Source: Candidatus Pacearchaeota archaeon (GTDB lineage: Archaea; Nanobdellota; Nanobdellia; Pacearchaeales; GW2011-AR1). From it: a DNA stretch of 64,000 nt. The stretch lies in contig JAGVWX010000007.1 in assembly GCA_018304105.1 (NCBI GenBank), positions 36,779 to 100,778 on the forward strand, written 5' to 3'. How positions within the stretch are numbered: the stretch's first letter is position 1; each line of letters begins with the position of its first letter. The notes beneath the pieces were generated by a model. It had not been told where the DNA came from. It saw only the letters and a program-made list of their open reading frames with translations, and made no database searches. Both the position numbers and the translations under genes were made by a program. Positions 1-64,000 of this stretch are shown here, in pieces.

Positions 1-55
1 TCACTCTTCCATCCCAACCCCGCCTCCATAAAGTTAGTAAACTCGATAGACTTCG

Positions 56-2581
56 ATGGAGGTTTCTATGAAAAAAGATATTACTCGCAGGTTATTTTCT
101 AACAAAATTTCTTATAACTTTTTGAGACGTTCTAACAGGGCTGGCGCGTTTTTTAGCACGGATGCTTTGATAGCATTGATAATAATCTTTTTTATTATTT
201 TGGCTGCGAGACCTTTGTTTAATTATGTCCAGCCGGATTCAGAAATTAATTCGGACATTTTGACTGCGCTGTCCACGCTGAAGGTCTCTGAGCTGGACGA
301 TGCGAGCGTTCAGGCGATGATTTCTGACGGAACTATCAAGAATCCTGATAAAACTCTGATTGAGCAAATTGGGGAGTTTTATGTTTTTGATTACCCGGAC
401 ATGACAAGAGCGAGAAATCTTGCTGGAATTGCCTTGAAAGAGATAAACACCACTCAGAATTTTGGAATCTGGTACGGAGACAGTTTAATTCTTTCTAAAA
501 ACATGACGGCAATTGAAACAGCGGCGAAAGTTGATGTTGCAAAACGAAGAATTTCAGGCGTTCAGGCGGGGGAAAGTTCTGTCGGATATTCTGCGAGGGC
601 ATTCTTGTCGAGCAATTCCAGGACGAAGTATTTTTATTTTGGCGGGTATGTAGGCGATGGGAACATCTCAGTCTTAGCTAACTACGATGGAGAAATTTCT
701 GACAATTTGGTAATTGAGATTGCGGTGAATAAAGAATTTGATTTGTATATCAATAATATTTCGTATGGCCATTTTGACAAGACGACCAGTTCGGTTTATG
801 AGCCAGAAAGATATATTGTTAATACCAGTTTGTTTTCGCCCGGAACGAACATTTTAGAATTCAGGGGAGACAGGCTGTTTATTGCCGGAGGATATGTAAA
901 AATATCTTATAGAACAGATAATTATTCTGCTGGAGAAGATTATAATTTTCCCGGAATAGACGGATTGGTAAATTTGTATGACGCTCTTTATGTTTCGGAG
1001 GATTTGGAAGGAATGGAAGTTATGCTGCATGCAAATATCACTTATCCGTTTTTCTTTAATTTCGGAAATGTCACGCTTTACAATGGAACTACAATAGGGG
1101 AGCAGTATATCACGCTTGATAACTCCGAAATTTCCTCTTTGATTGGTGATTACGGCAACATTGAAGGAAAAATGGTACCTCTGAGGCTCGGGCTGGAAGA
1201 ATTGACGGAGTATTTTTATAGGACAATAGATGTTTTTACAGTCACTGATTTGTCTTCAAGCATGAACAGACCTTGCGGCGGGTGCAGTTCTCCCAAGCCG
1301 ACCTTATTTGAACTTGCCAAGGATGCTAACCGCGCTTTCATAAGAGGCGTCTTGAATTACAGCGGCAATCGCGTTGGCTTGGTTGGTTATTCTGATGAAG
1401 CTTATCCAGCATTTTATCATAGCCTTTCAAACAATACGCAATCACTGAATGGTACAATAAACAGCTGGAATACGGTGAATAATAACTGCATTTGCTGTGG
1501 GATTAACCGGGCGGTTGAAGGTTTGACCGAAGAATCGAGCGGGTCTAAAAAAATTATGGTGGTGATGGGCGACGGAAGGCCGCAAGGAATGTGCGCAGAG
1601 CAGAATACTGGAAGCGCGGATACCGATGCGATAGAAGCCGCAAGGCAGGCTTGCGAGTATTACGGGATTGTGACGCACACTGTTGGATTTGGGCCCATCG
1701 TTGATGAAACAGTTATGATAGCAATAGCTAATGCGGGGTGCGATGGCTCTTATTATTATTCTGAAGATTCGCAGATTGTTCAGGTTTACCAAACAATCGC
1801 CCAGGATTTGATAACTTCTTATGCTGAACAGACAGTAAGTGCTGAAGGGCTCTACACAAAATTATATCCGGATTCTTATGTCAAGTTTTCGCATAATGCG
1901 AGCACTCTTCCCTTTGGGCTGTTTGTTACATCAGAAGTGTTGTTTGATGACGAAAACGGAGGCAGTTTTTCCATTCCGGCTGATTCTTTGCCTTTAGAAA
2001 CAACAATCGTTTCTTATTCTGGAGCAAGGTGGACTGCAGAAGCCAAATTAAACGGGAACTCTGTGTTTAATCTGACTAAATATGGAACTAATTATGTTTT
2101 AATTGGCGATCCTTATCAAATAACTCTAAAGGATTCGATAGTCTTGCCTGGTTCGAATAACTATGTTAATATAACAACAGGGGTTTCGGTGACTAACAGG
2201 TCGTCTGGGTCGGCGTTCGATAAGATAATTTATACAATCTTGAAAAATGCCAGTTCGTATTCTGAAATTAAGCCAACAGCCCAGGGTTGCATATGGAATA
2301 TACAATTCGAGGACGGTTCTTATCTTTCTAATTTAAGAGTTCCTTCCGACTATCTCGACGCGGACAACTGCGTTTATGATAGCGTAGGCCTTGGAGAAAT
2401 AGCCAATAGCAACGACGTTTATCAACTGGCGGTGCTCTCTCTTTTAAGGGACGTTGATTTAGACGATGATGGGATGGTTGACATATTTCTGAACGAAAGA
2501 GATTTGGATATTACGCTGAGCGAGATAGACGGAATTCCTTTTCCTTTTGATACGGAGGTGCAGGTAAGAACATGGTCGTGA
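56..2581 (+). CDS. Secreted/membrane-anchored von Willebrand factor A (vWA) domain protein
   Basis: 841-aa ORF; N-terminal hydrophobic segment (STDALIALIIIFFIILAARPLF); MIDAS-like DLSSSMN and a VVMGDGRP strand typical of vWA domains. Confidence 0.75.
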   Translation: MEVSMKKDITRRLFSNKISYNFLRRSNRAGAFFSTDALIALIIIFFIILAARPLFNYVQPDSEINSDILTALSTLKVSELDDASVQAMISDGTIKNPDKTLIEQIGEFYVFDYPDMTRARNLAGIALKEINTTQNFGIWYGDSLILSKNMTAIETAAKVDVAKRRISGVQAGESSVGYSARAFLSSNSRTKYFYFGGYVGDGNISVLANYDGEISDNLVIEIAVNKEFDLYINNISYGHFDKTTSSVYEPERYIVNTSLFSPGTNILEFRGDRLFIAGGYVKISYRTDNYSAGEDYNFPGIDGLVNLYDALYVSEDLEGMEVMLHANITYPFFFNFGNVTLYNGTTIGEQYITLDNSEISSLIGDYGNIEGKMVPLRLGLEELTEYFYRTIDVFTVTDLSSSMNRPCGGCSSPKPTLFELAKDANRAFIRGVLNYSGNRVGLVGYSDEAYPAFYHSLSNNTQSLNGTINSWNTVNNNCICCGINRAVEGLTEESSGSKKIMVVMGDGRPQGMCAEQNTGSADTDAIEAARQACEYYGIVTHTVGFGPIVDETVMIAIANAGCDGSYYYSEDSQIVQVYQTIAQDLITSYAEQTVSAEGLYTKLYPDSYVKFSHNASTLPFGLFVTSEVLFDDENGGSFSIPADSLPLETTIVSYSGARWTAEAKLNGNSVFNLTKYGTNYVLIGDPYQITLKDSIVLPGSNNYVNITTGVSVTNRSSGSAFDKIIYTILKNASSYSEIKPTAQGCIWNIQFEDGSYLSNLRVPSDYLDADNCVYDSVGLGEIANSNDVYQLAVLSLLRDVDLDDDGMVDIFLNERDLDITLSEIDGIPFPFDTEVQVRTWS

Positions 2582-3510
2582 AAAATAAAAAAGGGATTTT
2601 CTTTTTGATGCTGACTTTGATTATAATCTCTCTTTTTCTTTTGTCGGTGACTTTCTTTTCAGAGATGGCTTTGAGAAAGAGCGTGCAGAAAAGAGTTGAA
2701 ACGCTGAGCGATTTTGTCAAGGCAACCGAAGACGATTTGCCAAGGCAGCTTTTCATAACAGGATTCAGGACGGTTTTTGTTGTTCAGAGAAATATTGTTG
2801 CAAGCGGAAATTATCCGAGTGAAACTGTTGAGGAAACTTTTAAGGAAGCATTTTTTAATGGAACTGTCGAAGGCAATGCCGAACCCATTCTGTTTGGAGC
2901 AACGTATGATGATTTGGTTTCTGATGTGCAGAGCCGGGCGAGGGAGATAAGCGCGGATGTTCAGTTTTCCAACGCAAGTGTTTCTCTCAGCCAGGAAGAT
3001 CCTTGGAATATTAAGATAGATTTTGTTGCTGGCTTTTATGCTTCTGATATAAATCATCTGGCTTCATGGAACAAAACACTGCATTCTGTTTCTTATATTC
3101 GAATCAGCAATTTTTCTGACCCGCTTTATTTGCTGAACGGCTTTCAGGAAAGAAAAATTATTGAGACGCCTTATCTGAATTTTCCTTCGGAACTGCAACA
3201 GCATGTGGGCGATTGCGGGGCGGAATGTTCTTATTATATGGCCCGCGTTGGAGCGCCGAGCTTCATTGACAGACTTGAAGGCAATTATTTGGTTCTAAAA
3301 TATCCGAATGAAGGGATAGAATCTCTCGTTTATTTCCCGGCGTTTCCGAATCCACCAGGACCTCCGTATAATTCAAGGTCGGTGGTTGATTATCTTTATT
3401 TCAATGATCCTACTTCTGGAGATTGTTCTCTTCCGGGGGTTTATTCCTGGTTTTGGCTGGACACTGAGCATCTGGATGATTATGGTTTTACTCTGAGTGA
3501 TTGCTCTTAA
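2572..3510 (+). CDS. Membrane protein with N-terminal TM (pseudopilin-like), overlapping the vWA gene
   Basis: 312-aa ORF overlapping the end of the preceding ORF; KKGIFFLMLTLIIISLFLLSVTFF segment. Confidence 0.6.
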   Translation: MVVKNKKGIFFLMLTLIIISLFLLSVTFFSEMALRKSVQKRVETLSDFVKATEDDLPRQLFITGFRTVFVVQRNIVASGNYPSETVEETFKEAFFNGTVEGNAEPILFGATYDDLVSDVQSRAREISADVQFSNASVSLSQEDPWNIKIDFVAGFYASDINHLASWNKTLHSVSYIRISNFSDPLYLLNGFQERKIIETPYLNFPSELQQHVGDCGAECSYYMARVGAPSFIDRLEGNYLVLKYPNEGIESLVYFPAFPNPPGPPYNSRSVVDYLYFNDPTSGDCSLPGVYSWFWLDTEHLDDYGFTLSDCS

Positions 3511-3527
3511 TTGTTTTGAGTTTTACG

Positions 3528-4199
3528 CTAAGTTGTGCAAACCAGTTTTGTTGGAATTGTTTCTTTTATTGAGTTGCATGTCAAGTTTTTGTCTGCATTC
3601 TCTCCTTGGAATTCCATAGATTTCCTGAATGTTTCAATCTCCCTGGGAGAAAGGGTTTGAGACACTAAGGCTGAATCAAGAATGTTGCTTTCTGTTTCAA
3701 AGAAGTTGAATCTTATTTCAAACAGGCCTGTTGCATCGCGGTCCAGATTTTGCACAGTAAGAGCGCAGTCTACAGTTTTTTTAGCGCATGTTGGGCCTTG
3801 GTATTCTGTGCAATTTGAGAATTTTGAAGGATTTGTAAGTGAGTATGAAATTAATGTTTCCTGGCAATTTGATGAAGAGCTGGAGTCGCTTGCAGTGCTG
3901 CCAGAGCTTTCACCACCGCTGCTGCTACCGCTTGAACTGCTGCCGCCCCCGCCGCCGGAACCCGAGCCAGAATTTTGCGAGCCATCTTCTGAGTTTTCAT
4001 TGCCTGAATTGGAGTTGCTCAAGGAATCCTGGCCGTCATTTTTTGAAGAAAACACTTTTTGTATGGATTCGTCAAGGTTTAATTTCAGGGAAATGTAAAG
4101 AAGTCCAGCTAGGATTATTAACACTAAACCGACAATAACATATGACTTTCTCATCTCTTTCTGTTTTTTGAGGGAAAGGCGGTTAAAAAATGTTTTCAA
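3528..4199 (-). CDS. Membrane-anchored protein with low-complexity Ser/Gly linker
   Basis: 223-aa ORF; single TM (VIVGLVLIILAGLLYISL) then SGSGSGGGGGSSSSGSSSGG linker and a Cys-containing domain. Confidence 0.6.
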   Translation of the reverse strand: MKTFFNRLSLKKQKEMRKSYVIVGLVLIILAGLLYISLKLNLDESIQKVFSSKNDGQDSLSNSNSGNENSEDGSQNSGSGSGGGGGSSSSGSSSGGESSGSTASDSSSSSNCQETLISYSLTNPSKFSNCTEYQGPTCAKKTVDCALTVQNLDRDATGLFEIRFNFFETESNILDSALVSQTLSPREIETFRKSMEFQGENADKNLTCNSIKETIPTKLVCTT

Positions 4200-4208
4200 T
4201 GATGCAGC

Positions 4209-4362
4209 TTTGTTGAAAATCTTTTAGAATTATTTTACTCGCAGCCACGCTCGAAATTTATTTATTGAGTGCTCTCGCGTAACTGCTCGCCCTATCCTCG
4301 CCCAAATTCCTTCGCCCCTAATCAATATAATAAAACCTACAACTTAGACTTTTTTAACAAAG
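4209..4362. repeat. MITE-like intergenic element, copy E1
   Basis: Ends TTTGTTGAAAATC / GACTTTTTTAACAAAG; internal CTCGCAGCCACGCTCGAAAT and CTCGCCCTAT blocks shared with copies at 9948 and 19662. Confidence 0.6.
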
Positions 4363-4466
4363 CTCGAAGACGATAGAAACATTTTTTCATTCTTGAAAAA
4401 TCAAAATATTTATAAACTGGAAATCCTTTTGGAAACCAGATAATCAATAATCAAAAGGAGGTAAAT

Positions 4467-4890
4467 ATGAAAACAAAAGGACAGGCTTGTCATTGGAGTT
4501 CTGGCTATTTACTTTAGGCCTAGTAATCTTGTTTCGGAGACAGCTTTATTAAATGCGCCATTCAATGTGGTCTCTCAAGTTGTCACACCGACTGAATTCG
4601 ATGTGGAATTTAGAAATGGGGGTGGAGAAACTTATACTACTATGAGTGTTGCTTTTACTTTCAATAGTCCAAGCACAATAACTTGTGTGCCGACGCCGGT
4701 TTTATCAGCTACCCAAGGTGGTACGGCAGTAACAACGATGACGTCTGGACAAACAGCGTTTATACGTTGCACTTATAGTGCTGCGCAAACTGCAGGGACT
4801 ACGATTGATGGAGACTTAGCCATAACATACACAAGGCCTGGTGCTACTATACCTTTGACTACAACAGGGACCGTCACAGGAAAGGCATAA
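4467..4890 (+). pseudogene. Frameshifted small surface/pilin-like gene
   Basis: Strong Shine-Dalgarno (AAAGGAGGT) before ATG at 4467; that frame stops after 16 codons (MKTKGQACHWSSGYLL*) while the downstream 107-aa frame (4567..4890) has coding character in another frame. Confidence 0.5.
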
Positions 4891-5027
4891 ATTTAATTTA
4901 TTTTTTATTTTTAATTCGTTAATAAATATTGAAGGAAAGAGCCAATGATATGAGGCGAAAAGTAGTTTTTCTGGATTGTTGGTTGTTGTTCTGAGTTGTT
5001 GAATGAAGGAAACAACGTGTGCTTGTG

Positions 5028-5402
5028 TTAATGCTTATATCCAAAGACTTTATCGTAGTCTTTATGGTCATAGATGTCAAGAACGAAAGTAATTATTTCA
5101 ATTTGGTTTCCCGTTATTGTGTAAACCAATCTCCACCTATTTGCCAACTCAATTCTCCAGATATTTTCCGCATCGTATCTTTCAGAATATTTGCGTGGCA
5201 TTTGCCTCTTTGGAACTTGGTCTCCTGCAAACGGATTTTCTTTAAGCAAAGTTCTTACTCTTAAAATTGATCTAAGCAAAGTTTGATGAAACGAGCTTTC
5301 GATTCCTTTTTGTCTCTCTTCTTTAACAAGTTTATCTAGCTCTTCAAACATTTCATTTGCTTCTTCAGAAAGTTTTACAATAACCTCTTTTCCTTGAAAC
5401 AT
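5028..5402 (-). CDS. RelE/YoeB-like toxin
   Basis: 124 aa; IWRIELANRWRLVYTITGNQIEIITFVLDIYDHKDYDKVFGY resembles the RelE-fold C-terminus; adjacent to a small putative antitoxin gene. Confidence 0.6.
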   Translation of the reverse strand: MFQGKEVIVKLSEEANEMFEELDKLVKEERQKGIESSFHQTLLRSILRVRTLLKENPFAGDQVPKRQMPRKYSERYDAENIWRIELANRWRLVYTITGNQIEIITFVLDIYDHKDYDKVFGYKH

Positions 5403-5671
5403 TATATTTCTCTTCCTTTTTCTATTTCTTTTTTGAGTTTGGGGCTTGGATTGTAAACCCAGAGAATTCCTTTATGGCTATCAGCAATAAAGCCCTTCTC
5501 TTCCAAATATTGAAGGATTAAGTTAAGAGTTTGGTGCATTATCTTTACGGGTAGCCTTCTTTTTATTTCTTCTCTGTCTATGGAAGTATCTGCTTCTTTC
5601 AGTACTTTTTCTACCATTAGCATTGTCTTCAATGTTGGATAATGGATTATGCTTTTATTATATAAGTCCAT
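5402..5671 (-). CDS. Small winged-HTH-like protein, putative antitoxin partner
   Basis: 89 aa; directly upstream of and touching the RelE-like ORF on the same strand. Confidence 0.5.
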   Translation of the reverse strand: MDLYNKSIIHYPTLKTMLMVEKVLKEADTSIDREEIKRRLPVKIMHQTLNLILQYLEEKGFIADSHKGILWVYNPSPKLKKEIEKGREI

Positions 5672-5888
5672 ATTATATTTTATATGTATTCATATATAAA
5701 CGTTTTGTTCTACGAGTTTCGTCCACCTAGCCTTACACGAAAAGATACCATACTAACTTGCAGTCATATGCTGAGATTGATTGGATTTTGGTGGTACATA
5801 ACGCGCTTATTGCTTCAATATTGGAAGAGCGAGTTTTTCAAAAGTCGTTAAAGACAAAATATAAAAAGAGTTTCTAATTAGTTTTTTT

Positions 5889-6227
5889 ATGGCGGATAAA
5901 ATTGGACGTGAGGATTTTGCGAAGCTGGATTTGAGAGTTGGGGAGATAAAAAGCGTTGAAGCGCACCCGAATGCGGACAAGCTGCTTGTGCTCAAAGTTG
6001 ACCTTGGAGAGGGAGAAGAAAGAACGATTGTTGCTGGATTGAAGAAGTATTACGAGACAGACGAGCTTATTGGGAAGAAAGCAATTTTTGTTGCGAATTT
6101 AGAGTCCGCTAAATTGCGCGGAATTGAAAGCAATGGAATGATTCTTGCGGCAGTTAACGAAGACCATTCTGAAGTTAAAATATTAATGGTTGATGGTGAC
6201 ATGGAGCCTGGGACCAGGATTAGTTAG
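5889..6227 (+). CDS. Stand-alone tRNA-binding domain protein (MetRS C-terminal/CsaA-like OB fold)
   Basis: FAKLDLRVGEIKSVEAHPNADKLLVLKVDLGEGEERTIVAGL...LRGIESNGMILAA is the characteristic tRBD motif series. Confidence 0.88.
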   Translation: MADKIGREDFAKLDLRVGEIKSVEAHPNADKLLVLKVDLGEGEERTIVAGLKKYYETDELIGKKAIFVANLESAKLRGIESNGMILAAVNEDHSEVKILMVDGDMEPGTRIS

Positions 6228-6257
6228 GTTTTTATATTATTATCTTGTGGGTTTTTC

Positions 6258-6572
6258 ATGATATTGAAACCAACGAGAGATATTGTTGAGAAAGTTGCTG
6301 GAGCAGTCTTAAGGGCAGATAAAAAATTAGAAGATGCAAGAGGAGAATTGCAAGATGATTATTTTCGTTTGAGATCTTATTTGGCAAATGGTCTTGGGGA
6401 GAATGGCCAGGTTTTTGTATGCAGGGTGCGGGCAAGATATAATTCCGGAAGCAGAAATTTTTATTACAGGTTTGCAGGAGAATGGGCTCAAAGAAATTAT
6501 GACCTTTGTTGGCATGCATTAGGTTTTGCGCTGAAACAGAATCAAGACCGTGTTGGGGTGCCAGGGATTTAG
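6258..6572 (+). CDS. Hypothetical protein
   Basis: 104-aa ORF with ATG 5 nt after a TTTTTC region; no family recognised. Confidence 0.4.
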   Translation: MILKPTRDIVEKVAGAVLRADKKLEDARGELQDDYFRLRSYLANGLGENGQVFVCRVRARYNSGSRNFYYRFAGEWAQRNYDLCWHALGFALKQNQDRVGVPGI

Positions 6573-7327
6573 TATTTTCCGAATAATCTGTCGAAGAAGC
6601 TTGGCCTACCGTCGTACTGAATGCCTTCCATTCTCGCGGCGATTCTTTTGTAAGCAAGAGCTGGGCGGGATTTTGGAAATGTATGAACGAGAGCGTCTTT
6701 CATGACGAGAGATTGCTGGACTCTTTCGTCTTCAGGAATGACTCCAAGAATTGGGAGCTCGAGCATTTCTGCGATGTTCGAAATAGGCATTTGGGTTTTG
6801 GAATTGTATTTTACCCTTGCCACGATGACTCCCTTGACTGTTTTTCCAAGCTGTTCTATTAATTTAGAAGTTTTTAGAGCGTCAGTGACTGCTGGGATTT
6901 CAGGGTTTGTGACGATTATTAATTCATCTGCTGCCTCCATCGCAGCGATTGCTTCTTCTCCAAGGCCTGCAGCGGAGTCGAAAATTATGATGTCTGCCAT
7001 TTTTCTTAGTTTTTTCCCGACTTCTTTCAATCTTTTATGGTTTATTCTCCTTAGTTCGTTTACTGAAAGAGAAGAGGGGATTATTTTTGTGCCTGATTCG
7101 TGCTCATAAATCGCGTCTTCAATCTTTGCTTTTCCAAGAAGGACGTGGTTTAAACTTATCGGGACTATTGGTGCGCCTAAATGGAGGCCGACATTGGGAG
7201 TTGTTAGGTTTGCATCTACAATTATTACATTTTTTCCGAAGGAATTAAGGGCAGCTGCGAGATTTATAGAGGTAGTTGTTTTCCCAACGCCGCCTTTTCC
7301 AGATGTTATCGTTATAAGTTTGCTCAT
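6569..7327 (-). CDS. minD: MinD/ParA-family ATPase
   Basis: Deviant Walker A GKGGVGKTTTSINLAAAL; IIFDSAAGLGEEAIAAM; MinD-like length and motifs. Confidence 0.9.
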   Translation of the reverse strand: MSKLITITSGKGGVGKTTTSINLAAALNSFGKNVIIVDANLTTPNVGLHLGAPIVPISLNHVLLGKAKIEDAIYEHESGTKIIPSSLSVNELRRINHKRLKEVGKKLRKMADIIIFDSAAGLGEEAIAAMEAADELIIVTNPEIPAVTDALKTSKLIEQLGKTVKGVIVARVKYNSKTQMPISNIAEMLELPILGVIPEDERVQQSLVMKDALVHTFPKSRPALAYKRIAARMEGIQYDGRPSFFDRLFGKY

Positions 7328-7361
7328 TCTGTATACTAGTTCTACCTAGAAGTAAGACAAC

Positions 7362-7712
7362 TTATTTGATATAGCTTATAAACCTTTCTAGCGTCGCTGC
7401 GTATTCTTTCAGTTGATTGAGATTTATATTTACGATTTTATCTCGGTAAGTTACCTTGAGGTTCACGCCTTTTCTGAATTCGTTTTCGCGGAAAATGCTT
7501 TTCAGCTGGATTAGTTTTGCTCTCGGCGCATCCGGAATTGGTTTCCATTTTTTATCTTTTTTGGCTTTTGCGACTAGGCGGTCCATGCCTTGTTCTATCA
7601 TATTTTTCCATCTTGAAAGTAAATTAATAATTACGTCACAAGTTTTTGTGTATTTCAGACTTACGTAAAGAAGATGGTCGGCGCTTATTTTTTCTTTTAT
7701 GATTGCTTCCAT
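7362..7712 (-). CDS. Hypothetical protein
   Basis: 116-aa ORF between minD and a repeat element; same strand as minD. Confidence 0.45.
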   Translation of the reverse strand: MEAIIKEKISADHLLYVSLKYTKTCDVIINLLSRWKNMIEQGMDRLVAKAKKDKKWKPIPDAPRAKLIQLKSIFRENEFRKGVNLKVTYRDKIVNINLNQLKEYAATLERFISYIK

Positions 7713-7797
7713 TAGAAAGATATCTCTACAAAAAATCCATTTTTTAGGTAGGAATACTAGAGTAATAGTTGTTTAAATAGTTTTCGCGAAGAGGAGA

Positions 7798-7922
7798 TTA
7801 GTTGAAAATCTTTTTAATTAATTATTTTGCACCCACCCTCCCGCCCAGATTGTCCGCAAAGCTATCGCTTTTCGGTAATTCATTGCAAAATAATATGTTT
7901 GTCTGTGACTTTTTCAACAAAG
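7798..7922. repeat. MITE-like intergenic element, copy E2 (short form)
   Basis: TTAGTTGAAAATC / GACTTTTTCAACAAAG terminal inverted ends; CCCACCCTCCCGCCC tract. Confidence 0.55.
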
Positions 7923-7935
7923 ACTCTGGGAGATT

Positions 7936-9783
7936 TTAGATTTTCTTTAATTTTCTTGCGAGATTTTCTGTTTCGTTTAAGAGAGATTCAATTTCGTTTA
8001 GTCCTTGAAGCCAGAAATCTTTTTTTGAAATGTCAATTCCAAGATTTAAGAAGATGTTTTTTGGAGAGTCTGAAGTTCCCGCGGAAAGGAACTCTTTGAC
8101 CTTTTCTATGAACTTAGGATTTTGTTTGACTTTTGACTGGAGGGATTTTGAAATCAGCTCGCCCGAGACGTAAGAGTAAACGTAGAAAATGTATCTGAAG
8201 TGCGGGACGTAAATCCACCAATTGTCCGACGATGAAGTGTCGACGAATTCTCCCAGATATGAGGACATATGCTCTTTGAATAATTCTCCAATGTTTTCTT
8301 TTGAGAGGTATCCTTTTTTTCTGAACTCTCCATGGAGTTGGGTTTCAAAATTATAAAATGCAGTTTGTCGAAAGATTGAAGCGATTTCGCCGTTGAGTTT
8401 TTCCATGAGAATTGAGAGCCTTGTTTCTTCGTCCGATTCTTTAAGGAGCTCTTGCAAGACGAAGTCTTCCATGAAAGTTGAAGCGACTTCTGCCGTTGAC
8501 TTCGGAGTTTCGAAATACAGCGAATGTTGTTTTTCTCTCATCAGCTCATTGTTGATGCCGTGACCGACTTCGTGAGCGATTGTTGTAACGTCTTTTAGGG
8601 AGTTAGTGTGATTTAACATTATGTAAGTCGGCTGTGTTATGAGCATGTGAGTGCAGAAAGCACCGTTTCTTTTTCCTTTTCTTGGAAATGCGTCAATCTG
8701 GCCGTTTTTCAGATACATTTCGAAAATATCCAGGAATTTTTTGTCTAAAGATGAGAAAGTTTTTTTGACAAGTTCAATCGATTCTTCGAATTTGTATTTG
8801 GCTTTTTTCTTTCCGTAAGGAATATTTTTTTCGTAATATTGAAGTTTTTTTAAACCGAGCAATTTAGCTTTGAGCTTGTAAAATCTTTTTGAAATGTCGA
8901 ATCGGGAAGTGACTGCTTGAATCACCGTGTCAACGATTTCGGTTTCGATGTCGTCGTCCAGATGTCTTGCCTGGTCTGCACGGGAGAATTTTCTCAGCGA
9001 GTCGTTTGTTTTTTTGTTTGAGAGGATTGCATTGATTTCAGGTTCTGCTATTTCGGCGTATTGTTCGAAAATTTCCATTAACGCTTTGTTTGCTTCTTTC
9101 CTTGTCTCTTGGTTTGTATCGTCAAGCAATCCGAGAAGGTCTGAGAAATTTTTTGTTTGTTTTTTCCCTTCCATCATTATTTCTCTTTCTTGTTTGGCTA
9201 ACAAGCCAGAAGTTAGTCTTTCCCAGAAATCATGAGAAGTAGATTCTTTTAACGTTAAAACTTTTTCTTCGCCTTCTGACAAGAGATGTTTAGCTTCCTG
9301 GAAAGCTCTTTCTAGATGATGCTTGTAATCTTTGAGTTCTTCTGAAGAAAGGAATTTTTGCTGGTCTTTTTCTGGAATTTTAGCAATGTTAAGCATGAAG
9401 AACTTTTTTGAATTTCTCAATTCTTTTTCGAGCTCTTCTATTTTGTTGAGCTTTGCTTTTATTTCCGGATTTGCCTGGTCTAATTCGTATTTGAGGGCGA
9501 AATAAAATCCAGGAGAGCCGGAGTTTCCGAAGTTTCTTGAAAGCTCCTCGAGTTCATCAAGAGATTGTTTTAGGATTTTTGGCTCTTGAAGATAATCTTG
9601 CCTTTTGGACCATTTTTGAACAAACTTGGAGTTTGCTTGTTTTACCTTCTCGAGTTCTGTTTCTATTCTTGGGTCGTTGTCTGAATTGAGAAGCGGGGAA
9701 AGATCCCAAGATGTTTGCCACGGGCAAACTTCGCGACGTTTTCCGATGGAAACACGTCCAGATGTTTTTATTTGAGGAGCCAT
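7936..9783 (-). CDS. M3-family oligoendopeptidase (PepF-like)
   Basis: 615 aa; zinc-binding TIAHEVGHGINNELM and M3-type C-terminal PHFRYIFYVYSYVSG. Confidence 0.9.
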   Translation of the reverse strand: MAPQIKTSGRVSIGKRREVCPWQTSWDLSPLLNSDNDPRIETELEKVKQANSKFVQKWSKRQDYLQEPKILKQSLDELEELSRNFGNSGSPGFYFALKYELDQANPEIKAKLNKIEELEKELRNSKKFFMLNIAKIPEKDQQKFLSSEELKDYKHHLERAFQEAKHLLSEGEEKVLTLKESTSHDFWERLTSGLLAKQEREIMMEGKKQTKNFSDLLGLLDDTNQETRKEANKALMEIFEQYAEIAEPEINAILSNKKTNDSLRKFSRADQARHLDDDIETEIVDTVIQAVTSRFDISKRFYKLKAKLLGLKKLQYYEKNIPYGKKKAKYKFEESIELVKKTFSSLDKKFLDIFEMYLKNGQIDAFPRKGKRNGAFCTHMLITQPTYIMLNHTNSLKDVTTIAHEVGHGINNELMREKQHSLYFETPKSTAEVASTFMEDFVLQELLKESDEETRLSILMEKLNGEIASIFRQTAFYNFETQLHGEFRKKGYLSKENIGELFKEHMSSYLGEFVDTSSSDNWWIYVPHFRYIFYVYSYVSGELISKSLQSKVKQNPKFIEKVKEFLSAGTSDSPKNIFLNLGIDISKKDFWLQGLNEIESLLNETENLARKLKKI

Positions 9784-9947
9784 TTGCTAATGAAAGCAGA
9801 AGAGTTTATAAAAATTGGTAATTCTGAGATGAAGATAATTAGAACAAAATAGCCAAAATATTTGTAATGCCGACGGTAATTACTGATAACGTTCTTGTCA
9901 GATGTCCCAGTATTTTGAGATTAATTTGGATATTTTTGTCTTTTGGT

Positions 9948-10305
9948 TTTGTTGAAAATCTTTTTTCGAGTTGGTTGCACCCACCCACCCGCCCAGATAG
10001 TTTCGATTTGTATTAATAAATCTCTCAAATCGAATCATTTGTCGCAATTCCACTATACAAGACACCTACGGTTTCTTCTATGAAATTTTCCCTTAGTATA
10101 CTGCTCAGGGCTGGTGTGAAAAACCCTACTCGCAGCCACGCATCTTAATTGAATAAATTATTGGTAATGCGTAACATGCTCGCTCGCGACCACGTGCGAA
10201 ATAATTTACTAAATACTCGTCACGTAGTGCGCTCGCCCTAATCATCCGAATCCACGCACTTCCAATCAATATAGTAAAACCTGCAACTTGGACTTTTTCA
10301 ACAGA
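9948..10305. repeat. MITE-like intergenic element, copy E3 (long form)
   Basis: TTTGTTGAAAATC / GACTTTTTCAACAGAG ends; left ~95 bp nearly identical to 19662-19760; CTCGCAGCCACGC block. Confidence 0.65.
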
Positions 10306-10333
10306 GCATCATCTTTTAAGAAAATTATTCTAA

Positions 10334-10678
10334 TTAATCTTCAGATAATTTCATAATTGCTTCGGCGATGTCGCCTTTAGTTTCTTCGAGAGCGGAGCGG
10401 GCGTCTTCTTCGGAACTTGATGTTTTTTCTGCGACAAGTTTTATATCGTCTTCTGAGAAAGATTCCGCTGATTCTTCTTTTATGTCGCCGGTGACTTGAA
10501 ATGACTCCTGACCCTGCATCGTTATTTTTTGGATTGACGGATTTTCGATTACTATTTTTGAGCCGTCTGTCTTTTCAATAGTAACTCTTTCGGCATCGAT
10601 GTCTTCCTGGTTTATACCTAGCTGCTTCATCATGCCTTTCATTTTTGCGGGATTCATGCCGCCTAATCCTGGAAACAT
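10334..10678 (-). CDS. nac: Nascent polypeptide-associated complex protein (archaeal NAC)
   Basis: MFPGLGGMNPAKMKGMMKQLGI; NAC domain; C-terminal UBA (DIKLVAEKTSSSEEDARSALEETKGDIAEAIMKL). Confidence 0.93.
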   Translation of the reverse strand: MFPGLGGMNPAKMKGMMKQLGINQEDIDAERVTIEKTDGSKIVIENPSIQKITMQGQESFQVTGDIKEESAESFSEDDIKLVAEKTSSSEEDARSALEETKGDIAEAIMKLSED

Positions 10679-10714
10679 AATTTGAATGAGAATGAGAGTT
10701 ATTTATATTTTTGC

Positions 10715-11077
10715 CTAGACTGCAAAATATTTGATATCTACTCTGTCGAATCTGCATCTGCTTGGAAAGTAACCGCCCATTGAAATTGGATCTTCCTTAG
10801 GGTTTGTCAGATTATGGAATCTTTCTTCAGATAACCAGACGTCGTATCTTGTTCTTTCTTTTGGAGATGCGTTTCTTGGTTTTGCGGTAACATGAAATCC
10901 AGATTCTTCACCAAGCTGGTACCAAGAGTTTGGAACATTTCTTACGATGTGAACGACTAATCTTGGTTTCTGCCATTCGGGCATTACGTATTCTATTCTC
11001 TTTTTTTTCTCGCCCTTTTCTTTGTCAGCAAGATATAATGTTATATCTAATCCGCCTTGGTAAGATGATGCACGCAT
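10715..11077 (-). CDS. Hypothetical conserved-looking soluble protein
   Basis: 120-aa ORF in a same-strand gene cluster upstream of nac. Confidence 0.5.
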   Translation of the reverse strand: MRASSYQGGLDITLYLADKEKGEKKKRIEYVMPEWQKPRLVVHIVRNVPNSWYQLGEESGFHVTAKPRNASPKERTRYDVWLSEERFHNLTNPKEDPISMGGYFPSRCRFDRVDIKYFAV

Positions 11078-11123
11078 GAAACTTCATAATTTGAATGGTT
11101 AAAAGGATAATTGTGCTGGAAAG

Positions 11124-11294
11124 TTATTGCACTATCGGGAAAAAGAGTTTCATTCCCAGAACAATCAGAAGGATTGCCACTAAAAATACTATGACCTGTC
11201 CGGGCGTGATTATGAATCTAGAGTTGAATTCTTCATCGTACCTCATGAGGCCGCCGAAGGCGCCTGGCATGTGGATTTTATTGTCTTTTGCCAT
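11124..11294 (-). CDS. Preprotein translocase Sec61-beta subunit
   Basis: Internal start MAKDNKIHMPGAFGGLMRYDEEFNSRFIITPGQVIVFLVAILLIVLGMKLF: archaeal Sec61beta pattern (GLMRY..E, single C-terminal TM). Confidence 0.8.
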   Translation of the reverse strand: MAKDNKIHMPGAFGGLMRYDEEFNSRFIITPGQVIVFLVAILLIVLGMKLFFPIVQ

Positions 11295-11328
11295 GATTAG
11301 GAGAATGAGGGGGGGTATAAAAAGTTTT

Positions 11329-11673
11329 TCATGCAACCTTTCTTTCTAATTCTGGTTCTGCTAGCTCTACGCCTATTTTATAGAAGTGGTCTCTTGTGTT
11401 GGTAACTTCAAGGAGCCTTTCAAATTTTTCCGGAGCACTTATGATAGAGATTCTGCTTGTTACGTTCTGCAAATTTCTCACAATCAAAACCATTTCCGCG
11501 ATGAAGGTGCTGTCGAGATGAGTAACGCCTCCCAAGTCAAAAACAACACGATCGCCAGGTTTAATGTATGGAATGGTGTGGCCAGCGAGATCTATTCGGC
11601 GTTTATATGTGAAATCTCCAGAAAGGGCAAAAATTTGTTTTCCAAGGATTTCACGATAATCCACATGAGACAT
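11329..11673 (-). CDS. STAS-domain protein (anti-sigma antagonist-like fold)
   Basis: GDRVVFDLGGVTHLDSTFIAEMVLIVRNLQ...ISIISAPEKFERLLEVTNTRDHFYKI matches the STAS pattern. Confidence 0.7.
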   Translation of the reverse strand: MSHVDYREILGKQIFALSGDFTYKRRIDLAGHTIPYIKPGDRVVFDLGGVTHLDSTFIAEMVLIVRNLQNVTSRISIISAPEKFERLLEVTNTRDHFYKIGVELAEPELERKVA

Positions 11674-11697
11674 TGGTAAAAGAGAATATCTTTGTTT

Positions 11698-12312
11698 TTA
11701 ATCTTTTAGTTTTGCCAGAAATCTCTTCTTATCTCTTCCTGGAACGTCTTTGCCCCAGAGGACGAAAATTCTGTTGATTTTGCTCCAGTATTTTTTTGGC
11801 ACTAGTTTTTGCAAGGTGAGTTCTGTTTCATGAGGTGTCTTAGTGCGAACAAGGCCGAGAATATTAGAAATTCTGTGAACGTGAGTGTCGACGGTGATTC
11901 CTGGTTTTTTGTGTATTTCTGTAAGAATTAAGTTTGCTGTTTTCCTTCCGACGCCCGGCAAGGTGACGAGGTCTTCAATCGTGTTTGGAACTTTGCCATT
12001 GAAATTTTTAATGAGCATTTGCGCGGTGGCTTTAGAATTTTTGGATTTGGTTTTGTAGTAGTTGATTTTTTTTGTTAGTGATTTGATTTTTGATAATGGA
12101 GCTTTGCTCCAGGAGCTTAATGTGGGCAAAGAGCGAAATGCGTTTGTCATTACAGGAATTGTGGTTTCATCCCTGCTTTGGGCGGAGTAGATTGTCGTTA
12201 TGAGAGTTTGCCAGTCGTGCTTCCAGCCTTCTCCAGCTAGGCGCTTCTTGGATTTGGAATATTTTTTTTGGGCGAGCTTGAAGATGTGAAGGAATTTTTG
12301 TTTGGAATTCAT
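11698..12312 (-). CDS. nth: Endonuclease III
   Basis: HhH motif VTLPGVGRKTANLIL and ITVDTHVHRISNILGLV; 204 aa; the Fe-S cluster cysteines appear to be absent. Confidence 0.88.
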   Translation of the reverse strand: MNSKQKFLHIFKLAQKKYSKSKKRLAGEGWKHDWQTLITTIYSAQSRDETTIPVMTNAFRSLPTLSSWSKAPLSKIKSLTKKINYYKTKSKNSKATAQMLIKNFNGKVPNTIEDLVTLPGVGRKTANLILTEIHKKPGITVDTHVHRISNILGLVRTKTPHETELTLQKLVPKKYWSKINRIFVLWGKDVPGRDKKRFLAKLKD

Positions 12313-12347
12313 CAGGTAAAAAGAAAAAAGAAGTTAATAAGGTTTGT

Positions 12348-13025
12348 CTAGCGCTTCGCTTTCACGAAGAGAAGAACCAAAAAAATTATCAAGAGCATTG
12401 AGAGAGCCAGGAGAAGACTTGGGGCGAGTTTGTTTTGTTGCGGCAAAGGATTTGTGTTCTTGGACGAGAGTTTAATTTCATTTTGCGGGAAGTTGTAATT
12501 TATTTCCTGGAAGTTTTCTTTGGACGGTTCTGTTGAAGATTGAGAAGTCCAGACAATATTATTGGATGAACCTCCTGAACTGCCAGAGCTTTTAGACGAG
12601 GAAGTTTTGTTTTCAATAGGTCGCTCGTTGGTTTCTCCGGAAATTGAGACCTTAAGCCAGACTGCGAACTGGACGATTGAATTGCCGACTTCGCCTTGGC
12701 GGAAGACTAATGTGCCACGGTAACTTCCTGGTTTTGAGCCGGACAAGCAGACTTCTATTTCTTTTTGGTTTGGGTTTATTTCGTTTGGATAACTTATGCT
12801 TATTCTGTGGGTTTGAGAAGAAGTTTGAAAATTTGAAATGGACCATTCCTGAGAAGAAAATTGTGCCCAGACGTCTTTGATTGTTGTTTGGGATTCTACT
12901 TCAAAGTTTATTTTCTTGCATGAGATTTGATTTTTTTCCAGATTGAATTCTAGACTTGTTGGGGAAAATTGTAATGCTGAAGTTATGGGGATTAATAATA
13001 GAATTAGAAAAATTAATTTTCTCAT
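12348..13025 (-). CDS. Secreted/membrane-anchored protein with C-terminal TM
   Basis: Likely internal start MRKLIFLILLLIPITSALQF (signal peptide); C-terminal LLLALSMLLIIFLVLLFVKAKR; overlaps the upstream gene by ATGA. Confidence 0.65.
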   Translation of the reverse strand: MRKLIFLILLLIPITSALQFSPTSLEFNLEKNQISCKKINFEVESQTTIKDVWAQFSSQEWSISNFQTSSQTHRISISYPNEINPNQKEIEVCLSGSKPGSYRGTLVFRQGEVGNSIVQFAVWLKVSISGETNERPIENKTSSSKSSGSSGGSSNNIVWTSQSSTEPSKENFQEINYNFPQNEIKLSSKNTNPLPQQNKLAPSLLLALSMLLIIFLVLLFVKAKR

Positions 13026-13906
13026 TGCGGAGGCAGACCTGTTACGGTGTAAGTTATGATGCCTTGATTGTGCCCCGGTTGTGCGTCTTCGGGAATGTCG
13101 AGCGTGGGGAATGCTATTTGAATTGGTGAAGTATAATTGATTATCCAAAAGCTTCCGGTTGCTGGTTGGCCGTCGATTTTTAATCCTTGGTTGAATGGAA
13201 AACCAAAGACTTCTGTTATTTCGACCTGGGCATCGGCAGTTGAACCAGTTATGTTAAATATAATTGGACCGTTTGTGGCAGGATTGTTTTGTGAGCCGGG
13301 CTGAACAAAGCCGAATTCTAAATTCCTCGGCAAGACTTGGAATGCGACTGTTCCAGTTATGGTAACATTGAGGTCTTGCTGATTCTGGGGCGTGACTCCG
13401 TTTTCTGCATTGTAAGTGCATTCTGTTTTTATGAAATCGTTCTTGTCAATTCCTGTATCTTGGCCGTTTGGAATTCTTGCTAAACATTCATCTGAGAAAC
13501 TGTCAGCATTGCCGTCGGGAGCGTTATCTGTGATATTGCCATCATTCCAAGTTCCGTGTGCTACTGAATCAACCAAAACTCCTTCTGAATTGTAAAGCGT
13601 GATTTGTCCGTCATCTTTTTGGTCGCCTGTCGGATTTAAAATTGTAAAATATTTATTGGGCTGAATTATTCCCTCTAAATGTACAGTTACATTTGTACCA
13701 TCTGTGAGGTTTAATGTCCAGCCCGAAAGATTGACAGGATTGCTATCTGGATTGTATAATTCAAACCATTCATCGCTGCCAGTTGTTTTGTTATCACCGT
13801 TCCGGTCAGTTTGAGGGTCGGTTGTGAATTCGTTGATGACAATCGCTGAGGAGAAAGATGCTAGGAAGACTGTAAGAATTAGGAATGATATTATCCTCTT
13901 TTTCAT
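13022..13906 (-). CDS. Secreted lamin-tail-domain (LTD) protein
   Basis: Likely start MKKRIISFLILTVFLASFSSA; IVINEFTTDP...DEWFELYNPDSNPVNLSGWTL is a lamin-tail signature. Confidence 0.8.
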   Translation of the reverse strand: MKKRIISFLILTVFLASFSSAIVINEFTTDPQTDRNGDNKTTGSDEWFELYNPDSNPVNLSGWTLNLTDGTNVTVHLEGIIQPNKYFTILNPTGDQKDDGQITLYNSEGVLVDSVAHGTWNDGNITDNAPDGNADSFSDECLARIPNGQDTGIDKNDFIKTECTYNAENGVTPQNQQDLNVTITGTVAFQVLPRNLEFGFVQPGSQNNPATNGPIIFNITGSTADAQVEITEVFGFPFNQGLKIDGQPATGSFWIINYTSPIQIAFPTLDIPEDAQPGHNQGIITYTVTGLPPQ

Positions 13907-13993
13907 TTTATTTTGAGTTAACTTATGTTTATAAACTTTGTTGAATTTTGGTGTTTGGAAAAGGTTTAAAAATAACCGGTGTTTATTGTTGCT

Positions 13994-14221
13994 ATGAATT
14001 TGCCGAGAGATTACAATCGAGCGGATGCTGTTGAGCAAGTGGCGGACAGGGTAAGGAAGGGTGAACTGATAGATGTTGGTAGAGTGGCTGCAGATTATAA
14101 AGTGCCTCCGAGCGAGGCGAGAGCGTTATTCTACTGTGCAAAATCAGTGGCGGGTCAAAAGCCTCAAGAGTTTCTGAAAAGATATGTTCCTAATAAAGAT
14201 AGGGATAATGGAAACTGCTAA
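13994..14221 (+). CDS. Small hypothetical protein
   Basis: MNLPRDYNRADAVEQVADRVRKGELIDVGRVAADYKVPPSEARALFYCAKS; HTH-like helices possible. Confidence 0.45.
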   Translation: MNLPRDYNRADAVEQVADRVRKGELIDVGRVAADYKVPPSEARALFYCAKSVAGQKPQEFLKRYVPNKDRDNGNC

Positions 14222-14440
14222 TCGAGTTTAAATAATATTTTCTAACTCTTTTTTAATTTAGTGATGATAATACGAAAGCTAATGAGCCAATACTGATGAA
14301 GTCAACTTCTTTCAGTCGTTGAGGCAGCCGACCGACTTGCGAATAGTCTTTTACTGGCGATTATTTAAGGATTCTGACTTTTTCAAAAAACTAATCTAAC
14401 ACAAAAACCTTAAAACCACGCACTTCTTGAGTTTTCTATT

Positions 14441-16786
14441 ATGGGTAAGAATCAACTTGACATAAAAGCGATTGAAGAAAAGTGGAGAAGGTATTGGGAG
14501 AGAGAAGAGATTTACAAGTTTAATCCGCACTCGAAAAAGAAAGTTTATTCTGTTGACACGCCGCCGCCGACGGTTTCGGGGGATATGCACATCGGGCATG
14601 CGTCATCTTATTCGCATGATGACTTTATTGTGAGGTATAAGAGAATGAATGGGTTTGAAGTTTTGTATCCTTTCGGAACGGACGATAACGGGCTGCCGAC
14701 TGAAAGATTAATTGAAAGGCTAAAGAATGTTAAAAGCAAGAATATGTCGCGGGCGGAATTTATTGAACTTTGTTTGAAAACATTGAAAGAGATAACACCG
14801 GCGTTTGTCCAGGACTGGAAGAATCTTGGAATTTCTTGTGATTACGACGTGCATTATTCAACAATTGATGAGCATTCAAGAAAAATGTCGCAGGCTTCGT
14901 TTATTGAATTGTATAAGAAAGGATTGGTTTACAGAGAAAAGTTTCCGACGATTTATTGTCCAGAATGCCAGACGCCGGTTGCGCAGGCAGAACTTGAAGA
15001 CAAGAACAAGGATACTTTGTTTACTACCTTGAAATTTCTAACGGAGAACGGAACTAGTTTACCGATTGCTACAACAAGGCCTGAACTTTTGGGAGCGTGC
15101 GTTGCGATTTTTGTTAATCCAGACGATAAAAGATATAAAAATCAAATTGGAAGGAAGGCGACAGTTCCGTTGTTTGAGTATGATGTCCCGATAATCGCTG
15201 ACAAGTCGGCGGATATTGAGAAAGGCACAGGAGTCTTGATGGTTTGTTCTTATGGAGACAAGTACGATGTTGATGCAATCAAACGATACAAATTGGAACC
15301 GAGAGTTATTTTTTCGCTGGATGGAAAAGTCAAGGCAGGGAAATATGCTGGGCTGACGATTCTTGAGACAAGGAAGAAAACGCTTCAGGATTTGAAAGAG
15401 AGAAATTTAATTTTGGAGCAGAAGAGCATAACGCATGCCGTAAATGTTCATGACAAGTGCGGAACCGGAATTGAGTTTTTGCCGACGGAGCAATGGTTCA
15501 TTAAAATTCTTGACAAGAAGAAAGAATTGATTGAGCAGGGTAAGAAGATTAAATGGCATCCGGAATATATGTTCAAGAGATATGAAAATTGGATTCACGG
15601 ACTTGAATGGGACTGGAGCATTTCGAGAGAGAGGCATTTTGGAATTCCGATACCGGTTTGGATTTGCGAGAAATGCAACGAAATAATTTTGCCTGAGGAA
15701 AAAGAATTGCCTGTTGATCCGATGCAGAAAAATAAGAAATGTCCTAAGTGCAAAATTGATGCTAAACCAGAGACTAGGGTTTTGGACACTTGGGCGACTT
15801 CATCTCTGACGCCGCAAATTGTTTCTTCACTCGTTAAAGAAAAAGTTAAAGTTCCTTATTCATTGAGACCGCAGGCGCATGACATAATTAGGACTTGGGC
15901 GTTTTATACAATTGTCAAGTCACTGTATCACGAAAAGAAAATTCCTTGGGAAGAAATTGCGATTTCGGGATTTGTTACGCTTGGAGGAGAGAAAATGTCG
16001 AAGTCTAAGGGAAATGTTGTCAAGCCAAAAGAAGTGATTGAAAGTTTTGGGAGCGACGCATTGAGGTATTGGGCGGCTACGGCAAAACTCGGAGATGACG
16101 TAGATTATCAGGAAAATGATTTGGTTGCCGGAAAGAAATTCGTTACTAAACTTTTGAATGCAAGCAGATTTGTTTTTATGAATTTGAAACATCAAAGCAA
16201 GAAGCCGAAGTTGCTTGAAGCAGACAGATTATTTTTAACGCAGGTTAACAAATTGGTAAAAGGCGCGAGTGAAGCTTTTGAAGATTATAATTATGCTAAA
16301 GCCAAGCTTGACACGGAAAGATTTTTTTGGCAGGTTTTCGCGGATAATTATCTTGAGATTGTAAAGAACAGAGTTTATAACGGAAGCGACGAAGAAAAAG
16401 CGTCGGCGTTTTATGCACTTTATCAGGGCCTGTTGGCGATTGTGAAATTAATGGCTCCGATTACGCCTTACATAACTGAAGAAGTTTATCAGAATCATTT
16501 TAAGAAATACGAAAAGGAAAAGTCTGTTCATATCTCGAGTTGGCCGGGGAAAATTGAAGTAGGTAAGGGAAAGAACGATGAGAAAATTTGGAACGATTTT
16601 TTGAATCTGATTGCGAGGGTCAGGCAGGCAAAATCCGAGAATCAGAAGGCGATGAATTCTAAAATTGTTTTGACTTTGAACCAAAGAGAGCAGGATGAAT
16701 TGAAAGATGTTATGCAAGATTTTAAATCGGTGATGAATATTGCTGAGCTGAAGAGCGGAGAGTTTAAAGTGGATTTTGTGGAATAA
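14441..16786 (+). CDS. valS: Valyl-tRNA synthetase
   Basis: 781 aa; TPPPTVSGDMHIGHASSYSHDD (HIGH), KMSKSKGNVV (KMSKS), FGTDDNGLPTERL. Confidence 0.93.
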   Translation: MGKNQLDIKAIEEKWRRYWEREEIYKFNPHSKKKVYSVDTPPPTVSGDMHIGHASSYSHDDFIVRYKRMNGFEVLYPFGTDDNGLPTERLIERLKNVKSKNMSRAEFIELCLKTLKEITPAFVQDWKNLGISCDYDVHYSTIDEHSRKMSQASFIELYKKGLVYREKFPTIYCPECQTPVAQAELEDKNKDTLFTTLKFLTENGTSLPIATTRPELLGACVAIFVNPDDKRYKNQIGRKATVPLFEYDVPIIADKSADIEKGTGVLMVCSYGDKYDVDAIKRYKLEPRVIFSLDGKVKAGKYAGLTILETRKKTLQDLKERNLILEQKSITHAVNVHDKCGTGIEFLPTEQWFIKILDKKKELIEQGKKIKWHPEYMFKRYENWIHGLEWDWSISRERHFGIPIPVWICEKCNEIILPEEKELPVDPMQKNKKCPKCKIDAKPETRVLDTWATSSLTPQIVSSLVKEKVKVPYSLRPQAHDIIRTWAFYTIVKSLYHEKKIPWEEIAISGFVTLGGEKMSKSKGNVVKPKEVIESFGSDALRYWAATAKLGDDVDYQENDLVAGKKFVTKLLNASRFVFMNLKHQSKKPKLLEADRLFLTQVNKLVKGASEAFEDYNYAKAKLDTERFFWQVFADNYLEIVKNRVYNGSDEEKASAFYALYQGLLAIVKLMAPITPYITEEVYQNHFKKYEKEKSVHISSWPGKIEVGKGKNDEKIWNDFLNLIARVRQAKSENQKAMNSKIVLTLNQREQDELKDVMQDFKSVMNIAELKSGEFKVDFVE

Positions 16787-16820
16787 GAAATTTTATAAAC
16801 TCTTCTTGTTTTTAATTAGT

Positions 16821-17060
16821 ATGAGGGGCGATGGTTTTCTATTTGGCGACGTTCATCCTAAAGGATTATTTGGACAGCAGGCGGTGCGGACCGGAGATTC
16901 TGTTTTTGACAATAGTGGTTATGTTGAGTCGGCAAGGGCGGATGCTGCTGGACAAAGGTATATTCCTTTTCAGGAACCTGAAGTTGACATAAATGGAAAT
17001 CGAATGTTATTTGCCGGAAGAGTTTTGCATGATGAGAACGGCCGAAGTTATGACGCGTGA
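16821..17060 (+). CDS. Small hypothetical protein
   Basis: MRGDGFLFGDVHPKGLFGQQAV..., internal ATG start; no family recognised. Confidence 0.35.
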   Translation: MRGDGFLFGDVHPKGLFGQQAVRTGDSVFDNSGYVESARADAAGQRYIPFQEPEVDINGNRMLFAGRVLHDENGRSYDA

Positions 17061-17232
17061 CGCTTAGATTTATTAACGTTAATTCTTAATATAAAATATC
17101 GATGTTGCGCGGCGCAATAGGACACCCCTATTCGTGGCTGGTGTCACAAATATTTGACTCGCCGTTGGAATTGCTGCGAGTCTTAATTTGTTGGCTCATT
17201 GCATTTGCCGTGTGATGCGATAACAAACTAAA

Positions 17233-19632
17233 ATGACACATGTTATTGACCCGAAAGAAAAACAGAAGCTTGAAGATTTGATTGAACTACTTGGAAGTAT
17301 AAAAGGAAGACACACGGAGCTTGTTACTGTTTTGATTCCTGCCGGGGCGAACATTAACTTGATTCAGAGACAGCTCGAAGGCGAGAAGTCGACGGCTTCG
17401 AACATTAAGTCTGCTTCGACGAGGAAGAATGTTATTTCTGCGCTCGATATGATAATTCGAGAGATGAAAGGAATAAGGCAAACGCCGCCTAATGGGCTTG
17501 CGCTTTTTTGCGGGAACATCTCAGAGAAAGAAGGCTTTCCAGACATTCAGTTGTGGAATTATGAACCGCCAAAGCCGTTGAATGTAAAGATTTACAGATG
17601 TGATCAGGAATTTATTATTGAACCTTTGAAGGAAATGGTTGCGATTGATGAAGTTTATGGATTGATTGTTATTGACCGGCAGCAGGCGACGATTGGCTTG
17701 CTCGAGGGAAGTCAGATAAAAGTTTTGCAGAAGCTGACTTCGGGAGTTCCGGGGAAAGTTAGGGCTGGAGGACAGTGTTTGTCGCCAGATACTCTGATAA
17801 TGAAAGAAGACGGAGGGATAGTGCCAATAAAAAATGTCCATAACCCTATGATTATTATCACGGAAAATTTTAATCAAGAAAAAACTGAAGAGGCTCCCAT
17901 AATTGCTAAATGGGAAAATGAAAAAGAAGTTTATCAGATAACAACAGCCTATCCAAAATTAAATATTCGAGCGTCTAAAGACCACACTTTTTTTGTTAGA
18001 ACTGAAAAGGGCGTTATAGAAAAAGTTCTTTCGGAAATTAAGGAAGGGGATTATCTGCTCATGCCTGAAAAAATAAATCTCAACCTAGAAGAGCAGAAGA
18101 TAGATTTTAAGCCATTGATTAAACAAGAATTTAATATGAAACAAGTCAATATACCAGAAAAACTAACTGCCGGTGTTGCTAAAATATTCGGCTATTACCT
18201 TGGCGATGGTAATTATGAATTAGATAGAATTTCTTTTTCAGAACAAAGAAAGGAAGTTGCAGAATATTATAAGAAATTGATTGAAGAGTGTTTCGAAACC
18301 GAAGTAAAAATAAAGTTTAGAGAAAATAAAGGTTACTACCAATTACGAGCAGGGAGCAGAATTTTATCCCAGTTCTTTAGGAATGTATTCGATGAAAAAG
18401 AAAAAACGTTAAATGCAAGCATACCCTTGATTGTTTTAAAATCTCCAGATGAAATTGTAGCTTCTTTTATTGGTGGTTTTTTCGATGCTGAGGGGTACGT
18501 TTCAAAAAACAGGGTCGCTTTTGGAATTAACAACCAATTACTCGCAAGGCAGGTGCAGTTTGTATTATTAAGACTGGGTATTATATCTTCAATTAATGAA
18601 TATGATAATAGAAAAAATCCTTATTCAAAAAAAACACGATATACTCTCGCTATCGACGATTTGGAGTCTCTTAAAAAGTTCTACGCGCTAATAGGATTTG
18701 CTTCGGGTGAAAAACAAAAAAAGGTTGCCGGGCTTATTTCAATCAGAGGCAACCGCAATAAAGTAAGGCAAATTGTCGTCAATGGAAGAGAAATTGCACA
18801 GATAATCCATAATTCTGGCATGAACACCCGACAGTTTAATTGCCCAGACTTCTTTGTCAATAAGAAACAAATGAGCAAAGAAGTATTTAAGAAAAATATT
18901 TTGGATAAAATTCAAGACTCTGAATTAAGACGAAGGCTAGAGTTGTTTTATTTATCCAATCTTATTGCGGTTAAAATATCCTCTATTAAGTCGTGTGGTT
19001 TCCAAAAGACAGTCGATATCGAAACAAAAAACCATAACTTTATTGCAAACGGAATTTTGGTGCACAATTCAAGCCAGAGATTTCATCGTATTACTGAAGG
19101 ATTGGCGAAAGAATTTTTCAGGCGGGTTGCTGAAGATATGAAAAAGATTTTTTTTGACATGCCTAAGCTGAAAGGGATTTTGGTTGGAGGACCGATTCCG
19201 ACGAAAGAAGATTTTCTTGATGAGGGACAGTTGGTTACGAAGCTGAAGGAGAAGATTATTGCGATAAAGGACCTTGGGTATGTTGATGAGCATGGGTTGG
19301 AACTTTTAGTTGAAGCTTCGCAGGAAGAAATGCAAGAACAAGAATTGGTAAAGGAGAAAAAAATTCTTGAACGATTTTTTGAGACTCTTGGGAAAGATAG
19401 GAAAAAGGCGGCTTACAAAGAGCCGGAAGTTCGGCTTGCTTTGGAACGAGGAGCAGTTGATGTCTTGTTAATTTCTAAAAAGTTTGACAGAGATAAACAG
19501 AAAGAATTTGAGCAGATGGCGGAGAATATTGGGTCGAGTATTGTATTGATTGGGGCAGACCATACCGATGGGGAGCAGTTTTGGAATTTGACTGAAGGGG
19601 TTGGGGCAATTTTAAGATTTAGTTTGGATTAG
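17233..19632 (+). CDS. prf1: Peptide chain release factor aRF1 (eRF1 family) interrupted by an intein
   Basis: NIKSASTRKNVISAL (NIKS), GKVRAGGQ and SSQRFHRITEGLAKEFF flanks; C-terminal eRF1 domains. Confidence 0.93.
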   Translation: MTHVIDPKEKQKLEDLIELLGSIKGRHTELVTVLIPAGANINLIQRQLEGEKSTASNIKSASTRKNVISALDMIIREMKGIRQTPPNGLALFCGNISEKEGFPDIQLWNYEPPKPLNVKIYRCDQEFIIEPLKEMVAIDEVYGLIVIDRQQATIGLLEGSQIKVLQKLTSGVPGKVRAGGQCLSPDTLIMKEDGGIVPIKNVHNPMIIITENFNQEKTEEAPIIAKWENEKEVYQITTAYPKLNIRASKDHTFFVRTEKGVIEKVLSEIKEGDYLLMPEKINLNLEEQKIDFKPLIKQEFNMKQVNIPEKLTAGVAKIFGYYLGDGNYELDRISFSEQRKEVAEYYKKLIEECFETEVKIKFRENKGYYQLRAGSRILSQFFRNVFDEKEKTLNASIPLIVLKSPDEIVASFIGGFFDAEGYVSKNRVAFGINNQLLARQVQFVLLRLGIISSINEYDNRKNPYSKKTRYTLAIDDLESLKKFYALIGFASGEKQKKVAGLISIRGNRNKVRQIVVNGREIAQIIHNSGMNTRQFNCPDFFVNKKQMSKEVFKKNILDKIQDSELRRRLELFYLSNLIAVKISSIKSCGFQKTVDIETKNHNFIANGILVHNSSQRFHRITEGLAKEFFRRVAEDMKKIFFDMPKLKGILVGGPIPTKEDFLDEGQLVTKLKEKIIAIKDLGYVDEHGLELLVEASQEEMQEQELVKEKKILERFFETLGKDRKKAAYKEPEVRLALERGAVDVLLISKKFDRDKQKEFEQMAENIGSSIVLIGADHTDGEQFWNLTEGVGAILRFSLD
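17776..19068 (+). mobile_element. Intein (431 aa) with LAGLIDADG homing endonuclease, inside aRF1
   Basis: Starts C-LSPDTLIMKEDGG (block A), ends HNFIANGILVHN followed by S; endonuclease motifs FGYYLGDGNYE and IGGFFDAEGYVS. Confidence 0.93.
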
Positions 19633-19661
19633 TTTTGGTTTATTTATTATTTGTTTTTTGA

Positions 19662-19920
19662 TTTGTTGAAAATCTTTTTTCGAGTTGGTTGCACCCACCC
19701 ACCCGCCCAGATAGTTTCGATTTGTATTAATAAATCTCTCAAATCGAATCATTTGTCGCATTAGGATTCCCACAAACTTTTCGCTTACAGCGAAAATCCC
19801 AACTCGCAGCCACGCTCGAAATCAATCAGGACATTACTCTCGCGTAACATGCTCGCCCTATCCACTATGCCACTTTACCCCAATAAATTAGTAAACCAAT
19901 ATTTTGATTTTTTCAATAAA
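19662..19920. repeat. MITE-like intergenic element, copy E4
   Basis: TTTGTTGAAAATC ... GATTTTTTCAATAAA ends; CCCACCCACCCGCCC tract; CTCGCAGCCACGCTCGAAAT and CTCGCGTAACATGCTCGCCCTATC blocks. Confidence 0.6.
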
Positions 19921-20013
19921 TTTTTTCTTATTTTTCTGAATTTTTGATTCTTCTCTTTCTTTTGATAATCTTTATCATACATATTAAGTAAACTTCTGTG
20001 TAAAACAGATAGA

Positions 20014-20021
20014 TTTATAAG
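20014..20021 (+). promoter_or_regulatory. Candidate TATA box for the giant surface protein gene
   Basis: TTTATAAG about 25-30 nt upstream of the left arm of the leader inverted repeat. Confidence 0.4.
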
Positions 20022-20045
20022 GTAAAAGTCACACAAAATAAGTAT

Positions 20046-20400
20046 CCTAGGGTGTGTGTTGTGGTAACTGAATTAGTAGTTACAAAAGTAGAAGACTCAG
20101 TTAGCGAATTAGGTAGTTTTCAGAGTCTTACTAGTGATAATTTTAAACGGTTAATGCAGCGCAATTGGACACCAATTTTTGCGGCTGGTGTCTTAATTGT
20201 TGGTCTCGCTGCGCTCGTCATGCGCTGCATTTTTTCTATCAAATTTTTTAAACAGGAGTCGTCCACACACACCCTAGGAACCACAACACACACCCTAGTT
20301 GGACGACTCTCTGTTTCTTCTTTATCATATTTTTTGGACGGGCTGCCTAGCCACAACACATACCTTGGGAAAACACACACCCTAGAATTAGGCAGCCCTG
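20046..20400 (+). promoter_or_regulatory. Structured 5' leader of the giant surface protein gene
   Basis: 19-bp perfect inverted repeat CTAGGGTGTGTGTTGTGGT (20047-20065) / ACCACAACACACACCCTAG (20280-20298); hairpins GAGTCGTCCA/TGGACGACTC and GGGCTGCCTA/TAGGCAGCCC; SD CAGGAGGTG just downstream. Confidence 0.6.
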
Positions 20401-20427
20401 TTTTCCTTTTCTTTCAGGAGGTGAATT

Positions 20428-23400
20428 ATGCATTTTGATTTAGATAATTTGGAAAAAAAGAGGAAGGAACTGCAAGAGAAAATTGGGCAGTTTGAGGCGC
20501 AGAAGAAATTTGTTAGGTCTGCGATTGAGAAGCTGACTGCGAGATACAATATCGGGGAGATAAAGTTTGATGAGTACAAAGAAGAGTATAAGAGAATTTT
20601 CAAGGACAAGACACCGGAACAGTGGACTAACTACTACAATATCCAAATCAAGTCTTGCAACGCGCAGCTGGATTGGTATGATTCTGAAATCAGAAAAGCG
20701 AGAAGTCGATTTGGGAAGAAAGCGCTAGCTGAAAGAGAGAAAGAAGAAAGGCAGAAAGCGATTCAAGAAAGGATACAAACGGCGGAGGGATACAAGAAGA
20801 GCGTTATTGGGAACGTTCAGGAACTTGTAAAGAAGTACAACGCGAGAGAGCTGACTTATGAGCAGTATCAAAGCGAAACGAAGAAACTTTACCAGGGAAA
20901 TGAGCCGCAGAAACTTGTTGATTATTATGACGATTATATAAAGAAAGCAAAGAGCTTGAGCAGTTACGAGCCGAGAAAGAGCAAAGTAAAGACTAAATTA
21001 ATTATGGTGCTGCCTCTGCTTTTGATTTTTGGATTGGCAATCTTCTTTTTGTTTGGTTTTGTTTTGAGACCGCAGTTTACCGGACTGACTGTTGAGATGG
21101 TTGATGAAGTTCATACGACAACTTACAATGCTGTCTTGAATGAAAGCACGATTTATGATTTTGATTTGTCTGATGAAGGAAGTTTGAATTGGATTAAGTT
21201 TAATGGGGCGATAAGCAAGAAAGGAACAGTGAAAGTTTATTTGGATGATATTTTAATTTTGGATTCGGCAGATTTGGAAAGCGACGAACAATTTTCTGTT
21301 ACTGGAAGTTTGATTAGTGGTTTTGCGAGTGAAGGAAGCGATGCGGCCGATAGCGGAACCGACCCTAGTTCTGAAGGTGCTGATTCTGGAAGTTCAGATG
21401 GCGGGAGTTCAACTGAGCAAGCGAGTGAAAGTTCAGGCACAGAAAGTTCGGGAGAAGAATCTGCTGGTAGTTCAGGAGAAGAACCAACTGGAGGGCCTAG
21501 TGCGGAGGAAGGCAGTCAAACTGGAGAAATCTCTGGAGGAACCGAGACAATGCAGACCGGTTCTGAAACTGGAAGCAACGAAAGCAACGAAAGTCCAAAT
21601 GAAGAGACGAATGAAACTGAGCAAGAACCTGCGGGAAAGAATAATGAGACAGAAACTGCTGGAAATGAAACTGTTGTAGAAGAGCCTGGAGAAGAAACAG
21701 AGATTGTTGAAAAGATAAAGCTTGAAAATTATTGCAAGGAATCGTGTGACTTGAAAGAGCTCGGATTGAACAAGAGTTCTTACAAATTGAGGATTGAAAT
21801 TGAAAACGCGGAGTTTGAACTGGGCGAGTTGAATTACGAAATTAGTGTTGAGAAGGAAGCCGGCGTGGAAGAGAATGCCACGATAACCGAGCCGCCGGTT
21901 ATGACAAAAGAAATTCCGAATATTGTTGTTGGGAAGAACGGATATTATGAACTGGATGTTAATGAATATTTCACCGGAGCGAGCGAATATTATTTGAAAC
22001 AAACAGATAACCTTTCGACGAGTGTTTCAGGCAGCGTGATTAGAATTCAGCCAAGCGAGAATTTTATAGGAATAAGGGAAAGCAGAATTGTTGTTGTTAA
22101 TGAATTTGGAAGTTCCGGAAGCAATTTGTTTAACATTACGGTTTCTGAAAATGAAAGTGCTGTTGAAGAGCTGTTAAATATTACAGGCAATGCGACGTTT
22201 AATCTTACAACGAGACAGTATAAAGCGATAATCAATCGGCCTGTTAAATGGGTGAAGAAGATTGAACTTGGGAATTTGGAAGACGCGGGCAATCTGATTT
22301 TGGAAATTCCTAAGGAGTCTACGAATATTTCTATTAAGACTGGAGAGGAAGCAGAAGCGGCTTTGCAGGAAGCAGAAGATTATGAAGAAGCTGTTAACGA
22401 TGCTGAACGGGAAGAAATTGTTGGAGGAGGAATTACTGGAAATGTTGTTAGCGACTTGCGAGGAAGAAAGGGAATTGTCACAAGAATTATAGAATGGTTT
22501 AAAGGATTTGGAATAACTGGAAACGTAATCAGCGAAGATGAGCTGGGCGGGAGAATAACTGAAAGCAGCAACAGCAAGATTATTGACGTTAAGAAAATAG
22601 CCGAGCAGACTAACGAGAATGAAATCGCTGTCGAGTATTATACGCAGGCGCCTGGCGCGATTGAGGAAGATATAACACGAGGAAAGAGGATTACAGTTTC
22701 AGCTCCGGATGAACTTGGCTACACAGATATTCTGGCTTATACGGCTTTGGACAATTCTCTGCAGATGGAAAATTCTAATTCCTTGAAAGTTTACTGGCAT
22801 GCATCTTACGAAGACGCAGTTGCTTACGGGTATATCAATGAAACTAAGGAAAAGAAAGTTAAGAAAAATACTGAAGAAGGCACGGAAGAAAATATTGCGG
22901 AAGAAGATGCTGAAGAAAATGTTTCTGAAAACGCCGATATTGGAATTGCAAATGGAAGCTCTTTCCTTACGGGATTTGCTGTTTCGGGAAATGATAAAAA
23001 ATCCGGCGGGGATAATTCTAGAGATGTTCCTGTTAAAGGAACACAGGATTATTATCTTATTCCAATGGGCAGGGAAGTTTATGACATTGACGGCGACGGA
23101 AGAGTTGATTATGTTGAATGGGTTGTGCCGCACTTAAGCAATCAGACATTTGAGATAATAATAACTGATGCAGAACATCTTGATGAAAATAAGAACTTTG
23201 TAGAAAATATTTTTGACTATGTTAATGAGATAGACGGAATAAATTATAATATTCCTGAAAATCATTACGCAAGAGCATATTTTGAAAGAGAGCTAACCAG
23301 TGATAACGTTATTGATATTGTTGTAAACAGCTCTAATTCAACCACGATTGAAGTTTATGAAAAAGATTCTAATGTTTTAGTTGGTAAAATGGAAAACGTT

Positions 23401-26400
23401 ACTCAAGGATTTTATTACACTTCTTTGAATTTTTCCGGCTCGCAATCAGTGTTTGACTTAAAGTCAGTTGGGGGTGATGTAAACTATGATTATATTCATG
23501 ATGCAGCGAAAACTCTAGCTTCTGTTGCAATGTCAACTTCGCCATCGGGGAACATGAGCATTTTTGTTGGGGGCAATTTCACAATGACTTGCACTCCAGC
23601 TTGTACAGGGTCTGGGTCGACTCCGACTGTTACAAACAATTATGTATATTCAACAACAGCATGGTGTGCGGGCAGCAATATAAACATAAATTCAAGCGGG
23701 GTGCTGACAAATCTTTCTGTTAATCCTGGTTCAGGCGCAAGCTGTGGGGCAACAACCGCAACAATTTATGCAAATTCAGCAGGGACAGTTTATGTAAGAT
23801 GTAATTCAACAGAAGGTACACGTGTTGCTGTAAGCCCGCAATGTTATAACATTACTGTTAGCGCAGATACGGCTGCTCCTAACGTGAATATAACTTATCC
23901 TTTGAATATAACTTATAATATAAATGTTAGCGCATTAAATTACACCGTAAGCGATACTGACGCATTAAGCGCATGCTGGTATAGTTTGAATGGCGGGGCG
24001 GCGAACACGACGATAACCTGTGGAGATAATGTTACAGGATTGACTTCTACAGAAGGAAGCAATACTTGGAAAGTTTGGGCAAACGACAGCGCGAATAATG
24101 TTAATGTAAGTTCTGTAACTTTTTTGAAAGACACAGCTTATCCGATATTCTCTGCTTATTACGACAACAACGCAACTTTGACTGGAAGCGGAACAGGATT
24201 GTTCAATGTTACTCTTACGAATACAAACGGAACTGTTTTCTTGGAGATTAACAATACGAACTACACTGCTCTAAATGTTACTTCAAATGTTTATAATGTT
24301 TCTGTTTCATTGACGAACGGAACGTATTCATATTATTGGGGAAGCTGGGGAAATGGAACTTCTTATCTTTACAATACCTCTGGAATGAGAAGTTATACTG
24401 TAAATGCAAGCAGCGCCACTGGAACAAATGTCTGGATATCTGCATCTGCTCAATTATTTACTAATGCGACTGCTTGGTCTCTTGGGCGCGTGCCAGTCGC
24501 CGGTGACGATGTAATATTCAATGGAACTGGAATAGGGAGCGTAAATATCACAAACAACACAATGCCGCAGGATTTGAATTCATTCACTGTCGAAAATAAT
24601 TATCCCGGAAAGATTTATTTTGCGCCTTTATTTGCCGTAGGAACTTGGGGTTCGAATGCGGGAACGCTGTTGTGGAATGTTACAAATAATATTAACATTT
24701 CAAACGGAACAATGTATGTTTATGGCGATGGATATAATATCACTGAAACTTGGATGAATAATCCCGGTATGCATAATATAACTGATGATGGACATGGACA
24801 AGAGTGGCGTTCAGTGAACGGGAATATTACAATCGAAGCGAATGGGAAAATTGAAGGGGTTGGTTTGGGATTTGGACCTTGGATAGGACCGGGAGCACAA
24901 TCTGGAAAATCAGGTACATACGGGGGCAGGGGAAATTTAAATACTGCAGACCCCTATGGGAATGCTACTGCCCCAACAAGTTTAGGAAGCGGTGGAGATT
25001 GCGTTGGTGCTGCGGCAATAAAATTGGATTCACAAAATATTGAATTAAATGGGCAAGTAAATATGAGCGGCGCTTCATGTAGCGCAGATTCAGCTTCTGG
25101 CGGAAGTATTTGGATAAAAAGTAATTCCATAGTAGGTAACGGAGTTCTGCGAGCAGATAGCGGTTCAAGCGGTATAAGGGGTGGTGGTGGTGGAAGAATA
25201 AGATTGGAATATGGAAATTCAATGAATTACACGGGCACAACTTCTATGATGGGGGCGAGAGTTGGAACTACTTCAGGAAGAGAGGGGACTTTAACATTTA
25301 CTAATAACACTTGGCCTTCTAATTGGGATTTAAAAGGAAATATAGGGTTGCTTGGAGGGAATTATGGCGACGGAAGCGTTGTAAACATTTTGGGAGATTT
25401 CAATACAAATAATTTTAATGTGACAATCTATGGAGACTGCTTTTACAATAAGACAAATCCAATAACGTGCCATAATACAACATCAGATGGAAAAGGAATT
25501 TGGCTTAATGCAAGTGGAAATATCACAATATCATCTTCTTCAATGTTAGATGGGATTGGATTAGGTTTCCCAGCTTCTACTGGACCTGGAACTAGCACGG
25601 GGGGTTCTTACGGAGGCAAGGCGGTTACTGGTGGTTCAACTTATGGAAATGAAACAATGCCGGTAAGCCTAGGAAGTGGGGGGGGAACTTCTGGAGGTTC
25701 TGCAGTGACAATAGAAGCACTCGGTTTTGTAAGAATGGATGGAAAAATTAATGTTTCGGGCACAGATAATGGTGGAGCCTACAATGGTGCTGGCGGTTCA
25801 ATCTGGATAAAAGCCAGTAATATTACTGGAACTGGAGTTTTGATTGCAGTTGGCGGCGGAATATATGGCGGAGGAGGAGGAGGAAGAATTGCACTTACTT
25901 CAACAAACATTATAGATTATGGTGGAATAATACTTAATACCGGTGGAATCTCAACTTCGAATAAAGATGGTTCAGGCGGCACGGTCTACATAAATGCAAG
26001 CACATCAATAATAATCTCTGGAAATATTTCTGTTGTGGGAAGAAATGGAACTTCTGGAAGTGGGCAGACAATTAATGTTACTGCTCCTCTTTTGACTTTG
26101 TCAGGAATATATAATGCATCTAGGATAAATCAAAGTGTTGCAGGAACAAGCGAAGGCAGAATAACTTTGAATTATACAGACTGTTCTTCAAACTTCACGA
26201 ACGCTGTTTTTAATCCCGATGTAATTTGGTTGAATACAACTGCTTGTGGAGGGGGTACGACATATTCACTTTATCTTCCTTCCTATATAACATCTAACTT
26301 CCAAGTTAATGGTTCTGTTAATGTATCGCTTGTAAACGGCTCCTCGTATACTGACGACCAGTTTGTTAATTTCACTAACGCAACTTACGGAAAAAGACTG

Positions 26401-29400
26401 CAGATTTATGGACAATTTTCTTCGGGAAATGTAGACTTAACGAATATGACTCTTAATATGACTGATACAAAAACGGTTGTGGATTTATCTACGGTTTCCG
26501 GAATTGCAACGAACCATACGATATTTATTCCAAACAACCGCAATGCAGGAGTTGATATATGCCCGTCAGCCAAAACTCTCTCGGATTTAAACGTCAGCTG
26601 TCCGAATAAACTAAGCTTTAGTTATGCGGAACTTTCTGCTGGAACATGGAAGAGTGGGATTTTGGCGAGCGTGGAAGGAACATTGTATAAGATTGAGAAT
26701 CTAACCGGTTCTGGCGGAGGAGAAGACTTTACGCCACCGAATATAAATTTCACAAATCCGACGCTGAGCAACGGAACAGCGCAGACGGCAAATTCAATTT
26801 ATGTTAATGTTTCTTCATCTGACGCAAGCGACCATTACACATTTGCTGATTTTGACAGAAATGTCTTGCTGTGGATGAGAATGGATGATACGAATAGTTC
26901 TGGAGATCCAACAGATATTTCTTCATGGAGCAATAACGGAAGCAAAGTTGGAGGAGCAGTAATTAATTCTACTTCCGGGAAATTTGGAAATGGGACTTAT
27001 TTTGATGGAAGCAACGATTTAATTAATGTTTCCAATAGCGCATCGCTGGCTTTCAATGCCGCAGGAAATTATACATGGTCTATGTGGGTGTATCCGACGA
27101 CAGTGGACGCTTCACATGGCGGAATTCTTCAAAAATGTGTTGCAACCGGCAGTGGCCAGAAAGGATATAGTATTTATTTAGAAAATCAGGGAGGAGTTAA
27201 GCTCTTTTTTGGGGATTGTGGTTGGGTTGCTACAACCTACGCTGGACCTGCGGTCTCTTTGAATACCTGGACACATCTCGCAATCAGCTATTCTAACAAA
27301 AAGTTTACCTTTTACAAAAACGGGGTGGGGTCGGCGGGCAGCACTATTTCAGGCTTTACAAGCGAGAATCAATTTCCTTTGTACGTTGGGCAAGGCGTTG
27401 AATCTGCGAATACAGGCGCAACTTTACATTTTTCCGGCATGATTGATGATGTAAGTATTTTTAATAGAAATTTGAGCTCGCAGGAAGTTGCCGCGTTGTA
27501 CAACGCAACAGCGAATCAATACTATAATAATTTCACTAATTTAGTTAGTGGGGCGCATACATTTACAGGTTATGCTGTTGATGCTGCAGGAAACAAGAAC
27601 CAGACTGAAGAGAGGACAGTAACGATTGATACGACGATACCGCAAATTAATTTCACGAATCCTACGCCGAGCAACGGAAGCTCGCAATCGAACACAGATA
27701 TTTATGTTAATGTCAGCTCGAGCGATTCTTCGCAGCATTATACTTTTGTTGACTTTGACAATGATTTGTTTTTGCGCTACACGATGGACGATGTGAATTC
27801 CAGTGGAGACCCAACTGATTTATCTTTCAATTCATATAATGGAAGCAGAGTCGGAGCGGCGTCGCAGACCAGCAACGGATATTTTGGAAAAGGATTTAGC
27901 GTTGACGGACCTTCTTCTGTTTATGTCGCGGCTCCAACGATAAGCAATATGAACTTTACAATAAACGGCTTCACTCATTCGATGTGGGCAAAGTTTGACA
28001 GCCCCCCTAGCGCAGGACAGACGGATTATGTAGACTACGTTTATGCAGGAACTTCTGACGCCTTCTTTTTCAGAGTCGCAGAAAGCTTGGGAACGTACAG
28101 CCTCTCAGCTTATGGAGAAATGAATAATGATGCATTTACTGTCACAAAGTCGGGAATGAGCCTTGCAGAATTGACGGGAGGATGGCATCATCTTATTTCG
28201 GTTTACAATAAAACAGACGTGATATTTTATGTTGATGGAGTTGAAATTGGCTCTGACGGGACATCGAATGTTCAGACGGACACTAATTTTGAGCTGAACT
28301 TTTTCGGTTATGATATGACTGGAAAAATTGACGATGTGTTATTGTTTAACCGTTCTTTTTCAAGCCAAGAGGTATTGGCAATGTACGATGCTTCTGCAAA
28401 CCAATACTATCGTAATTTCACAGGCCTTGCGGACGGAGCGCACACAATTAAGGGATATACAATTGACAGAGCGGGAAATAAGAACCAGACCGAAACCAGA
28501 ATGATAACTGTAGTTCTTCCAGACACAACGCCTCCGAATATTAATTTCACAAATCCTACTCCAACGAATGCCTCAACGCAAACATGGAATTCAATTTATG
28601 TAAATGTTTCAACAAATGATTCTTCAGAGCATTATGCGTTTGTTGATTTTGACAAGTCACTTTTGTTGTGGATGAGGATGGACGACTTGAATGCGAGCAA
28701 TGACCCATATGATTTGTCTTCTTGGAGCAATAACGGAAGCAAGCAGGGGAACGCGGCGCAGAGCAGTTCGGGGGCGTTCGGGGAGAGCTTTACATTTGAT
28801 GGGAACGGAGATTATATTTTAGTAAAGAATGAAAGCAATCTTGCGTTCAATGCGACAGGAAATTATACTTGGTCTGCGTGGGTTTATCCGATTGGAATTA
28901 CACAAGGCGTAACGAATACAGGAGGGGTATTTGGGAAGTGTGCTGCAACTGCGGGCTCTAATCAGAAAGGGTATTCTATTTATTTGAATCCTGGCAGGAA
29001 TGTTGTGTTCGGGGATTGCGACTATACTGCAACAGTGAGAACAAGCACGGGAACTGTAACATTAAATCAATGGAATCATGTTTTGGTTAATTATACAAAT
29101 AAAGCGATGACGTTTTATATTAATGGAGTCGCGTCAGGAAGCGGCGCTCCAATTACAAGTCTGGGAAGCGAATCGACATTTAATTTGACGATTGGTTCTG
29201 GAGTTGAATCGTCTGCATCGGGGGTAACATTGTGGTTTAATGGTTCTATTGATGATGCGATGATTTTCAACCGTTCATTGTCCATCTCGGAGATTTCTGC
29301 TTTGTATAACGCTTCTGCAAATCAATATTATAATAACTTTACAGGATTGAGTTCCGGAGGCCATAATTTTACAGGTTATGCTGTTGATACGGCAGGAAAT

Positions 29401-30795
29401 AAGAATCAGACGGAGCAGAGACAAGTAACTGTTGATTTAAGCGCAGCTCCTACAATTCCTTACGTGTCTGCGATTGCGGATACAAATCCAATAGAAAATA
29501 ATGCGACGCCGATAACATTTGTTGCAACCGTCAATGACGCGAATGGTGCGAGCGACATCAATGTTACCGGCGTGAATGCAAACTTCACTCGTGTTGGAGA
29601 GGCGTTAAGACAAAACCTAACCTGCGTAAATTTAAGCGGACAAGACACAGCAACGTCCAAGAACTTCTCTTGTTCAATAGAGATGTGGTATTTTGACTAC
29701 GCTGGAAATTGGAATATCACAATAGGGGCGAGTGACCAAGGCGGACTTGGTGCGGTTAATGGCACGACTACATTCTCTTACGGTTCTTTGTCTGCAATGG
29801 TATTGTCGCCAAACAATATTAATTTTGGAAATGCAGGAAGCTCGCAGGCTAATGTAATCGGGCCGTACACGCAGGTGAATAACACTGGAAATTATAACGC
29901 AACTAATCTTTCTATTATGGGAATGAATCTGCTTGGGCAAGACGATAGCAGCGTTGTTTTTGCTGTTGAGAACTTTACGGCAGGAACTGATCCGGCCGAA
30001 GGCTCTCCGCCGCCTTCATGTAATGTTGCCGGGGGAACCGCTACAAGATTAATCAATGGCTCTTATGTTAACATCACTGGCTCAAGCCTGCTGAGAGGAA
30101 ATCATTCAGTCAACGACAATTCTACAGGACAGGAAAATATTTATTATTGCATTCCAAGCGTTCCGAATCTGCCAACTCAGGCGTATAGCACTTACGATTC
30201 CGGAACTTCTCAGGCGTTTGAGTGGACAATCAAAATTGCTCTTGCAGTCTTCGTAAGAAAACTCAAGAGAAAGAAGAACCGCAAAGAAATCTTAAGCGAA
30301 TTGAAGAAGAGACTACGCGGAGAGCTTGGAATTGAGAAGCTTGCGCTGCTGGACGAGAAACTGAAGGAAGAACAAGGCGTGAGCCTGTCAGAAATGTTGA
30401 GCGATGTAAGAAGAGAGAAAGAGGCACTGCAGATTCCAATTGATGTATTCAGGCAGGACATAGGACCTTCTGAAGCGCTATGCAAGTATCTGAAAGAGAA
30501 TGTTGGATTCAATTACAGCGAGATTGCCGATGCATTGAATAGAGATGACAGAACTGTTTGGATTAATTATAGAAATGCTGCGAACAAGAAAGCTGCAAAG
30601 ACAAGAGTAAGAGCAGATACAGTTTATGTTCCAATAAGTGTGTTCAAGGACAGAAGATTGAGCGTCTTGGAAGCAGTTGTGAACTACTTCAGGAATAGAG
30701 GACTTACAAACGTAGAAATAGCCAGATTGCTAGGAAAGGATCCAAGGAATATATGGACTTTGTACTCCAGAGCCGCTAGAAAGTTACAAAAATGA
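20428..30795 (+). CDS. Giant (3455 aa) membrane surface protein: N-terminal coiled coil/SHOCT-like repeats, TM, Ser/Glu-rich linker, Gly-rich repeats, three LamG-like domains, C-terminal tandem HTH
   Basis: TM LIMVLPLLLIFGLAIFFLFGFVL; three repeats of LLWMRMDD..DLSSWSNNGSK...YTWSAWVYP...YNxSANQYYNNF; C-terminal IADALNRDDRTVWINYRNA and IARLLGKDPRNIWTLYSRA. Confidence 0.85.
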   Translation: MHFDLDNLEKKRKELQEKIGQFEAQKKFVRSAIEKLTARYNIGEIKFDEYKEEYKRIFKDKTPEQWTNYYNIQIKSCNAQLDWYDSEIRKARSRFGKKALAEREKEERQKAIQERIQTAEGYKKSVIGNVQELVKKYNARELTYEQYQSETKKLYQGNEPQKLVDYYDDYIKKAKSLSSYEPRKSKVKTKLIMVLPLLLIFGLAIFFLFGFVLRPQFTGLTVEMVDEVHTTTYNAVLNESTIYDFDLSDEGSLNWIKFNGAISKKGTVKVYLDDILILDSADLESDEQFSVTGSLISGFASEGSDAADSGTDPSSEGADSGSSDGGSSTEQASESSGTESSGEESAGSSGEEPTGGPSAEEGSQTGEISGGTETMQTGSETGSNESNESPNEETNETEQEPAGKNNETETAGNETVVEEPGEETEIVEKIKLENYCKESCDLKELGLNKSSYKLRIEIENAEFELGELNYEISVEKEAGVEENATITEPPVMTKEIPNIVVGKNGYYELDVNEYFTGASEYYLKQTDNLSTSVSGSVIRIQPSENFIGIRESRIVVVNEFGSSGSNLFNITVSENESAVEELLNITGNATFNLTTRQYKAIINRPVKWVKKIELGNLEDAGNLILEIPKESTNISIKTGEEAEAALQEAEDYEEAVNDAEREEIVGGGITGNVVSDLRGRKGIVTRIIEWFKGFGITGNVISEDELGGRITESSNSKIIDVKKIAEQTNENEIAVEYYTQAPGAIEEDITRGKRITVSAPDELGYTDILAYTALDNSLQMENSNSLKVYWHASYEDAVAYGYINETKEKKVKKNTEEGTEENIAEEDAEENVSENADIGIANGSSFLTGFAVSGNDKKSGGDNSRDVPVKGTQDYYLIPMGREVYDIDGDGRVDYVEWVVPHLSNQTFEIIITDAEHLDENKNFVENIFDYVNEIDGINYNIPENHYARAYFERELTSDNVIDIVVNSSNSTTIEVYEKDSNVLVGKMENVTQGFYYTSLNFSGSQSVFDLKSVGGDVNYDYIHDAAKTLASVAMSTSPSGNMSIFVGGNFTMTCTPACTGSGSTPTVTNNYVYSTTAWCAGSNININSSGVLTNLSVNPGSGASCGATTATIYANSAGTVYVRCNSTEGTRVAVSPQCYNITVSADTAAPNVNITYPLNITYNINVSALNYTVSDTDALSACWYSLNGGAANTTITCGDNVTGLTSTEGSNTWKVWANDSANNVNVSSVTFLKDTAYPIFSAYYDNNATLTGSGTGLFNVTLTNTNGTVFLEINNTNYTALNVTSNVYNVSVSLTNGTYSYYWGSWGNGTSYLYNTSGMRSYTVNASSATGTNVWISASAQLFTNATAWSLGRVPVAGDDVIFNGTGIGSVNITNNTMPQDLNSFTVENNYPGKIYFAPLFAVGTWGSNAGTLLWNVTNNINISNGTMYVYGDGYNITETWMNNPGMHNITDDGHGQEWRSVNGNITIEANGKIEGVGLGFGPWIGPGAQSGKSGTYGGRGNLNTADPYGNATAPTSLGSGGDCVGAAAIKLDSQNIELNGQVNMSGASCSADSASGGSIWIKSNSIVGNGVLRADSGSSGIRGGGGGRIRLEYGNSMNYTGTTSMMGARVGTTSGREGTLTFTNNTWPSNWDLKGNIGLLGGNYGDGSVVNILGDFNTNNFNVTIYGDCFYNKTNPITCHNTTSDGKGIWLNASGNITISSSSMLDGIGLGFPASTGPGTSTGGSYGGKAVTGGSTYGNETMPVSLGSGGGTSGGSAVTIEALGFVRMDGKINVSGTDNGGAYNGAGGSIWIKASNITGTGVLIAVGGGIYGGGGGGRIALTSTNIIDYGGIILNTGGISTSNKDGSGGTVYINASTSIIISGNISVVGRNGTSGSGQTINVTAPLLTLSGIYNASRINQSVAGTSEGRITLNYTDCSSNFTNAVFNPDVIWLNTTACGGGTTYSLYLPSYITSNFQVNGSVNVSLVNGSSYTDDQFVNFTNATYGKRLQIYGQFSSGNVDLTNMTLNMTDTKTVVDLSTVSGIATNHTIFIPNNRNAGVDICPSAKTLSDLNVSCPNKLSFSYAELSAGTWKSGILASVEGTLYKIENLTGSGGGEDFTPPNINFTNPTLSNGTAQTANSIYVNVSSSDASDHYTFADFDRNVLLWMRMDDTNSSGDPTDISSWSNNGSKVGGAVINSTSGKFGNGTYFDGSNDLINVSNSASLAFNAAGNYTWSMWVYPTTVDASHGGILQKCVATGSGQKGYSIYLENQGGVKLFFGDCGWVATTYAGPAVSLNTWTHLAISYSNKKFTFYKNGVGSAGSTISGFTSENQFPLYVGQGVESANTGATLHFSGMIDDVSIFNRNLSSQEVAALYNATANQYYNNFTNLVSGAHTFTGYAVDAAGNKNQTEERTVTIDTTIPQINFTNPTPSNGSSQSNTDIYVNVSSSDSSQHYTFVDFDNDLFLRYTMDDVNSSGDPTDLSFNSYNGSRVGAASQTSNGYFGKGFSVDGPSSVYVAAPTISNMNFTINGFTHSMWAKFDSPPSAGQTDYVDYVYAGTSDAFFFRVAESLGTYSLSAYGEMNNDAFTVTKSGMSLAELTGGWHHLISVYNKTDVIFYVDGVEIGSDGTSNVQTDTNFELNFFGYDMTGKIDDVLLFNRSFSSQEVLAMYDASANQYYRNFTGLADGAHTIKGYTIDRAGNKNQTETRMITVVLPDTTPPNINFTNPTPTNASTQTWNSIYVNVSTNDSSEHYAFVDFDKSLLLWMRMDDLNASNDPYDLSSWSNNGSKQGNAAQSSSGAFGESFTFDGNGDYILVKNESNLAFNATGNYTWSAWVYPIGITQGVTNTGGVFGKCAATAGSNQKGYSIYLNPGRNVVFGDCDYTATVRTSTGTVTLNQWNHVLVNYTNKAMTFYINGVASGSGAPITSLGSESTFNLTIGSGVESSASGVTLWFNGSIDDAMIFNRSLSISEISALYNASANQYYNNFTGLSSGGHNFTGYAVDTAGNKNQTEQRQVTVDLSAAPTIPYVSAIADTNPIENNATPITFVATVNDANGASDINVTGVNANFTRVGEALRQNLTCVNLSGQDTATSKNFSCSIEMWYFDYAGNWNITIGASDQGGLGAVNGTTTFSYGSLSAMVLSPNNINFGNAGSSQANVIGPYTQVNNTGNYNATNLSIMGMNLLGQDDSSVVFAVENFTAGTDPAEGSPPPSCNVAGGTATRLINGSYVNITGSSLLRGNHSVNDNSTGQENIYYCIPSVPNLPTQAYSTYDSGTSQAFEWTIKIALAVFVRKLKRKKNRKEILSELKKRLRGELGIEKLALLDEKLKEEQGVSLSEMLSDVRREKEALQIPIDVFRQDIGPSEALCKYLKENVGFNYSEIADALNRDDRTVWINYRNAANKKAAKTRVRADTVYVPISVFKDRRLSVLEAVVNYFRNRGLTNVEIARLLGKDPRNIWTLYSRAARKLQK
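26740..29440 (+). repeat. Three tandem LamG-like domain-coding repeats
   Basis: Copies about 26740-27640, 27640-28510 and 28530-29440 share INFTNPTPSN...YVNVSSSDSSxHYTFVDFD...SSQEVxALYNASANQYYNNF. Confidence 0.8.
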
Positions 30796-30854
30796 AGAGA
30801 TAATTTGCTGATGTTTTTAATAGCTTCAATTTTCAGAAGTAAATAGTATAACAG

Positions 30855-30955
30855 GTTAACACGCCCGCAATTTATCTTCAGACTACTCTCGTTAACATGC
30901 TCCCCTAATTCCAACACCCCTCTTTTCGCCTCGACCATAATAGTAAACTGATTAA
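30855..30955. repeat. Partial intergenic element related to the E-family
   Basis: ACTCTCGTTAACATGCTCCCCTAATTCC...CATAATAGTAAACTGATT resembles the 3' half of copy E4. Confidence 0.4.
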
Positions 30956-31048
30956 AATATACTCCAGAGCAGTAAGGAAATTACGCAATTAGAAAAAGGG
31001 CAACATTTAAAAATAAATAACTCTTGTTAAAAATATAAAAGAGAGACA

Positions 31049-32002
31049 ATGGATAAGAAAACTGGAGTTGTTATTGTTGGTATTCTAATTTTAATGTCAG
31101 CTTATTTAGTTTCTGCGGGAATTGGAGATTGGTTTAAGGGAATTACCGGAAGGGCGACCACTGGAGAGGCAAATGCTACGATTACATTGTCTGGGACGAA
31201 TAGTGTTTCAGTGATTATTTGGAACTATACGATTACAGGTATATCTGCTGTTGAAGATACAACCGCGAGGATTTTGTTTAATATTAGCGTGACTGACGCG
31301 GATGGTGCCGCGGATATAAACGATTCAAGCGTTGATATAAATGTCACAAGAGCAAGCGAGGCGACCAAGGTAAATGATTCTTGCGCTTATAACGGGGGGC
31401 AAACTGCGACTACAAGAAATTATAGTTGTGCTTTTGATATGTGGTATTTTGAAGAGGCCGGCACTTGGACTATTACTGCAATCGCGAATGATAATGGCAA
31501 TATGACATATATACAGAATACATCCACTTTTTATTATGGCTCTACGCAGGCAATGAAAATTTCTCCAGGTTCTTTGACTTGGGCAGGGGTAAGCCCCGGG
31601 CAGAAGAATCAAACATCTAATAATGACCCTATGCTTTTTAATAATACAGGAAATTACATGGTTTCAAACTTAACGGTTATAGGAATTGATTTAATCGGGG
31701 CGGATACAAGCTATAGCATCGGTGTGAATAACCTTACTGTTGATATTGCAACTAGTGGAGCGTGCAGCGGTTCGGCTTGCGTGGAATGCGTTGTGGATGC
31801 TGTGAGCGGTGTGACTATGCAGAATAATACTGAATTGAGAATTGTTAATGCAAACGTTACAAGAGGAAATCATTCAGTCAATGACGGAAGCACCGGGCAA
31901 GAGCAGTTGTACTTCTGCATGCCTTTAGTGCCAAGCAATATCTTATCACAGGCCTATACTACTCCAGACGAATGGACTTTCACAATAAGGTCATATGAGT
32001 AA
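31049..32002 (+). CDS. Secreted protein paralogous to the C-terminal extracellular part of the giant protein
   Basis: Signal peptide MDKKTGVVIVGILILMSAYLVSAG; shared blocks CAFDMWYFEEAGTWTITAIANDNG, NTGNY, RGNHSVNDGSTGQEQLYFC. Confidence 0.75.
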   Translation: MDKKTGVVIVGILILMSAYLVSAGIGDWFKGITGRATTGEANATITLSGTNSVSVIIWNYTITGISAVEDTTARILFNISVTDADGAADINDSSVDINVTRASEATKVNDSCAYNGGQTATTRNYSCAFDMWYFEEAGTWTITAIANDNGNMTYIQNTSTFYYGSTQAMKISPGSLTWAGVSPGQKNQTSNNDPMLFNNTGNYMVSNLTVIGIDLIGADTSYSIGVNNLTVDIATSGACSGSACVECVVDAVSGVTMQNNTELRIVNANVTRGNHSVNDGSTGQEQLYFCMPLVPSNILSQAYTTPDEWTFTIRSYE

Positions 32003-32549
32003 GATAAAAATAAGTATTTGGTTTGCAGTGCTTTTTGTAGTTGTTGCTTTGCTAAAGTCGACTAGTTCTGCAGGAGTGGCAACTCATATTTGGGAAGAGA
32101 ATCATCTAAAAGCATACCCCGGACAGGATGGAACAATAGATATTTATCTTCAGAACATGGTTGGGGAAGATGATATAGTATTTCTTGTGGATTATGAAGA
32201 GAACGATGGCGGAGTCACAAGCCTTGATAAAAAGAGGTATGAAGTTCCTTTGGGAAGGAGTGATGTTAAGGTCGAGTTAAATTATGCGATTCCAGGGGAT
32301 GCGCAGGTTGGACATACTTATAATGTCCGACTTTTGTTTAGCACTGTGAGTCCGGAAACTGAAGGGGGGATTCGGGCTGCTGCGGCGTATGGAAGGGTTT
32401 TCCCAATTGATGTGATAGCTAAACCCGAAGAAGTTTTGCCTTCTCCTTCAGAAGCGGGCGCTGATTATACGTTTGTTTGGTATCTGATTGGTGTCTTGGT
32501 TGTTGCGGGAATTGTGGTTTACTTTGTGATGAGAAAGAAGAATAATTAA
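31995..32549 (+). CDS. Secreted protein with C-terminal TM anchor
   Basis: 184 aa; signal peptide and C-terminal FVWYLIGVLVVAGIVVYFVMRKKNN; overlaps the preceding ORF. Confidence 0.65.
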   Translation: MSKIKISIWFAVLFVVVALLKSTSSAGVATHIWEENHLKAYPGQDGTIDIYLQNMVGEDDIVFLVDYEENDGGVTSLDKKRYEVPLGRSDVKVELNYAIPGDAQVGHTYNVRLLFSTVSPETEGGIRAAAAYGRVFPIDVIAKPEEVLPSPSEAGADYTFVWYLIGVLVVAGIVVYFVMRKKNN

Positions 32550-32581
32550 TATTCTTAGTTTAATTGGAGCTTCTTTTTTAT

Positions 32582-33481
32582 TTAGGAGTTATTTGGTCTG
32601 AGATGCTTTAACAATTCTAATGCTTCTGCGATAATCCCATGAGATTCTGCGACTTGGGACTCTCTTTCCTGTCTTTCTGCAGCTTCTCTTGCACGCTCTT
32701 CCGCATTTTTGGCTGCTATTCTGCTCTTTTTTTCTTCAGGCGATTCTCCGCGGATTACAGAACCAATGTAAGTTGTGCCAGCAAATATTGGAAGAATGGT
32801 TAGATTTGCCCCTACCGGGTTTCTGTTTTCTGAGCGGATTAATAATGCGTCCGGAAGTGAAACTTTTTCAGGCCTGTCTCTCATTATTTGTGTTTGGACG
32901 ATGGATTTGATTTGTCCGGTTGTTCTGCTGCCTGTTCCTTTTAGGAGGTCGTAAACATTTCTTCTTTCGATTTGCGTTGGGTCTTTATAACCGAGGAATT
33001 CAAGCGCCTCCGGGGAGACGTAAACTGTCCTATCGTTATGGTCTGCTGCGAACACAATGCGCTTTCTGTTTTTTAATGCTTCAAATTCTGCCCGCGTTTT
33101 TAATAACGCTTGACCTGCTTCTGCGACGTCGCGTTTCCAGTGCTGAGCTGCTTTATACTGTTTTTCAGCTGTTTCCGCTTTTGCTTCTAAGGCCCTTATT
33201 TGTTCACCTCTCGCTTGGACTTGTGCTTCAAGAGCAGCTATTGTGTAGTCTCTTCTTTGAATTGCATTTCCTGCATCATTTCTAACTTCGCCAACATAGC
33301 CAACTGCTTCCTCGAGCTGGGTTTTCAACCAATTGTTTTCTGTTCTTTGCCTTTGAGATGCTGGGTGATCTTCAATCCAAGAAGGAGGAAAAATTCTGAT
33401 AAGGGATGAAGGATCGCCAAGGGCTCCTCTTACGCCTTTGTAAATTCGCATTGCTGTTTCTTTTAGATTGTAAAAATCCAT
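32582..33481 (-). CDS. Coiled-coil protein with PAS-like domain
   Basis: 299 aa; coiled coil followed by IVFAADHNDRTVYVSPEALEFLGYKDPTQIERRNVYDLL. Confidence 0.6.
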   Translation of the reverse strand: MDFYNLKETAMRIYKGVRGALGDPSSLIRIFPPSWIEDHPASQRQRTENNWLKTQLEEAVGYVGEVRNDAGNAIQRRDYTIAALEAQVQARGEQIRALEAKAETAEKQYKAAQHWKRDVAEAGQALLKTRAEFEALKNRKRIVFAADHNDRTVYVSPEALEFLGYKDPTQIERRNVYDLLKGTGSRTTGQIKSIVQTQIMRDRPEKVSLPDALLIRSENRNPVGANLTILPIFAGTTYIGSVIRGESPEEKKSRIAAKNAEERAREAAERQERESQVAESHGIIAEALELLKHLRPNNS

Positions 33482-33530
33482 AAATTTCTTAGAGATAGGT
33501 AATTAATTAAGTTTTCTATTCCAGTGTTAA

Positions 33531-34526
33531 CTAGATTCCAATAAGCACATAGGCCACTACGAAGTAAATTATAATAGAAGTTACGTCTGAAATGATTGTA
33601 GCTAACGGTCCGCTGCCTAACGCGGGGTCAAATTTGAGCTTGCTAATGATTAATGTGGTTAAGAAAGAAGTAAGGCTGCTGAGGACTAAGGTGATGAACA
33701 TCGAGATTGCTATGATTAAGGCCATGAAAGATTGCTGCCAGAATAGTGAAATTATCAGGAAGATTAAGAAACTTATGATTAGGCTAAGCAATGCTCCGAT
33801 GACCATCTGCTTGAAAAAATAATGTCTTAATTTCAGGTCTTTTCCGAGAATTGCGATATCGCGTATGAAGAGGGTTTGCTGCTGCGTGCCGAGAGCGTCG
33901 CTCATGAAGACTATTGCCGGAATGAAGAATGCGAGGATAAGATAATTTTCTAGAGTGGACTCAAACATTCCGATAAATGTTGCCGCGAGGGTAATACCAA
34001 TTAATCCGATTATTAGCCAAGGAATTCTGTGAATGACGCTCATTGACAGGGGGGCGACAAGAGTGTTTTCATATTTTAGATGGGCTTTGTGAATGCCAGC
34101 TAAATGAAGTATGTCTTCTCTTAGGGCCCTGTTTAGGATGGAGAAAATTTCTTCAATAGGAACGATTCCGATTATCTTTCCATCTTTAGTTATTGGAATG
34201 GCTTTGAGATTATGCTTGACTGCAAGGTCTGCAATTTTTTCCTGATCTGCGTCGGCAGCAGCAGTTATTGGTTTTGCTCTAATCGCTTCTTTAATTTTGG
34301 TATGTTTTGATAGAGCTAAAATATCCCTAAGCGAAACAACGCCAAGCAAATGCTCTTTTTTATCGAGAACATAAACGTAATCTATTTTTTTTAGTCCCCT
34401 AATCTCTTTTTTTAATCGGTTCAGAACCGAACCTATTGTTTCATCTCTTTCGGCCGTTAGAAATTCGGTAATCATCTTTCTTCCGGCGGATCTGGGAGAG
34501 TAGATTTCGTGATTGCTGCTGCTCAT
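33531..34526 (-). CDS. MgtE-like divalent cation transporter with CBS domains
   Basis: Two CBS motifs (YVYVLDKKEHLLGVVSLRDIL; AIPITKDGKIIGIVPIEEIF) then a TM domain with P/G-rich MgtE-like helices (DPALGSGPLATIISDVTSIIIYF). Confidence 0.88.
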   Translation of the reverse strand: MSSSNHEIYSPRSAGRKMITEFLTAERDETIGSVLNRLKKEIRGLKKIDYVYVLDKKEHLLGVVSLRDILALSKHTKIKEAIRAKPITAAADADQEKIADLAVKHNLKAIPITKDGKIIGIVPIEEIFSILNRALREDILHLAGIHKAHLKYENTLVAPLSMSVIHRIPWLIIGLIGITLAATFIGMFESTLENYLILAFFIPAIVFMSDALGTQQQTLFIRDIAILGKDLKLRHYFFKQMVIGALLSLIISFLIFLIISLFWQQSFMALIIAISMFITLVLSSLTSFLTTLIISKLKFDPALGSGPLATIISDVTSIIIYFVVAYVLIGI

Positions 34527-34723
34527 GTTTCACCTTTTTTATTATGATATTATTCAATGTTATAAATTTATCCTTGTAAATCCGTATTTAAAAAATAGCT
34601 TCAATTAAGATTAAAGCGATAATTAAAAATTAGTAAATATGGCGCGATAGATAAAAGAGCCGAAAGAGATGATTGCTGTGGAAATTAGAATTTGGCCGCA
34701 GATAAAAATGAATTTGAGATGTT

Positions 34724-35299
34724 TTATTTGCCTTGCCTGTTCCAGGAGCGAAGGCTTGGCCTGACTTTCATGTTTGGCGACTTGGAGCGGAGACCGCGGG
34801 ATTTTTTGGCTGCGCTTGTAAGTCCGCGCTCTGCTCTTTTCCTATTTTTTTCCGAGGAAATCCAAGATGTTGTTCTATCTGATTTGATTTCTGGCTTGGA
34901 TGGGTCGACCATGATGACTTCGAAAAAGTAATGCAAGCCGTCTTTGCCGACGTTGTATGAGTTTAATACCTCAAGAGTTGGATATTTTCTTGCGGCACGG
35001 ATTTCGGCGACCCATTGATAATTCATCTTCAGAGTTTTACGGATTGTTGTCTTTGTGCTTTTACGACCTTTTACTCCTTCTCTCTGCCTTCTTCTTCCGC
35101 CTCTTTGGACTCTTACTCTTAGAATTATGAAACCTTTCTTTGCTTTGTAGCCTAGTGCTCTTGCTCTGTCCAATCTCAAAGGTTTTTCAACTTTCTCGAC
35201 GGCATTCTCAGAACGCCATTGAATCATTCTTTCTCTTAGAACTTTCTCGTCTGGTTTTTTCCAAGCTTGACTTAGATAGTGATACATTCCGTGTGTCAT
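34724..35299 (-). CDS. rpl15e: 50S ribosomal protein L15e
   Basis: MTHGMYHYLSQAWKKPDEKVLRERMIQWR...RALGYKAKKGFIILRVRVQRGGRRRQ. Confidence 0.95.
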   Translation of the reverse strand: MTHGMYHYLSQAWKKPDEKVLRERMIQWRSENAVEKVEKPLRLDRARALGYKAKKGFIILRVRVQRGGRRRQREGVKGRKSTKTTIRKTLKMNYQWVAEIRAARKYPTLEVLNSYNVGKDGLHYFFEVIMVDPSKPEIKSDRTTSWISSEKNRKRAERGLTSAAKKSRGLRSKSPNMKVRPSLRSWNRQGK

Positions 35300-35373
35300 T
35301 GTCAGACTGTGAGAAAAAGGGTGTTTTTAAAGTTTACCTATAAAATTATAAATGGTTTTTGTTCAAAGATTGC

Positions 35374-36441
35374 ATGGCCAAGAAATCATTTTTTGCGGAG
35401 AGAACGGCTGCACAGATTGAGGATTTAAGTGTACAGGAAGTTATGAGGCAGAGAGGGCTTGTTAAAACAATTGATGACCTTAATCCTGCAATTGACGCGC
35501 TAGTTGTCCGAGCACAGTTAATTCCCGGAAGGTTTTTCAGAGGGGTTGAGACTCAAGCGCAGGCGTCGAGAAAAGCGTATAGGCATGGGGATTTGGTTGC
35601 GCTGAGCCATCCTCAAACAAAGCAGGACTGTTATGAAAGCAGGGAGATTCCGCTTATGATGAGGGCAAGGGATTTTGCTAGGCTTGGGGAAATGAAAGAA
35701 GAGGACATTAATTTTTTTGGTTATTCTGTAAGGCCGGAATGGGGAGACCGAACGAAAAGAGTTTTTCCATTTGTTTGGATACCGGAAGGAGTCCGGCTTT
35801 TTGGTTACGCAGAGAATAATACTGGAGGAATTGGAGTTGAACCATATGCTGATGCCAGAAAAGTAAGAACTAGCGGGGCGAGTGTTGTTGTGAGCGTTCC
35901 TTCAAGGACGAAGAAGAATCCGAGATATAAATTCAAATTAGTCAATGTGCCTTTTGTTAGCCAGACTCCCGAGAATCTTGCTAGTGTTTTAACTTTAAGG
36001 CCACAGGTCATTCAAGATGACGCTACCGGTGAGCCAATTACTGGAAGAACGCCGCACGATAATTATAACATTAGGTATGGATACGAAGGAGACAGGGAAG
36101 GAGATAATCCAATTACGTTTTATCCTCACGATTTGGCAGGATATTTGGGGATTGTGAAGGGGCAACTGGGAGAGCATAATATGACTGCAATGGAGATGAA
36201 TCCGTTTGCGCTTCCGAGCAGACATCAAGCTGAGTTTTATATGAAACTTTGCAATAATGTTCTGATGTTCGATCCGACTTTAGAAGGCAAGACAAAATTG
36301 AGGAAACCACATGTTGCTGAGAAATCGCTTTTGTTGGTCAGGGCGATTGGCGTTTTTGGACATGATGACTTTGCTTTTTGGGAACCGGCTAGAGATGGCA
36401 AGCTAAAGGATTATAACTGGGAAATTCCAGGCAAGGATTAG
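35374..36441 (+). CDS. Hypothetical protein, about 355 aa
   Basis: Long ORF with coding composition, start MAKKSFFAERTA; no family recognised. Confidence 0.55.
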   Translation: MAKKSFFAERTAAQIEDLSVQEVMRQRGLVKTIDDLNPAIDALVVRAQLIPGRFFRGVETQAQASRKAYRHGDLVALSHPQTKQDCYESREIPLMMRARDFARLGEMKEEDINFFGYSVRPEWGDRTKRVFPFVWIPEGVRLFGYAENNTGGIGVEPYADARKVRTSGASVVVSVPSRTKKNPRYKFKLVNVPFVSQTPENLASVLTLRPQVIQDDATGEPITGRTPHDNYNIRYGYEGDREGDNPITFYPHDLAGYLGIVKGQLGEHNMTAMEMNPFALPSRHQAEFYMKLCNNVLMFDPTLEGKTKLRKPHVAEKSLLLVRAIGVFGHDDFAFWEPARDGKLKDYNWEIPGKD

Positions 36442-36468
36442 TTTTTTATACCCGTTTTCTTTTGAGTT

Positions 36469-37920
36469 TTGATGGCAAAGAAAAAATTTTACATAACGAC
36501 TGCAATAGACTATGTCAATGCGGCGCCGCATATCGGCCATGCATATCAGAAAATAGTAGCGGATGCTTTGGCGAGATGGCACAGACTTTTGGGTGAAGAT
36601 GTCTTTTTTTTAACGGGGACTGATGAACATGGGAAAAAAGTCCAACTGTCTGCAGAAAAGGCAGGCAAATCTCCGAGAGAATTTGTTGATGAGGTTTCTG
36701 AGAAATTCAAAGAAGCATGGAAATTACTTAATGTAAGACCAGACAGGTTTATCAGAACGACTGATGAAGATCATAAGAAAATCGTTAGGGAGATAATTGA
36801 GAAAGTAAAGAAGAAAGGAGAAGTTTATCTTGGAACTTATGAGGGACTGTATTGCGTTGATTGCGAGGCATATTATACTGATAAAGACGCGCCGGATTTT
36901 AAGTGTCCAGTGCATAAGAAGCCATTAGAAAATTTGAAAGAAGAATCTTATTTCTTTAAGTTGAGCAAGTACAAGGATTTTCTGCTTGAACTTTATGAAA
37001 AGCATCCGGAGTTTGTTCTTCCGAATAAGAGCAGAAACGAAGTGAGGAACCGAGTCGAAGAAGGACTGAAGGACTTGTCAATTTCAAGGACTAGTTTTGA
37101 CTGGGGAATTCCATTTCCGGGAGATGAAAGACACGTTGTTTATGTTTGGTTTGACGCCTTGCTGAATTATTACACTGCGACGCAGGCATCTAAAAAATTA
37201 AATAAATTCTGGCCGGCCGATGTTCATGTTCTTGGAGTTGACAATACATGGTTTCATACGGTTTATTGGCCGGCGATGCTGAAGGCGGCCGGTTTGCCCT
37301 TGCCTAAGACTGTTTTCAATCACGGGTTTTTGACTTTCAATGGACAGAAGATTTCTAAGTCTTTGGGGAACGTCATTTCTCCGAAGGTTTTAGTTGAAAA
37401 ATATGGGGCAGATACAATTAGGTATTTTGTGTTGAGGCAGTTTCCATTTGCTACGGGAGACAGCGCAGACTTTTCAGAACGGGCATTAGTTGACAGACAT
37501 AATAATGAACTCGCGAATAAGTTAGGAAATTTGGTTTCTAGAGTTTCGACTCTTGCGGAAAAATACGGACTGGAGAAGTGCAAGATAACAAATTTGAGAA
37601 TTGAAGAGACGAGAAAGAAAGTTGAAAAGTATTTTGAAAGCTTTGAAATTGACAGGGCGCTGAATGAGATTTTTGCGTTTGTTGACAGATGCAATGAGTT
37701 TGTTCAGGATAAGAAGCCATGGGAGACGCATGACAAGAAAGTTCTTTACGAGCTGGCGAATGCAATAAAAGATGCGGCAATTTTGCTGTCGTCATTTATT
37801 CCTTCAACTTGCGAGAAGATTGCCTCAATATTTGGTTTCTCCATTAGTTTGGAAGACTTAGAGAAAGAGCTTAAGATCGGAAAGATTAAGAAGAGCGAGA
37901 TTTTGTTTAGGAAGATTTAG
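36469..37920 (+). CDS. metG: Methionyl-tRNA synthetase (without C-terminal tRNA-binding domain)
   Basis: FYITTAIDYVNAAPHIGHAYQ, TGTDEHGKKVQ, FNGQKISKSLGNVI. Confidence 0.95.
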   Translation: MMAKKKFYITTAIDYVNAAPHIGHAYQKIVADALARWHRLLGEDVFFLTGTDEHGKKVQLSAEKAGKSPREFVDEVSEKFKEAWKLLNVRPDRFIRTTDEDHKKIVREIIEKVKKKGEVYLGTYEGLYCVDCEAYYTDKDAPDFKCPVHKKPLENLKEESYFFKLSKYKDFLLELYEKHPEFVLPNKSRNEVRNRVEEGLKDLSISRTSFDWGIPFPGDERHVVYVWFDALLNYYTATQASKKLNKFWPADVHVLGVDNTWFHTVYWPAMLKAAGLPLPKTVFNHGFLTFNGQKISKSLGNVISPKVLVEKYGADTIRYFVLRQFPFATGDSADFSERALVDRHNNELANKLGNLVSRVSTLAEKYGLEKCKITNLRIEETRKKVEKYFESFEIDRALNEIFAFVDRCNEFVQDKKPWETHDKKVLYELANAIKDAAILLSSFIPSTCEKIASIFGFSISLEDLEKELKIGKIKKSEILFRKI

Positions 37921-38225
37921 ATATCTAGAGATTTATCGATGGCCCATTTCTTCTTGAATTGTTCAATTTCTTTAAGCTTGTTTTTTATTAATTCTTTTTT
38001 GTCTGAATATTCTTTATCTTCAAGAAACTTTTTCCAAGTTTTCTCTGAAAACTCTGTTTGGAATTTAATTCCTGCAGGGATTAATGCTTCAATAATCTTT
38101 GTACGGTCCATATCATGAATCCTTGCAAGTTCATCTATCATTTCTAGATATTTCTCGTTAACATTCATCGATATCTTCTTTGTTTTTGCCTTCTCAAATG
38201 CTTTTCTTATGTCTTCAGGTTTCAT
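37917..38225 (-). CDS. Small ribbon-helix-helix-like protein
   Basis: KKISMNVNEKYLEMIDELARIHDMDRTKIIEALIPAGI resembles RHH. Confidence 0.5.
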   Translation of the reverse strand: MKPEDIRKAFEKAKTKKISMNVNEKYLEMIDELARIHDMDRTKIIEALIPAGIKFQTEFSEKTWKKFLEDKEYSDKKELIKNKLKEIEQFKKKWAIDKSLDI

Positions 38226-38322
38226 TTATATTACCTTTATATTATTCAAGTAATATACTGGTATTATTTAAACCTTTCGGTTCTGCAATAATATTTTTAT
38301 ACCCAAGTTTAGTTTATTTTGC

Positions 38323-38631
38323 ATGGCAATGAGAACTTTAACTTCTGATTTCAGGGAGCTTGAAGAAGAGAGGTCGCAGCTTGCAGCGTATGTTGCTGGT
38401 GCTTTGCCAGGAGCTATTGCCGGCGCAGTGGCTGGTTTGTATGGAGCCGATGCGTTGAATGATTATGTTGATGTTTTGAGAGAAGCGCCGATGATTGTTC
38501 GAGGGCTTATGGATATTGTCGGAATGGCTGTCGGTGGCTTGGTTGGAGATTGTGCTGGAGGATTTTCTGCGGTAAAGATCTCTGCCTTAAGGAATAGCTT
38601 AAATTTGCATAATAACGACGGTAATTATTAA
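38323..38631 (+). CDS. Small glycine-zipper-like membrane protein
   Basis: AYVAGALPGAIAGAVAGLYGAD and VGMAVGGLVGDCAGG segments. Confidence 0.5.
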   Translation: MAMRTLTSDFRELEEERSQLAAYVAGALPGAIAGAVAGLYGADALNDYVDVLREAPMIVRGLMDIVGMAVGGLVGDCAGGFSAVKISALRNSLNLHNNDGNY

Positions 38632-38766
38632 TTGATATGATAAAGGGGCACGATTAGGTTGATATGTTTTGCCCCATAATTTTAAGAAATAGCTTCAATT
38701 TGCAGAGAATAATTAATAACTAAAATTTTATTTGATTTAAGAATGGAAACAGTTTAAGCTTTGATA

Positions 38767-39549
38767 TTAATAAACTAAAAGATAAAATCCAATCGTGACA
38801 GCTAATATTAAAGTGTAAAGAGCGAACCATCTGAGATTTTTGCGCGAGGAAAGAACATAGTTGAATAATAAGTAAATTGTGAGAAGGCCGACTAGGAAGC
38901 TGACTAAAGTGGCCCAAATCATTTCTGCAGGGATTCTTTTGTTTCCTATTTCTAATATTGCTGCGCCGAAGATTGCTGGGATTGAAAGGAGGAATGAGAA
39001 TTTCATTGCGTCTTTTTCTTTTAGTCCAGCTAGAAGACCGCCGGCGATTGTTGTTCCGCTTCTTGAAATTCCAGGGAATAATGCGAGAGCTTGGGCGCAG
39101 CCGATAAAGAGGGCATTTTTCCATCCGAACTTCTTTTTGAAACTTGGGATTTTGAAGTCCAAGGAAGCGATAAGAAGAATAACTGAAGTTATTGCGAATC
39201 CCACTGTGACAACAGCTAGGCTAGTAAATGCAGCTTCAAAATATTTCTGGAATAGGAAACCGACTATTGCTGCGGGAATGGTTCCTATAATCAGAAGTAA
39301 TCCTAATTTTCCGTTGTCGCTTTTGAAATTTCCCCTGATGATTTCTTTCACTATGTCAACGATGTCTTCTCCGAAATAAACAAAGACAGCCATGAGTGTG
39401 CCGAAATGCAATGCAACGTCGAAAGTTAAGCTTCCAGAGTAGTTCAGAATTTTTTCAAATAACACTAGATGTCCGGAGCTTGAAATTGGAAGCCATTCTG
39501 TAAGGCCTTGAATTATTGCAAGGAGCAAGGATGAAATTAAGTCATTCAT
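38767..39549 (-). CDS. uppP: Undecaprenyl-diphosphatase (UppP/BacA family)
   Basis: QGLTEWLPISSSGHLVLFE and LALFPGISRSGTTIAGG motifs; 260-aa multi-TM protein. Confidence 0.93.
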   Translation of the reverse strand: MNDLISSLLLAIIQGLTEWLPISSSGHLVLFEKILNYSGSLTFDVALHFGTLMAVFVYFGEDIVDIVKEIIRGNFKSDNGKLGLLLIIGTIPAAIVGFLFQKYFEAAFTSLAVVTVGFAITSVILLIASLDFKIPSFKKKFGWKNALFIGCAQALALFPGISRSGTTIAGGLLAGLKEKDAMKFSFLLSIPAIFGAAILEIGNKRIPAEMIWATLVSFLVGLLTIYLLFNYVLSSRKNLRWFALYTLILAVTIGFYLLVY

Positions 39550-39787
39550 TGAAAGGAAATAAATAAAGGGTTAATAAAGTTGATGAAGGTTAGTTTTTTG
39601 ATACGGCTGAATTAATTAATATGCTTTGGTGGCTCGTTTCACTCGCTTAAATTATGTAACCAACCCCACCAGGCCGTCTTGTGAACAGGTTTCTATTTTA
39701 TTGGCTCATTTAGTTTAATGAAGATCGGTTTGAACTAGTTAAGGTAAAATTAAAAATAATAAAAAGAAAAAGAAAAAGAATTGCGAG

Positions 39788-40087
39788 CTAGTCCAAGTCT
39801 AGCATCATCTCATATTCCTCGGTTTCCTCCTCTGACCTTTCAGGGTTTTCCTGCGTTTCGTCCAGGTCATTTGTGTCTTCTAGGTCAAGTGCCTCTTGTT
39901 CAGCCATTCCCAGCAAGACTGCTTGTTTACAGTCAGGGCAGAACGACTGCTTCAAGAGGCGAGAGAAGCTGTTCCCCGCGAGAACTACTTTTGATGCCTG
40001 CTCTTGTTCCTGCAATATGGGCCAAAGGTCGAACATTGTGTTGCAACCTTTGCACCTCACTGGCAGCATGTATGTTTCTTGTCTCAT
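39788..40087 (-). CDS. Small zinc-ribbon-like acidic protein
   Basis: CKGC...CPDC spacing, acidic C-terminus. Confidence 0.5.
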   Translation of the reverse strand: MRQETYMLPVRCKGCNTMFDLWPILQEQEQASKVVLAGNSFSRLLKQSFCPDCKQAVLLGMAEQEALDLEDTNDLDETQENPERSEEETEEYEMMLDLD

Positions 40088-40395
40088 TGTAACTAATCTA
40101 GAACGCTGTTGTTTAAATATATATAATGCAGAATAATGATTATTTTTTCATACGGCATAGCTTATATAGCGACTCCCTGCAGAGTGATGAACTGTAACTT
40201 GTGAAAGGTATCAGGCTTGTTTATATAGTGAATGATTTGAGGGGGACGAATTCTTTTGGCGCTTTAATAATTCATTTGTTCTCTTGTCTAAATTGGACTC
40301 GCTGTTCGAGGGACTGCGAGTCAGAATTTATTTGAGCTAACTTTTTATGTTTAAATTGGACTTGCCGTTGAGTATTGCGCAAGTCAAATCTGCTG

Positions 40396-40494
40396 GCAAC
40401 TTCTTTATTGTAATTTTTTGGCGTTGTTTTTACCCGCCCACCCACCCGATGCGATATTGTCTTGAAAATATCATTCTTGACAATATCGCCTAAC
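40396..40494. repeat. 99-bp perfect repeat copy B1
   Basis: Identical to 45057-45155 by direct reading; contains CCCGCCCACCCACCC and GCGATATTGTC/GACAATATCGC stem. Confidence 0.9.
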
Positions 40495-40609
40495 AGCTCA
40501 TTCGCTTGTTGCTTCCCGCCGCCCTTCGCCAAAATTATCTTATTACAACTTTTATTGGGCTATATTTCGATTACTTTTTCTTTAGTTTTTGCAGAAGAAT
40601 TTATAATTT

Positions 40610-40935
40610 TTATCCGCCGAGACCGCCCAAGAGGCTGCCGAGGCCGGGCAATAAACTGAAGATTTGCTTGAGGATATCAAAAAATCCGCCGCCTCCGCCT
40701 GAGCCAGACCCTGGAAAGGCAGTGCCATAACCGGATTCGCATTTATTATCTTGCGTGTTACAATGGCTTCCTGGGCCGCAGATTGAATTTTCTAAACCAT
40801 TCAACGCATTTGTTTTCTTCGATTAAACAAGCGGTTCCAGTAAAGCAGCAGCCGCCTTGGTCGCAAACATTAGGCGAAGCGCCGTCTTTGTAATTTGCGT
40901 TGCAAGCTACGCAGGCTTCAGCACCCAGGTAGTTT
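40610..40935 (-). pseudogene. Truncated, frameshifted 3' fragment of a paralogue of the 940-aa Cys-rich surface protein
   Basis: ACVACNANYKDG...GGCCFTGTACLIEENKCVE then +1 nt shift into LENSICGPGSHCNTQDNKCESGYGTAFPG; matches the C-terminus encoded at 42000-42200. Confidence 0.8.
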
Positions 40936-40940
40936 ACTAT

Positions 40941-41720
40941 TTATGTTAAAGAATTTGTTGAATTTAGCAATTTTAGTTTTTTGAATGCTAAAATGCTTAT
41001 GACAATTAGAATAATGCTGAACCATTGACCAACCATTAGGCCGTGGAATGACCGCTCATCTCGGAGGAAATCTAGGAAAAACCTCCCTGTGCTGATAAAT
41101 AATACAAATGTCCAAAAAATAAGGCCGGGCTTGTGGTTTTTGAATTTCTTTTTGATAGTTAGTAGAAAAAAGAAAAGAAGAAGTCTTCCCGCTGCAGCGT
41201 AAAGCTGGATGGGGTGCCTGCAGACATTGTCTATATTTTGAAAGACAACACACCAAGGAAGAATTGTTGTTATTCCTAAGATTTCTGAATTGAAGAAGTT
41301 TGCAATTCTTCCTAAAGCGAGGAAAAATGCCGAAGGTAGGACAAGAATGTCTACAACTTTCATAATAGAAAGCTTTTTGATTTTACTATAAATTATTGCT
41401 ATGATTGTAGCACCAAATAAACCGCCGTGGAAACTTAGGCCACCTTGCCATATATAAAATATTTTTATTGGATTTTGCAAATAGAAATTTAAATCCCAGA
41501 AGATGATATAAAATAATCTTGCGCCAACAACTGTTCCAAGAATAAGTAATATGACAAAACTATAAATTTCTTTTTCAGATAATGCGAGTTTTTTATTTTT
41601 TGATGCATTCAGAAGTACAAACAGGATTGTTAAAAATGCCAGAATTAAGTTTAATAAGTAGTATGTAAGTTTCAATGAATAAAATTGAAGGACTATTGGA
41701 TTTGGGTTTAATTGGAACAT
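40941..41720 (-). CDS. lgt: Prolipoprotein diacylglyceryl transferase
   Basis: GARLFYIIF...GGLSFHGGLFGA, ALGRIANFFNSEILG, RHPIQLYAA: Lgt signature motifs. Confidence 0.92.
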   Translation of the reverse strand: MFQLNPNPIVLQFYSLKLTYYLLNLILAFLTILFVLLNASKNKKLALSEKEIYSFVILLILGTVVGARLFYIIFWDLNFYLQNPIKIFYIWQGGLSFHGGLFGATIIAIIYSKIKKLSIMKVVDILVLPSAFFLALGRIANFFNSEILGITTILPWCVVFQNIDNVCRHPIQLYAAAGRLLLFFFLLTIKKKFKNHKPGLIFWTFVLFISTGRFFLDFLRDERSFHGLMVGQWFSIILIVISILAFKKLKLLNSTNSLT

Positions 41721-41939
41721 TCAGGATAAAAGACAATAGAGTATAAAAATTTGGGGTTTCCCGTTTTCTAACTTTACAAATAAAATGGATGAGCAATAAA
41801 AAGCGGCAAATTTTAAGAACAATATTGAGCCAATAATACTGTTAGGAGAATGTTTAGTTGGTAAATTTATTAGGTTATGGAAAAATAAGAGGATAGTAGA
41901 TATGAGGAGTAGAGCCGGGCATTATTTCGTAATTACTAC

Positions 41940-44693
41940 TTATCCAAGGCCAGGTATAAATTGACTTAAGGAACCGAGACCGCTAAATAAGTTTCCTCCT
42001 GGAAAAGCTGTGCCATATCCGGATTCGCATTTATTATCTTGCGTGTTACAATGGCTTCCTGGACCGCAGATTGAATCTTCCAGGCATTCTACACATTTGT
42101 TTTCCTCAATAAGGCAGGCAGTTCCTGTCCAGCAACAGCCGCCTTGGATGCTGCAGGTACTTTCAGAAGGAATCCTAGTACAGCCAAATGAGACTTCTTC
42201 GTTTTTTAAATTTGCATTGCAGGCGACGCAAGTATGCGAATCGGTATTACAAATTGTTTTATCTTTTGCTTCTGCTCTTGCTTCTGGAGACATAGCAAGT
42301 TTTTGGTCTTCTGTCAGGGATTTGGCGTTAACTGCGCAGTCTGCATTAGTATCGCAGGATGTTGTACATTCGTTGTTCTTACAAATTTCACCTTTTGAGG
42401 CATCGCATTGCGAATTGTTTATGCATTGGATGCAGGTGAATGGAGTTGGAGAACCTGCGGGAGCGCAGAACTTCTTGTCTTCGTTTAAATTGCAGTCTGT
42501 TTCATAAAAGCATTCATAACACTGCCCTGGAGTTCCTCCAGTTGTTTGGTTTGCGCAGAACTTATCATCTTTGCAATCAGTATCTTTGGAACAGGGGTCA
42601 ACGCATTTGTTGCATTCTTCATCGCATAATTTTCCTGTGCCTAATCTTGCACATTTTATTCTACCCCTGTCTGAAGTGGGGTCGCATTGCGCTGCAAGAG
42701 GCTTTTCTACGAATAATGTCGTGGAATATAAATCACTGTCTTGCGCGTTTTTCAATGGAGTTGATGGGTCGTCTTCAGTTGCCAGGTAGAATTTGTATTG
42801 GAAGTTGCCCCCTCCGAGAAAGCTTGAGAAGTCCATTGCCCAGGGCGGCCGGAAGTCTTCGAGTTTGAGAAGTTTTTGGTCGCCAGTTACAATTTTTGGA
42901 GTATAAGTCATACGGTCTCTGAGGAGAAGAGAATTTTGTTCAGTTAAGACGAAGACGAGGTTGCCTGCGTTTTCGCAACCTTCTGTTACTGCAACTAACT
43001 TGACCGAGTCTCCGCACATCCAGTCTTTGTTGCCTACCCATCCTTTTATGACGCTGTCTTGTCCAAGAGGGTTATCAGACGCGCTCTGCCAACCTAAGCT
43101 GGAAACCTGGCAGGAGCGCGAGAAGACGCAGGTTTTGTAAGTGTTTGATTGAGCGTTAATGTCACAGATGTAATCTTCTCCGAATTCCGCGCAGTGGGTG
43201 CTGTTGTAGCATTCCACACAATTTTTAGTGACTGGGTCGCAGAGACTATTGTCGCAATCTGCGTTTTTGGAACATACCAATAATTTCTTGCAAGTGTTGT
43301 CTTTGGTGCAGAAATATCCTGGACCGATGTCAGGATTGTCCCGGCATTCTTTATCATCTGCGTCGGAGTCTTCATTGAAATGGCATTGTGCTGGGCCCGG
43401 TTTTATTACAGTCAATGTTGGAGAAAATGGTGATGCGACTTGGGGATTGGAACCTTCGACTATTGCTTTGAAAGTGTAATAAATTGGACCTTCTGAGTTT
43501 ATTCCAGGGCCTGTTTTTTCAAACCATTCAGGTTTCCAGACGAAGTATTTGTAACCGTCTATGGGCTGTTGTTCGTTTTGGGAAAAGGTATATTTCAAGG
43601 TTGGATTGCTCTGGCCTTCCCAAATTTCGAATTTTACAATGTCCTGCTGGCAGCCGGCTGCTTTGACATACAAAGACAAGTCGCTGATTCCGCGAATGTA
43701 GTCGTAATCTGAAGAATCTGTGCTTGTACCGAGCCAGCCAGTGACTTCAGATTGAGTTTCGAGTTTTGTGTTAACCCATTTCGGCTCTGTTAAGTTGCAA
43801 GATGACGTTGATGCTAAACCATTGATTGCTGTGCACATTACTCGGCTTACGCCGTTAGAATCCTGGAATGGGCCCGACTTTTTGTTGAATTTAGTGGAGC
43901 CGCAATCACCCGTGTCCGAGATTTTTATGTCCCATACATATTGGTCAGTCGTTGGATTGTTGATGTTTGCTGTTCCAACACAGAAATTGAAGGGGGTGCC
44001 GCCTAAAAATGAATACACTGAATTTGCTCCTTCTTCACATTCGTGTTCTTCCGTATTGGGATATAAGTATGCAGTTTTTACGTATAAACTGCCATTGGTA
44101 ATCTGGCTTTCAAATTTGACGCAGAGCTTACTGAGGATTGTGCTGTAAAAGCCGGTGCCATAAAATGACTCTTTTTCTGTATAACCCGAAGGGCATCGTG
44201 CTGAAGAAACTAATTGGATGAATTGGATGTCTTTGACTATGCCTGAGGTTGGTGCTGGGGGAGGACAATCGAGGCAGTTTGAAGTGTTTTCACCTTGAGC
44301 GGGTTCACAAATTTCGTCCCCGTCGCATATGTCTGGAATGTCTAAATAAATTGTGGGAACTGTATATTCATGTGGCTCTCCTGTTTTTACGTATACTGAA
44401 TAAGGAACCTTGACTTTTTTCTGGAAATTGGCTGCGGTGACATTTATATAAAATTCATATGTGTTGTCTGGGGGTAGAGAAGGTATTGTTATGATGGCTC
44501 TTCCTGCTGAATTAGTTGTTCCGTCCCAAATCCCCCCATTTTGTCTGAATACTTTGACTTGCGCGCCACTTATTGGGCTTTTTGGAGACTGACTGTTCTT
44601 GACATCAACGTTAAGATAAATTGATACGGCAGATACACTAGAAATTAAGAAGACTAGAATAATGCTGAAAAGTATAAATTTTTTTGTCCTCAT
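41940..44693 (-). CDS. Secreted Cys-rich surface protein
   Basis: Likely start MRTKKFILFSIILVFLISSVSA; repeated CxxxxxC-rich EGF/knottin-like segments (CVECYNSTHCAEFGEDYICD etc.). Confidence 0.75.
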   Translation of the reverse strand: MRTKKFILFSIILVFLISSVSAVSIYLNVDVKNSQSPKSPISGAQVKVFRQNGGIWDGTTNSAGRAIITIPSLPPDNTYEFYINVTAANFQKKVKVPYSVYVKTGEPHEYTVPTIYLDIPDICDGDEICEPAQGENTSNCLDCPPPAPTSGIVKDIQFIQLVSSARCPSGYTEKESFYGTGFYSTILSKLCVKFESQITNGSLYVKTAYLYPNTEEHECEEGANSVYSFLGGTPFNFCVGTANINNPTTDQYVWDIKISDTGDCGSTKFNKKSGPFQDSNGVSRVMCTAINGLASTSSCNLTEPKWVNTKLETQSEVTGWLGTSTDSSDYDYIRGISDLSLYVKAAGCQQDIVKFEIWEGQSNPTLKYTFSQNEQQPIDGYKYFVWKPEWFEKTGPGINSEGPIYYTFKAIVEGSNPQVASPFSPTLTVIKPGPAQCHFNEDSDADDKECRDNPDIGPGYFCTKDNTCKKLLVCSKNADCDNSLCDPVTKNCVECYNSTHCAEFGEDYICDINAQSNTYKTCVFSRSCQVSSLGWQSASDNPLGQDSVIKGWVGNKDWMCGDSVKLVAVTEGCENAGNLVFVLTEQNSLLLRDRMTYTPKIVTGDQKLLKLEDFRPPWAMDFSSFLGGGNFQYKFYLATEDDPSTPLKNAQDSDLYSTTLFVEKPLAAQCDPTSDRGRIKCARLGTGKLCDEECNKCVDPCSKDTDCKDDKFCANQTTGGTPGQCYECFYETDCNLNEDKKFCAPAGSPTPFTCIQCINNSQCDASKGEICKNNECTTSCDTNADCAVNAKSLTEDQKLAMSPEARAEAKDKTICNTDSHTCVACNANLKNEEVSFGCTRIPSESTCSIQGGCCWTGTACLIEENKCVECLEDSICGPGSHCNTQDNKCESGYGTAFPGGNLFSGLGSLSQFIPGLG

Positions 44694-44711
44694 TTTGGTA
44701 TTGTCCACAAA

Positions 44712-44795
44712 TATTTTGACAATATTTTCTACCCGCCCACCCGTCCAATGCGATATTGCCAAACATTATAAGCAATATCGCCCAATGTCAAAATA
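44712..44795. repeat. Diverged B-family intergenic element (B3)
   Basis: ATATTTTGACA...TGTCAAAATAT outer and GCGATATTGC/GCAATATCGC inner inverted repeats; CCCGCCCACCCGTCC. Confidence 0.55.
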
Positions 44796-44965
44796 TTCTT
44801 TTGGAATTTATTATTTTATAGAGATGAAACTGCTATTTAAAGTTTGTCTTGATTGAGAGGATATTTGGCAGATTGGGCTTGCTTTGCCACGTCGAAATAG
44901 AACTCGCAAGCAGTCTTGATTATTGCCTGTCCCCGACCCCCCAATATGACTCGCCATGCTTTGCG

Positions 44966-45036
44966 AGAGACGAGTTCAATGCTTGCACATTGAGGCAGCA
45001 AGAGACGAGGTCAATGCTTGCGCATTGAGGAGGCAG
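44966..45036. repeat. Tandem duplication (about 35 bp units) with internal hairpins
   Basis: AGAGACGAGTTCAATGCTTGCACATTGAGGCAGCA followed by AGAGACGAGGTCAATGCTTGCGCATTGAGGAGGCAG. Confidence 0.7.
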
Positions 45037-45056
45037 TCAGCGAGTCAAATTTGTTA

Positions 45057-45155
45057 GCAACTTCTTTATTGTAATTTTTTGGCGTTGTTTTTACCCGCCC
45101 ACCCACCCGATGCGATATTGTCTTGAAAATATCATTCTTGACAATATCGCCTAAC
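45057..45155. repeat. 99-bp perfect repeat copy B2
   Basis: Identical to 40396-40494, same orientation. Confidence 0.9.
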
Positions 45156-45290
45156 TCCGCCCTGCCCAAAAATATCATACTGCCACCTTGTGCTGAAGGG
45201 CTGTGGGTTATTTATTTTTATTTTGTTGATTCTATAATTTTAAGCAGAATGAAATATCTGATTTGTCGGTTTAGTAACTTTTAATAATCC

Positions 45291-46790
45291 ATGCGATATT
45301 TCAATGAGACGGATAATGATATGAATAATAATAAGAATAGCGATATGGATTATGAGAAAGTTGGGCTGATGGTTGGAATTGAGATTCATCAGCAGTTGGA
45401 TTGCGGGAAACTGTTTTGCAGGTGTCCTGGATATTTGAGGAAAGAAGAGCCGCATTTTATTGTGAGGAGGAAACTGCACAAGGTGGCGGGGGAGACGGGA
45501 GAGGTTGATAGCGCTGTTGAGTATGAGACTTCATTGGATAAGACGTTTGAATATCAAGGATATGATGATACGACGTGCTTGATTGAGTTGGATGAAGAGC
45601 CGCCGAAGGAAATAAACGAGGGCGCTCTTGATGAAGTGATAAAAATTGCGCTTTTGATGAACTGCGAGATTAATCCTGTTGCGCAGATAATGAGAAAGAC
45701 AGTTGTTGATGGTTCGAATACTTCGGGGTTTCAGAGGACTGTGCTCATTGCGCAAGACGGGTGGATTGAGACTTCGTTCGGGGATGTGCCGATTCAGGGA
45801 ATTTATCTTGAGGAAGATTCTTGCAGGACGATTTTGAAAGACAAAAAGAATTCTGTTTATCGGCTTGACAGGCTCGGAATTCCTTTGGTTGAGATTACGA
45901 CTGCGCCGGCGATGAATAAACCTGAACAGGTAAAAGAAGCGGCGCTGAAGATTGGAGAGATTCTTAGGGCGTGCAGAGTTAGACGAGGCATAGGCACGAT
46001 AAGGCAAGATTTGAATGTAAACATAAAGAAGCATGGAATTATTGAGATTAAAGGATTTCAGGAGCCGAAGATGATGATTGAAACTATTGGCAAGGAAATT
46101 TTGAGACAGCAGGCGGAACTTGCCGCGGGAAAAGACAGTCATGAAGTAAGGAACGCTTTGTTGTCAGGAGAAACCGAGTTTTTGAGACCGATGCCCGGGA
46201 AGGCGAGAATGTATCCGGAGACGGATTTGCCTTTGCTTAAAATTGGGAGAGAAAAAATTAATCAGATAAAGAAAGTTTTGCCGAAGCTGAAACACGAAAT
46301 TAGAGACGAGCTGAAGAAGAAAGGGTTGAGCGATGAGTTGGTTGATTTGGTTTTGGACGGGAATCTTGACGAGTTTGAAGTTTTGACGAAGGGTTATGAG
46401 AAGGATGCGAGTTTAGTTGCGAAAATGATTACGCTTTGGAGAAAAGAATTTGCGTCGAAGGAGAAGAAAAGTTTTGAAGAGATGAAAGATTTGCTGACGG
46501 AGAACGTTTTGGAGAAAATTTTGGAAGCGGTTAAGTCGGGAAAGATTGGGAAAGATGATGCGAAGAAAGTTATGGGCGAAATTGTTGCAGGAAAGAAGAT
46601 TGAGAGTGCTTTGAAGATTGAGAAAATTTCGCATGACGATTTGGAAGAAGAGATTGCTCGTATCGTTAAAGAGAAACCTGGGTTGAGACCGAATGCTTAT
46701 ATGGGGCTGGTGATGGCGAAGTTCAAAGGAAAGCTCGACGCGAAGAAGGCGATGGAGCTGGTGGGAAGGGTTTTGGGTGGGGCGGGGTGA
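45291..46790 (+). CDS. gatE: Glu-tRNA(Gln) amidotransferase subunit E-like, lacking the GAD insertion
   Basis: KVGLMVGIEIHQQLDCGKLFCRCP, TTCLIELDEEPP, MRKTVVDGSNTSGFQRT, RLDRLGIPLVEITT; direct junction EILRQQAELAAGKDSHEVRNALLSGETEFLRPMPGKARMYPETDLPL. Confidence 0.85.
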   Translation: MRYFNETDNDMNNNKNSDMDYEKVGLMVGIEIHQQLDCGKLFCRCPGYLRKEEPHFIVRRKLHKVAGETGEVDSAVEYETSLDKTFEYQGYDDTTCLIELDEEPPKEINEGALDEVIKIALLMNCEINPVAQIMRKTVVDGSNTSGFQRTVLIAQDGWIETSFGDVPIQGIYLEEDSCRTILKDKKNSVYRLDRLGIPLVEITTAPAMNKPEQVKEAALKIGEILRACRVRRGIGTIRQDLNVNIKKHGIIEIKGFQEPKMMIETIGKEILRQQAELAAGKDSHEVRNALLSGETEFLRPMPGKARMYPETDLPLLKIGREKINQIKKVLPKLKHEIRDELKKKGLSDELVDLVLDGNLDEFEVLTKGYEKDASLVAKMITLWRKEFASKEKKSFEEMKDLLTENVLEKILEAVKSGKIGKDDAKKVMGEIVAGKKIESALKIEKISHDDLEEEIARIVKEKPGLRPNAYMGLVMAKFKGKLDAKKAMELVGRVLGGAG

Positions 46791-46864
46791 GAAAGGCCAT
46801 GGAGATTTTGAATAAGCTGGTTAAGTAAATAGGCAAGGGATTTATGTTTTTAGTAACGAAAAGA

Positions 46865-47275
46865 CTATGAAATTAATTCTATCATGTCTCGTGTCGAAAA
46901 CACTTTAATCTGCGATTGTTTTTTGAATGCTAGTTCGTTAGACCAGATTCCACAATTGAGCTTTAATGCAAGAGCGAAGACCGGAATATCTTTGTCGTGG
47001 GGAGAAAGCTTTTTTGCTTCTGATTCAAATTCTTTATAGGAACTGTCAGGAAGAAGTTTGAGAAGCGATACGAGTTCAGATATTGCTTTTTCAAACTGCA
47101 CCGCATTTAGTCCAGAATACTTTAATATGTCAGATTTGTTTTTTTTCAATTCTTTTATTGTATATTCTGAAACGAATAGTGAGATGTTTAAAGATTTGGC
47201 ATTTTTGAACAAGTCTTTAACTGGATTTTGTCTAAAGAATGAGACTAAGATATTGGCGTCAACAACTAATTTCAT
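46865..47275 (-). CDS. PIN-domain toxin (VapC-like)
   Basis: MKLVVDANILVSFF; SPHDKDIPVFALALKLNCGIWSNE. Confidence 0.8.
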   Translation of the reverse strand: MKLVVDANILVSFFRQNPVKDLFKNAKSLNISLFVSEYTIKELKKNKSDILKYSGLNAVQFEKAISELVSLLKLLPDSSYKEFESEAKKLSPHDKDIPVFALALKLNCGIWSNELAFKKQSQIKVFSTRDMIELIS

Positions 47276-47278
47276 TTA

Positions 47279-47515
47279 TTAATCCTCTTTCTTTAATCTG
47301 CTCCAAACACCTTGCTTGATTTTGTCTCCTAACTCAAGTGCTATATCATTAGATTCTTTGTCTAGTTCTAATTGCTTTAGCATTTGCTCTTTCCAAATGA
47401 ATCTGTCTACCTTTGATTCAATATATTTCTTAATAAGCCCAGACCAATTTATTTCTGGAAATTCTTCCATTTTATGTTTAAGCTCTCCTGGAATTGATAA
47501 TGTTATGTTTGCCAT
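47279..47515 (-). CDS. Antitoxin (VapB/RHH-like) partner of the PIN toxin
   Basis: MANITLSIPGELKHKMEEFPEINWSGLIKKYIESKV; immediately upstream of the PIN ORF. Confidence 0.7.
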   Translation of the reverse strand: MANITLSIPGELKHKMEEFPEINWSGLIKKYIESKVDRFIWKEQMLKQLELDKESNDIALELGDKIKQGVWSRLKKED

Positions 47516-47808
47516 GTTTTCACAAGATACACAGAATGCACAAGTATATAAATTTTTTGATTTATTTGAGAAAATTGGTAAGTTAACAAGGCATATCGTC
47601 GCTCATGCTGCCCAAGAGTGCATAATTCAAATGTCCATCTGTAAATTGTATGTCTTATCGATTCTTTTTTCTTTCTTTGTTCATGAGAAGGCGAGGAAAA
47701 TATTTCACGTTCTTCCGGGTCTTCCATAATTTCTCTTCTTTCTACCCCGTTGTAACCAAGGTCCCTAAGATTAGATACCTCTGCACGTAATGATATTCGG
47801 TTGCCCAT
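47503..47808 (-). CDS. Hypothetical small protein
   Basis: 101-aa ORF; N-terminal half has coding character, C-terminal part overlaps the antitoxin start. Confidence 0.3.
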   Translation of the reverse strand: MGNRISLRAEVSNLRDLGYNGVERREIMEDPEEREIFSSPSHEQRKKKESIRHTIYRWTFELCTLGQHERRYALLTYQFSQINQKIYILVHSVYLVKTWQT

Positions 47809-47868
47809 AATTTTTTCATGGATACTTTTTATTTAAAGATTTATATAATCTGATTGTTTTATTGTGAC

Positions 47869-48336
47869 ATGGAAGGGGGAGCTGAAGAGGACGCTGAGGA
47901 AGATTCGGGCGACGAAATGAAAGATTGGATTGTGAGAGCGGTTCTGCTGTTTTGCGCGCTGGTTGTTGCGGGAGTTGCGGTCTATACGACTTTCATGCTG
48001 TTTTCAGCGTATGAAATTGATATCTCTCTTTCGCCGCCGGATGCTGCGAGGTTTTCTCCTCCAGGGAACAACGGAAGTGGTTTAGGGACCGCTTCGTTTG
48101 ATATTAATCAAAGTCATGAAACAGAAGAAGGAAATAAGACATTTAATAACGAAGTGATTGAGCCATTTAACTCCAACAGAAGTCTTACGCCGAATCCGCT
48201 TATAATTTCCGAGGAGCTGGGCAAAGGAAACGGAAGGATTGCATTTGCCGTTGTGATTGCTTTGGAAGTTATCCTGGTATTTTTGATTTACAGGAAGTTG
48301 GAGAAGAAGTTGGTTAGGAAATCAATTTCAAATTAA
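47869..48336 (+). CDS. Membrane protein with two TM segments
   Basis: MEGGAEEDAEEDSGDEMKDWIVRAVLLFCALVVAGVAVYTTFML...IAFAVVIALEVILVFLIY. Confidence 0.6.
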   Translation: MEGGAEEDAEEDSGDEMKDWIVRAVLLFCALVVAGVAVYTTFMLFSAYEIDISLSPPDAARFSPPGNNGSGLGTASFDINQSHETEEGNKTFNNEVIEPFNSNRSLTPNPLIISEELGKGNGRIAFAVVIALEVILVFLIYRKLEKKLVRKSISN

Positions 48337-48749
48337 TATCCCTTTACATCAACAGAAGTTGTGTTTGAGTCCCCGTCCCTGTCAGTTACTTTTAACCATA
48401 TCTGATAGTTTCCCGGTTCTACTATATCGACGGTTTGTTCAGCTCTGGGCCAATAAAGTGTCGGATTCTCTTCACTCTGAGGGACTGCATATGACCAAGA
48501 AAATTTTAAGCATGTTGTTTTTTTCACGTCATCCCTGCATCCAGGGTCGTCAGGGTCATATGAGTCATAACCAGTAAAACTCACTTGAAACGGGACTTCT
48601 CCTTCAACTTGCCCCCGAATTACTCTGATTTGCGCGACGGGCGGTTGGTTATTACCATTTTGACTAATAATGTTTTCAATATTTGGAACACATCCAGCCA
48701 TTATAATTGGAAGCATGCGCGTCAAACCACTTATTGTTCGATATCTCAT
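48333..48749 (-). CDS. PKD-like domain lipoprotein candidate (lipobox)
   Basis: MLPIIMAGC resembles a lipobox; PPVAQIRVIRGQVEGEVPFQVSFTGYDSYDPDD...LKVTDRDGDSNTTSVDV is PKD-like. Confidence 0.65.
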   Translation of the reverse strand: MRYRTISGLTRMLPIIMAGCVPNIENIISQNGNNQPPVAQIRVIRGQVEGEVPFQVSFTGYDSYDPDDPGCRDDVKKTTCLKFSWSYAVPQSEENPTLYWPRAEQTVDIVEPGNYQIWLKVTDRDGDSNTTSVDVKGY

Positions 48750-48899
48750 AAAAAATCCATTAGCGGCTTGTTTAAAAACTTCCTAATTCTTATGATTACT
48801 CTTCTAACTTTAAATAGTTTATCAAAAAACTCTATAGTCTCTTTCCAACAGTAAAGCCGCAAAGATAAAAACAATTAAAAACAAGTTTTCTTTAGGGAT

Positions 48900-50279
48900 T
48901 TGATGATGCGAACACACACGTGCGGGGAATTGAGAATTTCTGAAAAGGGGAATCATGTTAATCTTTGTGGGTGGGTTGACAAAATTCGGGCGTTTGGGAA
49001 AGTGAATTTTATTGACTTGCGAGACAGGTATGGAAAGACGCAGATTGTTGTGCTGGGAAAGCATGAACTGAAGCTTGAATATTGTGTGCAGGTTTCGGGA
49101 GAGGTTGTTGAAAGGAAGGACAAGAACAAAGACATGGAAACGGGAGATATTGAGATTTTTGTTAAAAAGGTTGAAGATATTAAAGTTCTGAACGAGTGCC
49201 CGTCTTTGCCGTTTAATCTTGATGACGAGAATGTTGACGAGGACATAAGATTGAAGTATAGGTTTTTAGATTTGCGGACTAAGAAGCTGCAGGATAAGTT
49301 GATTTTGAAGCATAAGCTTTACAATGCAATTATGAATTACATGGATAAGAAAGGATTTGTTTATTTGGAGACGCCGATTCTGGCGAAGTCGACGCCGGAG
49401 GGGGCGAGGGATTATATTGTGCCTTCTCGCGTGAACCCGGGAAAGTTTTATGCTTTGCCTCAATCGCCTCAGATATTCAAACAGCTTTCAATGGTTGCGG
49501 GATTTGACAGATATTTCCAAATTGCAAGATGTTTCCGCGATGAAGACTTGAGGGCGGATAGGCAGCCAGAGTTTACGCAGCTGGATATTGAAATGAGTTT
49601 TGTGGAAGTCGAAGACATTATTAATGAAATGGAAGGCCTGGTTAAGTTTGTTTGGAAGGAAGTTTTGCATGAAGAAATAAAGACGCCGTTTCCTAGAATT
49701 TCTTACACGGAGGCGATGAAGAAGTATGGGAGAGATAATCCTGATGTGAGGAAGAAAGGAGAAAAGTGGGGATTTACTTGGGTTGTTGATTTTCCGTCTT
49801 TTGAATGGAACGAGGAAGATGAAAGGTTTTACGCGGTTCATCATCCGTTTACTTCGCCTGAAGACAATGCTGATTTTTCTTCAAAGGAAAAAATAAAGAA
49901 GATAAAAGCAAAAGCTTACGATTTAGTTTTGAATGGGAGCGAGATTGGCGGAGGTTCTATTAGAATTCACGATTCTAAAATTCAGAAAAAAGTTTTTGAG
50001 ACGCTTGGAATTGGAGAGAAAGAGGCGCAGGAGAAATTTGGATTTTTGCTTAACGCTTTGTCTTACGGCGCGCCGCCGCATGGAGGGATTGCGTTTGGAA
50101 TGGATAGAATTGCGCAGCTGATGTCTGGCTCGGACAATATTAGGGATGTGATTGCTTTTCCTAAGAATAAAGAAGCGAGAGATTTGATGATGGATGCGCC
50201 ATCTTCGATTAGCGAGGCGCAGTTGCGAGAGGCAAATATTAAGTTGGATTTGAAAGAAGAGAAAGGGAAGAAGAAATAA
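48900..50279 (+). CDS. aspS: Aspartyl-tRNA synthetase, bacterial-type motifs, without GAD domain
   Basis: TPEGARDYIVPSRVNPGKFYALPQSPQIFKQLSMVAGFDRYFQIARCFRDEDLRADRQPEFTQLDIEMSF; APPHGGIAFGMDRIAQL; only 459 aa. Confidence 0.92.
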   Translation: MMMRTHTCGELRISEKGNHVNLCGWVDKIRAFGKVNFIDLRDRYGKTQIVVLGKHELKLEYCVQVSGEVVERKDKNKDMETGDIEIFVKKVEDIKVLNECPSLPFNLDDENVDEDIRLKYRFLDLRTKKLQDKLILKHKLYNAIMNYMDKKGFVYLETPILAKSTPEGARDYIVPSRVNPGKFYALPQSPQIFKQLSMVAGFDRYFQIARCFRDEDLRADRQPEFTQLDIEMSFVEVEDIINEMEGLVKFVWKEVLHEEIKTPFPRISYTEAMKKYGRDNPDVRKKGEKWGFTWVVDFPSFEWNEEDERFYAVHHPFTSPEDNADFSSKEKIKKIKAKAYDLVLNGSEIGGGSIRIHDSKIQKKVFETLGIGEKEAQEKFGFLLNALSYGAPPHGGIAFGMDRIAQLMSGSDNIRDVIAFPKNKEARDLMMDAPSSISEAQLREANIKLDLKEEKGKKK

Positions 50280-50283
50280 TTAA

Positions 50284-50625
50284 TCAATCTTTTAGCGGTG
50301 CATTTCGTTGGTAAGAAAGTTCTGCTTCTAATTCTTTGATTCTTGTTTGAGCTTCTGCATTTTGTGCTTGTGAAAATGCCAGATGAAGCGTTCCAATAGA
50401 TAAAGCTCCTTCTGTTACGGCAGCAATCATTCTTCCCCGATATAATCCTTCAAGACCGAATATTTTTCTAACTTCTTCATCTGAAGCATCGGCTGCCTCG
50501 TAAAATTTATCGGCAGGTATTTGGAAACATTCTCTTCCGATGTGAACGTCGTAAACTGGTACAGCTTGTGGATTTTTTACTATTCTTATCGCACCGCGAT
50601 TATATAATTCTCTTGGAGTTGTCAT
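50284..50625 (-). CDS. Hypothetical protein
   Basis: 113-aa ORF with C-terminal coiled coil. Confidence 0.4.
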   Translation of the reverse strand: MTTPRELYNRGAIRIVKNPQAVPVYDVHIGRECFQIPADKFYEAADASDEEVRKIFGLEGLYRGRMIAAVTEGALSIGTLHLAFSQAQNAEAQTRIKELEAELSYQRNAPLKD

Positions 50626-50846
50626 TTTATTTTCTTATTTCGTTTATTTATAACTATTTAGATTATTGGGAATATTGGTTGTATGAGATTTCATTTGAAG
50701 ATATTGTCTGTGTAATACGCTAACCCCAACTCCGCCTGCCCAGAAAGTTATCATCCAACACTGACGAAGTCAACTCCTTTTAGTCGTTGAGGCAGCCAGA
50801 CCGACCTGGGGTGAGGTTCCTTGGAGAAGGCTGAGAAAACGCATTA

Positions 50847-51278
50847 TTAAATTTCTTCCAAGACCATGAGAGTTTGAGTTTTGTCGATGCCTGAGAGCTT
50901 TCTTATTTTTTCTGTTATGAGTTCGTTGAGAGAATGCATGTCTTTAATTCTAATTTGGACGATGATGTCGGTTGAGCCTGTAACTATGTCTACCGATTCG
51001 ACGCCGTCGATTTCTCTGATTTGTTTTCCGATTTCGCTTTGAGAGATTTTGCTTTGGTTAATTGTTACGAGAATGAATGCTTTCAATGGCTTTCCAATTT
51101 TTTCGAAGTCGAGATTGAGAGTATAATTTTTTATGACTTTTTCTTTGTTCAGCTTTTTTATTCTGTTGTGAACTGTTGTAATAGGAATGGCTGTCTTTTT
51201 TGCTATTTGACTTGTCGTGAGGTTTGCGTTCTCCTTAAGGATTTGAAGGATTTTTTTGTCTTTCTGGTCTAGTTCCAT
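50847..51278 (-). CDS. Lrp/AsnC-family transcriptional regulator
   Basis: LDQKDKKILQILKENANLTTSQIAKKTAIPITTVHNRIKKLNKEKVI and a RAM-like ligand-binding domain. Confidence 0.93.
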   Translation of the reverse strand: MELDQKDKKILQILKENANLTTSQIAKKTAIPITTVHNRIKKLNKEKVIKNYTLNLDFEKIGKPLKAFILVTINQSKISQSEIGKQIREIDGVESVDIVTGSTDIIVQIRIKDMHSLNELITEKIRKLSGIDKTQTLMVLEEI

Positions 51279-51384
51279 TTATGGAAAAATATTCCATATT
51301 TTATATACTTTATGGTAGTTTTTGTTGATAAATTCCAATTTTTCTGAAATAATTTTATATAGCTCTTTTTTTAAGTATTAGGTT

Positions 51385-51969
51385 ATGGAAAGAAAATTAG
51401 ATTATGTTCCGCTGGAGCAAGCGCTTCATGGAAATCAAATGTATGTTGTTGAGGCAGCAGGAGTTTTGGGAATTGATGTCAGGGCAGTGCGGCATGACGT
51501 TGCGACAGACACTTGTTTTGAGAAAGCGGAGCTGCTTGGATGGCTGCCAACGCGCGTTGTGAAGGCAGTTTTCTTTCATCGTGGAGGGGAGATGCATGGT
51601 TTTGTTTTTCCGGAATTAGGAGTTTGGAAGCCAACGTATTTGGACACAAGGGTTGTTTTGCCGACGCTGTTAGGAGTGTCGCGTTCGCGGGCGAAAGATT
51701 ATCGTAATCATATCTGTCCAGAAGGAATGGAATTTGGGACTTGCACGCCTTTTGTTTTTGAGGATAGTTTTGCTGAATTAGGCGGACGGTTATCTGGGGT
51801 CTTTATTCACGAAATTCCTGGGCTTGATGCAGAAACTGTGGATATTTCTATTGGCGGTTTTGGAGATGTGGCGCATAGAACTTCTGTTCACTTGCCTTAC
51901 TCGGGGATTCATAAAATATTAGAATATAAATTTGGAGGAGAGAGAATAAAGAGGGCGAGGCTGGTTTAA
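51385..51969 (+). CDS. Hypothetical protein
   Basis: 194-aa ORF, coding-like composition; no family recognised. Confidence 0.5.
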   Translation: MERKLDYVPLEQALHGNQMYVVEAAGVLGIDVRAVRHDVATDTCFEKAELLGWLPTRVVKAVFFHRGGEMHGFVFPELGVWKPTYLDTRVVLPTLLGVSRSRAKDYRNHICPEGMEFGTCTPFVFEDSFAELGGRLSGVFIHEIPGLDAETVDISIGGFGDVAHRTSVHLPYSGIHKILEYKFGGERIKRARLV

Positions 51970-52007
51970 TTTTTGAATTATTGCAGGTTTAGGTAAAATA
52001 GTAAATC

Positions 52008-52154
52008 TGTCCGAGTAGCTCAAGGTCCTAACGGACTGAGCTCCTGACATGAGGCAAGTATGTCCGAGTAGCTCAAGGTCCTAACGGACTGAGCTCCTGA
52101 CATGAGAGTAGCTCAAGGTCCTAACGGACTGAGCTCCTGACATGAGGCAAGTAT
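52008..52154 (+). repeat. Three tandem tRNA-Asn-5'-derived hairpin repeats
   Basis: TGTCCGAGTAGCTCAAGGTCCTAACGGACTGAGCTCCTGACATGAGGCAAGTA repeated with spacings 53, 40 (13-bp deletion) and 53 bp; GTCCGAGTAGCTCA is the start of the adjacent tRNA. Confidence 0.9.
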
Positions 52155-52268
52155 GTCCGAGTAGCTCAGTGGAAGAGCGCTTGGCTGTTAAGTGCGATAA
52201 TCGCCCATTCATCGATTTTTGAAATCACTGAAACCAAGAGGTCGGCGGTTCGATCCCGCTCTCGGACG
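52155..52268 (+). tRNA. tRNA-Asn(GTT) with about 42-nt intron (about 52191-52232)
   Basis: GTCCGAG/CTCGGAC acceptor, AGCTCAGTGGAAGAGC D-arm, CTTGG-CTGTTA|intron|A-CCAAG anticodon arm, GGCGGTTCGATCCCGCT T-arm. Confidence 0.88.
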
Positions 52269-52303
52269 CTCAAAAAACATTTAAACCCTGAAAGATTAGA
52301 AAA

Positions 52304-53653
52304 ATGACTATGACAACAAAATTCATCTCAATTCAAGACGCTATGAAAAAAGCAAGACTTTCGCAAGCTCAGTCTGGCTCGTCCAAGCTTGGCCAAGCCA
52401 AAGGGGAAGTAGCTGTGCGGGGATGGGTTTACCGAGAGCGCGGTTCGAATGTTTTGAAGTTTATTGTTTTGAGAGACTCAACGAATATTATTCAATGCGT
52501 GCTTGACAAAAAGGATTTTGAGAAGCAATGGAGCGAGATTGATAAAGTGCAGGTTGAGGCAAGCGTTGAGATCGAAGGAGAGATTAAGGAAGAAAAGCGG
52601 GCGCCTTCTGGATACGAAATTCATGCGAAGAAATTTACTCTTGTTGGAGAAAGCAATGAGTTTCCGATAAACAAGGATTTGAACGAGGAGTTGCTTGGAG
52701 ACAGAAGGCATTTGTGGTTGCGAAGTCGGAAGATGAGTTCTATTCTGAAAATAAGAAGCACGGTGACTGGAGCGCTGCATGAATATTTCAGGAGCAAAGG
52801 GTTTTATGAGTTTCAAAGTCCTGTGCTTGTTCCGGGAGGAGCGGAAGACGGACCGACGATGTTTGAGGTGAAGTATTTCAATAAGAAAATGTTTCTTACT
52901 CAGACTTGGCAGCTTTATGCGGAGGCGGCGATTTATGCTCTTGAGAAAATTTATTGCATTGCTCCTTCTTTCAGGGCGGAGCAGTCAAAGACTTCGAGGC
53001 ATCTTACAGAATATTGGCATACAGAAATGGAAGTGGCTTGGGCGGACTTAGATGAGCTGATGAATTACGCTGAGGAGATGGTCAAGCATGTTTTGTCGAG
53101 GGTTTTGGAGAAGAACAAGCCGGAACTTGAGATACTTGAAAGAGACTGGAAGAAGCTTGAGCCATCGTTGAAGAAGAAGTTTCCGAGGGTTACTTACGAC
53201 GAAGTTTTGAAAGAGCTGAAAAGCAAGCACAAGATGAGCGTGCCGTGGGGGAAGGATCTTAGGACGATTGAAGAAGAGAAATTTATGGATAGTTATGACA
53301 CTCCCGTTTTCTGTACGATGTATCCGAAGGAAATTATGGCGTTTTACAAACCTAGGGACAAGAAAAATCCCAAGGTTGCGAGATGCTTTGATATGCTTGG
53401 GCCGGAATCGATGGGAGAGCTGATTGGTGGAAGTGAGAGAGACACAGACCTTGAGGAGCTGAAGAAGTCGCTGAAGGCGAAAGGCGAAAAGCTTGAAGAT
53501 TATCAATATTATTTTGATGTTCATAGTTACGGAGCTGTACCGCATGGAGGTTTCGGGCTTGGAACAGAACGCTTAGTAAGATGGATTTGCGGGCTTGAAA
53601 CAATTAAAGACGCGATCGCATTTCCAAGGACGATGACGAGATATTATCCTTAA
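52304..53653 (+). CDS. asnS: Asparaginyl-tRNA synthetase (archaeal type)
   Basis: FYEFQSPVLVPGGAEDGPTMFEVKYFNKKMFLTQTWQLYAEAAIYALEKIYCIAPSFRAE; YGAVPHGGFGLGTERLVRWICGL. Confidence 0.92.
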   Translation: MTMTTKFISIQDAMKKARLSQAQSGSSKLGQAKGEVAVRGWVYRERGSNVLKFIVLRDSTNIIQCVLDKKDFEKQWSEIDKVQVEASVEIEGEIKEEKRAPSGYEIHAKKFTLVGESNEFPINKDLNEELLGDRRHLWLRSRKMSSILKIRSTVTGALHEYFRSKGFYEFQSPVLVPGGAEDGPTMFEVKYFNKKMFLTQTWQLYAEAAIYALEKIYCIAPSFRAEQSKTSRHLTEYWHTEMEVAWADLDELMNYAEEMVKHVLSRVLEKNKPELEILERDWKKLEPSLKKKFPRVTYDEVLKELKSKHKMSVPWGKDLRTIEEEKFMDSYDTPVFCTMYPKEIMAFYKPRDKKNPKVARCFDMLGPESMGELIGGSERDTDLEELKKSLKAKGEKLEDYQYYFDVHSYGAVPHGGFGLGTERLVRWICGLETIKDAIAFPRTMTRYYP

Positions 53654-53900
53654 AATAGCTTAAATTTTCAGGACGACGGTAATTAATAATAAGATGATAT
53701 AATATTGGTTTGTAATTAAAAGGGTAGGGGATTGGGTAGGAAAAATAGAAATATTTTGAATTGTATTATTCTTTCTTAGTTGTCATCTGTTAAGAGTGGG
53801 AAAACTTCTGGGAATTTAGTATTGAAGGGTAGTGTAAAATGGCAGAAAGTTATTTATATCTCAAATGCGTTGAAAAATATAATCGCAGGTAGGTAAAAAT

Positions 53901-54353
53901 ATGAACAAAACAATTGCGGGAATCTGCTTGATATTTTCTTTAGTGATAGTTGTCGGGATTGTGAGCGCTGCTTTGGCACTTCCACCGCCACCACCGCCAA
54001 GTCCGACGCCGAGCTGGTGCTTCTATAAGGATGCGTGTTATGGTTCTGATGGTTCATCACCTAGTTGCCTGATATGGAATTCGTATGTGAAATATGCGCC
54101 GCCGAGTTTAGTTGCGCAGTGCGGACAAGTAGCGCAGGCTAATGATTGCGTTGTCTTGAATGTTGTACTTGGTGGAAGTTGTCCAGAAATAAGTTCAGAC
54201 AAATGTAAGCATGAGGGCGATCGCGCATGTCAATATTGGTGTAATGCGCAGGGTAAAGTTGAAAGACCTGTGCCTTGTAGTTTTTCACATATGTGCAATC
54301 AAAGAAATGACGCTTGTCTTTCTGACCCGGAAATTTACCCTCCAGTAGATTAG
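53901..54353 (+). CDS. Small secreted Cys-rich protein
   Basis: Signal peptide IAGICLIFSLVIVVGIVSAALA, Pro-rich stretch, then multiple Cys. Confidence 0.6.
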   Translation: MNKTIAGICLIFSLVIVVGIVSAALALPPPPPPSPTPSWCFYKDACYGSDGSSPSCLIWNSYVKYAPPSLVAQCGQVAQANDCVVLNVVLGGSCPEISSDKCKHEGDRACQYWCNAQGKVERPVPCSFSHMCNQRNDACLSDPEIYPPVD

Positions 54354-54367
54354 AGAAATTTATTTTT

Positions 54368-55042
54368 TTATTTTGATTCTTTTATTGACGCCCCAGTATA
54401 TTTTCTGTGCGTGGGAAAGGGGGAAGTAGGAAAGTATTTTTCATCTTGAAGCGTGCTATAAATTGCAGATTCCCAGATGATTTTTTCTAATTCTCCGCCA
54501 ATTGGAGCAACAGTCTCCGGAATGTCTGGTGAAGCCCATCTTTCATGGAATGTTTCTCTTAGGTCCGTGTCTTTTTGCATCAATTCATAAGCTTCGTGGG
54601 TGTAAAAAACTCTCGTTGAATAATCCGGAACGGAAGCGCTTTGCATTAAACACTCGAATGATTGTTGAGTGAATGGCTGGTCTTTTGGAAAGGTTGTACC
54701 TCTTGGATTATAAACAACGACTATTGAAGGAGTAAGTTCTCCGCGCCCTAATTCCGGCAGGCAGAAAGATTCTGAGAGCATTGTGAAATTTCTTTCTCTT
54801 GAACTGACATCATAAATTACCCTGAAACGTTTTCTTACGGCAGATTCTGCATTTCCGTCTGCAAAGCCGCGCAGGTAAAGCGGGTCTTGCGTTATGTTTT
54901 GAGTTGGACGAGAGGTTGGCTGGGTTGTTGGGTATTGTATATGTGAGTGATTTTCTACAGGAAGAGAGTGAATTAAAAGGGCACTTGCTGCACCTACAAT
55001 TGCTGCTGAACCAAGCAATACTGAACTTCTGCGTGATACCAT
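54368..55042 (-). CDS. Secreted/membrane-anchored hypothetical protein
   Basis: N-terminal VLLGSAAIVGAASALLIHSL; 224 aa. Confidence 0.5.
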   Translation of the reverse strand: MVSRRSSVLLGSAAIVGAASALLIHSLPVENHSHIQYPTTQPTSRPTQNITQDPLYLRGFADGNAESAVRKRFRVIYDVSSRERNFTMLSESFCLPELGRGELTPSIVVVYNPRGTTFPKDQPFTQQSFECLMQSASVPDYSTRVFYTHEAYELMQKDTDLRETFHERWASPDIPETVAPIGGELEKIIWESAIYSTLQDEKYFPTSPFPTHRKYTGASIKESK

Positions 55043-55078
55043 AAAAATCCAGCTTTAGAGAAGTATTTAAGGATTTCG

Positions 55079-55345
55079 CTAACCGTCTGCTAAATAGGGA
55101 TTTTGTCCAGATAAATAACGAGAGATGTCTAATAGAGTTAAGTCGCGTTGAGGATATTCAATTTGCTGTTGAGGTATTTGCCGAGGAGTTTTTGGTTGAG
55201 GAGCTGGCTGTTTTTTTTGAGGCTTACCAAAATAAAACCCGAATAAAAATGGGCCACGCATTATCTGCTGGTTTAATTCCCAGACGATTGCTTGATGCAT
55301 ATTCTCAATAAAGCATCTGGTTGGTCGGTCGTGTGGAATGCACAT
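55079..55345 (-). CDS. Small hypothetical protein
   Basis: 88-aa ORF, Pro/Gln-rich C-terminal half; same strand as the adjacent secreted protein gene. Confidence 0.35.
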   Translation of the reverse strand: MCIPHDRPTRCFIENMHQAIVWELNQQIMRGPFLFGFYFGKPQKKQPAPQPKTPRQIPQQQIEYPQRDLTLLDISRYLSGQNPYLADG

Positions 55346-55437
55346 GGGAAAATTTGTTCTTAGAAATATTTAAGTTTAATGAGCTTTGAGTATACAGAAT
55401 ACAAAAGAGTTTTAAAAAAGCTTTTCTTGTTTTTGGG

Positions 55438-56310
55438 ATGAAGATTTTGGCGATTGGCGATTTCCATGGAAAGTTTCCCGGGAAGTTTGAAAAGATAATA
55501 AAGAAAGAGAAAGTTGATATGGTTGTAAGCGTTGGAGACCACTCGGCGGTTGAAGAGTGGTACAAATATATTTTGGTATTTTTTAGGAATCTGAAGGCGA
55601 CAGGTGAGAGAATGTCTGCGGAGGAATATTTTGGAAAGGCGAGATTCAAGAAACTGTTGAAGAAAGATTTTGAAGCGGGGAAAATGGTTTTTAGGAAGCT
55701 GAATGAGATTGGAAAAAAAATTCCGACGGTTTTTATTTATGGGAATGGTGACGATGATTGGTATAGGTATCCGTTTGACAGGCGAATAGGAGTTGACAAG
55801 AAAAGACTTAAATTTTTGAAGAAGCAGAAGAATCTGATTAGTATTAATTATAGAACTAAAGTTGTTAAGGGTTACAGATTTTTGGGATTTGGGGGATATA
55901 TGGATACTGATGAAATGTTGAAGAGGCAGTCTTATGATTCGATGGAGGCAACTGTCGGGAGAAGAAAGAGAAGAGCGAGGAGCAAAAAGAAATTGGACTC
56001 AATGTTGAAGAATGTCGGGAAGAACGACAAAGCGATTTTTGTTTTTCATTACACGCCGCGAGGGGTTTTTGATGTAATTAAAGACAGGAAAAACGTTTTT
56101 CATGGAGAGAATATGGGAATAAGCATTTTTAGCGACGCGATAAAGAAAAAGAAACCGGTGTTTGCGTTGTGTGGGCATATGCATGAGTATCAAGGAATGA
56201 AGAAGCTGCACGGAGTGCCTGTGATAAACCCCGGAGATGCCGGGCATGGGAAGTGCGCGGTGATTGAGATTAAAGATAAAAAACTCTTGAGAGTTAGGTT
56301 TATTAAGTAA
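55438..56310 (+). CDS. Calcineurin-like metallophosphoesterase
   Basis: ILAIGDFHGKFPGKFEK, VVSVGDHS, YGNGDDD, CGHMHEYQG, NPGDAGHG. Confidence 0.85.
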   Translation: MKILAIGDFHGKFPGKFEKIIKKEKVDMVVSVGDHSAVEEWYKYILVFFRNLKATGERMSAEEYFGKARFKKLLKKDFEAGKMVFRKLNEIGKKIPTVFIYGNGDDDWYRYPFDRRIGVDKKRLKFLKKQKNLISINYRTKVVKGYRFLGFGGYMDTDEMLKRQSYDSMEATVGRRKRRARSKKKLDSMLKNVGKNDKAIFVFHYTPRGVFDVIKDRKNVFHGENMGISIFSDAIKKKKPVFALCGHMHEYQGMKKLHGVPVINPGDAGHGKCAVIEIKDKKLLRVRFIK

Positions 56311-56327
56311 TAATTTTTCTGAAAGTC

Positions 56328-56753
56328 ATGGTGAAGAAAAAGGCAGCTAAAGAAGAAGATAGCAAGGGAATGTCGCTGGACGATGCTTTTGCCGACGATG
56401 ATGATGTTGAATATGCAAAGTCAAAACCTGCGAAAAAATTGGAGAAGAAAGTTGAGAAAGTTGAGAGTTCAAACGAAGAAGTTACGATAAGCGTTAAAGG
56501 AAGCAAGCCGATAGGTAATCTCAAGAAAGGAGATAAGATTAAAGTTGACGGCTTGACCCTTGAGGTTGATGCGCAAGTTATTTTGATTGACCATGGCACG
56601 ACAAAGGAAATGGCAGTCGAGTGTTTTGACCCGAAGACGGATAAGGATTACCAAGTGAGGTATTTTGATGATCAAGTAGATACTTCTGTTGAAGTTTATT
56701 CTTTGGAAGAAATTGTTTACAGCCGAATGAGAGTCAAGAAGATTGAGTGGTAA
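56328..56753 (+). CDS. Hypothetical protein with charged N-terminus
   Basis: 141 aa; low-complexity K/E/D N-terminus plus a compact C-terminal domain. Confidence 0.55.
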   Translation: MVKKKAAKEEDSKGMSLDDAFADDDDVEYAKSKPAKKLEKKVEKVESSNEEVTISVKGSKPIGNLKKGDKIKVDGLTLEVDAQVILIDHGTTKEMAVECFDPKTDKDYQVRYFDDQVDTSVEVYSLEEIVYSRMRVKKIEW

Positions 56754-57125
56754 TTAGTCTAAGACTTTTGCGTGTTCTAAGTTTTTAAAATGATTGTCAA
56801 GAGTAAAAACCTTGCATTTGCTTTCTAAGGCAGTTGTGTAAATAATTGAGTCAGCCATTGGTAGTTTATTTTTTACAGAAATGTCTGCTGCTTTCTCGCA
56901 TAATTCTACAGAAGGACTCATAAGCAAGCTTTTGGATTTTATGAAATCTAAACTTTTCTTAATGTCTTGTTTAGCGTATTTGTTCAAGAGCATTTTCTTT
57001 TTTATCTCAAATAGGGAAAGTGTTGACAGGATGAGAGAAGATTCAGAATCTATTATGTCTTTGAAACCGCCGTTGATTATGTACTCAAGCCAAATTGAAG
57101 AGTCTATTAGTTTAGAATCTATCAT
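56754..57125 (-). CDS. PIN-domain toxin (VapC-like)
   Basis: KLIDSSIWLEYIINGG; KLPMADSIIYTTALESKCKVFTLDNHFKNL. Confidence 0.85.
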   Translation of the reverse strand: MIDSKLIDSSIWLEYIINGGFKDIIDSESSLILSTLSLFEIKKKMLLNKYAKQDIKKSLDFIKSKSLLMSPSVELCEKAADISVKNKLPMADSIIYTTALESKCKVFTLDNHFKNLEHAKVLD

Positions 57126-57327
57126 CTTCGTCTCTTAGGTCTTTTAGTATTCTTTTTCTTGAGAGTTTGCCGTATTTTTTACCCAAAAATCCTGCGATTG
57201 ATTTTTTTGTCCGCTCAATGGCTAGCTTATTTATTGTTTCTTCGTATGATTTTGCTTCCAGCTCCTGCTTTAATTTTTTTAAGAGCTGCAGTGTTCTTGT
57301 GTTAATCTGAATTGTTGTTTTTTCCAT
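57112..57327 (-). CDS. VapB-like antitoxin
   Basis: MEKTTIQINTRTLQLLKKLKQELEAKSYEETINKLAIERTKKS; overlaps the start of the PIN toxin gene. Confidence 0.75.
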   Translation of the reverse strand: MEKTTIQINTRTLQLLKKLKQELEAKSYEETINKLAIERTKKSIAGFLGKKYGKLSRKRILKDLRDEDDRF

Positions 57328-57446
57328 TAGGTTATATAGTTATATAGTATATAAATTTTCTGATTTGTTTCTATTCTTGAGGTCGCTATTATCTGTGATA
57401 ACGTCGTTTACATTTGGTTTATTAATTAGTTTGTCTAAAATTCTCG

Positions 57447-57830
57447 ATGGATAAAGTTGTGCATTTCGAGATTCCTTATAATGATGCAGGGAGGGCGACA
57501 AAATTTTACTCGGAGGTTTTTGATTGGGATATTGAAGCAGTTCCGGAAATGAATTATCATATGGTTCGGACAGTTGAAGTGGACAAGAAGAGAATGCCAA
57601 AGGTGAAGGGCGCGATAAATGGCGGGATGTTCAAGAGAGATGGGCTGCTGAAGGGGCCGCTTATTACAATAGATGTTAAAGATATCGAAGATACTATTGA
57701 GAAGATTGAAGAGAATGGCGGGAAGGTCGTTAGGGAGAAGATGAACATCGGAGATATGGGATATGTTGCTTATTTCTCAGACAGCGAGGGAAATATTGTT
57801 GGGCTTTGGGAAACTATGAAGAAGTCTTGA
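57447..57830 (+). CDS. Glyoxalase/VOC-family protein
   Basis: VVHFEIPYNDAGRATKFYSEVFDWDIE...GYVAYFSDSEGNIVGLWE. Confidence 0.9.
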   Translation: MDKVVHFEIPYNDAGRATKFYSEVFDWDIEAVPEMNYHMVRTVEVDKKRMPKVKGAINGGMFKRDGLLKGPLITIDVKDIEDTIEKIEENGGKVVREKMNIGDMGYVAYFSDSEGNIVGLWETMKKS

Positions 57831-58005
57831 ATGGATAAATAGCTTAAATTTTCAGAGACTGATATTGTTAATGATTTTGTTCGGTCAGGGAATGAGGTGG
57901 GGTGGGAAGAACAACCTTTGGTTCCATAGTTTCTTTATTGATATATGACTATTGTCAAGTGACTACAAACAGAAGGTTTAAATAGAATAAAAGTTCTTGA
58001 GATGT

Positions 58006-58752
58006 ATGAAAGAAAAATCTTCAAGAATGTGGGGCTGGAAGAAAAAGGCGGCTGTAATTGTATTGGCTGGCTTAGCTGCTGCTGGCGCGGCTGCGGTAGT
58101 AAATGTTTTTAGGAACGAAGATGCTCGCTGGGCGCAGAGACAACGAGCGGGGATTGTTTCGGCGGTTTGCGCGCAAAATGCGGATGCGAATTATAGAGCA
58201 GTTCAAGAAAAGATTTATGATGGCTCGTTGCAAGATTCTTTATCTGAAGAAGTTATTGTTGGGTTGCAAGATAGCCTAAATATTTCTGATTTGCAGGCGC
58301 GCTCGCTAGCCCAATCGCAATCAGAATTTTATTCTTTCTTGAGACGGAATTATGCGAGCGGCGTTGACCGTAAAAGAATTGAAGATGATGCGTTGACGAG
58401 TCAGGGAAATGCGCTTGAACAACAGCTCGGAAACTCGTTAAAATCTTGTGGCGTATCATTTGATGAAGATGTTTTGGATAGAGCAATGCTTGGGTTTGCA
58501 GTGGGAGGTTATAAGGGGCGCTGGACTGGTCAGAAAAGAGTAGGCGACTTTCGTTTTGAAGCTCCAGCGTATAATTTTTATTCAGACTTGCTTAAAAATC
58601 CTAGAAGAAAATACTTGTATAATTTGACTTGGCCTCCCTTTAGACTTTCTTTTGAGTATGTAGCTCAAAAAGCAGACAAGAACAACGACAAACTCATCAC
58701 AGTTAGAGAAGCTATTGATCAACTCAGAGAAGAACTTAAGGGGATAAAATAA
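58006..58752 (+). CDS. Secreted/membrane-anchored protein with EF-hand-like C-terminal motif
   Basis: N-terminal TM AAVIVLAGLAAAGAAAVVNVF; DKNNDKLITVREAIDQL fits a single EF-hand loop. Confidence 0.55.
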   Translation: MKEKSSRMWGWKKKAAVIVLAGLAAAGAAAVVNVFRNEDARWAQRQRAGIVSAVCAQNADANYRAVQEKIYDGSLQDSLSEEVIVGLQDSLNISDLQARSLAQSQSEFYSFLRRNYASGVDRKRIEDDALTSQGNALEQQLGNSLKSCGVSFDEDVLDRAMLGFAVGGYKGRWTGQKRVGDFRFEAPAYNFYSDLLKNPRRKYLYNLTWPPFRLSFEYVAQKADKNNDKLITVREAIDQLREELKGIK

Positions 58753-58758
58753 TCGAAG

Positions 58759-59010
58759 ATGGAAGAAAATCAAAGGCCGGGAACGAACGCATTGGAACGG
58801 GAGGCGTCACTTATTCCTAATGCTGAGAAAAGCGAGACGCTCCGTTATGCGCCTGTTAGAAAAAATAGTTTAAAATTTAAATCTAATGTCTTAGCCTGTG
58901 TTCTTATCGCTGCTTCGCTTATTGCAGGAGCGTATGCTTCATGCAGGGCTTATGTTAATTATATGTCTGAATCCATAGAAGCGGCAGTAACTATTCCGAT
59001 TTCTCAATAA
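58759..59010 (+). CDS. Small membrane protein
   Basis: 83 aa; TM VLACVLIAASLIAGAYASC. Confidence 0.4.
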   Translation: MEENQRPGTNALEREASLIPNAEKSETLRYAPVRKNSLKFKSNVLACVLIAASLIAGAYASCRAYVNYMSESIEAAVTIPISQ

Positions 59011-59114
59011 GTTATGCTCTGCAGGTTGGAACTCCATTTGCCTGAATTCTGCAAGTTCCCTTAGGGCAGCATTTTGAATAATCTTTACCTTTGCATTTTT
59101 CTTCGTTATTATCG

Positions 59115-60179
59115 TCACAAGTATTTGCAAACATAACCATATCCTCCACCAATCTCTATCCTTTTACAAGGTGCTGCATTATTTGGGCAGCAGAGTTTTC
59201 CTCCTTGTAACGCCTCGAATTCTGTGCATTTGGTTTCTGACGCAGAATCGCAAGATGATTTTACGCAATAGGGTGTTTTTACTTTGGCTATAACTTCTCC
59301 AAATAGGCCTTTGATTTCCTGGTAATGCGTACCACATTTTTCTTCGACTTTGCAACAAATATTCCAGGTGGTTGTTGGCCCAGAAGTTTGAACTATCTCT
59401 CCAGGACATCTCTGTTTATCTGTTGGACAGTCAGATGCAGTACAGAATCCGCCGAGTGTTACTTTCAGGGCACTAATTACTTTCGTACAGGTTTGTGTGG
59501 ACTTGACACAGCACATCTTTTCAACACAGCATTCTTCATCTGCCATGCAGCATGTTTTATAAGGATTAAATAGATTTCCTGTGTCGCCGCATTTTATTTT
59601 GCCATTACCATCGCAGCCATTGCATTCACATGTAGTTGATTTTGGTTTACAAGTTAATCCATTAAGGCATCTGCCTGCGTTGCACGTGTCTTCTGTATTT
59701 GCTCCAGATTCTCCACATATCGGCGGAATATTTGCAGGTGGCGGGGGCGGTGGAGCGACAACTTGCCCGGTTATGGGTGGGGAAGTTAGTGGTTCTGGTG
59801 GTGTATAGTTTGAATTTGGAGGTGCTTCCTGAGCTGCAATAACAGCCCCCATAATGTAGATAATATCATCGAGGTTTATATCTAAACCAGGGCCAGGGCA
59901 TTGCAAATATGACTTGACGATATCTGGAGTGTCAGCTTTGTTGCAGCAATCTAAAATATTTTTCCGAAAGTCCACTGACAGGCGAGAATTATCGCAGACG
60001 CATATTTTAGCTTTAATAATTGACGGGGCATAATTGCTTTTACATGTATAATCGTCGGAAATAGTCGGTGCCAAAAATGAGGGTATAAAGTCAGCAGGTT
60101 TTGAAAAAGCGAGGAAAAATACCAGACTGAAATAAATTGACAGAGAAATAATAAGCAGGACACCTACCTCTTTTTTCAT
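59115..60179 (-). CDS. Secreted Cys-rich protein
   Basis: Signal/TM GVLLIISLSIYFSLVFFLAF; dense CC/CxxC motifs (KTCCMADEECCVEKMCCVKSTQTC). Confidence 0.65.
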   Translation of the reverse strand: MKKEVGVLLIISLSIYFSLVFFLAFSKPADFIPSFLAPTISDDYTCKSNYAPSIIKAKICVCDNSRLSVDFRKNILDCCNKADTPDIVKSYLQCPGPGLDINLDDIIYIMGAVIAAQEAPPNSNYTPPEPLTSPPITGQVVAPPPPPPANIPPICGESGANTEDTCNAGRCLNGLTCKPKSTTCECNGCDGNGKIKCGDTGNLFNPYKTCCMADEECCVEKMCCVKSTQTCTKVISALKVTLGGFCTASDCPTDKQRCPGEIVQTSGPTTTWNICCKVEEKCGTHYQEIKGLFGEVIAKVKTPYCVKSSCDSASETKCTEFEALQGGKLCCPNNAAPCKRIEIGGGYGYVCKYL

Positions 60180-60267
60180 TTTATCTTAGATTACTTAACA
60201 ATTATATAGTTTTCGGTTTAAGTTTGAAAACAATTAAGCTTATAACTTAGTTAGAATAGATTTCTGT

Positions 60268-60981
60268 ATGGAAGTTAAGGGAATTAGAATCGAGTATCTT
60301 GGGCATTCGGGGTTTTTTGTAAACGGGGGCGGCAGGGATATAGCGATAGACCCGTACAACATTTCAAACAATGCGCCGAAAGCGGATTTAATATTGATAA
60401 CGCACAGCCATTATGACCATTGTTCGATAAAAGACATACAGAAAATAAAGAAAGATGGGGCAATAGTTGTAATTCCCGCGGACGCGCAATCAAAGATAGC
60501 CAAAATAGACAATGTTGACATGCAGATAATTGAGCCGGGAGATGAACTGCAGTTTGGGAATATTAAAGTTGAAGCGGTGCCGGCGTACAATGTGGATAAG
60601 GAATTTCATTCTAAACGAGACGGCTGGATGGGTTTTGTGGTTAAGTTCAATGATGTAGTGGTTTACCATAGCGGTGACAGCGATAAAATTCCTGAAATGC
60701 AGAATCTTACGGGTTATGGGAAACACGGCATGGAGTTTGTTGCTTTGCTTCCGGTTTCAGGAAAGTATGTTATGAATGTAGAAGAGGCTGTAGATGCCGC
60801 TTCGCTGATTTCGCCTGACTTGGTGATTCCGATGCATTATGGGGCGGGAATTGCGGGAACGGTTGATGACGCTAAGAAGTTTGTTGAACTTTGCAGGGAA
60901 AAGGGATTAAGGGCGGAAATGCTGGAGAAGATTTACCTGCCATATCGCTCTAGCCAGAATGAACAAGATTATAGCTATTGA
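60268..60981 (+). CDS. Metallo-beta-lactamase-fold hydrolase (UlaG-like)
   Basis: YLGHSGFFVNGGGRDIAIDPYN; LITHSHYDHCS; VVYHSGDSDKIPEM; VIPMHYG. Confidence 0.9.
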   Translation: MEVKGIRIEYLGHSGFFVNGGGRDIAIDPYNISNNAPKADLILITHSHYDHCSIKDIQKIKKDGAIVVIPADAQSKIAKIDNVDMQIIEPGDELQFGNIKVEAVPAYNVDKEFHSKRDGWMGFVVKFNDVVVYHSGDSDKIPEMQNLTGYGKHGMEFVALLPVSGKYVMNVEEAVDAASLISPDLVIPMHYGAGIAGTVDDAKKFVELCREKGLRAEMLEKIYLPYRSSQNEQDYSY

Positions 60982-61031
60982 CGCTATTTTGACAATATTA
61001 ATTAATGCTTCTGTTGAATCGTTTTGTTTAC

Positions 61032-61319
61032 TCATTTTCTCTTCAATAACTCTTTTTTTATTTCCCTTAGGTCTAGCCGTATATCTTCTAGTTCTTTGTA
61101 TCTTATAAGTTTTTGCTCAGTCTCCTCCTGATTTAGGCTTATGCTCTTTATCTGGAGATAAACATTTGATAAAACAAATGCCAATATTAATATCAATGAG
61201 GCAACTGCGATGAACAGGATATTCAAAAGAGAGCCAGTTGCAGAGTATACATAATAATTAATGTCAAATTCTATTATTGCTATAATTATTCCCCATAGCT
61301 CCCAATTTGACTGAGCCAT
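61032..61319 (-). CDS. Small membrane protein with coiled-coil tail
   Basis: Two TM segments followed by a charged helix. Confidence 0.5.
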   Translation of the reverse strand: MAQSNWELWGIIIAIIEFDINYYVYSATGSLLNILFIAVASLILILAFVLSNVYLQIKSISLNQEETEQKLIRYKELEDIRLDLREIKKELLKRK

Positions 61320-61380
61320 CTTATCAATTGAATGTTTTCAGTTAATAAAAATTTATATATCTTGGAGTTTAGGGATTGAG

Positions 61381-62433
61381 ATGGAACAAATTAATTTTTT
61401 GGTTGGAAGCGAGAAGAGATTTTATGATTGGATTTCGGGGTTGAATGAAAAAGATAAAGTCGCTTTGCTTAGTCACGTTGATTCAGATGGGGTTGCAAGC
61501 GCGAAGATTGTTAATGAAGTTGTTGACGCAGATATATTGAAATTAGTTAATTATGAAGAACTTAATGATGAATTGATTTTGAGATTAAAGAGTCAGAAGA
61601 TAAAAAGATTAATTCTTACAGACCTGGCGATGGACGATATGAAATTTGTCAAGAAGGCGGGAAAGGAGTTTGATGTGTTGTGGATAGATCATCATAAGAT
61701 AATGGAAGACGTGAATTCTGATAAAATTGTTTATTTAAACCCGGGCGGAAATAATCTTTATTGCGCGGCGTATCTTTGTTATTATCTTTTTTCTAAGATT
61801 CAGAATTTAGAAGATCACGATTGGCTTGTCGCCTGCGCATGCTTGTCAGATTTTACTGTTTACAAAAATCGGAAATGGATGGAAGAAATTTTTGAGAAAT
61901 ACAACGACAAAACAAAGATAGAACCGATGAGTTTGGAAAATGGCCCTATTCAGAATCTTAAGAGGACGCTTGAGTTTGCGATTATTTATTTTAAGACGAA
62001 AAAGGAGCTGGATAAAATATTGAATCTTATTGGTAAAAATATTAATGGTATGAAAATTCTTGAGAGTTATGCGAGAGAAGTAGAAAATGAGATTAATTCT
62101 GTTGTTAAAAGATTCGAGAAAGAAAAAGAAGAAATTAATGGAAGATTGGTTTTTAAGTTCGAGCCGAAATTTGAGATTGGCTCACTTGCTTCTACCACTA
62201 TCAGCAACATGAAATCTCCCGATAAGACTGTGATTTTGATAAGGCCGATTGATGAGAAGATGTGCGCGGTCTCAATGAGAAGACAGAATTCTGGGGAAGA
62301 CATGGACAAACTGATGAAAAACGCTTTGCAGGGGTTAGAGAATTCGGGGGGCGGAGGGCATATTCCCGCCGCGGGAGGACATTTTTTGAGGAAAGATCTT
62401 GAAAAATTCAAAGAGAAACTTAAACGGTTGTGA
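61381..62433 (+). CDS. DHH-family phosphoesterase
   Basis: LLSHVDSDGVASAKIV, LWIDHHKIM, C-terminal GGGGHIPAAGGHF. Confidence 0.92.
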   Translation: MEQINFLVGSEKRFYDWISGLNEKDKVALLSHVDSDGVASAKIVNEVVDADILKLVNYEELNDELILRLKSQKIKRLILTDLAMDDMKFVKKAGKEFDVLWIDHHKIMEDVNSDKIVYLNPGGNNLYCAAYLCYYLFSKIQNLEDHDWLVACACLSDFTVYKNRKWMEEIFEKYNDKTKIEPMSLENGPIQNLKRTLEFAIIYFKTKKELDKILNLIGKNINGMKILESYAREVENEINSVVKRFEKEKEEINGRLVFKFEPKFEIGSLASTTISNMKSPDKTVILIRPIDEKMCAVSMRRQNSGEDMDKLMKNALQGLENSGGGGHIPAAGGHFLRKDLEKFKEKLKRL

Positions 62434-62507
62434 TTTTTCTTATTTCTTGCACAACAATCAAATATTTAAACAGGAGCAACGAGATTTTAACAATAAATTG
62501 AGGACGT

Positions 62508-63632
62508 ATGTTCTCGAATAAACAATGTAAGGAGGTACTGAAAAAAGTGGTACTAGATTTTGCAAAAGAAGCCATTGCCAATGCGGGCAAGAACAGCATC
62601 AATTTTGATGAGTTGAGAGCTGGAAAAGCGAATATTAAAGTTTTTGGAGTTGGCGGTGCGGGTTGCAACTCTGTAACATGGTTGTTCAATAAAGGAATTT
62701 CTGGGGCAACTGTTTATGGTGTTAATACTGACGCGCTGCATCTTTCAATTACGAAAGCTGATGAGAAAGTCCTAATTGGCAAGGAACTAACTCGTGGTCT
62801 TGGTGCGGGCGGAAAGCCAAAAGTCGGAATGGAGGCTGCTAAGGAGTCTGTCTCTGAATTGAAAAGAGCGACTGGCGGCGCGGACATGGTTTTCATCGTT
62901 ACCGGGCTTGGCGGAGGAACTGGAACTGGCGCTTCACCTATCATAGCTCAATTAGCTAAGGAGTCTGGAGCAGTTGTTATTGCGGTTGCTACGATGCCTT
63001 TTGACTGCGAGAAAGTCAGACAAGATAAGGCTGAATTTGGCTTACAAGAATTGACAGAGGTTGTTGATACAGCGATTCTAATCGATAATAATCGACTTGT
63101 AGATATTGCTGGTAATTTGCCTATGGAACAAGCATTTGCGGTTGCGAACGAATTGATAAGTACAATGATTAAAGGTATAGTTGAGACTATTACGCTTCCA
63201 TCATTGATTAACTTAGACTATGCGGACGTTTCTGCAATTATGAAGAACGGCGATGTCGCTGTTATTGGTGTTGGCGAGGCTGACACACAAGACAGAGTTG
63301 GCGAGGCTGTTCGACAGGCATTGACACAACCATTATTGGATGTTGACTACAGAGGTGCGACAGGAGCGCTTGTCCATATAACATGCGGGCCAGACTTCAA
63401 ACTTGAGGAATTCGCAGGAGTTGGTGAACTCGTAACAGAGAACATCAGCAACGATGCACAGGTTATTATCGGAGCAAGAATCAACAAAGACTTTGCTAAC
63501 AAGGTCAGAGTTATTACGATTATGACTGGTGTAAAGTCCCCATATATTTTGGGAAGAGAAGCCTTCAGGAAAGAAGAGAAGGGCGGCATGAAGCCAGAAA
63601 TGTCTGATCTTGGAATAGAAGTTTTCAGATAA
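62508..63632 (+). CDS. ftsZ: Cell division protein FtsZ
   Basis: FGVGGAGCNSV, GLGGGTGTGASPIIAQLAKE; start may instead be GTG at 62547 after the AAGGAGGT at 62528-62535. Confidence 0.96.
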   Translation: MFSNKQCKEVLKKVVLDFAKEAIANAGKNSINFDELRAGKANIKVFGVGGAGCNSVTWLFNKGISGATVYGVNTDALHLSITKADEKVLIGKELTRGLGAGGKPKVGMEAAKESVSELKRATGGADMVFIVTGLGGGTGTGASPIIAQLAKESGAVVIAVATMPFDCEKVRQDKAEFGLQELTEVVDTAILIDNNRLVDIAGNLPMEQAFAVANELISTMIKGIVETITLPSLINLDYADVSAIMKNGDVAVIGVGEADTQDRVGEAVRQALTQPLLDVDYRGATGALVHITCGPDFKLEEFAGVGELVTENISNDAQVIIGARINKDFANKVRVITIMTGVKSPYILGREAFRKEEKGGMKPEMSDLGIEVFR

Positions 63633-63693
63633 ACTCAGTTATTTATTTTTTATTTTTCTTCTTCTTTTTTTATTTTTACCTTCATGAAGTTTT

Positions 63694-63858
63694 TTACAAT
63701 AGAGAAAGAGTAAACTGATTATTGTAACCAATATAGATTAAAATTCTGCTTTGTAATACATCTCTTCCAATTAAACAGCAAATATCTTGCCCATCTAATG
63801 ATGCTCCAATAAATGGCCCTTCATAAATGAGTCCGTGCGAAGGAATAAGCATCCTCAT
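63694..63858 (-). pseudogene. C-terminal fragment of a retropepsin-like aspartyl protease family protein
   Basis: Reverse-strand reading MRMLIPSHGLIYEGPFIGASLDGQDICCLIGRDVLQSRILIYIGYNNQFTLSLL*; LIGRDVL...Y.G..N.FTL pattern; no full-length ORF. Confidence 0.4.
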
Positions 63859-64000
63859 GAAATATTGATAGCGTTCGTGATCTTTTGAAGAAGGAGTATT
63901 AAATTAGGCGCGGGAAATCTACACCTTTCAAGGTGGGGATGAGAGCGCCCCAAACTATTTTTAGTAAAAAGATTATAAAAAAGTGAACAAGATTGTTGTT

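What the first reader, a model, noticed from the sequence alone, without database searches (positions are those of the whole stretch)
20046..20400. Long leader with 19-bp perfect inverted repeat and twin hairpins sharing a loop motif, before the giant gene
CTAGGGTGTGTGTTGTGGT (20047-20065) is perfectly complementary to ACCACAACACACACCCTAG (20280-20298). Two perfect 10-bp hairpins (20256-20309 and 20340-20398) each carry two versions of (CCACA)ACACACACCCTAG in the loop, four direct copies in all. A further strong stem AATGCAGCGCA/TGCGCTGCATT lies between the arms. A candidate TATA box at 20014 puts transcription start near the left arm, so the RNA 5' end could pair with any of the four loop copies: an alternative-structure switch ending just before the CAGGAGGTG Shine-Dalgarno. 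A DNA invertible element (phase variation) is a second reading, although the TATA box lies outside the repeat.
Basis: partly seen in the sequence, partly recalled or inferred. Interest (0 to 1): 0.8.

Follow-up and report, generated by a model that had tools for sequence, protein, structure and literature searches.

The report
RNA leader that hides its start
In a group of tiny uncultured archaea, the mRNA for a giant surface protein begins with a hidden small gene whose own ribosome-landing site can be captured by hairpin loops just ahead of the giant gene, which looks like a built-in on/off control not described before in these organisms.

Summary
The repeats and hairpins are real. The 19-bp inverted repeat has no chance match in 100 shuffles, and related leaders occur in 13 genomes of five genera in one archaeal (Pacearchaeota/Nanoarchaeota-type) family. 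It starts inside the left arm, runs open through both hairpins and overlaps the giant gene's ATG. All 13 genomes have such an ORF; in 11 the stop overlaps the ATG, one stops 5 nt before it and one 40 nt before. The left arm holds the small ORF's Shine-Dalgarno sequence and start codon. The loop copies are anti-RBS sequences that changed together with it in each lineage (own pairing beats 200,000 permutations), and hairpins in 12 of 13 genomes are followed by a T-rich tract. Best reading: an RNA attenuator. Loops capturing the 5' end silence the small ORF and leave terminator-like hairpins folded; ribosomes that load first open the hairpins and couple into the giant gene. A DNA invertible switch is not supported. 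Conservation and covariation are shown; direction of control and the signal are inferred. New variant of a known kind (uORF-coupled attenuator).

The parts
19976..19990 (+). Upstream promoter box CATACATATTAAGTA (operator-like, first copy)
   Evidence: Conserved in leader-bearing and leaderless homologues. The paired-box pattern occurs once per genome, at this gene, in G000, G001, G002 and G004 and nowhere else in the ten genomes of the genus.
20014..20020 (+). TATA box TTTATAA
   Evidence: Sequence; similar spacing to the 5' element in relatives.
20033..20044 (+). Second promoter box ACAAAATAAGTA at the inferred transcription start (about 20041-20044)
   Evidence: In leaderless homologues the giant ATG usually follows this box directly or within about 30 nt. 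TSS inferred from TATA spacing, not measured.
20046..20065 (+). 5'-end element: anti-loop arm (A, CCTAGGGTGTGTG; B, TTGTGGT) = ribosome-binding site and start codon region of the uORF; AGGGTG at 20049-20054
   Evidence: Perfect complement of 20280-20298. Predicted pairing with the 16S 3' end ATCACCTCCT is -4.7 to -7.1 kcal/mol in all 13 genomes. Compensatory changes with the loops.
20061..20438 (+). Upstream ORF (125 codons from GTG 20061; in-frame GTG also at 20052), reads through both hairpins; its stop codon begins 8 nt past the first base of the giant ATG
   Evidence: Open in all 12 ungapped genomes (sum log10 p = -24.8 against shuffles) and in the gapped G003; the other two frames hold 12 and 9 stops in the window.
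20153..20231 (.). Inserted dispersed repeat (AATGCAGCGCA...TGCGCTGCATT), not a functional part of the switch; keeps the uORF frame open
   Evidence: Similar copies at 17109-17162 and in L009, L016, L017, L019, L021, L024, L025.
20256..20309 (+). Hairpin module 1 with two anti-RBS copies in the loop (20265-20277, 20280-20298)
20310..20337 (+). T-rich tract after hairpin 1 (terminator-like)
   Evidence: 9 T in the 14 nt after the stem.
20340..20398 (+). Hairpin module 2 with two anti-RBS copies in the loop (20351-20370, 20372-20385)
20399..20415 (+). T-rich tract after hairpin 2 (terminator-like)
   Evidence: 10 T in the 14 nt after the stem.
20416..20423 (+). Shine-Dalgarno AGGAGGTG of the giant gene
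   Evidence: Pairing with the 16S 3' end -15.9 kcal/mol. Strong in 5 of 13 genomes, absent or very weak in the others.
20428..30795 (+). Giant gene, 3455 aa: duplicated helical N-terminal domain, hydrophobic segment, long part with LamG and Ig-like domains (presumed extracellular), C-terminal tandem HTH-like domain
   Evidence: Pfam, N-terminal model A1 matched twice, translations.

Best explanation
The 388-nt region before the giant gene is a cis-acting RNA attenuator built around an upstream ORF (uORF). The mRNA starts at about 20041-20044, and its first ~20 nt hold the uORF's Shine-Dalgarno sequence and GTG start. The uORF runs through one to three hairpins (two here) and ends on the giant gene's ATG. 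Each hairpin carries in its loop one or more sequences complementary to the uORF's ribosome-binding site, and nearly all are followed by a T-rich tract. OFF: the loops capture the 5' end, the uORF is not translated, the hairpins stay folded, transcription may stop at the T tracts, and no ribosome is handed to the giant ATG. ON: a ribosome loads on the 5' end before the hairpins are made or while they are open, translates through and melts them, and reinitiates on the overlapping giant ATG. Shown here by sequence: the conserved layout, the covarying RBS-loop complementarity, the open uORF and its overlap with the giant start. Inferred: transcription start, that the pairing forms in the cell, that it represses, that the T tracts terminate, and what signal (if any beyond ribosome loading) sets the switch.
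For: Thirteen genomes in five genera share the layout with very different sequences. The own 5' end pairs with the own loops better than any of 200,000 permuted assignments, both for 12 genomes and for 9 representatives, and the start-codon part (B) alone is best of 720. Examples: A CTTAGGGTGTG with loop CACACCCTAAG (G002); B AGGGGAATT with AATTCCCCT (G006); GGGAGAAAGA with TCTTTCTCCC (G004); AGGTGTGTAAAG with CTTTACACACCT (G099, G100); TGAAAGAGAG with CTCTCTTTCA (G016, G023). Against dinucleotide shuffles of each leader, 10 of 13 reach the floor p of 0.0033 and 2 more are below 0.03. The uORF is open in 12/12 ungapped genomes (sum log10 p -24.8), and in the one gapped genome one frame is open on both sides of the gap, through three hairpins. 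In 11 of 13 its stop lies +1 to +8 from the giant ATG. The 16S 3' end is ATCACCTCCT. T-rich tract after the hairpins in 12 of 13 genomes. Anti-RBS copies are read in different codon phases within one uORF (e.g. HNTHPR and THTLV in G008), so the RNA rather than the peptide is constrained. Coupling by overlapping start/stop codons is established in an archaeon, and delivering a ribosome has been proposed as the role of short uORFs (PMC12548453); poly-U stretches can suffice for archaeal termination (PMC7289017).
Against: No RNA or ribosome data; transcription start inferred. G105 has weak pairing (p 0.13) and no T tract; G006's uORF stops 40 nt before the ATG, at or beyond the distance over which coupling works (PMC12548453). 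Five genomes, including this one, have a good Shine-Dalgarno of their own for the giant gene, so coupling is not strictly required there. In several genomes the order of the complementary blocks in the loop (A' before B') does not allow one continuous helix, so simultaneous pairing would need a threaded or partial structure. The predicted nested fold of the window leader pairs the 5' end in one long-range helix that competes with a hairpin stem; which structure dominates is not settled. Relatives are not independent samples, so permutation and shuffle figures overstate significance, though the covariation is spread over five genera.
Confidence: 0.7

Rival explanations
1. The leader mainly protects the 5' end of a very long mRNA: pairing the first ~20 nt into the hairpin loops blocks 5'-to-3' decay, and the uORF is a by-product.
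For: The paired segment sits at the inferred very 5' end in every relative; the mRNA is about 10 kb.
Against: The complement follows the ribosome-binding site and start codon, not merely the first nucleotides: in G004 and G006, where the start codon lies 11-15 nt further downstream, the loop has complements to the GGGAG/GGGG segment before it. The uORF is kept open and overlapping. Protection needs no T tracts.
Confidence: 0.1
2. The uORF encodes a small functional (perhaps membrane) protein co-expressed with the giant protein, and the repeats are incidental or autoregulatory decoration.
For: Long open frame in all relatives; many peptides are hydrophobic.
Against: Lengths range from about 37 to over 180 codons. 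Similarity beyond near relatives is weak (best E between genera 0.008, G001-G201). Dispersed repeats are inserted in frame. The anti-RBS motif is read in several phases.
Confidence: 0.08
3. A DNA element: an invertible segment for phase variation, or clustered operator sites for a DNA-binding protein (perhaps the giant protein's own HTH).
For: Inverted repeats and four copies of a motif; two conserved promoter boxes; tandem HTH-like region at the giant protein's C-terminus.
Against: All assemblies have the same orientation; the closest congeners keep the AACTGAA sequence next to the left arm; TATA box and inferred start lie outside the repeat, so inversion would not switch the promoter. The repeats covary as RBS/anti-RBS pairs, while the promoter boxes, which look like the real operator sites, do not belong to the repeat family. 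No recombinase search was made.
Confidence: 0.04
4. The loops bind a trans partner (another RNA or the ribosome), with the complementarity to the 5' end secondary: the loops mimic the 16S anti-Shine-Dalgarno.
For: Loop sequences ACACCC(T)/ACACACCT resemble the 16S CACCTCC.
Against: Complementarity extends well beyond the Shine-Dalgarno into the start codon and the first codons and varies with them. The 5' element pattern occurs once per genome in the leader-bearing genomes, so no second target of that kind was seen.
Confidence: 0.06

Closest known systems
Translation-dependent attenuators with leader-peptide ORFs (trp/erm type, bacteria; from general knowledge)
   Same: An upstream ORF overlapping alternative hairpins and terminator-like T tracts; ribosome occupancy decides the fold.
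   Different: No conserved peptide or codon signature for stalling; the RNA segment captured is the uORF's own ribosome-binding site at the 5' end; archaeal.
Translational coupling by termination-reinitiation at overlapping ORFs (PMC12548453 and papers cited there, including Haloferax volcanii)
   Same: uORF stop overlaps or abuts the downstream ATG; a uORF may serve only to deliver ribosomes.
   Different: Here the upstream ORF additionally contains loops that can shut its own start, and it sits before a giant surface-protein gene.
Fold-back inhibition of hok-type toxin mRNAs (general knowledge, not tested here)
   Same: Translation is blocked by long-range pairing between the mRNA 5' region and a distant segment.
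   Different: hok uses its mRNA 3' end and processing, with an antisense RNA; here the partner is a set of hairpin loops inside a uORF.
Archaeal ribosomal-protein leader candidates (PMC7247131; title and abstract only)
   Same: Structured cis-acting leaders in archaea.
   Different: No conserved ligand- or protein-binding core sequence here; only the architecture and complementarity are conserved. No Rfam family matches.

Membership tests
uORF-coupled (leader-peptide) attenuator | Short ORF spanning the regulatory hairpins | tested here: met
   Open through the hairpins in 12/12 ungapped genomes (in G006 it ends in the 3' arm); consistent in G003.
uORF-coupled (leader-peptide) attenuator | Mutually exclusive or competing RNA pairings | tested here: met
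   5' RBS complementary to loops (and in G201 to the 5' stem arm), with covariation. By sequence only.
uORF-coupled (leader-peptide) attenuator | Terminator upstream of the main gene | tested here: inconclusive
   Hairpin plus T-rich tract in 12/13 genomes; termination itself not testable.
uORF-coupled (leader-peptide) attenuator | Conserved regulatory codons or arrest peptide (codon-sensing and arrest-peptide subtypes) | tested here: not met
   No conserved peptide across genera. So it works like an attenuator but is not filed as a codon-sensing or arrest-peptide one.
Termination-reinitiation coupled gene pair | Overlapping or adjacent stop and start codons | tested here: met
   Stop first base +1 to +8 from ATG in 11/13, -5 in G001, -40 in G006.
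Termination-reinitiation coupled gene pair | Dependence of downstream on upstream translation | not testable with these tools
   Needs reporter assays.
Invertible DNA switch | Both orientations found, or a dedicated recombinase | tested here: inconclusive
   Only one orientation in 13 assemblies; raw reads not available; no recombinase search made.
Known Rfam RNA family | Match above the family gathering score | tested here: not met
   No leader match at gathering; best permissive hits far below cut-off.

The most novel reading that the evidence does not exclude
A sequence-free class of archaeal RNA switch that senses ribosome loading itself: the uORF's ribosome-binding site at the free 5' end is threaded into loops of hairpins encoded in the same uORF, giving an all-or-none, history-dependent decision to make a very costly giant surface protein, possibly closed into a feedback loop by that protein's own C-terminal helix-turn-helix pair acting on the promoter boxes.
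Probability: 0.15. Interest if true: 0.85.

Novelty: new variant of a known kind. Interest (0 to 1): 0.68.

Why it matters
Little is known about RNA-level gene control in DPANN archaea, and this leader is conserved by architecture and base pairing rather than sequence, so family searches such as Rfam miss it. It would link uORF translation, transcription termination and reinitiation in one element in front of likely host-contact or adhesion giants, and the covariation makes specific, rescue-type experiments possible.

Tried and rejected
A loose pattern scan for AGGGTGTKT in 181 genomes was dominated by chance hits. A scan of viral contigs for the 5' element found nothing. Rfam gave nothing for the leader. 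A first search of the uORF peptide mostly picked up the dispersed repeat rather than true homologues. Homologues of the giant protein's N-terminal domain in other orders do not show the leader in the upstream regions read: there the domain usually starts a gene directly after an HTH-type gene. The internal AATGCAGCGCA stem was rejected as a switch part because it belongs to a dispersed repeat. The invertible-DNA reading was considered and set aside.

Full report
Observation. The inverted repeat, the four loop copies and the two hairpins are at the stated places. The 19-nt arm matches only itself and its partner in the window, where shuffles give none. The window belongs to an archaeon: an aRF1-type release factor with an intein, a 16S gene found with the archaeal SSU model, and homologues recorded as Nanoarchaeota/Pacearchaeota.

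What was missed. An ORF starts with GTG inside the left arm (20052 or, better placed, 20061) and stays open through both hairpins to a TGA that overlaps the start of the giant gene. The left arm contains AGGGTG, which can pair with the 16S 3' end ATCACCTCCT, about 6 nt before that GTG. So the left arm is the ribosome-binding site and start of an upstream ORF (uORF).

Relatives. The same layout lies in front of the giant-gene orthologue in G003, G008 (L009), G002 (L010), G001, G006 and G004 of the same genus. It also occurs in another genus (G201), in three members of a third genus (G099, G100, G105), and once each in two further genera (G016 contig 14, G023 contig 4). A pattern for the 5' element plus promoter box hits only eight loci in 200 genomes of the order, all eight true cases. 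Many other homologues of the N-terminal domain in the family have the same promoter boxes, but the ATG follows directly or after a short stretch and no leader is seen. In a wider sample of the phylum the leader was not seen in the upstream regions read. The leader therefore looks like an addition between promoter and gene in part of one family.

Pairing. In every genome the loop sequence is complementary to that genome's own uORF ribosome-binding site, although the site differs: CCTAGGGTGTGTGTTGTGG, CTTAGGGTGTG, TAGGGTGTT + AGGGGAATT, CAGGGTGTG + GGGAGAAAGA, AGGTGTGTAAAG, TTCTGGGG + TGAAAGAGAG. Own pairings beat all 200,000 permutations of loops among genomes, and the start-codon part alone is best of 720. 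Dinucleotide shuffles give p of 0.0033 (the floor) for 10 of 13, below 0.03 for two more, and 0.13 for G105. Relatedness inflates these numbers, but five genera with distinct sequences contribute. Stem sequences differ between genera too and remain paired.

uORF. Frames +1 and +2 of the leaders hold many stops while the uORF frame is open. The chance of an open frame ranges from 0.0003 to 0.09 per genome, together 10^-24.8 over 12 (genomes are not independent). In G003, whose assembly has an NN gap, the frame is open on both sides of the gap and through three hairpins to a stop at +8. Stops lie +1 to +8 from the giant ATG in 11 genomes, -5 in G001 and -40 in G006. The peptides are not conserved between genera, and the motif is read in different phases, so the ORF seems to be kept for being translated rather than for its product.

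T tracts. The 14 nt after the hairpins contain 7-11 T in every genome but G105 (4). Poly-U stretches can suffice for termination by archaeal RNA polymerases, and hairpins are not required (PMC7289017), so termination here is plausible but unproved.

Mechanism. The simplest account is an attenuator in which the loops capture the uORF start. Without a ribosome on the 5' end, capture keeps the hairpins folded and the uORF silent; lost coupling and perhaps termination keep the giant gene low. With a ribosome, transit melts the hairpins and delivers ribosomes to the overlapping ATG. Coupling of this kind is established in Haloferax, and delivery of ribosomes has been proposed as a role of short uORFs (PMC12548453). 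Eight of 13 genomes lack a good Shine-Dalgarno before the giant ATG, and coupling would matter most there; the window is one of five that have one, where termination would matter more. Direction of control, signal and kinetics are inference. In several relatives the two complementary blocks are in an order that rules out one continuous helix, so the real structure may be partial, alternate between blocks, or thread the free 5' end through the loop.

DNA readings. All assemblies have the same orientation, so phase variation by inversion has no support, though raw reads were not available. The two ACATAnnTAAGTA-like boxes around the TATA box are a separate, well conserved feature and probably operator sites.

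Verdict. A real, conserved, covarying RNA leader with a translated-looking uORF. It works like a uORF attenuator, matches no catalogued RNA family, and is best called a new variant of a known kind.

Noticed in passing
window 20428-30795 (residues about 3250-3455) and L009, L010: The giant surface-type protein ends in a short hydrophobic stretch, a basic run and two helix-turn-helix-like domains (weak Pfam Sigma70_r4_2/HTH_23 hits, below cut-off), conserved in two orthologues: it may be a membrane-bound DNA-binding regulator.
   Followed up: partly
L133-L163 (other orders, e.g. L138, L140, L142): In other orders the giant protein's N-terminal domain begins a gene directly after, often overlapping, a gene whose end resembles the HTH domain, suggesting a split or rearranged version of the same system.
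   Followed up: partly
window 19976-20044 and upstream of many homologues; L091 (G037): Two copies of an ACATAnnTAAGTA-like box flank the TATA box of these giant genes, with many tandem copies in G037: probable operator of an unknown regulator.
   Followed up: partly
window 17233-19632: The archaeal release factor aRF1 gene carries an intein with LAGLIDADG domains (799 aa against 386 aa in L009, which lacks it).
   Followed up: partly
window 20153-20231, 17109-17162; 19803-19863, 4237-4297, 10118-10183: Two families of dispersed intergenic repeats; copies also in relatives, one inserted inside the leader uORF in frame.
   Followed up: partly
L020/L031 (G003 leader): A repeat CTTATGCGAGCTGC...GAGTATTTGGGTGGCAC sits three times inside the hairpin loops of the G003 leader; a related copy is in the G008 leader.
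   Followed up: no
window 52155-52268: tRNA found by Rfam spanning 114 nt but not by ARAGORN, probably with an intron.
   Followed up: no
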